From positions 8,390,095 through 8,454,094 of the forward strand of contig JAJEKV010000063.1 of NCBI GenBank assembly GCA_021234155.1: 64,000 bases of DNA, written 5' to 3'. Positions within the stretch are counted from its first letter, which is position 1, and the number at the start of each line of letters is the position of its first letter. A program made the position numbers and the translations under genes. The notes under the pieces were generated by a model, which worked only from the letters and a program-made list of their open reading frames with translations, was not told where the DNA came from and did no database searches. This DNA comes from Isoetes taiwanensis (Eukaryota; Streptophyta; Lycopodiopsida; Isoetales; Isoetaceae). Shown here one piece after another: positions 1 to 64,000 of the stretch.

Positions 1-1190
1 CGAAACACGAAAGCCGAAGCTTGGCGTGGGAGGAGACCACGTAATCAAGAAAATAGAATGTGGATCTCTATTTATACCTAGGCCCACTTTTTGATCTCGG
101 CCTGTGGGATATATCATGTCGAACCCTAAAATTTGAATTTGCCAAGAAACCTCCTTTCTGTTGGGACAAACGGGGTGATCATTGCATTTGTTGGCCGGTT
201 TTGTCCTATTCCACTGAAAGAACAGCCCAATTAAACCAAGACCGTAGCATTGATTGCGAAATTGCCAAGATCCGACCAAGACGGGGATTTTAAAAAGGGG
301 TTTGTTCCATCAATTTTTTTTCGAGGGCGATAAGCGGATTTGAAGACCAGGAACGTGGAGTCGTGACGTCTACAGAGCTTGCATAAGATCCTCCTGCTTC
401 GGAAATCAAAATCTGAGGCATTTGTGATGAAATATCCTTGAAATTCTTGAAACTTGAAATTTATTTTGTGATTGAGTTATTCTCGGGTGATCCAGTCGGG
501 CATTCTTGAATACCTCGTGTTGTGAATTTACTGTTTTGACTTAATGAAAATCGGAATTTGGGAAAAGATTGTGTGAGATTGTGATTAAACTCATTTTACT
601 TTGCATTGTTATTAAGCACAAAAGAAGTTAGCAAAATACTATTGGTGTTTGAACAATTAGGAGCATCAGTAGTGAGTGTTCAGAGTAGAAAAAACGTAAA
701 AAATATTATTGACAATCAGAGTGCAAAAACTGTTACAGACATTGTCATTGTGACTCTGGCAGTACATGTTACAGCAAGAATCTAAGCTCTGTTTGGACTA
801 AATGAGCATATGCACGTGACCTACAGGAGCATACCTAGGTGTGGGAATTGGTTTCTGCCACAAAAGATCATTGTCTAGCATTTGGCAGAATCGAGCTCAC
901 TGCCCAGGCCATTGACCAAAAATTGACCCAGTCAGGAATTTGATTTGTGAGAAATCTGTGAGCATTTATACTGTAGACCTTTCACAACAGTTTTCTGGAG
1001 TTGGCTAGCACACTCTGGTAAAGATTCTAAGTGCTTTTGAAGTAGATGCATGGTGTGGTGAATGTCTGAGTGCTGCTAGTTTTTTTTTGCTTTAGGGACT
1101 CTAGCTGATTTGAGATTTCCTTGCAAATTCAGAGTTTCTTTTGCAGTGCAGATTGATCACCTCAAGTGATCTGGAGGTCCTGACCATCAA
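1..1190. other. Anonymous AT-rich sequence
   Basis: I see no gene or recognisable element. The longest open frame (60-293, plus) has no family resemblance and no splice context that would make it an exon. Confidence 0.5.
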
Positions 1191-1280
1191 AACACACTTG
1201 TAAGGCCCCAGTTGGAGACCACCCAGGATAATCTCCAACACCGTGGACGTAAAAATTCTTATCTTATCTTATCTTAAAAT
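1191..1280 (+). repeat. SINE-like tail with TTATC pentamers
   Basis: A short GC-richer block (about 1200-1250) is followed by three consecutive TTATC units at 1258-1275. Other loci in this window end in comparable pentamer runs (AATAG/CTATT), which suggests a family of short retroposons with pentanucleotide tails. No complete pol III promoter is visible, so the assignment is tentative. Confidence 0.3.
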
Positions 1281-1619
1281 TCTCTCACAATATTGCACGA
1301 AACAATTGATAACCTATTCATAGCTAGAAATATATCATGCATAGTCATACTTGATGAGGAATATATGAATGGCGCAAAACAATTGTGTAAGCTATTTGTA
1401 GCTAAAAATATGTCATTTATAGTAATCCTTAACAAGGAATATTTGAAGAAGCTTTTTATTATATGACATATCTTATTTATTAGGTTATCTTAAACATCTC
1501 ATGTATAGTAATACTTGACGAGGAATATCTGAACAAGCATTCTATTATATGAGATATCTTAATTTGATGTGGGACATGCACTGCATCAAATGAGCATGTT
1601 CAAATTGGTATGGAATCCA

Positions 1620-1760
1620 AGATAACGTAATCAAGCCTATCTCAATGACCACATACAATAGAATAGAATAGAATAGTTTTTTAAGTGTATCTCCTCTAGA
1701 ATTTGGACGATGTTGAACCCTCGCCCAAACCTCATGCATTATGAGCGTACCTAGCTTTCT
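1620..1760 (-). repeat. SINE-like remnant with CTATT pentamer tail
   Basis: Read on the minus strand, a near box-B motif (GGGTTCAACATC) at about 1720-1710 is followed by roughly 40 bases and then four CTATT/TATTC units (1660-1678 on plus). The same layout, a box-B-like core then a pentamer tail, recurs at 12783-12860 (minus) and 46560-46680 (plus). A tRNA-derived SINE family is the simplest reading, but the 5' end and target-site duplication are not clear. Confidence 0.35.
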
Positions 1761-2515
1761 AAAATAGCAAGAAAAAAATACTATAAGATGGAATGTCAGA
1801 AAAAAATATTGATATTGACAAGGACTGAAGAGGAATCCAAGGCTATCCATTGTTTATTTTCTCTGATATTGTATATTATGCTATGTATTCACCTTCTCAG
1901 ATTCATATACAACACAATTCAATCAAAATCCATGTCATTTGGTATCCCTTTGGCTTTACATATTGTTGCTAAATTTGTGCATTCTATCTAAAATCACCAT
2001 TCCATCCAACCACATGCTTCGCATTAACTTATATTTGTACATATGCCCGGCAACGCCGGGCACCATAACTAGTAATACATGGATCTGTATCTTGATAGCT
2101 GCCTTTCTGTTAAGCTGAAATGTGTGTTGAACAAGAACCACCATAAGCAGTGAACCTGAATAACCTCTATGCAGAAGATGGCAGCCCATAAATCTTCACT
2201 ATCTCTTTCACAAGGAATCGTACCAATCCTCATCATATTTGATTCCATTGGAGTTGCAAAATAGACCATCAACAATAGGTTCACAACAAGGTGAATGTTT
2301 GTCAAACTTCCTTTTCCCTTCTCCTCGTAGGAACTCAAGTTAGTATAGGATCATTAGAGAAAAAAATATTAGAATCCGCCACATTTAAATTAGAAGCAAA
2401 CATATCAAAGCAGCCCTCAAATTCTCCATAGAGATCCTATTTCCTGTCATAGTTAGTACCACATCTATTTTTATGAGCACTTGCAAGAGTTTCAACATCA
2501 TATTGAAAATGCAGC
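1761..2515. other. No recognised gene
   Basis: Several overlapping open frames of 60-90 codons occur on both strands (for example 1788-1991 plus, 2069-2338 minus), but none has a recognisable domain. The stretch may be flank of the LINE insertion that starts at about 2516. Confidence 0.45.
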
Positions 2516-4356
2516 TTAATCCAAAAAAGAGAAAAAAAAATTATTCCCATACAGAACACGATTTCTTGAATTCCAAATATTCCAGAGAGCAGTATGAATA
2601 ATGATATTTAAGAATTTGTCATTGGATTGGATATATTGACTGTGAAAAATGCCAAATTTAATACTTCGCCAAGACCAGAAGCCATTAAGCTTGTTGCAGA
2701 AAAAGATATGACTCATAGTTCCATCATTACCGCATAGCACAGGGCAACTAGCAGAAATATTGGGATTTCTCCTTGATAAGGAATGGAGATTATTCCAATT
2801 ACCATGAGCAATAAGCCAAATGAAACAACAGATCTTAGGTGGACAGTAAAAGTTCCAAACATTACAGAACAAGGCTTTAAGCTGATCAGCATTAGTTGGC
2901 TACTTTGTCATAGCTTCGCATGGAGCATCATTGTAATTAAGGGCATTGTATACAGTCTTAACTTTATATCCACTTTACCATCAATACTCCAATCTCCGTT
3001 CCTGGATTTTGATTTAGGGTAGATAAGTTACACACCAAATGTTTAAGATGGAGGAAGATCTTTTTATCTGAAGAAGTGCCCTTTATAACTACTTTTAGCC
3101 TAGTCCATGGGATGAGCCCATTATTGGAGAAGAGATCTCTAACATAAATAAAACCTGCATTAGACCATTTCTTGCAGATTATTGGATGCCTAAGGGCAAG
3201 CACAGAAGAGTCATGATCAGCTAGAATTGGATTCCAAAAAATGGGCATATTAATATGAAGTTTATTCCGTGAGACAAAAGCGTAATTTGAAGAGATTGAA
3301 TTCCAGTCTTCAATGATATTGCACATCAAAGGAGAGATATTAGAGGCGGGATTGAGATTAACAAAGGCAGAGTTAGGAAGCAGATTGTGAATTGTAGGGT
3401 GACCATATGGATGACTTTCCCTTATCCAGTATCTAATGAACTCAGAGGCTAGAGATTGATTACGATGGATAGCCTTCCAAATGAACTTTCCTTCTAAGGA
3501 TTGAGCTTGAAGGAAAATATTCTTGCAACCAAGGGCCCCCAAAGCTTTGGACCTGCAAATAGAATCCCAATTCACAAGATGTTTGCCATTCCAAATGAAG
3601 CCTCTTAAAACTCTCTCAAGCTCTCGATAAATCAGCTTAGGAGCTACCAAAGCAGTGGAAAAATATACATGAGAACTTGCCAAGACTGAATTTGCAATTA
3701 TAGTTCTGCCAACAAGGGAGAGAGTGGTCCTGTAATTATTAAGTTTCTTCTTGATTCTAGATAAAATTGGATCCCAAAGGCCTTTAATGCTATGATTCAA
3801 AGATAAAGGCATACCCAACAACTTAGTAACTTGAAGAGGAGAAAGAACCTTAATACACGCCAGACTTTGATGAGTAGAGTCTCCAACAATCAAACTTTTA
3901 TCAACGTTAGTTGGATACCAGAAGCAGTAGAGAATTGCTTGAGAATTTTGAGAAAGAACACAATGTTTGAGACCTCAGCATCAGAATACTAAGGGATTAT
4001 CTAGAATCAGGAAGTTGTAGGCCTTTAATCATACCAGTGTAATAGCTTTAGTGCAATTCAGCTACAACTAGGAAAAGATAAGGGGCAAGAGGACATCCTT
4101 GTCTGACACCTTGAGTAAGAGGGAAGAATCCAGAAGGGGAACCATTAATAAGGACAGCTAAATTAGAGCGAGAGTTTAAACCATGAATAAGATTTCTCAA
4201 TTTAGGAAGGAAGCCAAGCTTACACATAGCAAAGTCAAGGAAATCCCATCTCACAAAATCACAGACACGCTTGAAGTCCAATTTTAGAAGAACACAATTT
4301 TCATTGGAAATCTTGTTCCGATGAGACCCTCCGTAGCAGCTTTCCAGTGGAGACAT
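2516..4356 (-). mobile_element. L1-type LINE reverse transcriptase remnant (inverted 5' part)
   Basis: The minus strand encodes pieces of a plant L1-like ORF2. At 4356-4048 there is RT motif A (FKRVCDFVRWDFL, the first catalytic Asp retained) and motif B (RQGCPLAPYLF). At 3893-2964 lies the RT C-terminal part with the plant-LINE signature LLGMPLS followed by a run that includes NNYRTTLSLVGR. At 2872-2516 there is a Cys-containing zf-RVT-like tail with IWLIAHG. The YADD motif should fall in the decayed gap between about 4048 and 3893 and is not readable. The fragment lacks the endonuclease and gag-like ORF1, so it is 5'-truncated. Stops between the blocks mark it as dead. Confidence 0.85.
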
Positions 4357-4425
4357 TCATTTTGTACATATTCTTGTTGATTAATAAACTTTTGATTCGT
4401 CCTTCAAAAATAAAATAAAATGCCA
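4357..4425 (+). mobile_element. LINE 3' end with A-rich tail, plus orientation
   Basis: Directly beyond the 5'-most part of the inverted RT fragment, the plus strand reads a short AT-rich 3'-UTR-like segment with TTAATAAACTTTTGATTCG and then an A-rich tail (AAAAATAAAATAAAA) at about 4406-4420. The polarity is opposite to the RT fragment. The two parts together look like one LINE insertion with a 5' inversion. Confidence 0.5.
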
Positions 4426-5399
4426 TTTTAATGCATAAGAATGACTTCAATACAATAGAATTAATTGTCATAAATGGTACAAGAGAATGCAGGTTTTTTC
4501 TCAGAAAAATTGTCAGACTGTCTAAAAAGATTTGGCCTGATATTTATACTGGCAAAATTTCTAACGAAAAACTCTCTGACGCATGTAGTGATGATGCTGC
4601 ATTAGAACATTCATCAACTTATTCGTCAGATTGTACGTCAGTATTTGTATTAGATTTTTTTTTTTTTCTCTCTCTTTATTATAAGTAGTGATGGAATGCA
4701 GTATTATATGTTGCTCAAAATATTTTTGAATGCAAGAGATAAAAATTAAAAGTACACCTCCTATTGGAGATATCTAGCATTATAGCAGGGTTTTTTTTTT
4801 GTGATTTTATACGCTTTTTGGCATGGTTTTCCTATGATTTTAGTGCTGTATTCATTGGGCCATACTAAATAGTATTTCTAGAGTGCGGCTTTTTTGGAGC
4901 GTTGATCTGGATTACCTTCAACAATCTAACGGTTGTTATTTTGACCTCTTCATTCATATGCATGAAACTAGAAAAGTTCTCTTCTCTGAAAAGTTTTGGT
5001 GGTGTTGTTGTCGATCCGTCCTATTGATCCGTCTTGCTCTGTCTTCATTCAACAAATTTGGTATGCCAGATATTGCTTTTTTGTTTGCTAACAATGTTTC
5101 TTGTTTTAATCGTATTTTGAATATCTAGCATGAGTATGGCGAAGAAGCATTCATAAAAAAATCCATTGTTGATTCTGTTTTACAACCTTAGTTCCCTGAA
5201 TTTTATGATCTTTGATGGCAGATATTCATCTTATTGGAAAGAAATGTATCTTGTGATCTTTGATGGCAGATGTTCATCTTATTGAAAACAAAATGCATTG
5301 GTAGATTTCAGATTTGGTGTTGTTTTATTTGGTGTTGCTTTTGGAATTCCGAAACCTGCATGCAAATATCTAGCATGCAAAATTGGAATTGGAGTTGGA
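4426..5399. other. Intergenic, with first copies of an AATATCTAGCA motif
   Basis: No gene is recognised. The decamer TATCTAGCAT and close variants appear at about 4771, 5122 and 5366, all in plus orientation. They continue beyond this stretch at 5781, 5984, 6038 and 6048, just left of the HUH-endonuclease gene. Confidence 0.4.
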
Positions 5400-5727
5400 G
5401 CAGAATCTGCCTGACAGAAATTGGCCGCCATATCCAGATCTTGCAGTTTTTCCTTAAGTTTATCTTCCTGAACTTTACCTCTGAAAACCATTGGCCCCTC
5501 AGGCCGAAACTCGAGCCATGACTTCACTTTATTAAGGGCAGAATCTGCCTGACAGAAATTGGCTGCCATAGCCACATCTTGCAGTTTTATCCTAAGTTTA
5601 TGTTGATGAACTTTACCTCTGAAAACCATTTGCCCCTCAGGCCGAAACTGGAGCCATGACTTCTGTTAAGGAGCAGAATCTGCCTCACAGAAATTGGCCG
5701 CCATAGCCAGATCTGCTGAATTTTTTT
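5400..5727 (-). repeat. Tandem repeat, about 137-bp unit x 2.4, coding-like on minus strand
   Basis: Units start at about 5400, 5538 and 5673, giving periods of 138 and 135 bases, both multiples of three. On the minus strand two full units and the start of a third stay open (5629-5279) and repeat a 45-46 residue peptide with cores FRPEGPMVFRGKV and MAANFCQADSA. A stop lies between the third and second units. The in-frame period and conserved peptide suggest decay of a protein with internal repeats, or a coding exon amplified in tandem. I do not recognise the protein. Confidence 0.7.
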
Positions 5728-6037
5728 TATGTAAACCCTTCGGAATCTGTGTCTAGCATGCTAAGATAATTTCTTTTCAATATCTAGCAACACCAGAGTT
5801 AAATTCGGCCCTCAGATCGCCCTATTCGATCGGCTTTGCATGCCTCCTTGTAAGCAGCTGCCATGTTCGATTGAACAAACTCTAACGGTGCCCTAATATC
5901 CGGCTGTTTCGAAAATCCCATGCTTCCTGACCTTTGCTTTCTTAACTATTCACCTAAAATTTAAAATCTCGCCCTTCCTTTCAATATCTAGCATTATGCC
6001 CATTCTTTAAGTTTGTATGGAAAAATGAAATGCTACA

Positions 6038-6062
6038 ATATCTAGCAATATCTAGCATTATA
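6038..6062 (+). repeat. Left copy of 18-bp inverted repeat (6045-6062)
   Basis: The exact 18-mer GCAATATCTAGCATTATA at 6045-6062 is present as its reverse complement at 8444-8461. The two copies bracket the HUH-endonuclease gene. A second AATATCTAGCA lies immediately upstream (6037-6047), so the left side carries the core motif in tandem. This is a candidate terminal or subterminal element signal. Confidence 0.65.
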
Positions 6063-6192
6063 TCATCTACCATATTACTTTTTATGGTTTACTAGTATTA
6101 CAAGCTTGTATTACTCGTATTATTACTACCATTACTAGTTATTAACAATTGTGTTGTTCTTTTAATGCTAGATATTAGATCTAGATATTACA

Positions 6193-8290
6193 ATGAGACG
6201 AATGGCACGAAACAGACGAGGCCCAGGCTCAACATCACGAACGGGAGTCATGCAGGCAGAAGGCATCACGTATGAGATAAATCACCCTGCACAAGAAAAT
6301 GTCGTGGAAGCTGAAGAGGCCCAAATCAACGAACGTGTCGGGGTATTTTGCAATATATTACATCTTAATAAGTCTCCGCCACGTCAAGATCCCGGACCAT
6401 CTAGCCCTATTAGAGATTGCAGTCCTATCAGGCAGACAAGAAAAGGAAAGCAACCTCTTATTGAAGATGATGATACAGATTTGATTAGCATTCATACGTC
6501 TAGCCCAAGTGACACAGATTATTTTGAAAATAACCAAAGAAAAAAAAAAAAGAAAAAGAATAAAGAAGCAAGGGAAGAACAAGCAACAACGCAAAACTAA
6601 ATGGCCAGTTGGTGGAGATGTATCCATAACAATAGGAATTGGGGGCACAGATATCGACCCAAAATTGATAGATAATATCCTAGAGTTCTTTATTGAGCAT
6701 TGTCATGCATACTAGTTGCAACAGAGCGTGGATCAAATCTAGATCATTTGCACTTCCAAGCCACAGCCAGACTCAAAACAATAGGAGTCCGGGATGCTGC
6801 AACATTACTCAAAGTAGCCCGGGGATGTCACATAGTTTAAGGCGTATATACCATGTGAGTGAAAGGGGTGGATTTTTTTTTTTTACCCTAAACCGTATGT
6901 ATAAATACGGATAGGGGCTCGGCTAGGGGGTTTTCTGGGCGGGAATCTAGTGCAATATGTATACGGGAAGGGGCGTTTAGAAGGTTGGACAAGGCGTAGG
7001 GTTTTTTGTTGACCCCATTAACGCATGTGGTGTATCACCTTTATAGTAGGTGAAACCCCCGGGCAAAGTAGCTATGAGATGGAACACCACAAAGCCAGCT
7101 GGAGCCAAAATAATGTGCAGGACGCTGAAGGACACAAAGCTGCATTGCTTTGAAGGTATGCTAGGTTATTGCATGAAGGACTTTGGAAAGCCTCATTTCA
7201 GTGTGCGCATGCATAATGTCTCATCAGCAGAATTGATGAGAGGGAAAGAAAAATATGCGCTGTATGGAGCAGGAGAAATCAAAGATGAGGTTTGTCTAGA
7301 TCCTAAAAACTTACTCATTAAAGTCCGTCACTTTGCGAATTATCACATGACCAATCGTCGTAAGCCATCATTGACGTTCACAATCACAAAGATGATCAAA
7401 ACAGGAAAGTTCTATCTCAGCACACAATGGGCTATACCTACTAACGACCAAAACGTAGACCAAAGAAAAGTTGAAGCTGCATATGATCTAATGATGAACC
7501 CATTCCAAGCAACCCGTGAGAAAGTATCGTTAGTTCTTTATGGGCCACCGACTAATGATCCAGCATGCCCGTCAAGAGCCTGTAGCAGTAATCCATTTGC
7601 TAATCCCCCAAGGTACTTTGACGACAACGAAGATCCGGACGAAATCATTGAAGCACATGTTGCAGACAGACTCCAAAATACAATTGTAGTTGGAGATTTG
7701 GGTGATAACGAAATTATCCTCACCAACTGGAACTCATCTTTTGCAGCAGAGTGACACTTACGGGTATTGAATAGAACACTATAGTAATTGTCATCTAGTT
7801 TAATATCTAGTATAATAACATATTATTTCATTACGTTTTTATTTGCTCAATCTCATCAATTTGTTTTGTTAACGTGCAGGTTGTAGAAGCCCCCAATGAA
7901 TCACCTCCACGTGACATCCTCGTCATTCCTGAAGTAAACAATAATGTGGAGCCAGAAACTATCATAGTACCAGAAAGCCCAACAGTTGAAGTTCAAGTTC
8001 AGTTAGTTTCTCCGCCATCAGCACAACCACCACCTCCACATGGCGAGGACCCTATTGACGTTATGTCACTGTGGTTAGTTGGATATATCAATGACATGCG
8101 CTCGTCTATGCAACAAATCCGTAACGCACTGAACTCAATTGAGAACATTCTTGATGCGCACATTCGTTTGGACATAGACCAGTGGAGGCAATTACGTGCG
8201 CAAATAAATAGGCTAACTGCCCTCTGCAGGTTGTTTGATAGGCAAATCAACGAAGATGTGTATCACATCTTAAGTCGCTATCCATATTGA
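6193..8290 (+). pseudogene. Replitron-like HUH endonuclease gene (Rep, single tyrosine), decayed
   Basis: Four open blocks fit one gene. Block 1 (6193-6600) has a basic, low-complexity N-terminus with a poly-Lys tract from A-runs at 6539-6560. Block 2 (frame of 6509-6715) contains VSITIGIGGTDI, a possible Rep motif I. Block 3 (6715-6840) contains RGSNLDHLHFQA, a HUH-type motif II with the two His codons at 6745-6747 and 6751-6753. Block 4 (7050-7754) contains GYCMKDFGKPHF, which fits motif III with catalytic Tyr at 7167-7169 and Lys at 7176-7178 (YxxK). A last block, 7880-8290, follows an acceptor-like TTAACGTGCAG and is Pro-rich then helical. A GTGAGT donor at 6855 and an acceptor near 7046-7049 could bound an intron. 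Frame changes at about 6545 and 6713 and a TAA at 6838 indicate decay, unless more introns are present. No helicase domain is seen, unlike Helitrons. HUH plus a single Tyr without helicase matches published Replitron transposases, but the family name is an inference. Confidence 0.6.
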
Positions 8291-8443
8291 ATGCTTATAA
8301 ATGGATATACTACGTTTACTATCTCCAATGACTAAATAAATTCATAAATAATATGTTCTTAAAGCGTATGTAATAAAATTACATTATGGTATAATATTAT
8401 AGTTCGTTACTTATGCTTCATATTAGTATTTATTTTTATTTGT

Positions 8444-8461
8444 TATAATGCTAGATATTGC
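8444..8461 (-). repeat. Right copy of 18-bp inverted repeat
   Basis: TATAATGCTAGATATTGC is the exact reverse complement of 6045-6062. It lies about 150 bp downstream of the last HUH-gene block and forms the left edge of a 340-bp module that is repeated elsewhere in the window. Confidence 0.65.
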
Positions 8462-8785
8462 TACATGTTTTACATCCGACATATTATCAATTACACAACA
8501 TAACATCAACTCATCCAAGTGTAATGTAATGTTGTTTGTTTTTGGAGGGGCAAATTTTTTTTTTAGCTATAACACAAACCATTACATTACACATCTTAAA
8601 ATTAAATTCCCCCTTAAACCCCCTTTTGTTTGGGTGCATATTCACACGGAGGGTGACGTAGGGCAACGAGAGTTGTTGGATAGGCATATTCACCCCTTAT
8701 TCCTTAATCTACACCGTACACAAAGTTCCTCGTTTGTGGAGTATGGATGTATGGAATTTGCTATACTGTATAACAAGATTTGGAA
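8448..8785 (+). repeat. Dispersed ~340-bp module, copy 1
   Basis: From CTAGATATT at 8450 to ATAACAAGATTTGG at about 8783, this segment closely matches the reverse complement of 50411-50751, with scattered substitutions and small indels. Shared landmarks include AATTAAATTCCCCCTTAAA, GGGTGCATATTCACACGG and GGATAGGCATATTCACCC (one base differs in the second copy). Both copies break off near the same points. It is non-coding and could be the right arm of the HUH-encoding element, with the second copy a non-autonomous derivative. Confidence 0.75.
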
Positions 8786-9490
8786 AGGGTAAGGTCTATT
8801 GGAAAGGGTTTTTTGAAATAATATATTCTACCAGCGTTTTCGGCCATTGAAAATCTGGAACTGTAGTGTCACCTAGATCTTCTTGTGAATCTCAATGGTC
8901 TTACAGAAAATGGCACGGTGCATGAGCTGGTATATTGCCTGGATTGCTAGTCAACAGTTTGTTAGGGTTCGTACTGCTCAAGCATATGCTCTACGACATT
9001 GGATAATTCAGTATTTTGAGGTTATATACTGCATCCAGCTCTAGAACCAAGACATGTTGCGCATTGAGCCATCTGGCTTAGAAAAGCTTAATCGAAAGCC
9101 AAGATATTGTAGTTGTTCCTACCAGCAAGTATTTGAATCCATTTGAATCCGTTACTGATCAGAACCCTGAGGCTGCAAGCTCTAGTGAGAAATTAGCTAT
9201 GCAACATGCATGCCATGGAGCAATCTGGAGGCAGCACCAGAACTGAAGTCATGGATAAATCTTCCCATCTCCAATTGGTTCAATTCTGATCAATCTGGTG
9301 CGAGCGTATCCTCCACAACAAAACAAGCTTCTTCCCCATGGAAAACCCCTTTCCCAAGAAATCCAGAATAATATTGTAGCATTTATATAATCTAACAATG
9401 ATCTTGCATGCATGCACATACTGCATGCATGGACACATTGCCTGCATGTATTCCTAGCGCATAATCATTTATTTCATCATTGAAAACACA
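8786..9490. other. No recognised gene
   Basis: No open frame of note is present. The sequence becomes AT-rich with CATGCATG-type short palindromes around 9410-9440. It is probably flank between the HUH element and the Gypsy relic. Confidence 0.45.
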
Positions 9491-9996
9491 CTCCTATATA
9501 ATGGCAACGTTACTTACACCTTCATGTGGTGCTAAGTTGCTAGGTCCGTTACAGAAGCCCCTAACTGTCTCAATTGAGATGTGGCTCCATAAGAAAATAC
9601 TTAAGACTTTGATGATCTTTAAGGAATTTTATATCCAGCAAGTAATGACACCATATTTTCAAAGCATATACTGCTGTAGCACTTCCAAATCATGTGCTGG
9701 GTAATTTTACTTTATGCAGGGGTGAGCTTTTCAGATTCATAAGCGCAAACCTTGCCATGCCTCCAATTCATGTCCCAGAAGCATCAATAATTACGCAAGA
9801 TTCCTTATCCATAGAGAGAATCTTAATATGGGCGCTTATGTTAAAGCATCCTTTAGAAACTGAAAACTTTCATCGCATTTTGGATTCCACTAGAAAGCAG
9901 CTTCTTTCTGTAGTAAGGTTGTCAATGGGAAAGCTATCTTAGAGAATTATTTAGCAAACTTGAGATAATAGCCAGTTAGGCCTAGAAATGCTCTAA
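9490..9996 (-). pseudogene. Ty3/Gypsy pol relic: RNase H part
   Basis: Read on the minus strand and through several frame breaks, the segment shows AFLGLTGYY at the RT/RNase H connection, then a block ending FQFLKDALT, then NYPAHDLEVL (the Gypsy RNase H NYP-HDxE motif) and later remnants resembling the HQSLKY motif. Multiple stops make it non-functional. It is the downstream half of the same element as 11043-11790; a foreign insertion at 9997-11042 separates the two. Confidence 0.75.
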
Positions 9997-11042
9997 TGCC
10001 ATCGATCCGAGCCATCGGATCGAGATTCTCGAATGGGTGAACATGCATCCGTCCCATGCAAGCATGCATTGCATGCATTTTCTAGGGCTCTGGTTCGTTT
10101 GGGGATCGCTATTTCTTGTAGGTTCTTCATCGACTTCTCATCGGCATTTTTTCCTCTCTCAGCAGTTCCCTTGACTCTCTTTCTTTGATACCAGGCAGTG
10201 AAGGGGCTTCTCCCTGCTTGGTTTGCCAGTTTGACGTCTTTTTCTATGTTGTGACCTGTTCTTCCCCAATCTTGTCCCTTCTTTGGCCATCCTTCAACCT
10301 TCGACCTCAATCCCGTTTTGATAAGGAAGCTCTCTTTTTGTCGGGAGCTTTTGTCGGTTTTCATACGAGCCCTTATTCGAGAATGCCATCGATCCGAGCC
10401 ATCGGATCGAGATTCTCGAATGGGCGAGCATGCATCCGTCCCATGCAAGCATGCATTGCATGCATTTTCTAGGGCTCTAGTTCGTTTGGGGATCGCTATT
10501 TCTTGCAGGTTCTTCATCGACTTCTCATCGGCGTTTTCTCCTCTTTCAGCAATTCTCTTGGCTCCCACCCACGCACCTTAATGTGTATATTATTATAAAT
10601 GTTGTTTTTTGTCGCGTGGCATGCGTGAACAGCCCCTCGCTTTTTCGAGGTGTAAATATTGTTTTTTGTCGCGTGGCACGCGTGACCAGCCCCTCGCTTT
10701 TCAAGGTTTTTTCTCTATTAGTTTTTCTGTTGGTGATGTGCAGGTCCAGGGGTGATGGCGACTTCGGTATTCTCTGTGGAGCGTGTGTCTTTTTTTGTGG
10801 GAACGTTTAGCAGCCCTACGTTGTCCAAGCCCCTTGCTAGATTTTATCGCTAGGGTTTTTCCTCGAAAACCCAAAAGGGCGGGGTTTTTAATCCCGGCGA
10901 TAAGTTCTCGGCAGGTACACTAGCCAACATCTGTAGCACATAATTATATTTGGGGTCCAGGTGTTATAACTGGATATTCCCTATGTCAGCCTAGCTGGAG
11001 TCGGGAGCTTTGTCGGTTTTCATGCAAGCCCTTATTCGAGAA
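9997..11042 (-). mobile_element. Rolling-circle-like (Helentron/HINE-type) tandem dimer inserted in Gypsy pol
   Basis: The insertion has two head-to-tail units, 9997-10383 (387 bp) and 10384-11042 (659 bp). Both begin TGCCATCGATCCGAGCC and end CCCTTATTCGAGAA on the plus strand. Excising it restores an uninterrupted Gypsy frame across GCTCTAACCTCTTTC, so the target is an AA/TT dinucleotide with at most a 2-bp duplication. On the minus strand each unit starts TTCTCGAATAAGGG and near its 3' end carries the inverted motif CCCATTCGAGAA, followed by a perfect 9-bp stem, 4-nt loop hairpin (plus 10002-10023) six bases from the end. TT target, subterminal inverted repeats, 3'-terminal hairpin and tandem units are the known layout of Helentron-associated non-autonomous elements. 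No coding capacity is present. Confidence 0.65.
10599..10705. repeat. Internal tandem repeat, about 57-bp unit x 2
   Basis: Two copies of a block starting TTGTTTTTTGTCGCGTGGCA and containing CAGCCCCTCGCTTTT lie inside the longer unit of the nested element. They account for part of the length difference between the two units. Confidence 0.75.
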
Positions 11043-11790
11043 CCTCTTTCACTAATTGGCATTCATAAATTATCTTAACCTTTTTGGATCTGACTGAATG
11101 CCCTTTGTAGAAATATATGCTCCAAATACACTAATTGTTCTAGTGCAAAGTTACATTTAGAGAGCTTTTCATACAGCATATTAAGACTGATCTAAGATGC
11201 TCCATATGCTTTTCCAGTGTCTTGGAATATGTCATCAAAGATAGATAGACCAAGACATGTCTAATTGCGCTCCGAATATATCATTCATGAGACGCGTAAA
11301 GGTAGCTGGGGCATTATTTAGTCGAAAGGGCACAACAACAAATTCATAATGTCCATATCGGGTCCAAAAAGGTGTTTTTAGAATGCCACTTCATTAGTCC
11401 ATATATGATGATATCCATACTTCAAATCAATTTTGGAAAGGCCTTAATGCCACCCAATTGATCAAATATCTCGTCAATTCTGGGTAACACGTATCAGGCT
11501 TTTAATGGTGATTTGATTCAGTAGTCTATAGCCTACAAACAATAGCAGGCTATATCTTCTTTTTTGACAAATAGAACAATGGCTCCAAAAGGAGATGCGC
11601 TAGGGGGGATAAACCCTTGCTCAATTAGCTCCTCAAACTACTTTTTCAATTCCTCCATCTCTATCGCGTTAAATCTATAGGGCAATTGGAATGGGGTTGC
11701 AGCTCCCAACAATCAATTCTATCTCATGGTTCAATGACAATTCAGTTAATTGGTCAGAAAACACATCTTTATACCCATCTTTATACAAGG
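11043..11790 (-). pseudogene. Ty3/Gypsy pol relic: reverse transcriptase part
   Basis: On the minus strand, in order and with frame breaks: YKDVFSDQL, EELIEQGFIPPSASPFGA (RT entry motif), VLFVKKED, a decayed IDY, LPRIDEIFDQLGG, RYGHYEF followed by [16 protein letters not shown] (normally FGLTNAPATF), a destroyed YLDD region, then LYEKLSKCNF and KGIQSDPKKV. This order is diagnostic for Gypsy RT. Many stops make it a relic. It continues into 9490-9996 once the nested insertion is removed. Confidence 0.85.
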
Positions 11791-12041
11791 TCCCACCCTT
11801 GTGCATATAATGCTTGGCTTGCTAACATATTAATAATGGTGGATCAGAAAGCTCAAAATGTCTCTTCAAGCAATGTATAGATACATCTAATGCTTACAAA
11901 TCATGGCCTTATGCTTACAATATATGTAAGAATAGAATAGAATAGAATAGAACCATGGATGGAAAATGGATTGGCCAAAACAGGTCCCCAAGTCCTAAGG
12001 GGTGCTTTATATGCATTGTCGAAAGGCTCAAAGGTCATATC
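11791..12041. other. AATAG pentamer run and flank
   Basis: Four AATAG units occupy about 11930-11950 on the plus strand. No core sequence with box A or box B is evident on either side, so this is either a bare tail of a SINE-like element or a pentanucleotide microsatellite. Confidence 0.4.
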
Positions 12042-12297
12042 AAGGTTGGGTTCACATGCAGCAGTTGCCTCAGATGGGCCTCGTTTTACCCTTCGTAACT
12101 AGGGATTCCCTATGACGTTGCTCAAAAAACGACGAGGCGTTTTGCATGACTCTGATAGCTTCGACGATGCATGTGAACCTAGCCTTAGGAACAATTCACT
12201 TGCAACATCGAAGCCATCAGAGTCATGCAAAATGCCTCGCCGTTTTTCGAGCAACAGGGCATCCGCTATTTATATGGGGTAATGTAAACCCAGCCTA
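12042..12297. mobile_element. Foldback MITE-like palindrome
   Basis: AAGGTTGGGTTCACATGCA at 12042-12060 is matched in inverted form by TGCATGTGAACCTAGCCTT at 12168-12186. A 51-bp internal arm at about 12119-12169 is mirrored at about 12204-12254 with only a few mismatches, almost all transitions at or near CpG. The far right end (TAAACCCAGCCTAAG, about 12284-12298) again resembles the terminus. The pattern suits a non-autonomous TIR transposon that carries or received a second inverted half. The superfamily is not determined. Confidence 0.65.
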
Positions 12298-15200
12298 AGC
12301 GATACGAGCAAGGCTCACGCCTGTTTTTGGCATTTTTGCCTGTCAAAACAAGTAAATAAAAAATTGTACTGCAAATGAAAGGTAGCAACTTACCAAATGC
12401 CTGTCGTACAGAAGGGCAATCAAAATATATATTCGTCATCTTAAAGACTAGAAATTATGATTGTCTGGTCATTTTTTGCTCTATATTAATTTGTTTTTCT
12501 CTTCTTATAATATATACTTCCTTCCTTATAAATAAGATAATGTAATGTACACATATGTCAAAAAATGCATGACTTAAACAATCTTAAGGCAATGAATATA
12601 GAAATACTTCACATCATGCAAATTGGGCACCAACCAACCATTGATGAAGTTATTATGCAAAATTTCTTTACCAAGGTGTTGTGTCTACTCTCCCTGATAT
12701 AAGAAAATTTGCTCTAAAACATTTGGCGATGAACAATTTGGAAGTGTAGGTTAGAGAGCATGCTTTGATGATTGGTATGAATTGATAGAATAGAATAGAA
12801 TAGAAGGGTTTTTAGCGTCTAGAGAGACCCAGAGGCCTATTGAACAGAATAGAATAGAAGAGCAATGCCGCTCAATAAGTTTGTTGGTGGTTTAAAAGCT
12901 TGGTTATATTGCCAGTGTATAATAGAAATGTATTTTTGTTCTATATTAAACAAGGTGCTGCGCACGGAGGGTTGCCCTTCATGGTCGGAGAGTGAAGTGG
13001 CTTAAATCATAGTTCAAAGTCATGTTTTGATAGTCAATTTAAATTGCTACTTGTAGACAATAGAATACTTGAACAACGTACTGAATAGCTACCTCTGGCT
13101 CAAGATCAAAAAGCTTGCACATCCTTTGCCACATCCAAAACACGCCTCTCCTTCTTGGTACCAATGTTATAAACATGGCCAACTTCTCGAATGCTTCACC
13201 CGGTATAATGGTCATTCCCAAAAGAATGCATTATTTAAAGGGTACAGATGGTGACGCAACAGAAAGGAGAAATTCAGATGGTGGGGCGACAAAAGAGAAA
13301 GACTGTTGGCATGTGCCCCTCGATGAAATTGTGTATGTAATGTTGTAGAAATGTGTGAACGTGTTTGATGTCTTCCAGACACAATGTCAGCACTTCCCAG
13401 TACTCATAGTATTTTAAGTTGTAGGTCTTCATCTATGGCATCGTTAAACGTGTCGCAACGTACGAAGTTGTCACCTGCTTGACAATTTAGATTTAGTTAT
13501 GTCATAAGTACTTAGCAGAGCTAGAGCACCTCCAACTCTTTGCTTGTTACTGTTATGCTCATCTCTTCATCCTTATATATGTTCAATAGCAATATCCTTA
13601 TAATGTTCAATATTGCAGGTCCAATAGCAATTGCTCTCTAGCACTATGCTTGTTATAGTGGGATTGCCTACTCTTGGTTGTGTAAAGGTGCAAAAATCCA
13701 CTTGACTCTTATAATGGACAATGCCATGGCCCAAAGAATTTTTTTGACCTTTGGATAATTATGGTAAAAAACGGGTCCATTTGTGACATGTGACTCCCAA
13801 CCTTTGGCTCAAACAGTTTGATTACTTGATTTGCCATCGCATTGGCATTTAACGACATCAAAGTCTTGCTTATGCTCTTCAATCCAAGTATGTTTCGGCT
13901 CATCAGAATTGGGGCATTTGGGGGTCACAAATATCTGGCCATGTCTTCTACTCGCTTAATACAGTGGATTGATTTTCTTTTATGGAATACATATGCTTAA
14001 TTCTTGGTTATCAAGTACAATATATTGCATGAATCCCATATTACGATGTCAAACAAGACCAAATCCAGCCATGGCATTTATTGCAAAGGCACACAATGTT
14101 GACTACGTCTATATGATGTATCATCTTCTTCTACAACAGACATTCATATATATCACATACAACAGACATTCATATATATCACGTGGCACTTGCATTGTAA
14201 CTGGCGCTAGCATTATGCTTACCAGATACAAGCAAGCTATCTGAATCTACCTTATGGCTCTAAACCATTATACGTAAGCGAATTCAAAATCCTTGTGCGC
14301 TAACCCTAGTTATGTGCATTACAGATTCAGGATATATGCACACTGGAAAATCTTTTATGCTTAACCATTTATCATATTCAACCAACTTCTACTCTGCTAG
14401 CATCGGACACTAACATGCTTCCAATTGGTGGTAGAAGATGAGGAGTTTGTGCACAAATAACATTAAAGAACACTGGAGCTTTTCATCAGTAACCTCAGTA
14501 AGACTTATCATGAACTTATGAGGCATATGACGCTAACCATTTGCCCAAATAGTGTTATTTGAACAGACTATCATTGTAACTGCTATTATCTCCTTAACCA
14601 GTAAATTAGTGTTCCAGTTTTCTTTGCTTCTCTCTTTCTGCTCTTGGATTTTAAGATTCTATACACTTTATGAGTAAGGCTTCAACAATATTGGAAATTT
14701 TTATTTGACGAGCAACTGTACATCCATTGCTAGGGGGAAAGATTTTGAAGCTCCTGCTCCTGGAATGTTTGTTGCATCTCGTTGCTTTAGCAGTCGGTAC
14801 ATGTTTATAACATAAGTATCAACTTCCTATGAAGAAATTAAGCAACAGTAGCCACTTGACAATATCACGAAATAATAGGTCATACTTGAAGCTTAGGTTC
14901 TTTCATCATTGGTTGTTATACAAATCTATTGTTTTGGCTTTTGTCTTGGTTGCATTTCCACACCATGACTCATGCTAAAGCCATTCCTGAGGTAATGAAA
15001 AGATTAGAACAGTATGCTGTGTGTAATTTGGCAGGTCCTGGTGCACATAAACCCGTCAACTGCAGGAATTTTTTCTCTTTCCCTAGTGAATTTATACATC
15101 TTATACAAACCTGATCAATATTTGAAAGACTGTTAGGATCCTCTCAGAAGAATATATGGTATACCAAATGTCCCAGGACATGTCACAAGCTGTTGCATTC

Positions 15201-15690
15201 CTTCTAAACAGTCATGTTTGATGAGCAAAACCAGCAGCATAAAGATAGATATTTTTGGTGATAAAGTCAAACTCGATGTCAAACTGGCCCAAAGGCTGCT
15301 TGGGGCTCAAAGGTTTTTCTTTGAAGACAAGGGACATGGAGAAGAATACGGAGGATGTTTGTCTAGAGTTCCTTCGCCACAAACATGCATTAACGTAATC
15401 TTAAAGATTGCCACCAATAACAAAAGATCTAATGAGGTATTCAAGATGGTGGTTACCTATTGAACTACAGAACAGCATCTTTAAGCTATTCTGTATAGAC
15501 AAAAGAAGCAATAAAAATAAACAGGAAAATGCGTACCAGTATGAATAAATTTGTGCCGCTTATCAGGAGCAAATTTTTCTGTTATTGTTGTGGACGAACA
15601 CAAATATCACTGTCAGAAAGTAGCTCAAGATATTAGTCTGCAACCTTGCCAAAGTTAAAAACGTAAGGATGGCACCTGCCATATAAGAAT
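12298..15690. other. Long anonymous stretch
   Basis: No gene, domain or intact element is recognised apart from a pentamer-tail remnant at 12783-12860. Open frames such as 13039-13221 minus and 15218-15463 plus are isolated, without family resemblance. TACAACAGACATTCATATATATCAC is nearly duplicated at about 14137-14181. Confidence 0.45.
12783..12860 (-). repeat. SINE-like remnant with TATTC pentamer tail
   Basis: Read on the minus strand, CTCTCTAGACGCTAAAAACCC precedes a run of TATTC units (plus 12785-12804 AATAG). The layout is like the 1620-1760 locus, where a similar CTCTAGAGGAG segment and an A-rich spacer precede the pentamers. A second short AATAG run occurs at about 12846-12856. Confidence 0.35.
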
Positions 15691-15696
15691 GAACTT

Positions 15697-16125
15697 TCAA
15701 TGTACATTTTTTGAAGGAAAAGCAAACAGAGATGAACCATTCATCACCATTTCATTTGGATCATCCTCTTCCTCTTTCAAGACTTCATGATTTGAAATAG
15801 AATGTTTCTCCACTGGACCTTGGGAGTCATAGACATTGCCATTTCCAAAACTCTTTTCTTCTGGAGAATCCTTATTTTTCCTACTTTCCCGTTTCCTAAG
15901 GCTTGTAGAATGGTTTCGCTGCCTTGTACTGCTTTGACATTTATATCTATGCGAGTGGAGCCGAAGCCTGGACAGTACATAAGCAAGAAGCTCTTCTCTG
16001 TGGGAGAAAGTAAAATCAAGATGAGCATATTCAAACTCTTCGTATGATGTCTCACAGCCAGCAGCCTTCATGGTTTCATAATGCTTCCTGAACATTGACT
16101 TGGGTATAAGCTTCGGATGGAACAA
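15697..16125 (-). pseudogene. Alpha/beta-hydrolase (acid-lipase-like) C-terminal gene fragment
   Basis: The minus-strand frame has the C-terminus of a plant lipase-family alpha/beta hydrolase: KLIPKSMFRKHYETMKAAGC, then YEEFEYAHLDFTFSHREELL and YVLSRLRL. The AHLDFTF block contains the His of the catalytic triad in this family (established for acid lipases and related plant proteins). A 60-residue Ser/Lys/Glu-rich extension follows up to the stop. The nucleophile-elbow (GxSxG) and Asp-bearing parts are absent from the upstream 1.2 kb on this strand, so only a terminal exon is present. It could be a captured or truncated gene copy. An alternative is a real last exon whose upstream exons lie beyond a very large intron overlapping VPS50, which seems less likely. 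Confidence 0.6.
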
Positions 16126-17300
16126 TTTCTATCATCTAAGCTCCAGACTCCACAACATTTGCAAAACGGCATAGGAGTAGTCTGATATCAAGCACGATTC
16201 ATGCCCTGCCCTGCCCGTTACCCGGTTGCAACATCCTCCATCCAAAACGCACGAGACCGCCAATTTACAGGGAGCAAGGGGTTTTTAGCAGTCAGCAGCA
16301 TATCTTAGGTATATTCTAGCATATACCTAGGATATGCTACAAACCCACATAAACAAGGGTTTGCCCCCCTAGGGGCAACCCAAAAATGATTTTTGTCATT
16401 TGAAATTTTTGTCTTGCATTTTTGAAAGGTTAGAACTAAAAACTTTCCAGTCACTCATAAGGCAATTTTTTTTTTACCAGTCCCGAGAAAATTAGGGGTA
16501 GGCCTAGACCACGAGGCCTACCCACTACAAAAACAAAGAGGGCAGCATGAGGTGACGTGGAATGGAATGCGATGACGTGGAGGATGTATTCATACGGATA
16601 CATATACGTACATCGTGATAGCGTATGCGTACCTGTGCGCCTGGCATTCCCGTGCTTTTCCCTGGCTATGGCAACCATGCACGACTTCTCAACCCCATTC
16701 CGGCAGATCGGCATCCAGCTTGACTCCATTATTTTTGAAACCAGAGATAAGTCTTTATTCTTTCGAGTATATACAGTGTAGTTGGTCGACGTAGCCTTTT
16801 TTATGATTTGAGACATTTGCGAGAGGGCTGGCTTTATTGTAGCATTTTGACAGAGGGAATGTGGTACTTGAACATCTTATTAATTGATTGACTGATCCTT
16901 GATTAGAAGAGTTCCATTTCATTTGGTTGCCTGTTGAGCTGGATCCGAGGGTAATATGGTGTTTAGGAGATGTAAGAAGCTTATTGATAGGGGCAGCTTT
17001 TCTTTTGCGCATATCATGGGCGTTTGTACGTAAGGCTTTGGTGGCAAATTATGGGCCAATTTTGATTGAAGGCAGTCCAGGATTCGTTTCGAAGTGGTTT
17101 AGGAATAGTTTGCAACTCAGATTTGGATATATACCCCTTATGATTCCGTGGCACTACACAGTACAGTACCATGTGTTTCAGCTGGTCATGAGAAATAATA
17201 ATTGCAGACGATGTGGCCTTATACAATATTGGAATTAAGACTACATTATATGAAGATGTGCCCAAAAGCTATGGGAGATCAATGTTAGCACAGTGCACTA
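16126..17300. other. Upstream region of VPS50, no gene seen
   Basis: A 103-codon open frame at 16927-17238 (plus) shows no family resemblance and is not in frame or spliceable in an obvious way to VPS50. The last few hundred bases should hold the promoter and 5' UTR of VPS50. I cannot identify a convincing TATA box or transcription start. Confidence 0.4.
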
Positions 17301-20300
17301 ATGGACTTCAAAAACTTGGGGGAGAAACTATTCCAGACGGTGACTACGAGATCTCGAAGTTTTCTCTCATCTTCAGACAGACCTGAGGTTCTGATTCACC
17401 TTCTTCTTTTCAAAAGTATAGTAGAAGATAAAATTAGCATGGTTTAAATTCAGGAAGGGATGCATAACCTAAACTTATTCAAGGCTTACCAATTGTGTGT
17501 GTGTAATCCCTGGAAGATCTGTGTTTGTGCTATTGCATCTAATTATCCGCACATGTATGCCCTACCTGCTTGAATGCTTTATGCTGGAGTTTAGGTTTTG
17601 GAGCAAAATTATAAACCTGTATTAAGCTCTTACAAAACCACTTCTTTGAGGGGCAGTATATGGAACCAAAAAGTTCACTAGCTGAAGGCCATCATTGTGG
17701 GTGTGTGTGGATGGTTATGTAAGCTGAATGGTTTGTGTTGGAAGATGAAAATGTAATCCTAGGAATTGTCTTAGGCATCTTTTATGGTAGCTAGTTATCA
17801 AGATGCTTGCTGGTTCTTTCTTGATCTTGACACAGCATGATTTCATTGTAATTGGCTGAGGTTAATGTCCCTTTTCCTGTAGTTGTATAGACGAGTTATG
17901 TTTTTAGCTGCCTTCTTCACTATACAATAGGGCCTATTCTAAAAATATTCTTGAAGCTTTTTTCAGTATTTTAAGTACTTGTTTGATGTGAATTTAGGTT
18001 CCCGCACGTGCTGCCGCTGCGGCGGCAGTTGCCAGGACTATTTCACTATTACCTCCTCATCAGAGAATCTCAATAGCTGCTTTACCTGGTGAAACAGCAT
18101 CTGTCTATGGTGGAACGTCACAAGGAGCAAAGGCAGAGCCACTGGAGGAGGAGTTCTTTGAGAAGGTATTGAACTAATGTAGTCTCTGGCTGATACCATT
18201 AGCCCTTGTCTCAAGATGTGTGTCACTAAGTATGTGATTCTACACATCTTTTGGTCTTACAGTCACATGTTTAAAACTTCGATATTGGTAACTATTGGGT
18301 TAAATATGTTGTTGTAATAAAGGAAACAGAAGCAGGAAGAGACAACCAGAAAGTTAATTTGATTTTAGAAGCGCTTTATATAAACGTACCCTGCACGAGT
18401 TTCCATTTTCGTAGTAGCATAACATAGTACCTTTTATGTTATGAATATTGGCATTTTGTGGCTTTCGGGGTAAGATTATGCATTGCGTTTGAGCTGGCCA
18501 TCTTCGCCGATTCCTTATAGATTATCAAATTGTAACTCACCACAAAATGTGCATAAATTAGTCTTATGGCTGTTGTTGGCCCAATGAACTGTACTTGTTG
18601 GGGTCCTTCTAAAGTTCTTTTTCTTCATCTATGTTTGAGAAAATTATTTGTTGTTATGGCCAGGATTTTGACCCAGTAGGGCACATGCTTGAGCACATTC
18701 TTGAAAATGGTACAACACAAACGTTTTTCGATAATCAGGTAAGCTGTTGCCTGTAAGATGATTTGTGTCTATCTATTTATCATGTATAACTAGGACAACC
18801 TTGGACTTGGACAATATTGAGCAAGTTTTTTGCCACTACTTATCTCTGAATCACACATGAACCAATTGTTGCATTGTATACGATTATTCTGTCTTTTCAG
18901 TTGAAACCACGCCACTGCCAGTATTTTCTGGCAATTTTTCTTAGTTTGTTGAACAGAACTAGTTCTGTTTTTCACAAGGAAAATACTGAGCGCTTCAAAT
19001 CTCTTAGCGTAACATATGGAGATGTTCTTTTTTAGCTGGCTTCTAAGATGCAGTACATTATCAGGTCTCCCAGAGATTGTTGCAGCTCGATGCAATAACA
19101 GAGCAGCTCTCACGGCAGGTTATGGAACATCACGAGGAAATGGGTGAGTGCAACGAGCTGTTATGTGTAATGGATCAATACCTGAGTAGTTGTGATTTAG
19201 AAAGACCTCTTTATCCTTCATCATAGAATCATTAGACATCCAACATTATGTATAGACAGCCTTCTTCTGACTTTGTAATGATGCAAGGAAACAAATTGTA
19301 CTTTTTTATCTTAGTGAAGGGCATGCAACTTGTGATGGAGCTAGAGAAAGACCTTCAGGTGACAACAATTATATGCAAGGTAGTTTCTTGTCTGGCTGCG
19401 TGTTTGGACTTATGTTGTATGTGTGCTGGTGCTAATAAAAGTTCACTGTGCAGAATGGGCGCAGGCATTTATCCTTAGCAATGCATGAGGTTAGACAAGA
19501 CTTGCTGGTCACTGCCAATGTGAAGAAAAAGCAGGCATTGTTGGTAATTTCTTTTGTATAATTGTTGATCTTTTTTTGATGCAACAGTCGCTGAGGAATA
19601 ATCACCACAACAAGAAAGATGGAAACGAAATTTGAGGAAGATCTTCACTTGGAGATTAATATCACATAATTAAAGGGCCGTTAGGTTGGCAAGAAAGGCT
19701 GTCATGCAAGAGTTACCTACCCAATGGTCTGTTTTGATTTGGTTTGGTCCCTACCTTTAGACTGGATGGCCCCATTGCATTCATTGCTTTATTCTTGAAG
19801 GTCTTATTCGATGCCTCAGTTCCTCACCATGTATACTCGCTGTACAATGGAAGAGTCAGCTGAAAAGTGAGAGAGAGCTGGAAATAGGAGATTGACTACT
19901 CTCAAAAAATTTGAACATGATTTAGGGAACGTTGGACCAGAAGAGCTTTATTCCTAGGGATGTGCAGTAGGGTTGTAGGTTTATGAACAGGTCCAACAGG
20001 GAATGGAAATCAAAGGCTAGACATTTGTCTCCACAGACAGTCTCAAATCTTTAAAATCCTTTCTTTTTCAGGATCCAAGTCCATATTAGATCATGGGCTT
20101 AAAAGACCATCTATGCTGATATATATACGCGCTTAGAAAGAATTCTATTCTCTTCTTAAATTTATTCTAGTCAAAAGAGTTATTTGCTTTCTGACACATG
20201 AGGAGAATGACTTTATTGAACTATCATCGTGCTTTTTGCTCTTAAAATCTGGATCTTGAGACATATACTAGTTGTGGTGGACAAACTTATTAGCTTACAA

Positions 20301-23300
20301 ACTTGGATGCATCAGTGATAGGTCTCCCATATTGCATATTGTGGTTCACTTCTGCTCATTTTTGCACGCATAGGATATGCTACCAATTTTTGAGCGAATA
20401 CAACATGCTAGCGACATCAAATCTCAGCTTGAAAGAACTGTTGACGATGGGAATTATGCCAAGGTGTGAACTCTTTGTATTACTGCTTTTGCATATTTTG
20501 CATGGTTGTGATAGGAATTATCCTTTATGTATTCTTATGTTCAGGCATTACGGATGTGCTCAGAGTGTTTACAATCACTAGAGGAATGCTCGGAGCTTTT
20601 AGCCGTCCAGGACATGAACCAGAGCATTGAGGCAAGTTGATGTTATGATGAATTTAAACATGTTTTTCTGGGCAGGTCATGTACTCCTTGTGCCATATAC
20701 CATTATCCTTGTTGGGAACTTGACTGCTTAGTGTTAATCGTTTTTGCTAGTTCGTAAAGCTTGGATGGTCAAAGGAAAATATTTTAGATGCTCATTGCTT
20801 ACATCATCTTTGTCGGTCCATGTGAAACATATAGCATTCTCAAGTTAAGAAGACGTTGGCATACCTTTTGCAGGAATGGCTTCACAAAACCATACTCAAA
20901 GTTGATGCAGTTCTTCTTGATGTGTGCCACAAATTCGACGTTGAAAGATATGTTACTGTAAGTAGTTTTGAGGAACTTAATTGTTGTTAATATTTGTTAA
21001 ACATACGTTGGTCTTTTGTATTTTGCATAATTATTTTGCTATGCTGTTATGCAGGTTATCGATGCCTATGCAATAATAGATGACATTTCGAGTCTTGCCG
21101 ATAAGGTGCAAGCATTTTTTGCCCAGATTATTGTTTCAGAGACACATGCAGTTCTAAAGAAGTACTTCTATGAGGTAGGGCATCTAAGGACCATTTGTTT
21201 ATGTTTCGTGTATAAACTTATGTTCCATGCTACTTCAAGGTCTATATTGGCTCTGGGTTTGGTTATGCTGCTCAATTTTTTTGGCACAGCTGAAACCTGC
21301 ATTGGGGAGCAAAAACCTTTTTCTTCTGCAAATTTTCTATATGTGGATTCATTCCCGACAGTAGACTTTGAGTTGGAAACGATCTAATGTATCAGATCTA
21401 GTAATTTGGTACATTAATAATCTAATTTATTTAACGTGCCAGATCTAGTAATCTGGTTTACGCTCTGAGATTGTTTTCTGCTGATTCAAGGGATGTAATG
21501 CCTTTTACATTTGACATGTGAATTCCTGTGTTTTCTTTGGTTTTTGGTGGTAGCTGCTTGTTAAATCAACAATTACAGAGCTATCTTTATCGAAGCCAGG
21601 ATAGAAACTCATAATAGTTTTGTTGTAACAGGGGGAAGATCCAGATATTCAGAAAAAGAGCAGGTAATGTGCAACAGTTTGTGCACATGCTTATATACTG
21701 TATAATATCAGCATCAGAGAAAGCTGTAGATAGATATCTAGGTCAAAGGGACTGCTAGTTACTCAATAATAACTTACTGGATTTATGGTGCAGGCTTCCA
21801 TATAATGACCTCTGTCTTCGACTTCCAGAAGCAAAGTACAGAGCTTGCTTATATGAGACATTGGAAATCTTGTTTAATCTGTTGTGCTCTTATCATTTAA
21901 TGATGACATGCCAAGATGCCTTGAAGGTAACATCATCTATAACATGCTCATGTTCCTCATAATTTATGCCGTTAAAATGGTGATGTATTGGAAAGTGTGT
22001 CAAACAATATGGTTTATTCATTATTTGCAATATTGACAAGAAATTGTCTTTGCTCGTCACTCTTATTGCCACTGCTGGAAAGAGATTTTTATTCCTTTCA
22101 TTTTTCTATTTAGGCTCAAATTATTAGTATTCCAGATGGAATTGTAGTAAATGGTAAACACCAAAGAAGTCACAGCCATGGAAATTTGCGAAAGCTACAG
22201 GACATACGTCATGTTCATACTGGTTCTCTTTCATCATTTGAGAACTTCTCTGAGCGCCCTGCTGAGCTTCCCTTTGGCCAGACACTAACTTCTGAAGAAA
22301 CTAGCATTAAAGAGAAGTCGAGCGACGAGCCTGTGAAAAGCCTTTCAGGTTCTCTGGGGGAAGCTGCAGACGGGTTGGCATCTAATGGCATTAGTAACAA
22401 GTTAAGGTCGAATGCATTGTTAAATGCCTCAAAAGCTTTGGAGAAGGGTCGGAAGACTGTTTGGGAGCTGGCTGCTCGGCGTGTTTCTGCACTATTATCA
22501 TCCGATGCAATTTGTGCAACGAGTCCCCACAACTTTTTACAAAGTCTTGATTCTGTAAACAAATTTATTTTAGCTGGTGAAGCTTTTAGTGCTGCAGAGG
22601 CATTACCGTTGAGAGCAAAGCTTGTGAAACAGTGTGAAAAGTACTTTTCTACCTTTCATAGGCAGAATCTTGAAGTAAGCTCTTTGATATATACTTTTAA
22701 TTTTAAATATTCTCTTGGGGGGCAGGTTAAGATGGATTGCGTCTGTCCGTGGCAGGTTCTTCGTATGATGCTGGAAAAGGAGACTTGGCAGCAGATTCCG
22801 CCATCAGCTTTAAAGAATGTAAACTTGGTTGGGCTCACTGGAGATGGTGCTCCTGTCTTTGCTACGGCTCTAAAAGAAGCACATCCCAGCAGCATAATGG
22901 AGTCTGCAGTATTCAAGATTGGCGAACGAACAGATTCGCAGGACGGGTTCTCTGAATGGATGAGCAAGGGTAATCCATTTATGGGTAGCCGAGTATATGC
23001 ATCACAGGCTGGAGACATTGTAGAAGGAAATGGTGATATGAACATTGGGGAACCAGCAAACAGCACTGAAAACGGAGGCACATCTATGAAACAGACCAAG
23101 GATGACGACGAGGATGATGAAAATGAAGACCTTCTGGCAGATTTTATAGACGAAGACAGCCAGAAACCTGGCCATGTGGATAAGAGTTTTTCAGATGAGG
23201 ATAGTGATAAGTTCGTCCTCACCAATTCTTCAATCAGCATACTTAGGTATGGCATTATATTTGATAATTAAGCTTTATTCCTCCTACCCCTCTCTCCTCT

Positions 23301-26300
23301 CCTCTCCTCTCCCTCTCCCTCTCCTCTCCCTCTCCCTCTCCCTCTCCCTCTCCCTCTCCCTCTCCCTCCCCCTCCCTCCCTCCCCTCTCCCTCTCCCCCT
23401 CCCCTCTCCCTCTCCCTCTCCCTCTCCCTCTCCCTCTCCCTCTCCCTCTCCCTCTCCCTTCCCGCAGTATCACTTTCTAAGTTTTACAGTCCCAGTGTCT
23501 CAGCCTAATGCTGTTCCTGGTCGTTGTGCACCACATATCATGCTAGACACCTCACATGGACACATGTTTTTTGGTGAACCCTTTTAGTGAACAAAGGAAC
23601 AAACAAAATAAATATTTAATTTTATATTTCTGGAAGGTCTGAGTTTGTTTGCTTTCCGCAGGTGTATTGACAGATATGCTAGGTTGATGGTAATTCTGCA
23701 ACCAATAGCACTGGAGGTTTTCAAGGTATAGCACCGATTGGATGCTTCTTCATTACCAGGAAACTAACATGTCACTTGTTGAACATAGGGATCGTGCCAA
23801 ATATTTGAACTTTACTTTTTCACCATATTTAAAGTATTTGGGCAACGTGATGCTTTTAGTACTACAAGAGGCCAAGCAGATATGCCCAGTTGTAAGTCTG
23901 CTGACTATGTGCTGTTACTATGTTTTTTTAAGCATGTGTTAGATAAGACAAAACAATTGACTAGTAGTGACATGTGTCATCTTATTAGTGTAGTAGCGCG
24001 TAGATACAAGTCAGCCTGCACATTAGCTTAGGATAATGCAGAGCATTAGATTTCCTTTGCTTTTCTAAATCTTCATATCAATGGGGCCAATTTCTTCCTT
24101 GAGAGATCAACTGGTATCAGGTCCAACTCAAGGAGAATAGAACAGTGAAGGAAGAACATTGAAACATCCCAGCAAAAAGTAGAAGGGAAGTTGTACAGGT
24201 TCAATCAAAATGGTATTGCACGTTGGCATCACAGTTGACTCTTTTGTTCCCAAGGTGCATTCTGCCATTTGCAGAAACTCATCCCAGAGTTGGTCAAGGA
24301 AAAAGTTGCTTCTGGTGTTCAAGGGGAAAGACTATACAGAATATGGACTGCCATTTAGAATTGGACTGCAAAGATTGGGTTTGCTAATGATGTTTTTGAT
24401 TATTTCTTCTCCTTTCTTAATGTTTATAATTAATGTTCATTTAATCATTCGTGCCTTTATTAATTTTGGGGCTTGGACTGGGTACTACTAGAAAGTCAAA
24501 GACTTGTCTCACATCCTTGTTACCCTAGAGTAAAAATTGTAGACATTTAAGAGATCATTGTGCTGCTAGCTAAATGTCACAAATGTACTTTGACACCTCT
24601 GAAGATAAAAGAGGAAACAATGTGTGGCCATACCTTTGCATGCAAAACTTCTCAAATGCCGAATCTGGACACTGTAGACCATGCTCTATCTGGAATGTTG
24701 CACAGAAATTGGACACTAGAAAGCCTGTCTTGCCTCATCATGGCAGAGGAAAACTAAATACCGAGCCAAATCCATGTCTATTCTACAGTGTCCACTTTCT
24801 CAATATTGATTCGAATCATGACCTTCCGGATAAAGTACTATTCTTATAGGACAATTCAGAGTATCTCTCGTCAGCTGGAGGTTGAGGCTGTCCCTGCCGA
24901 ACATTCAATGGGCAGGGAACATACCAATGTTTCTAAAAGAAAAGGAGTTATCCAAGGGAGTGACACTACAGTTTCCCAAGATAGTGAAGCATCACGTTGC
25001 GAAGAGTGGCAACCTTCTGATGTTGATCTTGTTGTTAGATCTTAGGGGAAGTGGATTCAGAACAACAGTTCATTTTTCTGTATCCAGCATAGTATGAAAT
25101 AAGAGGAAGGTACCATTCAGGGACCCAACCACTTTGAGGCAGCTCGTGAACTTTCCAGACCAGAAATACCTTAACTCACCAAATTCAGAGAAATGTGCTC
25201 AAACAAAAAGAAGCTGATTCAGAATTAAAGCAAACAGTGCTGACTTCTTTTGTCATACTTGATCTGGCACCATCAGAAAATGGCAAAAAGGTTACGAAAG
25301 GACAGCTCCGAACGAAGAAAAGGGACAATTGGCATGTACAAAGCATCACAAGGATTTTTCAAGCCTTATAAGTGGGTGCATTAAAACTCGTAGGGTACAA
25401 ATTCATTGATAAGCTTTATCGCTATGTTTTAGTCTTTCTTTCTTGCTAGATTTAAATACACTTTCAGCTAGGAAAATGCTCCTAGATGTTGAAGACTTGC
25501 TGTATTTATTTGGTCTCATAGACCCTGGTCTCCTGTAGACATTAATAAAACTCTTCCTTTCTTTCTTTCATTTTTAATAATTTCAGCTATTGAAACTAGT
25601 ATGCTGTAGGTTAGCAGGTTCATGCAAGTGGTGAGGTAAAACTTATTCCATGCCCCGTAGTCTCTGCAATGAACTAAATGTTGGAAATGAATGCTAGTTT
25701 CCCCCACTGCAATACTTCCTATACCGGAAACAACATATCGTGCAACTCCAGGAAAGATTCTTCATAATGCCTTGCTAGTGCCATACGGTCCTGATGACAG
25801 GACCATCAATCCTAGATGAACGAGCAGGAACGTAAAATGACGAATAATATGCCTAAGAAGGTGAATTGCCATAGAGAACAAGTATTTATGTGATTAATAA
25901 GTTCCTAACCTGAGAATGTAACATTGTATCGTAAACATGCTGAATATTTCTTATTGACGGTGCATGGAGTTGATTCCAACTGATAATTCCTCTGATATGT
26001 TTCAGTGCTCACTAGCCGGCTCCGAGCAACACTGGTAAGGATATCTCAACAACTTGAAGAGCAGCGCTTGAAAAGTTCAAATGGTTCTAGCACTACCCCA
26101 CTAGGTGCCTATGTATCTGATGTTGCAGCTTCTGGGCCACCTGGGCAAGGAAGTGGAGCAGGCATGATTTCTTCCAGCAATTCTTATGCAATGAAGGTGT
26201 TTTCCAGCACTATCTGGACATAGTATTTCTGTGGATCAATGGTTGATATTACCATAAAAGACAAAAAAGAAAAGAGAACGAATTATAGAAATGTGTCTGT

Positions 26301-28883
26301 TTTTAACTTTTATGGTAATTTCAAGATTTTCCTAGCATAATCTTCATAGCATATGGTATGCCAATAATGTTTGTGTTTAACGTTCCTGATGATTTTGGAA
26401 TTTTCTAGCATAACCTTTGTATGCCTAAATTATATATTTTTAGTTCCCTTAAAGATAGAATATCTAATGCAAACGAAGCATAAGGTCTTTTTGTTAGGTA
26501 TAGCTTTCATATTAAGAACTATAAGTTACATTTTCTTGGGGTAGATGTTTTAGACAATTCTATCTTGCACAACAAATATAGCTAATAAAGATGTTGCAGC
26601 TCTTGCTGGTTTCTTAGTTATCTTCTGACTATATTGTTGTACATACCTTTGTATATATACAGGAGCGTGCTGTGGCATCAGAGTCCTTGGTAATTCTTGC
26701 TAACATGTTGAGAAGAAGCCGCTCCAGATTTCAGAGTCTTCTACCACAAACTACTTCTATTATAGACCAGTTTTTTAGTCGTACGGTAGGCCATCCTTTA
26801 ATAATGCCTGTAGAACTTTTGGATATATTCTGGAGTCATTAAATTTGCTGAATTTTGGATGCATGTCCTGGCTTTGCACAGGTAGATGTCGTTGACGATC
26901 TCAGAGAGCATGTTTATAAAACAGCTGCAAGGCTGCTTCTCAATTTAAGCTGGTAAATCAAACTTGATTGTTTGCATGTTTAATTTGGTGATAGACATAA
27001 TTGAGTTTGTGGATGACTGAAAAGCTGTTGAAAGCCACTGGTAAAGAAAATTATTTGCAGGTATCCGGATCGTATATCAAACACGAAGTGGGACCTAAAG
27101 GAACTTGGCACTGAACATAATGGGTGCGTATGTTTTTGTTTTTTCCACTGAGAAAAGGCATACTTGTCTCAACTTTTCAGATTCAAAATTCAAGTATCAT
27201 CTGTCTGCTGATTCACATGCTACCAATATGTTTTTACAATGCACTTTAAAGGAATACTTTCCAAACATCTAAGGATCGAAATATTTCTGGGTACTGTGGC
27301 TGGAAGGTGTCGTGTAGAAAGTAATTTGTTGGTTTTTGTTCTGACTCTACTAACTAGCACATCATCTAGCTTTCACAAGCAAAAATTTATCCTATAATGA
27401 AAGTCAGTCATAGCTTCTAGTATTATCACTAATAAAATATCATAAAGAGGGTATATAACTAAGGAAGTTCAGTATTGGTTCAACTTGAACATGCGATACT
27501 GTCTTATTGTACGTTGATGGCATTTTATTTATTTTTTCCCTCCTCCATAGTGGACATTTTTCTCCAGCTGAACTGAAATGCCTGGCTTGCTTATGTAGGT
27601 ATGTTGACCTTCTCCTTGGGGAATACAAACACTACTCAAACAGGTTGTCCCAGGCTGGAATTCCCAAGGAGGTATATTTTGATGCATTTTGTTTCCACTT
27701 CTTTTCTGTTGTGTCAAACGTACAGGAAGACCTGATTTTGATGTGGGGCCTTTCCTATACGTCTGCTGAATGAAAGATCAGAAGCAAATTCATTTTCCTA
27801 CAATACTAAAACCTGTCTCTGATCCCCTGCATTGGATAGATTCCAGGAATAAACATGGTCCTTGTCACAGAAGCTACAAAATCCTCCTCTCTTCATTTGA
27901 TACTTGACAAATGGTCCATTTGCGGAGCATTATTCTATTGTGAGATCATGCATTGTTCCTTCATTATTTTGCTTGATGGTCCGACGACGGGCCTGTCAAT
28001 CCTAGATCAACAAGCAGGAATGCAAATGATAAATGATGTTGGATATGTCTAAGAATTTTTTGTTGTGACCCACTTTGGAGTTTCGTTGTGTCACAGCTTG
28101 GACAGATTGCTTGTAATATGAAGCTTAAGTTTTGTGGTCTCTAAGGTTTGTTAAGCTTGTTTTGGAAATGGTGTTTCTCAGATACTGCTGTGCCTTTCCT
28201 TCGTATACTCTTTCTACTATGGTTATGTATGACATCGCATGAATGATCAGGTCCAGGCTATGTTGTTGGAATATGGTGTCATGATGATCGCAGAAACCCT
28301 TGTTGAGGGCATCTCACGTGTTAGAAAATGCAACAATGAAGGACGTGCGCTTATGTCATTAGATCTCCAGGTTGATAATGGTGGTTTATTTTCTTGTATT
28401 TATGCATATATTTCTGACGATTGATAATTTCTTTTGCAGGTATTGATAAATGGGCTGCAGCATTTAGCACCAGTGAAATTGAGGTCTATTTTGCAAATTG
28501 TAGAAACATATATAAAGGTATTTTTTTATCCTGTTTATTGAGAACTACTTCAATCTGTCTATAAGGAAGAGGTCATGTTGATCACGATCATAACAATAGT
28601 GTAATCTCAACATTTCTAGGTTATTTTATAGTTTGTTTTCTTCTTTGTTGAACAGGCATTTTATCTTCCGGAAACTGAATACTTACATTGGGTTCGGGCA
28701 CATCCGGTATGTCAACTTATTTGCCGGAGTCCTTTATGTGGTATAACTAATGCAAAAAATGTTTTACAGGAGTACTCTAGAGGGCAAGTAATTGCACTGA
28801 TCAATCTCGTCGCTTCCACAAATAATTGGAAGAGGAAGACAAGAACGGATTTGTTGGATAAAATAGAGAATGGTGACTTTTGA
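17301..28883 (+). CDS. VPS50: VPS50 / syndetin, EARP tethering-complex subunit (25 exons)
   Basis: Subunit of the endosome-associated recycling protein (EARP) complex, which tethers vesicles at recycling endosomes. Exons: 17301-17387, 17998-18165, 18664-18738, 19065-19143, 19315-19379, 19454-19543, 20374-20463, 20545-20631, 20874-20957, 21055-21174, 21632-21663, 21794-21926, 22114-22674, 22756-23246, 23662-23725, 23789-23891, 26006-26196, 26663-26785, 26882-26952, 27061-27123, 27599-27671, 28251-28370, 28440-28517, 28656-28706, 28770-28883. These sum to 3213 nt, an unbroken 1070-residue protein, near the usual plant length. Family signatures include SDRPEVPARAAAAAAVAR across exons 1-2, QVMEHHEEMVKGMQLV, ICKNGRRHL, the DUF2451 part after residue about 720 (RCIDRYARLM, HNGYVDLLLGEYKHY, SLDLQVLINGLQHLAP) and C-terminal ALINLVAST. 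An acidic run (DDDEDDENED) sits near residue 675. Exon 8 ends at a GC donor and exon 1 at a weak GTTCTG donor. I first considered VPS54, but the NGRRHL and C-terminal motifs are those of VPS50. Confidence 0.93.
23283..23462 (+). repeat. CCCTCT/CT polypyrimidine microsatellite in VPS50 intron 14
   Basis: About 180 bases contain only C and T, built of CCCTCT hexamers with CCTCT variants. It lies inside the 415-bp intron between exons 14 and 15 on the coding strand. It could act as an extended polypyrimidine tract or form H-DNA, but it begins only about 40 bases after the donor and ends about 200 bases before the acceptor. Confidence 0.95.
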
Positions 28884-30224
28884 CTACGGGTACCATAGCA
28901 TACCTGAGAGATTCAGTAATAACATTTCAGCTCACATGCTTACAGTTTAGATGGACCCATGGGGCGAGCACTACGTCATGGATTTAGGCAGGACAAAGGT
29001 ACACACAGGTGGCGCAGCCAGGAGGTTCCAAGAAGGTTGCAAAAGAATTGGATTAGAGACCTGAGTAAATAATTTTTACCGATGCAGCAACTTTATTGGA
29101 TGGTACAGAATGCACTTGTTGAGCATTTGGTCCTATAATTTTGATTCAGATTCAAGCTAATTGCGAATTCAGCGGCAAGTCTATGGAATGTACACTACTC
29201 TATATGGGATCAATTATTTAGCCCACGGGTGAAGTGTATATAATTCCCCTGAAGCCTAGTTTCATATGACTAGATCAGGCAGTTTGTATGTACCATATAT
29301 TATAAAAAGATCTTTATTTCGAGGAAAATGTTTTCCTTATGCAAGGGAAGCTTTCTGTAATTATCAGAGCTGGTGGCCTATTCAGGTTCACTAAAATTTA
29401 TTTTGATTGACCAGTTTTAAGGGAACTATTATGAAATATCAATCAAGTTCCAGCTGGTTATATGTGGTGTTCATGCTTTATAAGCTAACCAGATCGTTCA
29501 ATAGAATGTTGGCCTCAATAGGATGCCAATCCCAATGGTTATGATTGACATGCACCAGGTAATCTAACGGACACCTAGCTTCCAAAGTGCAAAGCCAAGA
29601 GACTCTTGGGGCTGGGCACCCAAGCCACATCTGGAAGTCAAGAAAGTCTGCCTCACCCATGACATCCTAGTAACCTGTAGTTCTTCTCCAATATTTATGG
29701 TCAAGGCTGTCAATCATCCTCAGCTTCTGCATATGCCAACTCATGAAGTTGAGATTGTGGATTTGTCCCTGCTCATCAATCACCGAAACGAGCTTGCACA
29801 ACATATGCCAACTCATGAAGTTGAGATTGTGGATTTGGGCACAAACAACTCATGAAGTTGAGTTTGTGGATTTCCGCACAAACAATCTGATCCTCTGAAA
29901 AAAATGGGTCTGAATGGACTCACCGATTCGGAATACGCCTATATATCGGGCCAGCATCAGTTTGTCAAATGTTGCCTTGACATGCTATTTAGTATGGTCG
30001 TTTTGTCAAAATTTGCCTTTGACATGCTGGGTTAATATGCAATTTCTTCTTTATACCTTTGAATCTTTATAAGACCGTGCAAAGACATCCTTAAATTTCT
30101 TGAGAAGTACCATGGATTGTGCTCAGAGAGCAGAAGGATTTCAGAGTCAAACATAATGTGATGTAAGCATTTCATGCTTTCAAGATGATTTTTGTACGTA
30201 TGGCATGGTTGACGCACATTTAGA
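28884..30224. other. VPS50 3' flank with short direct repeats
   Basis: The first several hundred bases should contain the VPS50 3' UTR; no unambiguous polyadenylation signal can be chosen. At 29738-29872 a 27-base block beginning CAACTCATGAAGTTGAGATT occurs three times; its first 15 bases form a near-palindrome. No other gene is visible. Confidence 0.5.
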
Positions 30225-31060
30225 GCCACTTGAACATATTTTTCAAAGATGCATAGGCACATGCATCCCAAGAAGTGCACCTTTCTAGTCATCTTTAGCA
30301 AGCTCCTTTGCCAGATAGTCAGTAAGGAATGTATCAGTAAGATAAGTTGCATCCTCCAAATGACATACCAAAAAATGTCATGGAAACACGAGCCTTCTCG
30401 GGGGCAGATCAACCACTATGATTCCTTCATCCCAAGGCTGGCAAGTTTGACAGATACAATTCATAAACTTACCTTAAAACACTATCATCTAGGAAATCAA
30501 AGCACGTTTCAACAATTGAAGGTTTTCATGTGCCAAATAAATGCCTGGATGGAGGGCTTCTTGTGGAAAACTGGTAGCGCATCAATACGAGGGGCATTAG
30601 CCTCGAGTGGTGTTGCCGTTACTGGTTTCTGGTGCCAACAGAAATTTCAAGCACTAAAATTACCTGAAATAAAATTTAAGATATAAAAAGCTAGGATCTT
30701 CAACCATCTGGTGGTTTGTATCCACGTAGATGTCTCAGAATTTACCATTGGTGTAGTTCCTGCCAAGGAATTTCATCTAGACTGACAAATCTTGTCCCAT
30801 ACCACCAATCAACTTTTACATTACTTGCTTGGCAATCAAATCGTGTCTTTTTGTGGACCATCAACCTCTTGTATATCTCATCAACAAAACCAATCCACAA
30901 GATTCATCAGGCTCTGGTATATTTCATAAAAAAAAACCAATCCACTGGATGCACCACACGATGGGTATTACTCGGCTTAAAGTTTGTTGTACAGGTTTGG
31001 GAAGCGCTTTTTCGGGCGAGGTTAGTTCTTTTAGATGTAAAATCATCTTTACCCATAGAG
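30225..31060 (+). pseudogene. Ty3/Gypsy pol relic: RT C-terminus to RNase H
   Basis: The plus strand shows, across frame breaks, MHPKKCTF (Gypsy RT NPKKCxF motif), IVSKECISK (normally VSxEGI), YDSFIPRLASLTDTIHKL (YRRFIPxLAxLTxPI motif), FQQLKVF, then FVDHQPLVYLINK (RNase H VDHxALxYLxxK) and TTRWVLLGLKF (RIARWxLLLxEF). The order is right for one Gypsy element, but stops and frameshifts destroy it. It belongs to a different Gypsy group from the 9.5-11.8 kb relic, because the connection motif is YxRFIPxLAxLT rather than FLGLTGYYLKF. Confidence 0.8.
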
Positions 31061-33250
31061 ATGTTTTTCCTGGAACAACGGGATTCCCATGTTTTAGTCA
31101 TTACCAACACTATTAGGAATTGCATTATTTTTTGATAGGGACGCAGCTGAGGGCCCCCCTCTTTAACTTCAATTTAGCATCCTATGCCCGAGGAATATGA
31201 ATAAGAGAAATTGTACCATGTGACATGGCAATTTAAATTGTCCGTAGACAATGCATATGAAATATTCTAAATTTAGTTAAATATCCGACGACATTTATAA
31301 TCAGACATGATGTATCCATCCCCCATTCTTGGATTCTCATAAGGGAAAATCCTTGGGGAGGTGGGTTGATAAAGTATGATGCTGGATGCTGTTGGATGTG
31401 CCAATTTGAGGGCTGAGATTGAAAGGCCCGCACTGTTATATGACATGAGCAAGTGGTCTAGTTTGGCAACAAGCGTGAGGCGAGATTAGGATTGTTCATC
31501 GCCAGAACCAGATTGCATGCGTGTTTTTCCTTTATAGATGGAGCATCCGATTGTTGACAAGAAAAAACTTTGAACGCGTGGTTATGGCTTATTTTGGATT
31601 TCAGACGACGACTTCAGGAAGTCTTTTGACAAAGGACCTTTTCTGTTGTACATAAAAAATTTGCACGACGAGCCTTAGATTTAATTTTAAGCCCTGTTTT
31701 AATCACTCTGATGCAGTTTGCAAAGTTTTTTATTAGAATTAAGTTCATAATTGAGTCTTTTGCAATCTTCATGTTTTCGTAAGGAAAGAATTCTTTCGTG
31801 CAGCTCAAGCTTTAGAGCTCAAAATTTTGAGTCCATATGTCCAAGCAATAGCAGCAAGCTTTCAGTAAGGGATAAACTTCCTCCATTTCTTGCTGCCTCA
31901 TCTTCATAGTTGAGAAAGATCTTTGCTAGACCTAAAATTATTCTACAAAAGTTTGTATGTGATGACAAGGAAATGACTATAATGCCTTTGGAGTCTTTGT
32001 TCAAGCAATTGTATAAATTTTTTATATCACCCCTAGTATATAAGTAGCCTTAATGGAAATCACCCCACAACTGGCCATTAAGTCTCTATAAAAGCATCCC
32101 AACAACTGTCTTTGTTTGTATTGGATATTTGTTATAAGACAATATTGAAATATTTAATGATCAAAATAGCCTGGTGACTGCAAAATGCATTTCGTTTGGA
32201 GATTACTTGATAATGATTCAAATGCTTTCAATCCACCTGAGGGAGCATGTCTTCTGCACAATCTGGCAAGGAGCACCTTAGATCTATCTATGAGAACCTA
32301 GACAGCTAATTTTGTAGTACCTTTTCAACCATCTATGAGAACCTAGATAGCTTTTCAAGCGCTATCAGAGCCCACTCTTTATGGAAGACAAAAAATCGAA
32401 TCCCATCCAATAATTAATTGCAGAATGATGAAACAAAAACAAGGTTAAGCTAACTGTTTATCGAGTTTCTGTGAAGGAAGCTCCAGATTTGTTAATAATA
32501 ATTAATAAGCTGAACAGAAACATGTAGAAATTTTTAGAAGAGTGCAATCAACTAGCTACAGCTAAATCTAATCTTATTTTATTGGAATGGGCGAAATCCC
32601 AGCTTCAGGGATGGTCGAACCATTTGTCCGTATGAAGCTAAACCTAATCCTACTTTACGATTGTATCACCAGAATGGGATAACCCCAAACTCTAGAGATG
32701 ATCAAATTATCTGTCCCAGAGGCTATTCAATGTTTTTTTTTTTTTTTTTTTTTTTTTGAGACTAAGAGTGGATTTTTTTTCATTAATCAAAAAAAGCCAT
32801 GCATTATTCTGCTAGAAATAGCAAAGTAAAAAGGAACCATGAAGCATCATAATACATATAGCCTTCCCTTAGAAGAGAAAAGGCTTTTTGTTAATCTGAG
32901 AGGACAATTAGTTTAAATTTAAACTAGTTCAAGCTTTGAGCCCACAAAAATCTATTCAATCTGAAGTTTCCAGATCATAGACTCCAAAGCTGCAATTGAA
33001 ATGTGCAGTCATGACTCCCTGAAGCAAGTAAAAGAGCTCGAAGGCTATAGCGATGAAATATCCACGAGGAAGCCCATGTGATACCGATGGAATACAAAAC
33101 TGAGGAGTTAATGGACGGGGAAGCACAATGAGCAGTTAGATGGTGCCTTAAAGGCGACTCGCGCGAAGTGGATGGCAAGAAAGATATTTACTCACGCCAA
33201 CTAACGCAGCTCCACATTTCAATCGGGATCGGCGAAGCGACACATCAAGC
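31061..33250. other. Anonymous stretch with a T-run
   Basis: No gene is recognised. A run of about 23 T bases at 32735-32757, followed by a T-rich stretch to about 32780, could be the poly(A) tail of a minus-strand retroposon; the sequence to its right (32758-32960) is non-coding. ACCTAGATAGC/CTATGAGAACCTAGA-type short duplications occur at about 32290-32350. Confidence 0.4.
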
Positions 33251-33339
33251 GGCATCAAATGGCATATACCACTAGCCTAGAAACTAACTGCATATTGGGA
33301 AAAAACGGAAAACGAAAAACCAAAAGTAGATATATATAC

Positions 33340-33580
33340 AAGTCACTTAGCACGTCCTACGATGCATGTTCAGACGGTGCAAGTTTAACCACTAAGCTTT
33401 GTGCTTTTAAAACATACAATTATACTCTAAATTCTGACAATTTAGTTTTATGTGCATACTCTGACGCAGCTTGGGCTGGGGACCTAGATACAAGAAGATC
33501 CACATCTAGTTATGCTCTAGTTCTTGCAGGAGGGATAACATCATGGAGAAGCAAAAAACAAATCCTTCGTTGCCATGTCA
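33340..33580 (+). pseudogene. Ty1/Copia RNase H fragment
   Basis: The plus-strand frame contains LCAYSDAAWAGDLDTRRSTS, followed by SYALVLAGGITSWRSKKQ. This is the Copia RNase H signature (YxDxDWAGDxxxRRSTSGY and ISWxSKKQ). The protein stops soon after, and neither the LTR nor the rest of pol is nearby. It is an isolated fragment, unrelated in position and orientation to the Copia element at 58.8-64 kb. Confidence 0.85.
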
Positions 33581-33725
33581 TCAGCTTCTTCACACTAGCC
33601 ATATCTATTTTGATTGCTAGTTTGAAGACAACATGCATATAAAGAGAAAAGAAACTCCATGCTTGGGTGACTTAAAATATCTATGTAGCAAACAATCTCA
33701 TTGTTATGTATGGTGAGTTTGGAAC

Positions 33726-34070
33726 ATGGTTGATGACCGCTGCATATTTGACAGGATGCCATATTATAATGTAGTGTTATGGAATGTGCTGATATTGGAT
33801 TATGCCCAAAATGGAGAGGGTGGTGTAGCTTTGCAATTATTTGAGAAGATGCAATTGATGGTTTATATACCTCTTGCTAGAACTTTTGCTACTGCACCGA
33901 TAGCCTGCACTTGTCTAGCAGCAAAGCAGGGTTTGTGAAAGCAGTGGCTTTGCAGAGGGACATAGGTATACACTTTGCAACCTGTGGCATGACTCAAACA
34001 TTTTTGTTGCTATGGTGGATATGTATGCAAAATGTGGAAGCATAGAAGGTGTTTGCAAGGTCTCTGAGAT
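33726..34070 (+). pseudogene. Pentatricopeptide repeat (PPR) gene fragment
   Basis: Translated with one frameshift near 33940, the segment reads as plant PPR repeats: CIFDRMPYYNVVLWNVLI (FDxMPxxNVVSWNxMI), YAQNGEG, ALQLFEKM, then after the shift VAMVDMYAKCGSIEG (the most conserved PPR block, VDMYAKCGxxxxA). About two repeats remain, without start codon or DYW/E domains. PPR proteins edit or process organelle RNA; this copy is too short and broken to do so. Confidence 0.8.
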
Positions 34071-34100
34071 AATTCTATATCATGATATGGTATTTCCGTC

Positions 34101-34440
34101 TTAGCATGTTCCTACGGTGCAAGTTCTTGTCGGCGCATAAAATTCCCCTGAGATTCCCATAGATTTCCAAAGGTCATCCCAAGATTGCACTAGACTCCTT
34201 AAGGTTCTACTAGATGCTTCAATATTCCTTTGGATACGCTTAGATTCCCTTTGATTTTATGAAATGCCCTATTGCCTTAGATTTTATGAGATTAGAACCT
34301 TTAGAACATTCTAGACCTTTCTATAAGATTCTAGAACTTTCTAGAAGAAATAAATTTTCTAAAAGATTCTATAACTTTCTGGAGTATTCTAGAAGATTCT
34401 TTTTGAGTCTGGATCGACCTGGGAAGGATGGAGATTGTAG
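34101..34440 (+). repeat. Partial copy of the long TTCTAGAA-rich repeat
   Basis: TTAGCATGTTCCTACGGTGCAAGTTCTTGT at its start corresponds, with one base missing, to the minus-strand start of the copy at about 45350. It is followed by AGATTCC/AGATTCT-type and TTCTAGAA-type short degenerate units. The copy stops before the tRNA-like core. Confidence 0.6.
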
Positions 34441-36854
34441 TTTAAGCCTTACAAATTGTAGCAGTCTAGATCTTGGTTTTTCTGATGAGGTTTCATCTAG
34501 TATATATTCTTACCCTTTCTTGCTTGCGGAAAGACTGAATATGTATAAAGATCAATTACCCAAGTAGTTTTGGTTGCTTTATCTTGTAATGCAAGTAGGT
34601 TGAATGGGTTAGACTGGATTGGATTTGATTGCCGAGCTAGGGATAAGTTGATACCTATATATCTTGCACCGGGCTTTAATAGAGAAGTCTAGGCTAGGCA
34701 TATTATTTGTCCCTTCAGGTTGAATGCCTAACCCGACAATGCAGCATTTGATTCAATTTAATTTACAGGTTGATATGCTTGGTTATAAGGTGAAAAACTA
34801 GAACTCATGCAGTGGCAGTTTCTATGAGCAAAGTGGCAGGCTGCTCTTCTAAGACTGATTCTTTTTTCTTTACCATTCATTTAGTAGCATGATAGGAGTA
34901 AGTAAATGTAGCTTGGTGATAGGAAGTCTGCCTATCCCAGAACAAAAGATATATTGACTTCACGGCGTCTGATGTACAAATCGAGGATGTATGGCTCCTT
35001 GATGGACGAGGAAATATGGGCTCCTTTCAGAAGACATTAAGAATCAATTCAAGTATCTGATGATCTCTCTTATATCTCTTTGTTGTTATGCTTCTCAATC
35101 AAATAAATTTTAGTTTCAAAGAGGATGAAGATGTTGAGGTTAATCCCGTAGTAATCGTCAATGAAATTTGAAACATTGTACTCTGTCATTGCACTCTGTA
35201 CTTTTTATTCTATAAATACAAAATACATCCCTGCCTACAAAAAAAAAATGATGTCAATGTCTATTTCACATGCAAAGGGAATGGTACAAGGGGCAGGAAG
35301 TTATGATTTAAAATCAAGATCCTTTGGCAGCCATGGTTACTTCTGTGATGGGGCTTACTTTATATATGCTACATTTTAGGATGTGTTACATCTCAGGGGG
35401 ATGCTCATCCTAGAATTTCTAATTTCTATTGTTTCTATATTTTGAGTCATATTAGTCGTCGGGGGGATGTTAGCATATGACATGTGACACACCACTCTTA
35501 GATGACGAGACATGCCATGTATGTTGCTGACATGACTCTCCTATATACACTCAAAGTTTCTTCAGTGCCCAGCATTGCTAGAAATAGATTGCTAGAAATA
35601 GATGTATAGGGTTAGCTATTTGTACCGTCCAACTCTTAAGTCAAATCTAAACCGTCAACTTTTAAGGCTTGATTCATGACATACAGTAAAATATTTTAGT
35701 ACAATATAAAACATTATAATATAAGAAGATATTACAGCGCAAATGCAACATCTATATCTAATACTAAAGGAGAAATAAGAGGATGATCTGTGCAACATCT
35801 TAGCTGTTATTTTTCTTTGTGTTTCATAACTTTCATTCTAGGATGTTAGATTGTAAAAACGGTTGGAAAGGGTTGCATCTGGCAAATTGACGCCTTTCCC
35901 TGCACCAGTTCTCGAATTCGATTGAAATTCGTTTGATTTGGAGATGCACAACCTTCCAGAATGCTGCCTCTGTAAACATTTATAGAGATGTTAGTAGGTG
36001 GAATTGCCACTCGACTAATGGAGGAAACAAGCGGGAGGACGAAAGCCTTGATACTGAAATAATGGATACAAATGCCGTCGCATCAATGGAAAAGAAAGCC
36101 TTGATACTAAAATAATGGATACAATTAATCGGTATTCGTTCAAGGCAAAGACTACACAACACATATCCATCCTGGCATTACCCAGGCCACAACTAGAAGG
36201 CACAATACCTATACTAGGCATGTCAAAGTCTTGAAGTAGTAGAGTAAAGTAGTAAAGTAACAAAGTCAAATTTTAACAAATCCATACATTATATCTGTAG
36301 TGTAGTATGTTGAAAGTAAACACATATAACTTTAAATTATTCCAATCTATGTTTCAAATAAAAAAGTAGAATTAAACATATATTATTTCCTATAAAGAAA
36401 CTCAAAGTTTTGCCTTACAAATATATTTGCTTAATCAATCTTCTATACCCAATCAGATTGTTGAAGTTTTCCCATCATTATCATAGTGAAACGTACTCCA
36501 TTAATAACTTTTCGAGCTATTCCATCCGCTTTCCTATCAAACCTATCCTACGAGTAAAATAGAGACAATTGAAGGAGAGAACCGTATCTGTAGCCAACCA
36601 ATACACAATTAGCGTTAAAGTGGTAAATGTGCAAAGGCCAAAAGTTACATTTGGGTCTCTCAGTTTATCACTGATCACCATTTTTATCCTTTTGCCCTAG
36701 GTTGACGTTAGCAAGAAAGGAAAATGGAATGGTGATTTTGAATCTTTCATAAGCAGTATAATCTAGTTTTATACTTTTTAAGCATCCATAGTCGATCCTC
36801 AATATCCCCAGAACTTAGCATCTACCATATCTCGTATATACACATGTAAATATT
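34441..36854. other. Anonymous AT-rich stretch
   Basis: No gene is recognised. A tandem near-duplication of GCCTTGATACTGAAATAATG lies at about 36046 and 36098. The open frames present (for example 35161-35379 plus) have no recognisable features. Confidence 0.45.
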
Positions 36855-37885
36855 TGTTGTTCCTTCTAAAAGATTCTAGAACAACTTAGAAAACTCCTGA
36901 AGTTTCTAGAACATCCCAGAATAATTGGAACATTTTTTTAGAACATTCTAAAATTATTTGAAATATTATAGAATTTTCTAGAGCATTTTAGAACATTCTA
37001 ACTGTGAACTGGAATGCCCATCCTCACGTAGGTGGCCCCTTTATATACTGGAAAAGGAGTCTTTTGTTTACACAAATGCATATAGAATATTTGTGTACGA
37101 ACGGACGGAAGAGATGGGCCACTAGATCCGACGGCTCAGATCGCGCCAATCAGAACATTCTAGAACTTTCCAGAACATCCTAGAAGATTCTAGAGCATTC
37201 TAAGAACATTCTAGAACATTCTAGAATTTTCTGGAACATTGTAGAACTATCTAGAACATTCTGGAACTTTTTAGAACATTCTGTCTTAATTAGATTCTTA
37301 TCCTTAAGTATGTATCAATTTTTTTAATGAATCAATGCCTGGTCCAATGTTTAAAATAGGGGATTTGGTGGGCAATGATCAGGATTCAAATCCCTTAAAT
37401 AACATAAAAAGTTTTAAAAGCCTTCCCTTAAGGCCCGAGCAACGTGAGCCATAGGACCTTAGGGCCCGATCAACGTGAGCCATAGGATCTTGAACCAAGG
37501 TTCAAGATCAATTTGGATCGTAGGATCACGTAAGATATATCTAAAGCAACGTGAGTCGTAGGATCTCGGATCGACAATCAGGATCAAATCAGCCTGGATC
37601 TGAGCATGCAACATGAGCGTAGGATATATGTAAAGCAAGGTGAGCCATAGGATCTCGGATAGACGATCAGGATCAAATCAACTTGGGTCGTAGGATCGAT
37701 TACATATGTTACATACAAACGCTTAAAGCCGTAAGATCTGCCCAAAGTAATGTGAGTTGCAGGATCTCGGACCGACGGTCCGGATCAAATTAACCTGGAC
37801 TGTAGGACCGATTACATATGTTACATACAAACTCCCAAAGCCGTGTGGGCCATAGGATCCATCCCAAAACGACGTGCGCCGTATG
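36855..37885 (+). repeat. Long repeat, copy 1 (TTCTAGAA block, tRNA-like core, GATCCTACGG block)
   Basis: Order on plus: degenerate ATTCTAGAACATT units (36865-37290); a tRNA-like core with box-A-like TGGTCCAATGTTT at about 37340 and box-B-like GGATTCAAATC at 37382-37392; then roughly 100-bp degenerate units containing GATCAGGATCAAATCAACCT and GTGAGCCATAGGATCTCGGA to about 37880. Copy 2 at 44047-45345 has the same order on the opposite strand. Both arms are non-coding. Confidence 0.75.
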
Positions 37886-39602
37886 ATGGTCAAAAATAAC
37901 TTAACTCGATTTAGTTGCACACATCTAGTTAAGTTCTAAGTTAATCAAGGGTATGAGCATAGTAAACTAGCTCTAAAGTGACCTCTATGAGGTGACCTTA
38001 ATTTCTAGTGTTATTTTTTACTTTGGTTACCCTTTTGTTAATTTTGCTAACTTAACTAATCATAGTGTGGAGACAAGTGTAGTTAGTGTTTTTGATTAAG
38101 AAGAATAACTAATTCTTAACCAAATATCTTAACTATATGCCTGCTTAACTAGTGGTGCGAATGTAAATTTCGTTAAAAACCATAATATTAACTTCTTCTG
38201 TATAAGATGCACAAGAAGTCTTTGAAGTTGGTACACAGTGTCGGGCCTCAAAAATTTAGTACCTATCATCATCTACCTTCTCCCTTACCTTTTTCCAATC
38301 TAGCCAAGTATTGTACTAGTTACAATTGAATTGTATTAAAAGGAAGTACATGTATAAAATTATTTTAGTAAGCATAGAAAGCCATAGAGGTTTGTATCCT
38401 TTAAACAATTATACTGCTTAAAAATATCATCTATCATGACCAAGATCCAGTATCTTCGACTATCAACATTAGAGGCAAAATTTGGAGATGGTTGATCGGC
38501 ATTGCTACAAGCTGAATCAAGATCTATGCAGCAGGCGATTCCGCTCTAACTATGTGACTATTTTGGCAAACACTACTGACGTATCAAAAACCTTATCAAT
38601 AATAGTGCCAGTATTGTTGCCAAAATAGTCCTATAGTGAAGTCACCTGATTGCAAAATTCTCTAACTTTTGATCTTCACCAATGCTATCTTCCATATAGT
38701 TCGAATTTCCTACAGCGCAATTTATTGTAGCCACGTTGACTGAGCCAAAAACAAGGAACTCTATTCTGCTTTAATGGCAGCGCATGTAAAAAATCAAACT
38801 AAATCTTTGAGGAAGTAGCCTTAGCCTCCCCAATTGTTGTAAGAGTAATCTAAATGATATGAGATTTCCTGGTCTGCAGGTGAGCTGCTCTCTAATATCG
38901 TCTGTTGTAGAAAATGCTAGCAAAACATGGTATCTCATCCCATTTATTTCACCCTTATACAAGAAGGCCTTTGTCTTGGGAATAGCCTTTGGCTTGAACA
39001 CTCGCAACGCCAACTTCTGTGTCCGTGGGGTACATATGTACCTACAGCATTCCTAGACTCGTGGCAGACCAGAGGCTGTCCTCTAGCTCCAGCAAAGAAT
39101 TGTCAACAATAATGTCCGTTCCACATGAGGATATTGATTGATGGTTTATCATTCGGATTCCGGTCTTGAATCAGCAGCCATGAATAATAGCAAATGTCCC
39201 TCTCTGACAGATTTTTGCTTGATGCTCTTAATATTTTCCATTTGTAACATAAAGGACTATATTAACACTTCATTCAACCCCATAGTACTAAAATTCTCAT
39301 TTTCGACTAGAAAGTATCCATTTGCAAAAAATAATCAAGCCATCAATGATATCTAGATAGCCAGGCATCGCTGTACATTATTACATATGTTAAGCCATTG
39401 ACAAAGAATACTTGATGTTTCAGATAAACTTTGACTTTCAAAAAGAACACGCTTCTTGACCACCAACACGAAAGATCGGTACATGAACCACCTACAAAAG
39501 ATGGTCTGCGCATTCTATATTTAAGCATCCTCCATTTTGCAATCAGAAACTCGGCTATAACATGCCCTTGTTTGTCATTTTTTATAAAGAAGATTTCACC
39601 CA
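37886..39602. other. AP-1 mu 3' flank, no gene seen
   Basis: No gene is recognised. The part next to 39603 should contain the AP-1 mu 3' UTR on the minus strand. Open frames at 38771-39013 (minus) and 38859-39056 (plus) overlap each other and lack features. Confidence 0.45.
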
Positions 39603-41917
39603 TTAATGAAGCATTCTTAATTCATATTCTCCAGCTGTAGTTATGTAACGAACCCATGGCAAAGCCTGATATCCACTTTTTTCGATTATCTTTAAGTAGC
39701 GAACCTGCAAAAGGAATAGCAAAACTACAGAAACAAGGAGACGTAAAACCACACTAGAGAGACTAAAGAGAGACTAAAGAGTTTATGCAACACCACATAT
39801 TCTTTATTTCCAAATAACTGTACGACCCCCACCCAAAACTGTATGACCAATATCCCAGCCAAAATTCATGGTGCATATTCTGTCTTCTACACATGAACGA
39901 TGTGCTCACTTCAACCAAATTATTGCAATGCTCCGCAACCCTAGTATGCTACAATAAATTTCCAAGCACAAAGAGGCAATAGAATTTACCTGGATGCCAG
40001 AAACTGTAAAATATGGTATCTCAAATCTCACTCGAATCGGAGGATGCTTTTCAGGTGCAGTTTCTTCTGCAGTTACGCTAGGGAGACTGAATTGAGCTCT
40101 CAACATGTACTCCTGGAATATCAATATTACCAATTTTACAACTCGGTGATCGCAGGAAGGAAGCTCAAAGACAAAAATGGCAGCAACAAGAAAAGGTTTT
40201 ATAGCAAAGCCATGCCTTGCCACCAGGAAATGATTTTATCTTCCAAACTAAGGCTTCTTTCTCCGGTGCATATGCAGAAGAACCCATGGATGTGCGCACT
40301 GTAGGCGTTGTTGCATCAGCGGGCAAAGGCAAATCAATTTCGACATTTGTTGCCGTACTGTGCAAAACAATTCGCAGAAACTTAGTGACAAGAAATCTAT
40401 TTGAAATTTACTTCTATAGGTACCTCCTCTCCTTGAACTGACTGCGAGCTTTCACAGCATATTCTACACGACTTCTGGAATGTCTCTCTATTTGTGCCTC
40501 AACCCATATCAATGGCTTTACCTGCAAGAGGAAAGTTCAGGCCATGTCATCTTTCACCATGTCATCTTTTCAACTGAAAAAAATCACAATTGCTATAGCA
40601 GCATCTACTATTCTTTTTGACCATACTTGTGTACTCAGACGGTATGTCATTAAATCAAAGGCTCCGTCGGGAGGAATAAAAGATATTGTACGATCGTTCT
40701 CAAAGCGAGCAAGGCGGACACACCTGTTAACCCACGTCAGAATATTTGAACGATGTACATAATCAAGTTGTAAGATAGTACAGTCAAGTTTTAAAATGCT
40801 ACTTACTGGTGAAACTTTATGTCATCAAGATCAATTGCTTTTCCTTTTGTAGCCCGCCCTTGAGCTTCTAATAGTACTCTGTCATTAAGGCCCAGCTTGC
40901 ACTCTGGCATACCACTAACCATAATAAAAACAACAACAGTTTGAATGGCAACATATTTCAACCAACTTATAACATTTAATATATGCACCTTAAATAAGTC
41001 CGCATCTTCAATGCACCAACAACATCCGAGCGCACAAGCTGACCATTGCTATTGACGAGAATATTGACACTTTCAACAACATCCAAAAAGACCTGCAGCC
41101 AGAAATAAATAACAGATGTAAAGTAAAAGGCAGTACTACAACTTGCAAGAATCAAATAACAAACCTCGTTCTTTTTATAACGAATTCCCTCGCTACGCCA
41201 GGAGACTGCATTAGTAACGGCCATTGGTGGACGTGTGGTGACCTCCATCCGATAAGCATCCGTCTTTATAAATTCACTAAGAATTTTTGCCTCCGTATAT
41301 TGGGGATAGCCAAAATCCATCATTTCATCAAGGAGCTCATACTGCACATTGAGGACAGTCACAACTAGACCTAATAAGAAGGAACTATAACAAAAATTAA
41401 AGATGCAATCAGATTGCTCTATTACTTACAACAACGACAAAATTGTCCCTTAATGATTCTTCTTCAAGCTCATCAAAATAGTGCTTGAAAACCTATAATC
41501 CTCCATATATGAGGACAAACCTTCTCAAGAATCTAACCATGCATGATATTGCAAGCTTACTTCAACAACACGATGCAAGAAAAGGAGGAGGCTGGCAGCA
41601 TTGCAATTCTGCCTCGAAGCCGTCATTACATACACATTATTGTGCTGAATAAAAAGGTAAGTCACCCCATCATCAAACATGACTGGGTCCTGTGAAGCAG
41701 GATCTGTCTGCAAGTAAGCAATGTCACAACCACTATTCAATTCCGGCAGGAAGAAAACAGATGCCAAAATCAACATTGGATGATTTACCTCCCCTTCCAT
41801 CAACTTCGCAAAAAAACGTTCAGCCTGTGCTGCAGATACATCTCCTCTATAATCTCGCCATACCAAAACCCTACCTTTCATATCTAATAGATAAATTGCC
41901 GATGCTGCACCTGCCAT
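39603..41917 (-). CDS. AP1M: AP-1 complex subunit mu (mu1-adaptin), 11 exons
   Basis: Medium chain of the AP-1 clathrin adaptor at the trans-Golgi network/early endosome; it recognises tyrosine-based sorting signals. Minus-strand exons: 41917-41789, 41707-41561, 41492-41430, 41341-41165, 41092-40989, 40914-40807, 40723-40627, 40521-40424, 40357-40216, 40112-39990, 39704-39603. They total 1290 nt, a 429-residue protein, against about 428 in plant AP1M. It starts MAGAASAIYLLDMKGRVLVW; the longin-like domain covers residues 1 to about 140 (RQNCNAASLLLFLHRVVE) and the mu homology domain the rest (RPPMAVTNAVSWRSEG, NILVNSNGQLVRSDVVGALK, PECKLGLNDRVLLEAQGR, LPWVRYITTAGEYELR). All phases join. Introns are short (66-285 bp). 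The intron after exon 9 uses a GC donor (AAG|GCATGG). Intron 1 is 81 nt with no in-frame stop, so its retention would add 27 residues. The start lies 46 bp from the stop of a MOZART2-like gene on the same strand. Confidence 0.97.
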
Positions 41918-41963
41918 TGTGACCTAAGTTTTTAATCCTAGTCTAGCTTATTCTATATGCTAC
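41918..41963 (-). promoter_or_regulatory. 46-bp intercistronic spacer with acceptor-like CTTAG
   Basis: Only 46 bases separate the MOZART2-like stop codon from the AP-1 mu ATG. On the minus strand the spacer is AT-rich and ends AAAAACTTAG|GTCACA before ATG. The AG is preceded by a weak tract and could be a 3' splice site, so an AP-1 mu leader could be spliced from an upstream exon over the MOZART2-like ORF. This is inferred; the only direct observation is the spacing and the AG. Confidence 0.45.
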
Positions 41964-42811
41964 TTAATTCGAGCGGCCAGGTAAAGTCCTTCCGCCATCC
42001 TGAAACTTGAAAGATGCCGAAGAGGATGGGACATCTTCAGATGAAATGCCAGCCATTTGACGTAGTAGCTGTAATACGAGCATTGGAGGTGCATCCAGCT
42101 GCATTAGCTCCCATAACTGCACTTTGAGACCTAATGAGTCATCTTAAAATACCTTAACTAGCGCATTGAATCAAAGATAATATTAAGCAATTAGATCTAT
42201 CCTTTCACATTTATAGAGTCCGTTGCTCTTAGTTTGGAAGTAAACTTTTACGAGAACCAAAACCAAGCCTACTTACAATTATGAAGATGTCCTCTCGAAT
42301 TTCAAGGCCAGCAAGCTGCGTCAGCTCCAGGACTTTCTGTTCTTCTGTTGGCAGACGATATACGCTTCAGAAAAAGCCCCGATATCCATGAGATCCGGAA
42401 TGCTAAAATAGACAACTGATCACTGCAGTAGCGCAATTCTAACTTACAGCCCCGATTAAATGCACAAAATAACAAGTCAATCACATCACGCTAAATATCC
42501 ATGTTCAAGTTCTTGCATCCGCAGATGTATATTTACAACACAATTAAACAAGTCTGCGATCCGATCTAGCAGATGTGTTGCAAATTTGGAGCTGTCTGGA
42601 CGTGCAAATGCAGATGACCTAACTCAAATTCTAGCTAAATAAGCGCATTGAAGAAGGGTGTCTAAGAATGTAAAATAAATAGGAAACACGCTAGGTAGTA
42701 GTACCTTGGGAGAGGGGCCGACCCGCCATAGCCCAACAGCTGCGCAACGAGAAAGGAAGAGCAGATCTGTCCGTAAAGGATAATCGGAAGGCTTTCGGCC
42801 GTGGAAAGCAT
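41964..42811 (-). CDS. MZT2: MOZART2-like gamma-tubulin complex microprotein (3 exons)
   Basis: Minus-strand exons 42811-42705, 42364-42277 and 42116-41964 join in phase to 115 codons plus stop. The conserved core spans exons 2-3: VYRLPTEEQKVLELTQLAGL, then EIREDIFII joined to LWELMQLDAPPMLVLQLLRQ and MAG. It aligns without gaps to the core of animal MOZART2 as I recall it: an ELxxLAxxAG helix, the D-V/I-F-x-I-L segment, a hydrophobic L-x-L followed by Pro, then V-x-Q-x-L-K/R-x-M. MOZART2 is a small gamma-TuRC subunit that binds GCP N-termini and helps place the complex at microtubule-organising sites. The exon 1 start (MLSTAESLP) is chosen because it alone gives the right phase; a shorter ATGGCG start inside it is out of frame. 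The C-terminal 25 residues are Ser-rich and poorly conserved. Confidence is high that this is a real gene, moderate for the family name. Confidence 0.72.
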
Positions 42812-43654
42812 CTGAAACGTCAGTTCCAACATGGAATATTTTAATTAATTTAATTAATAGATAGTAAGCATAGAACTATACGGCTTGTCCATGGAAGATG
42901 ACCACACCACATAGCATGCCACCTCAGCCAATTTTGATGCTAGCACTGGCTGTGGTGGAACGATTGCATAGCTGGCTCAGGCTACGTTCCCATGAGCTTG
43001 ACCTGACCGCAAAACAGTGAGGTTGAGGTTGAACGGCAAGAAAGACTATTCTCATGCGACTGCACAAAGAAACCGGCTTGATCTTCACTGGCTTGATCTT
43101 CAACGGCTGCTTGATCAGTTGGTTGCTCCTGCGTTACCTGTTAATCCGTTAAAAGAAAAAATAAAGGCAACAACCCGACCTTTCAGAAATGGTCTTTCAT
43201 TTCTGAAAAAATCTGAGTTTTCCTTAAAGACAACCTTACCTCTGCTGCATGGGAACTGCTCGACTTCGACATCGACCTGGAAAAAACAGAGTCCGGTCGG
43301 TTCCATGAGAACGCTGCCTTACTGTTGTTATCGGTGTTTGATTTTTAATATTGGTATGAGTGTTAATTTTAGTGGCTATATCTCAAAATTGTTGTATTTT
43401 TTGGAAATTTGCCGCCATGCTTAGTAGGTTTCTTTGGCAAAAATATGAGATTAATTCGCCATCGAGAAATGGGCAGTGTACAGGGGAGACACATCAATCA
43501 TTCTAGATCAATGGCCTTCCAATTCTTGGACTGGCTATGTCTTAATAATTTAAATACTACAAAATTACTATTCGCATTAGCATTATCTTTTTCTTTTGGG
43601 CTTCTATGCCCCTTTTGCTATTTTGGGTCCCATTGCCAATTTGGTCCCCATGGA

Positions 43655-43717
<63 letters not shown>

Positions 43718-44046
43718 ATATTTGCCCACCATATAGACTTAGTGGTTCTTTTGGCCTCTCTATCAATAATCTCAATTCTTAAATTAACAAATCCCAAGCC
43801 TAAAAACATTGAGTTACTAATTCCATATAGCTAAGGACTATAGAGGTAAAGGTCTTGAATTTTGACTTGTGCCATACTTATGCTTTATTATAAATGTCTA
43901 TAGGATATGATAAAGCCATACCATTTGATGTCTTTATCAATACAACCATATTTGAGAGAATAGAGCTCTATAATACAACTACAAAAACAACATAAGAGCT
44001 TACAACATTACTTAGTGATACTTATCTATCTATCTATCTAATCTAA
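42812..44046. other. Upstream of MZT2-like/AP1M pair; microsatellite
   Basis: The part next to 42812 should include the promoter and leader of the MOZART2-like gene. An AT-rich TTAATTAATTTAATTAATAG at about 42841 is notable but is not a clear TATA element. A 135-codon plus-strand frame (43017-43424) has no recognisable domain. A (TATC)n microsatellite of about 14 units lies at 43659-43716 and a shorter one at 44020-44040. Confidence 0.45.
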
Positions 44047-45345
44047 CATATATATGTTCTTATGTTTGTCGCGCTTATCCGACTGTCCGTTCGAGATCCG
44101 ACGGCTCACGTGGCTTTGGGACGTATCCTACGGCCCAGGTGGCTTGGGAGTTTATATATAATCCGTATAGACACGATCCTACGGTCCAGGTTGATCTGAT
44201 CCTGACCGCCGGTCCGAGATCCTACGGCTCACGTGGCTTTGGGACACATCCTACGGTGCACGTGGCTTTGGGAATTATATGTAATCGATCCTACGGTCCA
44301 GGTTGATTCGATCCTGATCGTCGATCCAGGATCTTACGGCTCACATGGCTTGGCATATATTCTACGGTGCACATGACTTTGAAAATTATATGTAAATTAT
44401 ATGTAATAGATCCTATGGCTCATGTTGCGTGAGATCTCGACCCTTGATCGGGTCCAAGACCCTACGGCCCAATTTGAATGCTCATCCCTTAGGAAAAGGC
44501 TTTTAAAATTTTTATGTTGTATGGGGGATTCGAACCCTGGCCATTGACCCCCCAACCCCCCATTTTAACGACTAGACCAAGCATTAATTCCATGAATAAT
44601 TTGTGTTTCATATATACTTAAGGGTAATGTTTCTATTAAGATAAAATAGATTATAATATTCTAGCTAGTTCAAGAAGGTCCTAGAATGTTCTGGAAGGCT
44701 CTAGAAAGTTCTAGAATCTTCTAGAAAGTTCTAGAACATAAGAGAATCTAGGGGGAATCTAAGAAAATTCTTCCAGAAAGTTCCAAATTGTTCTAATAAG
44801 TTTTAGAATGTTCTAGAATGTAGGGGAATCTACGGGAATGTAAGGAAATCTAGGGAAATACTTCCAGAAAGTTCTAGAATATATTGAAAGTCTTTGAATG
44901 TTCTAAAAAGTTCTAGAATGTAAAAGAATCCAGAAGAATCTAATAGAATGTAAGAAAATCTTATAAAATGTAAGAGAATCTAGGAAAATATTTACAAGCC
45001 TAAGGGAATCTCTTAAAATCTGGAGGATCTAAAGGAATCTTCATAAAATCTAAGGGAATCTAAGAAAATGTTGATGAAATCTTAGAGTATCTAAGGGAAT
45101 CTTTATAGAATCTCTTTGAATCTAAGGGAAATCTGATAAAATCTAAATGAATCTAAGAGAATCTAAGGGGATCTTCATAGAATCTTGGAGAATCTAGAGA
45201 AATTTAATAGAATCTAGAGAGAATCTTATAAAATTTAGAGAAATGCTCACGAACCCTCTAAGAGAACCTTGGTAGAATCTTAGAGAATCTATTAATTTAG
45301 AGTATTCTCAAGAGATTCTTTTACAAGAACTTGCACGTAGGAACA
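44047..45345 (-). repeat. Long repeat, copy 2 (inverted relative to copy 1)
   Basis: On the minus strand it runs from ATGTTCCTACGTGCAAGTTC (about 45345) through AGATTCTC/TTCTAGAA degenerate units (45300-44660), a tRNA-like core (44580-44526), then GATCCTACGG-type units (44470-44090) and ends GCGCGACAAACATAAGAAC. The last block contains phrases such as AACCTGGACCGTAGGATCG repeated with a roughly 100-bp period. It is the fuller of the copies. Confidence 0.78.
44526..44580 (-). other. tRNA-like pol III promoter core inside long repeat
   Basis: On the minus strand TTGGTCTAGTCGTT (44580-44567) resembles box A and GGTTCGAATCC (44536-44526) is a perfect box B, spaced as in tRNA-derived SINEs. Only about three T-stem pairs and no convincing acceptor stem can be formed, so it is not a functional tRNA gene. 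Confidence 0.6.
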
Positions 45346-46559
45346 TGCTAAAACTCGAACATGCATCGTAGGACGTATTAAATTTCTTGTATATATGTAT
45401 GTCATTATGTTGCATTCGTCACAACAATGCTATGGTAGGATTTTAGACATCGTCATGCGTACTACACAAAATTTTTAGTAATTAACATTTATCCCTACGT
45501 ACACTACATAAATTCTTAAATGGTAAATTTTTAGCGCCTTCTGAAAAGTTTTCGAATCTTCAATTATCGCCAAAATATTGACACCTAGAATATGTAGCAT
45601 AATAACAGGGGTTTCTAGGGGGATTTGATATAGATGTAAAAATGACAATTCCTAAAACTATAGACCACATCCCTAAAACAATTGAATGAGGAGTTACAAA
45701 AAAAGGTAAACATAGATTTAAGATAAAAAATAAACACATTAGCTCATTGGTTATATTGGTCAAAGTAGTCTTATTAGGACTTTGAGTTATTTTAGTAAAG
45801 GTTCGAGCCCTCGTATTTTATATTCAGAAACCGCAGGGAAGCCATATAGAGGCTCGATTTTCCATCAAAACCTTAGGCGAACGAGTTTTTCATATTTCAA
45901 AAAAATCATAGGCGCCCCCAATCATAAATGTCTATAAGCGAACGAGAAGAGGCTCCAACATACGGTCTGAGCCATTGGATCGACAGATCCGATGATTGTG
46001 GTAGTCCAAGTGCACCTCACAACTAAAGGTCATTAAAATCATCACTGGTCGTTATTGATTATTGGCTAATGTTGTAGCAATGTTGTTGCTATATGCCGTT
46101 GGATATGGTCGCCTTCTGTCACGCATTCACCCCCGACCTTGGGGTACTGTCTCGTGCGGCCGAGGGTGTCTTCTTCCTACAACCGTCTGCCAGGTGTTAC
46201 ATGGTCGTCTCTCTGGTAACTGGTTACACGTACGAGGCGACTAGCAGCCATGACTGTGTCGTGAAATCCCCTATATACTCACAATTTAGGCCTGACTTTA
46301 ATACTAGGGGCTTGAATTGGCCCCAAATTTCTTGCTCAATAACAACAACAGAGACCTCGCATAATGGCATTGGAAAACACAGAAAGCATAGCTTTCATAA
46401 GATCAAGGCACGATTATGATGGTGCGGCAAGCAGCAAAACACAATCGGGTACCAAACGATTGTGAACACCCAAAAAAAAGAAGAAGAAGAAGAAAACTCT
46501 AAGGGTTCCTATAGCAGGCAATGCAATGGCGAGAAAGCCTGGCAAACGTGGGTAATGGA
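45346..46559. other. Anonymous stretch containing a tRNA-like segment
   Basis: Apart from the tRNA-like segment at 45735-45815 nothing is recognised. A 108-codon plus frame at 46093-46419 lacks family resemblance. Confidence 0.45.
45735..45815 (+). other. tRNA-derived (SINE-like) box A/box B pair
   Basis: TTAGCTCATTGGTTA at 45739-45753 matches box A of many tRNAs closely, and AGGTTCGAGCCCT at 45799-45811 is a perfect box B. Spacing is about 50 bases, tRNA-like. The acceptor and anticodon stems do not form, so it is a tRNA pseudogene or SINE head rather than an active tRNA. Confidence 0.6.
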
Positions 46560-46680
46560 CTGAGCAAAAAATGCTTGACACCCTTAATGAGGTATGAGGT
46601 TATTGAGTTCGAAACTTCTATTAGAATAGAATAGAATAGAATATAATAGAATGAATAGAATAGAAAGGCATCTAGGAGGT
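46560..46680 (+). repeat. SINE-like element with AATAG pentamer tail
   Basis: ATTGAGTTCGAAACTTC at about 46605-46621 includes a consensus box B (GTTCGAAAC). It is followed at 46622-46663 by a run of AATAG units with a few interruptions. A box A candidate upstream (about 46590, TGAGGTATGAGG) is weak. The layout matches the other pentamer-tailed loci in the window. Confidence 0.45.
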
Positions 46681-46740
46681 TTGGGATCCCTGAATCTACC
46701 ATTAAAGATTAGCTATATGGTAAGATCACACACAAACAAT

Positions 46741-47480
46741 TAAGGCATCCCCAAATTTTGTCTACCCTGCAAGAAAAAGAACTCATTAGCGAGGCACTTG
46801 GTAGGGTAGAGGATAACAACAAAAATGGCAAGAAAAGGGGAGAATTCTGAATCAAACAGTCTGCCAGGGAGCAAATGGTAGAAGCTTTTCAAATCAAGAC
46901 ATCCACATGTGGCCCTTAGAAGTGCTAAGACTTTAGAGGTTACTCCTGCCCAAACTATGACCCAATCGAATTTTGACAATTTCTATGTAGGTCTTAGAGC
47001 TATTTATGATGTGTTCAAATTCCCTATCTAGAATATGGAATGTAGATGAATCGAGAATTTAGGCTAGGAAGGTCAAGGGCATGAAGATCGTAGGGAGGAA
47101 GAGAGAAAACAGGGTGAATGAGGTTGTGATGAACAACAGAGAGTGGGTTGCCATCTTAGTGTGTGTGAATGCTTGAGGCTTTAAAATCCCTAATCTTTAC
47201 ATCTTCAAAGGCACTAGAATGAGGCAAAATAATATAGCAAGATGTGAAGAGGAGGCAATCTAGGTTATTCACTCTTCAGCATGGATGACAACTGAATTCT
47301 TAAAGTCATGGTTGTCACACTTTCAGACAAGAGTCTCTAGTGGTGTGTCTCCAGATATGCCTTATTTAATCATTTTGGATGGCCATGGTAGCTACGTGGA
47401 GATGAATGTCATCCTGATAGCTAAGGAAATGGAAATTCATTTTGCCTTGTTGCTTGCACACAACAATAGGCTGTAATTTA
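46741..47480 (+). pseudogene. pogo/Tigger-type (DDE_1) transposase relic
   Basis: Plus-strand pieces in family order: SRHPHVALRSAKTLEV (with RHPxxSLR-like start), FDNFYVGLRAIYDVF, IWNVDES (first catalytic Asp), NREWVAILVCVNA followed by a stop and GFKIPNLYIFKG, AWMTTEFLKSWLSHFQ, and YLIILDGHGSYVEM (second catalytic Asp in LDGHxSH). The third acidic residue region (normally PHxxHxLQPLD) is replaced by AHNNRL and a stop. The order and motifs are diagnostic of DDE_1 transposases. The copy has several stops and lacks a recognisable helix-turn-helix N-terminus. Confidence 0.82.
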
Positions 47481-49100
47481 TGGAAGTTGCATGTTTCTGG
47501 TTTTAGCGCCACGTGCATCTGACCCTTCAATCCCGAAAAAGTGAGGTCATATTTGAAGGGCTCTCAGTTTGTTAGACATGTCCTTGATGACCTGCACAAG
47601 AAAGGAAGGATCTACAAGATGGTAATGCCATGGGACTTGATGGCAACAACTTGGAGGAGCGAGATTTGAGAGACTTCAACAGGGCAGACATGCAATTGCA
47701 CGAGGTACCTTTGGAAGGCATTGGTCAGCAAGGGGAAGCCCAAATAAGGGCATGTGAAGATGTTGGACATGTGAATCAACAACATGAACATGTGCCACAT
47801 TGGGTTGACAATGTGAAGGCACATGCATTGCATGATCAACCATCTCAAATTGCTCATTTCCAAGTGCATGGTTCATAGACATGCGTGCAACTATCACAAG
47901 TCATGAATGCAAGGAGGATCTTGCACCTAATCTGGGAGGCAGGGTTCATAATTCCAAGGATGGTTTCTGTCAGGAGGACATTGGTGGTTGAGAAAGCTAG
48001 AAGGGCAGAATTGGAGAGGTCGAAACTTGTAACTAGGAAGGTTGAGGCTGCAAGGAGGAGGGCCGAGAGGGAAGAAGCTACCAAAAAGGCACAATTGAAT
48101 AGAAAAGGGAGAGAAAATAGGAAAAGAGTTGATGCAAAATTTGAGGTCAACATAAAGAGCGTGAGAGACTTCATGTATCCTCTAGGCAATTCTCAGGTGC
48201 CATCAGGTTTGGTTACTAGAAGCCCTTGAATGAGGCAGCTAGAAATAAGAGGTTGTTTGTGAGGAATAAATTAAAAATGAGGCAAGGAGTCAGTCTAATC
48301 CCATCTCACACACATGTAGAAGTCAGAGATGGAATGGAAGGAAGGACGTGGCATAACCAGTCCTGTTGTGAATGGAGTATCTGCAGGGAGTGGACACTTG
48401 GTTGTCCCTTCGGAGTTGAACAACCAACTTCCACATCTGGAGTATGATGTTGATCCTCTTGAAGTTGCCTACAGTTTAGGGTATACACATGTATACTCGG
48501 TTGACAATAAGGGATGGTTGAGGCAAACCATTAGCATTGAGGGCTACTTATCTATGGTCAGCCCTGTTAAGTTCCCAATGAAGAAATGGGATCTAGCCAA
48601 CAAGGATACAAGCTCCCAAACATGTGTTGATATTGGTGTTGGCGATTCGATTAGAATGGACATAGCAGGATGGCTTAGCTATGCTGGTGTTAATACTGGA
48701 ACATAATATGATCATGTCAGTGGCGCATAGAAGGTAAGAATTATCAGGGATATGGTTGATATTGGCATGGATGGTGATATCATATCTCGAGCTATGGATG
48801 TGGGATTTGCGTGAGGGTTGAAATGACATGGGTATATTTGCAAATCATTTACTTATGTTCACGTTCAAAATGTAATTTTTTAAAGAACAGGCCTTTGCAG
48901 GGCACACAACCAACTCTAAGATTGAGGAAGGAGGACGTGCCACTTTCACAGCAGCAGACACGACATACCATATATATTTTTATTGTTTATGTATTGTCGT
49001 TATTTTTATGGACCATTGCATGACATCGAATGTTTGGTTGTAGGTTTATGTTGACAACATTAAAACTGTAGAAAAGTAGGGCATGCATTTGCACCCAAAT
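47481..49100. other. Transposon flank with unassigned ORFs
   Basis: A 114-codon plus frame at 47885-48229 is Arg/Lys/Glu-rich and probably helical (EKARRAELERSKLVTRKVEA). A 125-codon frame follows at 48329-48706. They may be decayed downstream parts of the DDE_1 transposon or a second ORF it carries. I do not recognise a family, and there is no start or splice context to support expression. Confidence 0.35.
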
Positions 49101-49139
49101 TTATCATGAAATATTCAAACAGAAATGCAAGTGCCTAAG

Positions 49140-49980
49140 TTTGACAACAATCAAAGGTAAGGACAATGGTAAGGCTCCAGGCCCTGATGGTTTACCAACA
49201 GAATTCTATGAAAAGGCTTGGCCCATTCTTGGTCCCTACGTTACAAATATTTGCAATGAGTTTCCCTTGCTTAAAATTCTTGACTGCAGGATTAGTACAA
49301 GTTTCATTACTCTGATCCAAAGGTTGATGAGCCAATCTCTTTTTTAACTATAGACCCCATCTATCTCACAAATATTATGTACAACATCATTTCAGCCACC
49401 ATTGCCTCGAGGCACTGCGAGAACTTGACATCACCAAAGCATTCGATATAGTGAGTTGGAGGTTCCTCACTAAATGCTGCCAAAGACTAGGCTTCTGAGA
49501 GGAAGCTATTGGCATTTTCATGGCCATTCTCAGGAACACCATGTTATGGGTTCTCATAAATGGGAAATATATCCCATTCTTTGACATAAGAACGGGGGTT
49601 AACCAAGGGTGCCCCTGGGGCCCTTTCTATTCCTCATAATTATGGAGGCACTCAATGGTGCTTTAAGCACGCAGGAAAATATGGAGGGCTGAGGCTCCTC
49701 CAAAATCAAGCGGCTCAACAACTTATAAATGCACATTTTGTAGATGACACCTTCTTATTCATAAGCATGGATTTCAATTCATGAGTACTGAAATTGTTTT
49801 GCAAGATTTTGATAGGTGTTCTGGTTGCAAAATCAACCCTGTTAAATCAAAGTTACTCGCTCGGGGTCATTAAAAAAGGGGGACAACCAATACAATCACT
49901 TGGTTGTAAGTGTTTCCTTCCAACTACTAAATCCAAGATTCTTTGGGTCCCCTTTGCTTTAGAATCAATGCTAGTGACCT
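49140..49980 (+). mobile_element. L1-type LINE reverse transcriptase remnant
   Basis: Plus-strand blocks across frame breaks: GKAPGPDGLPTEFYEKAW (RT entry motif, KxPGPDGxxxEFY), DITKAFDIVSWRFL (motif A, catalytic Asp present), NQGCPWGPFLF (motif B), and FVDD at 49737-49748 in place of YADD/FADD (motif C). The C-terminal segment continues to about 49980 (SLGCKCF, normally YLGxPL). The endonuclease, ORF1 and 3' tail are missing or decayed. It is in opposite orientation to the RT of the LINE at 2.5-4.4 kb. Confidence 0.85.
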
Positions 49981-50410
49981 TTGGACAGGTATCATCGAGA
50001 TTTTCTTTTTTTCTTTTTTTCTTTTGATGGAAAGGATTTTTTTTGTATTTTATAAATAAAAAGTACATAGTACAATGTTTCAAATTTCATAGAGGACTAC
50101 TATAGGAGAAGCCTCGACATCTTCCCCCATGAACTAGAACTTAGTGGATTGAGCAACATGAAAATAAAAGAAATACAAGACAGAGGTGATAGATAACAAA
50201 ACCTGATTCTCAATGTCCTCTGAATCGACTAAAAGAGTTACCTAATAGAGGGTGTTTTCGACTTCCATTATCCATCAAAGAGCCCATGCATCCTTGATGC
50301 AGCAGACATCGTGGATCTAGAACAGTCACAATCACTTCTACCTGTATATAACTTTTGAAGCAGGATAGGTAGACAAGCCATATCACCAAGCGGCCTGAAA
50401 TCTTATAGTA
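49981..50410. other. No recognised gene
   Basis: A T/C-rich stretch (TTTTCTTTTT) at about 50004-50050 is followed by anonymous sequence. Nothing else is supported. Confidence 0.45.
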
Positions 50411-50751
50411 TTTTGCAAATCTTGTTATACAGTATAACAAATTCTGTACATCCATACCCCACAAACGAGGAACTTTGTTGACGGTGTAGATTAAGGAATA
50501 AAGGGTGAATATACCTATCCAACAGCTCTCGCTGCCCTACGTCACCCCCCCGTGTGAATATGCACCCAAACAAAAGGGGGTTTAAGGGGGAATTTAATTT
50601 TAAGGCGTGTAATGTAATGGTTTTTGTTATAGGTTGAAAAAAATTTTTGCCCCTTCGGGGCCAAAAACAAACAACGTTACATCACACTTGGACGAGACGA
50701 TGTTATATTGTGTAATTAATAATATGTCGTATTTTTACTGAAATATCTAAT
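50411..50751 (-). repeat. Dispersed ~340-bp module, copy 2
   Basis: This is the inverted counterpart of 8448-8785, aligning from CTATTAGATATT (minus, 50753) to ATAACAAGATTTGC (about 50415), where the two copies diverge. No HUH gene is next to this copy, and the left flank of copy 1 is not shared. It may be a non-autonomous or solo derivative. Confidence 0.75.
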
Positions 50752-51699
50752 AGGCCTGATGGCCCCGTGGGTGGAAATAAACAACTGCTTTCTTAGCAAT
50801 CTAATATTGGCTTATAGCAACATGCAAGGGTTGGTTGGCATAGTGAGATAACAAAAATAAAAGAGTAAGAAATGCAAGGCCAAAAATGTTACTTTCAGAT
50901 ACAAGGCCATAAGAGGGTCTTCTTGCAGGGATAGATTCCCTATCAACATTGCTTGGAAATGCAGTGCAGTTTATTATTTAAAAACAACCTTGTTGAAAAT
51001 AAACTACTTGAATCAGATGTGGAAAGCCTTGACCTTAACTCCAGCATAAGATTTAACACCAGCATAAGATGACTAAGTTGTGCCAAAAGCTCGACGATTA
51101 AATGATGATTAAATTTGATACTAAGCATGTGCAAACAGAAAAACATCACATAGAACCTAGAAGCAAGCATAAATTACCCAGTATATGTATGCAACCGATA
51201 TGATTTGGAATATTAATATACATCACAGACATGGCTGATTCCAAGTTAGCTTCCCACCAAGATGATATACATCGCAGACATAGCTGATTCCAAGTCAAGC
51301 TTCCCACCAAGATAAAGATCATGCAATACCCAGGGTATTTGAATATTCACTTATATAAAGTGACACATGCTGTTGGTCACCGCAGGGTCTCGTCCCATCA
51401 TCTTGAAATTGAAGCTGATCCTAAGGTCAATCGTTGAAGAGGATCTGCAAACTGTGCTATATGAACATAATTGAGTTGCGTGCCCAAAAGCAGGTGTGCT
51501 TGGGTATAGGCATACCTCTTTGGCTTTGCATCATGTTTGAGGACATGATTGCCTGGTGCAACCACACTTGGTTGCTCAGTCCTTAGCAATCTCTGTTGAT
51601 AACAACAAACAAACATTCTAACTTGAACAAAATTGTACAGAAAAAAAATGCACCCAGGATGAAAATATCAAACATTATAAAGTGCCCGACCTGGATGAA
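50752..51699. other. Anonymous stretch with a 49-bp tandem duplication
   Basis: A 49-bp unit containing AGCTTCCCACCAAGAT is repeated at 51221-51269 and 51270-51313. A 72-codon minus frame at 51616-51398 begins after an acceptor-like ATCAACAG and could be an exon remnant, but its product is not recognised. Confidence 0.45.
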
Positions 51700-52010
51700 T
51701 CCTGTGGGGAGTATCACCGCTCAATCTGCAAGATGTGTTCCGGCAGAGCGGGTCCCTCTTGAAGCTCAAGTCGGGGCTAAGGGAGTTCGGCTTCCGCATG
51801 GAACACCACAGACTGCTGCAAATGGGAGGGGATTACCTGCAGCAAAGCAGGGCATGTAATCTCCACAAATTATTTGGATGCCAGTGTGCCCGTTTCTACC
51901 CCGGGCGTGTCGCATGCAATTATCCGATGTTGGAGCTTCATTCGGCTTCCCTCCATAGCGTGCTACAACTTTTTGCAGGGATTTTTTACGCCCAAATATC
52001 TTCTCGGACA
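51700..52010 (+). pseudogene. LRR receptor-like protein N-terminal fragment
   Basis: Across two plus-strand frames the segment reads LLKLKSGLREFGFRM and then NTTDCCKWEGITCSKAGHVI followed by VPVSTPG. This is the LRRNT_2 cap of plant LRR receptor-like kinases and proteins (ALLxFKxGL...DCCxWxGVxCxxxxGHV). Signal peptide, LRR repeats, transmembrane and kinase parts are missing, and a frame change divides the cap. It is a decayed fragment. Confidence 0.65.
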
Positions 52011-52890
52011 AAAAGATTAGCCTCTTTTGTTTCAACCAAGAAGCTTCTACTACGTTCTTTCCAGGCCAGCCCTCTTTTGGGTTATAAGTGCTTCATACCT
52101 GAAGAATGAATTGTGAGAAAAGCACCATACCAGAATTTCATAAACCCAGACGTCTCAGCACCAATTACTCGGCTCACTAATTACCAGGTTGCAAATTCTG
52201 TGGTCTTAAATGTGGACAACCATGATCCCATCTACTTCAGCCATTCCAATCTTTCCTCGTCTGACAGCTCGGGTTCAACTTTAGGTTGGGGTCCTGGTTA
52301 GCATCTTTCTCGATTTTTGCAAAGAAAAGATCCGACCCATCAGATTCCATGAATCAGAAACCAAGCAAAGCTAAACCTTATCTGCCATAGCCGAAAAAAG
52401 AAGTAAAAAACCCAGCAAAATCTTTACCTTCTCTGCCATAGCCGGATTTGTGCCGGGATTTCCGGCTGTAGGCTGCTCAAACAAAGTCCCGATGACCCTA
52501 GCCCTGCTCAAAAAAGAACAATTACTCTAAAATATTTGTCCGAGTCTTGCACAGCAATTTAGGCTGAACAATCGAGAACAATTGTTAAGAAAAGAATCGG
52601 CCATGAATAAAGCCCCGACTTTTGAAACCCTAAAACAATTTTATCGACATCTGCATGGCTCCAAAACTCCATGACCATAGGATTGCATTTCTTATTCAAA
52701 ATCAACGGCTCAGAAAGAGTGCACTCTAGATATACCGTTTAGTACATCTGCACGAATACAGCAATGAAATCATAGTAAAACCATGTCAGAAAAGGTATAA
52801 AAACACAAAAGTAACCCCCTGTTATTATGCTACATATTTAACATGTACGTGATTTAACTAGTATGCCCCGCACCGGATAGCAAAATGATG
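52011..52890. other. No recognised gene
   Basis: A short frame at 52113-52301 (plus) follows the LRR fragment but shows no LRR. TTATCTGCCATAGCCG/TTCTCTGCCATAGCCG is duplicated at about 52379 and 52430. Confidence 0.45.
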
Positions 52891-52896
52891 GATAGT

Positions 52897-53050
52897 TCCA
52901 CTCTCAGCAACAGATATCTTGGCTCTTGCCACGATGAAGAATGCAATGAAATGCGATACATGATGTGAATTGCAGGACTCCGTGAATCATTGAATATTTG
53001 AACGCAACTTGCGCCCTAGGCTTGTCCGAGGGCATGTCTGGCTGAGCGTC
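52897..53050 (+). pseudogene. 5.8S rRNA pseudogene
   Basis: The sequence follows plant 5.8S rRNA nearly end to end: AGATATCTTGGCTCTTGCCA, CGATGAAGAATGCAATGAAA, TGTGAATTGCAGGACTCCGT and TTTGAACGCAACTTGCGCCC. It differs mainly by C-to-T and G-to-A changes at former CpG sites (for example CAGCAACAGATATCTTGG where the functional gene has CGG and TCGG). It is therefore a silenced, decaying copy. Confidence 0.88.
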
Positions 53051-53290
53051 TAATCGTCCCTCTTGCTCGCACTGGCTGCGAAGCGTAAATTGGCTGTCCA
53101 TGGCGAGCACATATTCGCCTGGAGTGCATAGGGAGGACGCCGCACTCTAAATGCATCGCATGACTGGCGGGGTTGATTCGAGTTATCGTTGCTTCCGGCT
53201 GCGGCTAGTACTAGGCAGTGTCCCCCACCTGCCAACATATTGCTCATTGCTAAGGTGTCGGCCGGTTCCCTTGTGTGGCCATTACCCAAG
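53051..53290 (+). pseudogene. ITS2 spacer remnant
   Basis: This 240-bp GC-rich spacer links the 5.8S and 26S remnants, as ITS2 does. The genus cannot be read from it here, but it is the best sequence in the window for taxonomic placement. Confidence 0.8.
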
Positions 53291-53566
53291 AGACCTCAGC
53301 TCAGGCAAGGCTACCCGCTGAGTTTAAGCATATTATTAAGCGGAGGAAAAGAAACCAACATAGCTTTTCCTAGTAACGGCGAACGAACTGGAAGGTGCCC
53401 AGATTGAGAATCGTGGCATTTTGCATTGCGAATTGTAGTCTGTAGAAGCGTCCTCTGCGGCGGACCAGGTCGAGGTTCCCTGAAAGTGGACGCCTGAGAG
53501 GGTGAGAGCCCTGTCAGGCCTGGACCCTGTTGCTCCACGAGGCGCTCTCCACGAGTCGGTCTCAAA
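53291..53566 (+). pseudogene. 26S rRNA 5' fragment pseudogene
   Basis: It begins GACCTCAGCTCAGGCAAGGC, then CTACCCGCTGAGTTTAAGCA, AAGCGGAGGAAAAGAAACCA, CTAGTAACGGCGAACGAACT and GAATTGTAGTCTGTAGAAGC, the universal 5' end of plant 26S rRNA. It ends near CACGAGGCGCTCTCCACGAG (53536-53555), after about 275 bases. Substitutions and a shortened variable region mark it as a pseudogene. Confidence 0.88.
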
Positions 53567-54145
53567 AGTATGGAATGGGCTACCCCTTGGAATGTTGTCC
53601 GAAGAAGCCATAAGCTTATGTTCTGCAAACCCAACCCTCGCCAATATGCCTGCACTAACTATACCTCGTATATCATTTTTGAGTTATTAGGTCGACCTTT
53701 TTCTCTAAGTATGGGCGTTTAATAGAGTCAGCCTGTGATTTTTGCGCTGCTATGTTTGTTGTGGATTTTCTGTGCCCCCCATTCGAAAGCAAGTATGGTA
53801 GGTGGTTCTGCGAGTTTGTCTCTGAAGCTCGTTCTTGGACATACTATAGATGTCGTGCTGGCCCGACCACCTGTTTTCCTATTGCTGGAACTGCACATAC
53901 ATTTCCTTTCTCCAACCCAGTCAAGATAGGCAAAGGAATATTTTGGTTCACTGCCATAGTAATATCGGCCAGGTTATTTGTTCGGATTCTCGTTATAAAG
54001 AAGATATGCGCCTTTGTCTTTTCAACCTTCGCCTAATATGGCTCATGAACTTATACATATATTGATCTCATATTGAATAAATTTTCATCTTCTTTCGTAG
54101 GCAAAGTATTGCATTCCATAAGCTTCTCTTTGATGCATTCTTCAA
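53567..54145 (+). other. Probable 5' LTR region of a Copia relic
   Basis: The segment ends TTCA (54141-54144), one base before a perfect tRNA-iMet primer-binding site. An LTR must therefore end here. Its left edge is not visible, because no second LTR is in the window for comparison. The first part, after the rDNA fragment, is otherwise unassigned. Confidence 0.4.
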
Positions 54146-54158
54146 TGGTATCAGAGCC
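54146..54158 (+). other. Copia primer-binding site (tRNA-iMet)
   Basis: TGGTATCAGAGCC is the standard plant Copia PBS complementary to the 3' end of initiator tRNA-Met. It directly precedes the gag relic. Confidence 0.85.
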
Positions 54159-54650
54159 GAGTTCTTCGACGGTCACCTTTCGTGGGCTCACTAGAACAAA
54201 GACGGTTTATGTATTCTTTGGATCTGGCTTTTCTGTATGGAAACTAAAAATGGAGCTAGTATTAGAAAATGATAAGCTTTTTTATTATGTCTCTGATAAA
54301 ATATTAGTTCTAGCGCAACCGTTTACAAGCATTGGAGCACTGGCTACTAGCGGAGCTGAGCATGATACTTGGGTAAAACTTTTGGCTGATTGGCAAAAGA
54401 TAAAGTATGATTTACAAGCGGAACACTGTGTATGAAATATATAGTCTTCGTTATGATATTGCTAATATTTGTTATTCTTTGACTAATCCATTTGATTCTC
54501 ACTTTGAAAAATTCAAATCTTTGATGGATGGATTGTTTGCTGCTGGCAAGATCGTGTCACTAAAGCAACAATTGTTATGTTGTTGGAGATCATGTCGAAA
54601 GAATTCCAAGCAATATGTCTAGAGAAATTTGGTATTCTTGTTTGACAATA
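54159..54650 (+). pseudogene. Ty1/Copia gag relic
   Basis: After the PBS the frame reads VSEPSSSTVTF and then FGSGFSVWKLKMELVLEND (Copia gag FxGxNYxxWxxxMxxxL motif), W-x-x-L-x-D-W-Q-K at about 54370, and after a frame change FDSHFEKFKSLMDGLFAAGK (UBN2-like gag). No zinc knuckle, integrase or RT follows within the next kilobase. The element is truncated. Confidence 0.72.
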
Positions 54651-55955
54651 AAATAGGTTGTGATCAGCACCCAAAATATACTAATTAGCGAAGATCAAGA
54701 CTATATAAGAATTAATAAATAACCACAACAAAAGTATACATATATTACAATTCATTTCACATATTTGAAATTTCTCAAGAGAGTTCTAGATCTGATCAGG
54801 TGATATCCTAACAATATATGCCAAATAAAATCGATGGCATTTTCATTGAGTGATTTAATGGTTCAAGAAATTTGTGCCTGCTAAGACCAAGTTCAGGAAT
54901 AAGGCCAAGTTCCTCAGCAATCCTAGCGACATGTGCCTACCCAATTACAATGGTTTATGAGGTAGCCATTTCTGCATAGCCTGTGACCACAGACATGTCA
55001 ACGTTTGTTGCAACAGCCAGCTATTGCACATGCTCTGATCTCATATAATCAGTACTTTTGACAGTTTTGAGCAGCTCATTTAGCGATTCTCCATCAAATT
55101 CGGAACTACTAGCGGAATGCAACCTTAAGTGGGTGATAAATTCCATCCAAGGCCAAATATTGGCAAGAGACCGATAGCGAACAAGTGCCGCGAGGGAAAG
55201 ATGAATAGAACTTTGAAAAGAGAGTTACCCAGCCGCAGAAAAATTACATATTAGGGAAGGGCCTACCAAGCCTATCCTCCAATTGGTGGTTGAATCCTTC
55301 AACGACTGCAAGAAGGAAGATAAGATGAATATGGCCCAGGGTCATGCTATCATTGCAATTCGGTCATCTCTTCCCCTTGTATATCAGTCTTCCACTCTTC
55401 AAGAAAGTCTTTACCAAGCTCCAATATATAATTGAGAGGTTCATTGCTAGTGGCGGTAATCAAAGATGCTAGTTTCTAGTCTCTATGATTGAGTCCTGCA
55501 AAAAGAAAAAATATGATGGTCTGGGTGTTATCAACGTTGATGGACAGGGGCTCTCTTGTAGCCAAATACGTTCATCGAGCTGGCCATATTCTGATTAATT
55601 GCCCGTGACTATTCTTATCTGACACTCCTTGACAAAGTGTCATCTTTTTAGCTGGCATAATGTCAAGATGCTTCTTTCAGATAGCTTTTTCTTCCCCTTC
55701 ATTATTCCTAATAGCACTCCAAATATTATCAAGAAATAGACAGGGAATTGGAATTTGGTAAAAGACATGTATTCCTTGAAAGAGGGATTATCCAAAGATC
55801 ATTTTTTTGGAATCCATCTCTTATTCTCAACAATCCAAACCCCAGGTTGGATGTTCACTTCCCAGATTAATGCAAGGCCTGGATGGATAGTAATATTATC
55901 TATATTTTACATTTTTTCAATGCTAATGGTTTTATTGAATTTTAGGATTCTATAA
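54651..55955. other. Degenerate sequence, possibly element-derived
   Basis: Short frames resemble no family with confidence. The position after the gag relic suggests decayed Copia sequence, but no Copia motif can be shown. Confidence 0.35.
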
Positions 55956-55959
55956 TCTC

Positions 55960-56220
55960 TCACCTTGGTCGAGATGATGAATGTGATTAAGGCTGCCTTT
56001 GTTGAAGGCATTCGGCATGATCAAGAACTCCAATGGCATGTTAATGGCATTACCAAGTTCATAGTTAAGAAGACCTATCGTTTTCTTACTCGAGGCTTGT
56101 TCTTGACAGTTCATACCAAATTGGGTATTTTGACTGAGAGACGCTTAAATAATTTCGTGTTCGTAGCCCATTACAACCCAAATTCAAATCTATCGTCTAG
56201 CAGCTTTGGCATAAAGCCTT
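55960..56220 (+). pseudogene. Possible hAT transposase C-terminal relic
   Basis: The frame has LFLTVHTKLGILTERRLNN followed by FVFVAHYNPN. This loosely matches the hAT C-terminal pattern (W-S-x-F-x-x-I-H-S-K-x-R-N-R-L...L-V-Y-V-x-x-N). The catalytic parts are absent and the match is short. It could be coincidental. Confidence 0.3.
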
Positions 56221-57155
56221 AGCCATCAAGGAAAAGGGATGGAAGCTTGGAATGACCCATTCTAATCACTTTAATAGATGCCTTCAAAAATTCCCAAATT
56301 TTCCTCTATTCCAGTCGCGGACTTCTTCCTTCCCACTGATCCCGCAGATTGGAGATTCTATATCATCATGAGAGGATGTGGAAACAACAAAACGCCCTTA
56401 TCTTCCAACAAGATATCATTTAGCCACACGCAGTGATCCAATAAGTCAAATATGACATCAATTGGATTAGTGAAGTGAACTAATACTCCTTGCTCTCTTT
56501 TGCAGATAACACCATGCTTCTCTTTAAGATAATCCGATGGGAGCGGATCAACATGCAAGTCAATGCTATGTGGTTGAATCAATTTGGTTTGGCAATTCAA
56601 GCAGACCATGGAGTTCAATGTTATTGTGACTGCTTTTGCCACAACAGCCAATCCGAATTTATACATGTCATCAAACATTCTACGTGAACCATCAGCATTA
56701 AAAGGTCATCCTATATATTGATGACACAGTTCTTCAAAAAAAAAAAAAAAGGTCATCCTACAATCGACATCGCAGATTGGCCTTCAGATCAATTGCCTTG
56801 TCATACCTATTCAAATCAATTGTATTCTCATAACTCTAAAAAGCTAGTCATAGAAAAACTATACACAAAAAACCAGAAACAAAAAATATGTACTAGCCTT
56901 TTATACGACCTAGGGTTTCTGCGACCTATAACTATCATGCCAACATCAATCAGAACATTTGCCCTAGCCAATCTACTAACAACAGAACTTCGACCGATTT
57001 TCCAGAGAATTCCCTTCCAATTCAATACTACGCAACATGTATTTCATCCATCCACCTAATACTATGTTTTTCGTTGTACCATGCCTGCAAACAGATTAAG
57101 AATTAAAAGATATAATAATGTGAAAAAAATAGAAGCAAATATGCTTACATCACCT
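56221..57155. other. Anonymous stretch
   Basis: A 106-codon minus frame (56678-56358) and a 113-codon plus frame (56718-57059) show no recognisable domain. The part near 57060-57110 could hold another exon of the Crypton-like relic: a TTTGCAG acceptor-like site followed by GCATGGTACAACG lies at about 57085 on minus. Confidence 0.4.
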
Positions 57156-57159
57156 TTTG

Positions 57160-58140
57160 CTGACAGCCTAAAACTTTCTTTCTAATATTTAGTCATTTGA
57201 TACATCATACTTTTTACTTAACCTCTCACTGTATTCTAAATATTTTGCATCATCTACGTTGAGAACCTGGAAATCATTGACCACTAGCTTGTATAGCTCT
57301 TCCCTTCCTCTGATTGCAAAACGAGAATCATAACAAAACATAAACTAGCGCTACAATCCTTTGACACTATGAACAGAATGGTCAATATTAGCTAACAAAT
57401 CTTGCTCAGTAGCAAAGCTAATCTTCTTAACTTTCTTCCTTTAACCACAGATTCCAGAAGTAAGTCTTGATCTCCTCATTGTGGCAATGCAAGCCTTTCT
57501 AGCATTGGAAAATATTGGACTTGTTCTTATATCAAAAGAAATTTCTTTCACACCTGCAATTCTAATCCTGACTTCTTGAGCCCTCCTAATAATTGACCAA
57601 ACTTTTAAAACACATCCTACAAACTAAAACGGGAAACAAGACATTAGTACAGAAAAAACAAAAGAAGAAAGAAAATAAACTAGTACACAGAACCTACGTC
57701 TCAGTTGGATAAAGTCCACCTTTAACCTTGCAAACTTGCAACATAAACTACTCAAGCGTCTTAGAAAAATCACACAAATCTAACTCTTCAACTTTCTTAT
57801 TCATGAGTTCGTCTCTTTTGATCCTCCATGTATCAAATCTTGTTCTGTCCCATTCAATCCTATCAAACTTTCTGCCATCAGCATGAACTTCCTTCACAAG
57901 TTGCTCATCAAGTTCCAAAAATGCTACTGACTTCCCAGGACTACTCTGGACAACATTCTCAGACAGATTCTTCTTATCAGACTCGCATGCAAACAATGCA
58001 GGCATTTTTTCTATATCATTCATGTACTCCAATTCCTCTTCGCCAAACTCCTTGGAAAGGTCGGCCTCAAAGTTATCTTCAATATCATCGTCTCCTTGAT
58101 TCAAAAAGTAATACAATATCATCGTCTCCTGCATATTATG
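57160..58140 (-). pseudogene. Crypton/DUF3504-like (ZMYM/QRICH1-type) recombinase-domain relic
   Basis: On the minus strand, an acidic lead (58134 onward: GDDDIEDNFEADLSKEFGEE) is followed by TRFDTWRIKRD, DFSKTLE with a stop, then FMLQVCKVKGGLYPTET and a donor-like GTAGGT. After an acceptor-like TTTGTAG come a block containing RRAQEVRIRIAG, FDIRTSPIFSNARKACIATM, ATEQDLLANIDHSVHSVKGL and YDSRFAIRGREELYKLVVND, then VDDAKYLEYSERLSK. The RGREExxxL...YLExxERxxK pattern and the FxxARK linker are those of DUF3504 domains in ZMYM2/QRICH1 and Crypton-derived proteins, which descend from tyrosine recombinases. The Arg in RGREE corresponds to the first catalytic Arg. Stops and frame breaks make it a relic. 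The family call is from remembered motifs. Confidence 0.55.
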
Positions 58141-58845
58141 TAATACAATTTGGAGTTCTTTAATGTTGTCCTTCCTCTTTCCTAGCTAGGGTACGATTAA
58201 AGACATAATGGATGATGAAAGGGGTTTGAGTAACAGATGATGTCCAATGAGGAGAGCGTTGGGTTGAATATTACTCTGAGTCGTGTTTCCATGGATATTT
58301 AAGGAAGTTAAGCATTTAGAATCTAGTACTCGAGTTATCTTCAATATCATCGTCTCCTTGATTCAAATTTTTTTTCATTGAGTGTCTTCTGTCCGATATG
58401 ATTAATATGTCATGAATGCTGTCAAAACTCTCCAGCATTTGCAACCATCCGAACATGATATACCGGGTTGGTTACACCTAGCCAGCCACTACATGTGATA
58501 TTGCATTTAGTACTAGCATCATATATCCAGGAGGCGCAAGACATGCGAGCACAATTGTGTGCCTCACTGCACTAATATGTACAGTTGTACAGTTTATCAG
58601 CGGGCTTATTACTGCTAAGTTTTTTCTCAAAAAACCTTTAGGGCAAGGGTTTTTTGATCTTCGACAATAATAGGTCTGTTGCATTCCTATTTTCTTTGTT
58701 TGAGTCTCATAGACCTCTTAGTCTCCATGGACAATAAAATCAAGTCAATTCTTTGTGTACGGCTACATATCTTTTTTATTTTAAGTATAGTTTATCATCA
58801 ATAGAAAGCATGTAAGGTAGTTTATCATATTGGCCATGTGCATAG
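58141..58845. other. Left flank of the Copia element
   Basis: No gene is seen. A short CTTCAATATCATCGTCTCCTTGATTC segment at about 58333-58358 repeats part of the acidic coding block at about 58078-58103. This suggests a local duplication of the Crypton-like exon. Confidence 0.5.
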
Positions 58846-59144
58846 TGACGAAACTTATGATTTATGCTAGAACCAACAGCAAGAAATAAGATAGACAGAG
58901 TGAAAACTCAGAAAAAAGAAATACGATGGATTGGTTTTTTTTTTTTTTTTTTGGTGCTATAGAAGATAGTCACATATGTGACGTATAAAGCATAGCACAT
59001 GGACATGCTAACTATATCCTAACCTAGCGAGGGGCATACATGAACGTAAATGCATAATAAACTATAAATCATGGTCCTATGTAAATACATAGGCTGCCAT
59101 GTCAGCACATATATGTGCTTAACCATTAAGAGGTATCTCTGTCA
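58846..59144 (-). repeat. Copia 3' LTR (299 bp)
   Basis: On plus it runs TGACGAAACTTATGATTTA to TATCTCTGTCA, so the element strand has TG...CA termini. It contains a run of 22 Ts and ATGGACATGCTAACTATATC, both also in the other LTR. Confidence 0.88.
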
Positions 59145-59156
59145 TCCTCCCCTAAG
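59145..59156 (-). other. Copia polypurine tract
   Basis: On the minus strand TTAGGGGAGGA directly precedes the TG start of the 3' LTR, as expected for the plus-strand primer of reverse transcription. Confidence 0.7.
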
Positions 59157-59229
59157 CATATATATGGATTGAGAACAAAAGAAGAATGCTACAGCTTATC
59201 GTGGCAATCCTCCCTTAAGCTAAGCATTT

Positions 59230-59590
59230 GAATACCAAGTTGAGTCTTGAACTTCTGAAATGTAGACCCTGCTAATGGCTTGGTGAAGAGATCGGCCAAA
59301 TGATCTCTGGTTGGAACGTGATGAAGATCAAGCTGACCATCAGTAACCTTCTCTCACGCAAAATGATAATGTGTTTTAATGTATTTGATGCGGGCATGAA
59401 ACACAGGATTATTAGCAAGTTGCAAAGAGTTTTGGTTATCACAATAAAGTGAAATAGTGTTAGTGTCAAAGCCTAATTCTGCAAAAAGTTTGGCTAACCA
59501 AACAGATTCAGTAGCAGCAATTGCTAAGGTTTTATACTCCGCCTCCGCACTCGAAAGACAGATGAGGGTGGATGCTTGCTGAGCCAAATA
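59230..59590 (-). pseudogene. Copia RNase H
   Basis: The minus strand reads LICLSSAEAEYKTLAIAATE, ESVWLAKLFAELGF and ISLYCDNQNSLQLANNPVFH, then HARIKYIKTHYHF and ADLFTKPLAGSTFQKF. Acidic residues of the active site (SSAEAEY Glu, CDN Asp) are kept. A stop precedes the last block. The upstream Asp motif (DxDWAG) is not readable. Confidence 0.88.
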
Positions 59591-59899
59591 ATGATGTTGT
59601 TACCAAGGCCAAAAACATAACCCGTGGTGCTGCATCGCATATCAAACAACATCTACAAAATCATGTAAAGAAGGCGACTGATCATGCGTATAGCAGAGGC
59701 CCTCATTAAGAGTACCTTTTAAATAGGCAAGCACTCTTTTTGCTGCTTGCCAATGGCTCTATTTTGGACAGGCCATAAAATGGCTCAACATGCCCACCGC
59801 AAAAGAGATCTCATGTTTAGTGACTGTAAGATAAATCAGTCCACCAACAAGTGAGCGATACAAAGTAGCATCTACCTGAGAAGGCGACTCGTCATAGGT

Positions 59900-60970
59900 G
59901 GATAACTTCAAACCAGGCTCCATGGGCTATTTCGCAACCTTGCAATCTGTCATATGAAATTTTGTGAGAAGATCTTGGACGTTCTTAACTTGAGACAGAG
60001 TGATGCCATCGTGAGTTTGCCAAATTTCAATCCCAAGAAAGTAATGGGACAGATCTAAGTCTGTCATAGCAAATTCATGTATAAGCGAAGTGCGCAATTG
60101 ATCAATAAGATCATGGGCATCTCTTGTAAGCAGCAAATCATCAACATACAACACAACAATGCAGAGAGATGTACCTTTAATTTTAAGTACAAATTGAAAT
60201 CTGTTGTGGAAGAAGAATAGCCATGTGCTTTAAGATAAGAATCTATCTTGTGATACCAGCATTGAGGTGCTTGTTTGAGTCCGTAGAGATTCTTATTCAA
60301 TTTACAGACTAATGCCCTTGCCCTTCCGAGACAAAACCTTATGGCTGTTGTATATAAACTTCATCGAACAGGTCTCCACTCAAGAAGGCATTTTGGAAGT
60401 CCATTTGATATACGGGCCAACCCTTACTAGCTGCTAAGGCAAAAATAGCATGGCGGTTGATAGTCTCGCAACTGGAGCAAAGACTTCATCGTAATCAATG
60501 CCCTACTGCTGAGCGAATCCTTTGGCAACAAGTCCGGCCTTATGTTTTCTGAGAGATCCATCTACATTGTATTTTTCTTTAAAGATCCATTTTGAGCCAA
60601 ATGCTTTTTTCCCTTTAGGAAGGAGAACGAGATCCAAAGTCTCATTCTTAATGAGTAGATCATATTCATGTTGCATCGCAGCCACCCAATCTAGATTGGT
60701 AAGGAGTTCAGCAAAACTAGAAGGTGTATGCTCTTCATAGATCTTTGCCATCAAAACGAAATTACAAGTGTGCATAACACGTGGTTGTGCATCAGATAAG
60801 ACATTTAAGCCGCTCAGATCGCCTAAAAGGCACACCATCATCATGATTTTCAACAGGAGATAGGGCTGAAGCAGTCCTAAAACTACTAGCAAGCTGATTG
60901 GCAACTTGAATATCAGACAAGGTAGCAAGATACGGATCATTTTCGTCATCATCATTATGATCACAAGGGC
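59900..60970 (-). pseudogene. Copia reverse transcriptase
   Basis: The minus strand reads ALWNEYD-like MQHEYDLLIKNETLDLV, then GSKWIFKEKYNVDGSLRKHK and AGLVAKGFAQQ. A decayed DYDEVF region follows, then NKNLYGLKQAPQCWYHKI and, in another frame, LYVDDLLLTRD (the YVDD catalytic motif). MTDLDLSHYFLGIEIWQ closes the domain. At least two frameshifts and a stop interrupt it. Confidence 0.9.
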
Positions 60971-61118
60971 TGAATGTATACAACGGCAACTGGAGCAACG
61001 TTAATTGCATTCTTCTGAGTATTAAAATCAAGCAAAGAATGAATATCAAAGGAGGCTCCAACATCATGCTCGAAAGCATCATAGTAGCCATCCTCAAAGA
61101 ATTTTGCATCAGGACTGA

Positions 61119-62017
61119 TCACATGCTTCTTAGTGGATGGGTTATAGAATTTGTAAGCTTTATATCCATCAGCATACCAATGCATTTGACTGCCCGATCA
61201 TCAAGTTTCTTTATTTTTGAATGAAAATGCACAAAAGCAGGACAACTAAAGATTTTTAAATGCGAGACATCAGGTTTTGTACCATAGAACACCTTGAAAG
61301 GTGTTTGGCCTTTCAAAATTTTTGTGGGAGCTCTATACAAAAGATAGGTTGTTGTTTTAACTGCTTCACCCCAAAATGACATCGGCAAATGTTTATAAGC
61401 AAGCATGCTTCTTGCCAAATCCATGGGAGCAAGATTCTTGCGTTCGACTACACCATTTTGTGGCAAACAATACGAAGCACTCAACTCGCAAACAATGCCA
61501 GAATCTCGAAGATAGGCATCAAAAGAATGGTTCTTGTGCTTACCACTATTGTCGGACCTGAATGCCTTAATCAACTTCCCTGTTTGTTTTTCAACCATAA
61601 TCTTAAACTCCTTAAACTTAGAGAGTACATCGGATTTGTAATACAAAGGGTATACCCACGTCATCCTAGAAAGATCATCAATAAATGTACAAAAGTAGTG
61701 TGCTCCACTCAAAGAAGGGACCCTGATTTCACATACATCATTATGCACGAGCTGCAAGATATCATTGTTTTCTTCACGGCCTCCTTGGGGAAAGATGCAG
61801 CTACTTGTTTTCCAAGACTACAAGCATCACATTGCAGTTCATGAGTATGTACAACAGGCAGCCCAACAACCATCTTTTTTCCATGCATCATACAAAGAGA
61901 TAAACAACTCAAATGACCATAATGAGCATGCCACAATTCATTCGAAGACATGTTAATAGGAGTAGCAGCAACAAACAAACCTTTATGCTCTGCAACAGAA
62001 GCACAAAACTTATGCAA
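61119..62017 (-). pseudogene. Copia GAG-pre-integrase and integrase
   Basis: The minus strand begins with the HHCC-like zinc region ELWHAHYGHLSCLSL followed by CDACSLGKQ. The integrase core follows in a second frame: LVHNDVCEIRVPSLSGAHYF (first Asp), AFRSDNSGKH (second Asp) and QNGVVERKNLAPMDLARSML (Glu, normally ERKNRT). The C-terminal PTKILKGQTPFKVFYGTKPD and VSHLKIFSCPAFVH complete it. A frameshift separates the two parts at about 61745. Confidence 0.92.
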
Positions 62018-62479
62018 ACCATTTTAGAGAATTCCGTGAGCAACAATTTCAGAGTTGAGAATGACAGGACACGTAGGAGTAAGTATAACTTCTCCTTGTC
62101 CAACTATAACATGCAAGCCACTGTTATCAATCTTAAAAATGGATAGCAAATTTTCTTCAAGTCCAGGAATGTAAGTAACATCTTTAACATACTTCATGCT
62201 ACTTTCCTGAGTAGAAAATGTGACTTCACCCTTCCCTTGAATCTGATAGCTGAAATTATCAACAAATTTGACTCGACTATCACCCATTTATTATATTTAG
62301 AAAAATACTTTCTTTTTGTCATGTGCGAAGTGGCACTGGATGAAGGTACCACGGATCACTATCAGATCTGTCCAAATACATCTCAGAAGCTTTGAATAAG
62401 CATTCAATATCAACACTTTCACGTTCAAATTCAGCAGCTACGAAGTTAGATCGCTCCTTACAATCATGTGCCAGCTAAT

Positions 62480-63300
62480 CTTTACTTGCTGCAGTAGCTT
62501 TGGCTTCTTTCTTTAAGCACTTTGAGCAATCACTAATCCAATGCCCTTTCTCATGGCAATATCTGCAGGATATCTGATTGAACCTTTCTTGCTCCTGCTC
62601 CCCCGATTAGAATTACTACCTGAAGACTCAGAGGATTTATTTTCGAAGAACCTATTGGTGTGCTTCTTGGGATTATATTTTGAAAATAAAGCATTCTGAT
62701 TTGACTGTCTTTTCAACTCCAATTCAATCTGAAGGAGAAGATTAGGCAAGTCTTTCAAGCTTAATTTGACTGTCTCTTGCACCTAATGCAAGAATAAAAG
62801 ACTGATAGTCCTTAGAAAGAACATGAAGCAATGCGAAAAATTACCTCATCATCTGATACTTGTTGTTTCATATCATCAAGTTTGCTTTTAACCTCTTTGG
62901 CCTTAGAAATATAGTCAAGCATATCCGTACAATTGTCCAAGCGCAAAGAATGTAACTCATCTCTCAAGAAAAAGGCTCTCGAGTATGTGTCTTGAACGTA
63001 CACCCTTTTTAGCTGATCTAGTGTTCCAGACAACAATTTACAACCCCTGATATGGCACTAAACTTCTGATGATACAAGAAATTTCAAGAGGCCCAAGCCT
63101 TTCTTATTTTTTGACAAAAAATCCGCATCCTTTATATCAAGAGAGCCATCAACAAGTCCATCCAAACTATGCATGAGAAGATAACCTTCAAATACATCAA
63201 TCACCAGATAATAATTATCTCCCTTCAAGGTAGCATTTGGATTGTTAAATTTGGTAGAATCCGTCCTTGAAGGTCTTACAACTTAACAAAGAGCATTAAC
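62480..63300 (-). pseudogene. Copia gag with zinc knuckle
   Basis: The minus-strand gag shows LSGTLDQLKRVYV, FFLRDELHSLRLDNCTDMLD (UBN2-like core), SKAKEVKSKLDDM and, after a stop, VKLSLKDLPNLLLQIELELK. The knuckle CRYCHEKGHWISDC (CX2CX4HX4C) is intact at about 62567-62526 but in a different frame from the preceding block. The start codon is uncertain. Confidence 0.82.
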
Positions 63301-63640
63301 AGAGAGAGTACTAAGCTTTAGATGCACAAAGAAGACAAACTAAGGGAATTACCCAGACAGATGTGCTCAAACATCACAAATCTCTCACAAAATCGCTCCT
63401 AGAGCCAAAATTGCCAATTGTGTCAGCACAAAAACAGTACAAAACGGCAAAAAACGGCACCCTTGTGCAACGAAATCTCGAACTTGATCAAGAGTACACA
63501 ATTTGTTGAAGACATAACAAAAAATTGGCCTATTTTGTAATTTTGGTTGAAGACATCCAATTTGGGCACAGTGTTGCCAACTTCTGAATTCACCTCCGAT
63601 CCTGATAAATTTCCCTCACTGGTTAGTTTTAGCCACCCTG

Positions 63641-63651
63641 GGCTCTGACCA
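63641..63651 (-). other. Copia primer-binding site, altered
   Basis: On the minus strand TGGTCAGAGCC immediately follows the 5' LTR. It equals the tRNA-iMet PBS TGGTATCAGAGCC with an AT deletion. Confidence 0.75.
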
Positions 63652-63959
63652 TGACAAAACTTATGATCTAGACTAGAACCAACAACAAGAAATAAGAGAG
63701 AAAGAGAGACGGAGTGAAAACGCAGAAAAAGAAATATGATGGATTGATTGATTTTTTTTCTTTTTTTTGGTGCTACAGAAGATAGTCACATATGTGATAT
63801 GTAGAGCATAGCACGTGGACATGCTAACTATATCCTAACCTAGCTATGCGCATACATGAACATAAATACATGGTATAAATCATGGTCCTATGTAAATATA
63901 TAGGCTTCCATGTCAGCACAAATGTGTGCTTAACCATTAAGAGTTATTATAATTTATCA
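63652..63959 (-). repeat. Copia 5' LTR
   Basis: On plus it starts TGACAAAACTTATGATCTAG, matching 58846 onward, and stays alignable to TTAACCATTAAGAG at about 63943. The last 15 bases differ from the other LTR (GTTATTATAATTTATCA against GTATCTCTGTCA), so the outer boundary is not certain. Confidence 0.82.
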
Positions 63960-64000
63960 TATTGGCCATGTGCATAGTTTCTTAAAAGTTCACAACTTTT

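Follow-up and report, generated by a model that had tools for sequence, protein, structure and literature searches.

The element described here appears to be a dead copy of an autonomous-type Replitron, belonging to a large family in a lycophyte genome for which we propose a nick-and-hairpin mechanism, and we give this joint reading a probability of about 0.85. Membership in the Replitrons is well supported by sequence comparison; the mechanism at the 3' end is what we infer from the copies. Replitrons, mobile elements that cut one strand of DNA, were reportedly first described by Craig in PNAS in 2023, and how they move has not been tested in the literature that we found. The window, the whole stretch of DNA analyzed, comprises 64,000 nucleotides (positions 8,390,095–8,454,094) of an Isoetes taiwanensis contig. 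A sequence-only reading had assigned the interval 6193–8290 to a transposase gene. That interval does cover the genes, but the element itself runs from 4770 to about 8786. The true ends of the element, a MITE-like insert and a 3' palindrome are additions to that reading. WIN denotes the window copy, L followed by a number another genomic locus, and F1 the family of the window copy. The features of the window are as follows.

4770–8786, plus strand: whole Replitron copy of family F1, broken; the left boundary is common to sister copies and the right boundary is the last base matching the inverted palindrome model
4770–4787, plus strand: left terminus ATATCTAGCATTATAGCA, with the putative HUH nick site directly 5', placed by the alignment break common to copies
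6193–6818, plus strand: transposase gene, N-terminal part from MRRMARN... up to HUH motif II, with a frame shift, by alignment with sisters L010, L017 and L019
6745–6759, plus strand: HUH motif II, HLHFQ, in frame 1; identical residues in four sister ORFs
6819–7064, plus strand: MITE-like insert within the HUH domain, between 8-bp repeats AAAGTAGC (6811–6818 and 7065–7072); the site is empty in sisters
7050–7751, plus strand: open frame in frame 0 with the second half of the HUH domain (PF21859) and the C-terminal region; its first residues derive from the insert
7164–7181, plus strand: motif III, GYCMKD, read from the sequence within that frame; Tyr codon 7167–7169, Lys codon 7176–7178
7811–8290, plus strand: second frame, a predicted-helical C-terminal segment, either a separate ORF or a 3' exon, with a similar ORF in other families
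8441–8458, minus strand: inverted copy of the left terminus, 18 bp (ATATCTAGCATTATAACA on the minus strand), read from the sequence
8567–8672, plus strand: left arm of the 3' palindrome, by match to the palindrome model
8673–8786, plus strand: loop of the 3' palindrome, inverted (flop) and truncated, by match to the flop model; the right arm is absent
50393–52838, minus strand: second Replitron-type element, about 2.4 kb, with a left end about 78% like that of the family

HLHFQ followed by GYCMKD, the motif order on which the sequence-only reading was built, is present in the window copy. The two motifs are in different frames because the insert and its 8-bp repeat place 254 bases between them, which is not a multiple of three. 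The ATG at 6193 agrees with the MRRMARN start of the sister ORFs. Motif III has a single tyrosine, in LHCFEGMLGYCMKDFGK, and its tyrosine and lysine are invariant in a four-row alignment of two families. The window ORF matches Pfam Replitron_HUH (PF21859) at 45.7 bits (E 1.1e-11, profile positions 68–127 of 128) against a cut-off of 28.5 bits, so that the protein proposed at 7050–7754 falls inside the HUH group. Sister ORFs match positions 2–127 of the 128 at 70.0–74.9 bits (L010, 451 aa, E 9.8e-21; L022, 5.2e-20; L009, 3.1e-19). A Pfam scan of sister ORFs of 442–451 aa found no helicase and no further domain above cut-off; Replitron_C (PF21860) lies at a plausible place in three of them with 17, 14 and 16 bits, below its cut-off of 27. 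The claim of a single-tyrosine HUH enzyme without helicase, Replitron-like and not a Helitron, is thereby borne out, and no Helitron model was matched in Pfam. Sequence searches of the PDB with the window ORF, with the four-row transposase alignment and with the four-row second-frame alignment returned no HUH match.

Judging by its coding sequence, the window copy is dead, with frame shifts upstream and an HUH domain split by the MITE-like insert, which agrees with the partial degradation noted before. The stretch 7050–8290, earlier described as largely open, consists of two open frames (7050–7751 and 7811–8287), not one. The copy measures about 4017 bp with the 246-bp insert included. At the insert site L019, L020 and L023 are uninterrupted, and the only BLAST match to the insert in 26 fetched F1 loci is a 47-bp piece in L010 at 81% identity. 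In the genome, all 40 scored matches (the window's included, from 356 candidates) cover the insert from base 1 to 245 or 246. Its ends are of the CCGGGG type and its target duplication is 8 bp. The insert is a common genomic repeat in its own right. The inverted copy of the left terminus sits upstream of the 3' palindrome and is changed or absent in several sisters.

A protein search of the host genome (1,658,258,908 bases in 1110 contigs) gave at least 154 matches, a lower bound with 150 scored of 3202 candidates, and several copies have open frames of 440–451 aa. The host genome thus does hold relatives elsewhere, part of them with unbroken frames, and the objection that the gene has no other copies falls. 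We fetched 20 copies as 10-kb stretches and six places found through the left end, together with three copies of F2, a second family, 701 downstream bases at each of 18 loci, and four stretches belonging to other families. The 39 loci chosen by protein match, a subset of the 154, are WIN with L009–L028 (21 loci) and L038–L055 (18 loci, selected for matches reaching near the end of the protein). Sister L016 is about 4.1 kb long, and forms without the HUH gene are 1.4–2.8 kb. The second element of the window (52838–50393) has a 3' region of the family type and a middle without similarity to the fetched copies.

On the intact sister ORFs, dN/dS indicates purifying selection. For ORF1 it is 0.07–0.45 in 15 pairs, with L010 against L022 at 0.07 and dS above 1. 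For ORF2 it is about 0.2–0.3 between subfamilies (L010–L023, 0.21; L011–L014, 0.20); close copies and L013 give higher values. In other-family loci L035, L056, L058 and L059 the HUH match is likewise followed by a similar ORF; hhalign of the F1 second frame against those ORFs gives a weak match (E 2.9e-4, probability only 40). Nothing in the second frame scores above cut-off in Pfam. GT/AG splicing trials between ORF1 and ORF2 in seven sister copies gave no donor convincing in all (the anchor was not found in L036).

One left boundary is common to most copies whose end could be seen. Alignments break at base 4770 in WIN, L010, L011, L013, L015, L016, L019, L020, L021 and L023, and L022, L009 and L026 also begin there, which makes 13 of 21 protein-chosen loci. 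The base before the terminus is usually A in sisters and is G in the window copy. At the other eight loci homology begins inside the element (base 12 in L025, 52 in L014, 261 in L018, 386 in L017, 657 in L024, 1022 or later in L028, 1245 in L027, and not at all in L012), with truncation and nested insertion not told apart, which limits the evidence for a precise 5' end to the copies that have this end. Tandem repeats of about 270–330 bp, varying in number, occupy the 5' non-coding region in L029 (518–1073), L033 (519–1453) and L031 (522–1121, all on the element strand).

Right ends are ragged. Among 27 readable ones, eight stop in the loop of the 3' palindrome (WIN, L012, L020, L022, L023, L040, L046, L049), four in the right arm (L013, L015, L019, L024), and 15 lie within 12 bases of the end of either palindrome model, or 12 by the better-scoring model alone, as L048, L052 and L053 are full only by the lower-scoring one. 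L016 and L017, among the 15, are the models themselves; L010, whose stretch is cut at the locus end, and L051 were left out of the count. About 200 bp past the element's own right end in L016, its 3' region recurs in inverted orientation, tail to tail (7369–7843, element strand).

Short target duplications hold for 15 copies as a group only, single cases being weak. With a search allowing 8 bases either side of the right boundary, the mean flank match of the 15 copies with both ends is 3.07 bp, against 1.94 (sd 0.35) for re-paired flanks, and a value as high came up in one of 5000 shuffles. Six of the 15 copies match over at least 4 bases, against 11% in re-paired flanks. Some matches fall within what was counted as element, 8 bases before the boundary in L023, 7 in L019, 5 in L022 and 6 in WIN, where TTGGA is the weaker candidate duplication. 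The truncated end of L031 has the candidate TTAA, L011 has no flank match, and by eye the second copy of the window has no target duplication.

Within the F1 copy at L018 sits a gene-less element that carries the family's left-end type and the palindrome as one unit. The insertion site is uninterrupted in sisters, with 6–9 bases unaligned across the junction, and no clear target duplication was found for this nested insertion. In L026 and L032 the right arm is cut at ...CGTGTG and joined exactly to the left end of another element, AATATSTAGCA; in L032 the remainder of the first palindrome is absent after the second element. Since GTGTGAATATGCACC is the usual sequence of the right arm, AATAT occurs both there and in the left end. 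AATAT(G), 5–6 bp, is thus a candidate terminal direct repeat, and most readable right ends lie elsewhere. The head-to-tail junctions suggest nick sites at both places, in two cases that microhomology could explain.

The second frame is followed downstream by a palindrome of about 400–440 bp, whose arms enclose an asymmetric loop of about 180 bp. Self-BLAST finds arms of 117–132 bp at 87–97% identity in L009, L014, L016 and L017, and shorter arms of 51–70 bp at 82–86% in L013, L015 and L018. As single-stranded DNA, the hairpin of L017 has a predicted energy of -124 kcal/mol, compared with -39.9 (sd 4.1) in 100 shuffles. The palindrome occurs in two orientations. In the window copy the flop model is matched over 3–218 of 396 positions (89.5%) and the flip model over 3–108 only. 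The 39 protein-chosen loci divide into 28 that can be oriented, one with part of the left arm only (L051), and ten without a downstream palindrome (L021, L025, L026, L027, L038, L042, L044, L050, L054 and L055); in L026 a palindrome lies upstream of the left end instead. Of the orientable 28, 23 are flip and five flop (WIN, L010, L011, L046, and L048, the last resting on 74% identity). One of the six copies chosen through the left end, L031, is flop, as is the second element of the window, which is cut inside the loop. At L013 (2200–2285 and 6551–6692) an F1 element apparently lies within the palindrome of another element, about 130 bp of which is missing.

A second family, F2 (L035–L037), shares 51% amino acid identity with the window ORF over residues 6–175, and L035 matches Replitron_HUH with E 8.8e-22. 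Its 3' palindrome, about 280 bp, shows no alignment to the F1 palindrome. It has one orientation in L035 and L036 and the opposite one in L037, where the outer part of the second arm is missing. The F2 target duplication is 0–2 bp by eye and not convincing. In the 2.3 kb fetched, no long 3' palindrome appears in L058 or L059; L056 has a single 90-bp pair (80%), and L057 does not align with L056 and is unclear. A long 3' palindrome is thus clear for just two families, F1 and F2.

We propose that the HUH enzyme would nick 5' of the left end and stay on the 5' phosphate, that the nicked strand would be displaced, and that its 3' end would fold into a hairpin. Insertion of the strand would then be exact at the 5' join, and at the 3' join some of the hairpin would often be lost. 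In the window copy the hairpin was probably inverted and truncated on insertion, and the MITE-like element split the copy later. The parvovirus-like hairpin step is less sure than nicking at the left end. By analogy, the 3' end might be replicated by hairpin transfer, the palindrome folding and priming synthesis and the HUH nickase resolving the product, with inversion before insertion; we offer this tentatively. It would give a transposon an end like a parvovirus telomere, the 5' end fixed by a protein–DNA bond and the 3' end ragged. With its common left boundary, one nested copy, derivatives that lack genes, and 3' ends in flip and flop, this large family makes such a model testable from sequence.

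The palindrome could instead be a separate fold-back element or MITE that entered an ancestor close to its 3' end and flips through recombination between its arms. Flips of this kind are nothing unusual in inverted repeats and could have happened in place in L011 and L048, which are inverted and have both arms; in addition, palindromes lie apart from the following or preceding F1 gene in L009 (2591–2977), L026 (2861–3196) and L016 (7369–7795). However, pairwise alignments of fetched copies rarely continue past the palindrome, the gene-less element in L018 joins it to the left-end type, and the palindrome that F2 carries at this end is a different one. Moreover, four inverted copies (WIN, L046, L031 and the second copy of the window) end within the loop and lack the right arm. 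Unless that arm was lost later, exchange between arms in place cannot account for their orientation, and the flip preceded the right end. We therefore find a separate palindrome element unlikely.

Other identities for the element fare worse. HUH chemistry, a 3' hairpin and a plant host would suit a Helitron or a fragment of one. Helitrons, however, have Rep and helicase in one protein, a combination that Pfam does not find in the window ORF or the sister ORFs, and the single tyrosine, the Replitron_HUH match and the short flank duplications on average make this origin close to negligible. An endogenous Rep gene of a single-stranded DNA virus, to which the HUH and YxxK motifs and the parvovirus trait of flip-flop hairpins might point, is very improbable given many copies with a common left boundary and no viral Rep or helicase domain in Pfam. 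None of 36 pattern-matched viral-contig stretches encodes a relative, with patterns that reach near relatives only and may omit records near this genome.

The description of Replitrons in a review (PMC10741241) gives a length of 0.9–4 kb, target duplications of 2–8 bp and short direct terminal repeats of 5–11 bp, and already lists Isoetes taiwanensis, a lycophyte, as a host. The F1 elements resemble the Replitrons of that description in their HUH transposase without helicase, the absence of terminal inverted repeats at the very ends, a size around the 0.9–4 kb range, short target duplications and a lycophyte host. They differ from this short account in the long palindrome with two orientations, the ragged right ends and the second frame; their terminal direct repeat is only a 5–6 bp candidate, and L016 is slightly longer than 4 kb. 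The 3' palindrome is absent from the review's short description, its novelty being unproven, and literature searches (Replitron; HUH endonuclease and lycophyte; rolling hairpin and transposon) gave nothing more on Replitron ends. With Helitrons, as outlined in the same review and generally understood, F1 shares an HUH endonuclease and a hairpin near the 3' end. Unlike Helitrons, F1 has no helicase, one tyrosine, a far larger palindrome and target duplications. Parvovirus rolling-hairpin replication, as far as PMC12297876 describes it, likewise combines an HUH/YxxK nickase with a palindromic end in flip and flop. Unlike a parvovirus, F1 is a transposon without recognized helicase or capsid, and just one of its ends shows the long palindrome. 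Should the hairpin step prove real, it would link a transposon of eukaryotes to the way in which single-stranded DNA viruses replicate.
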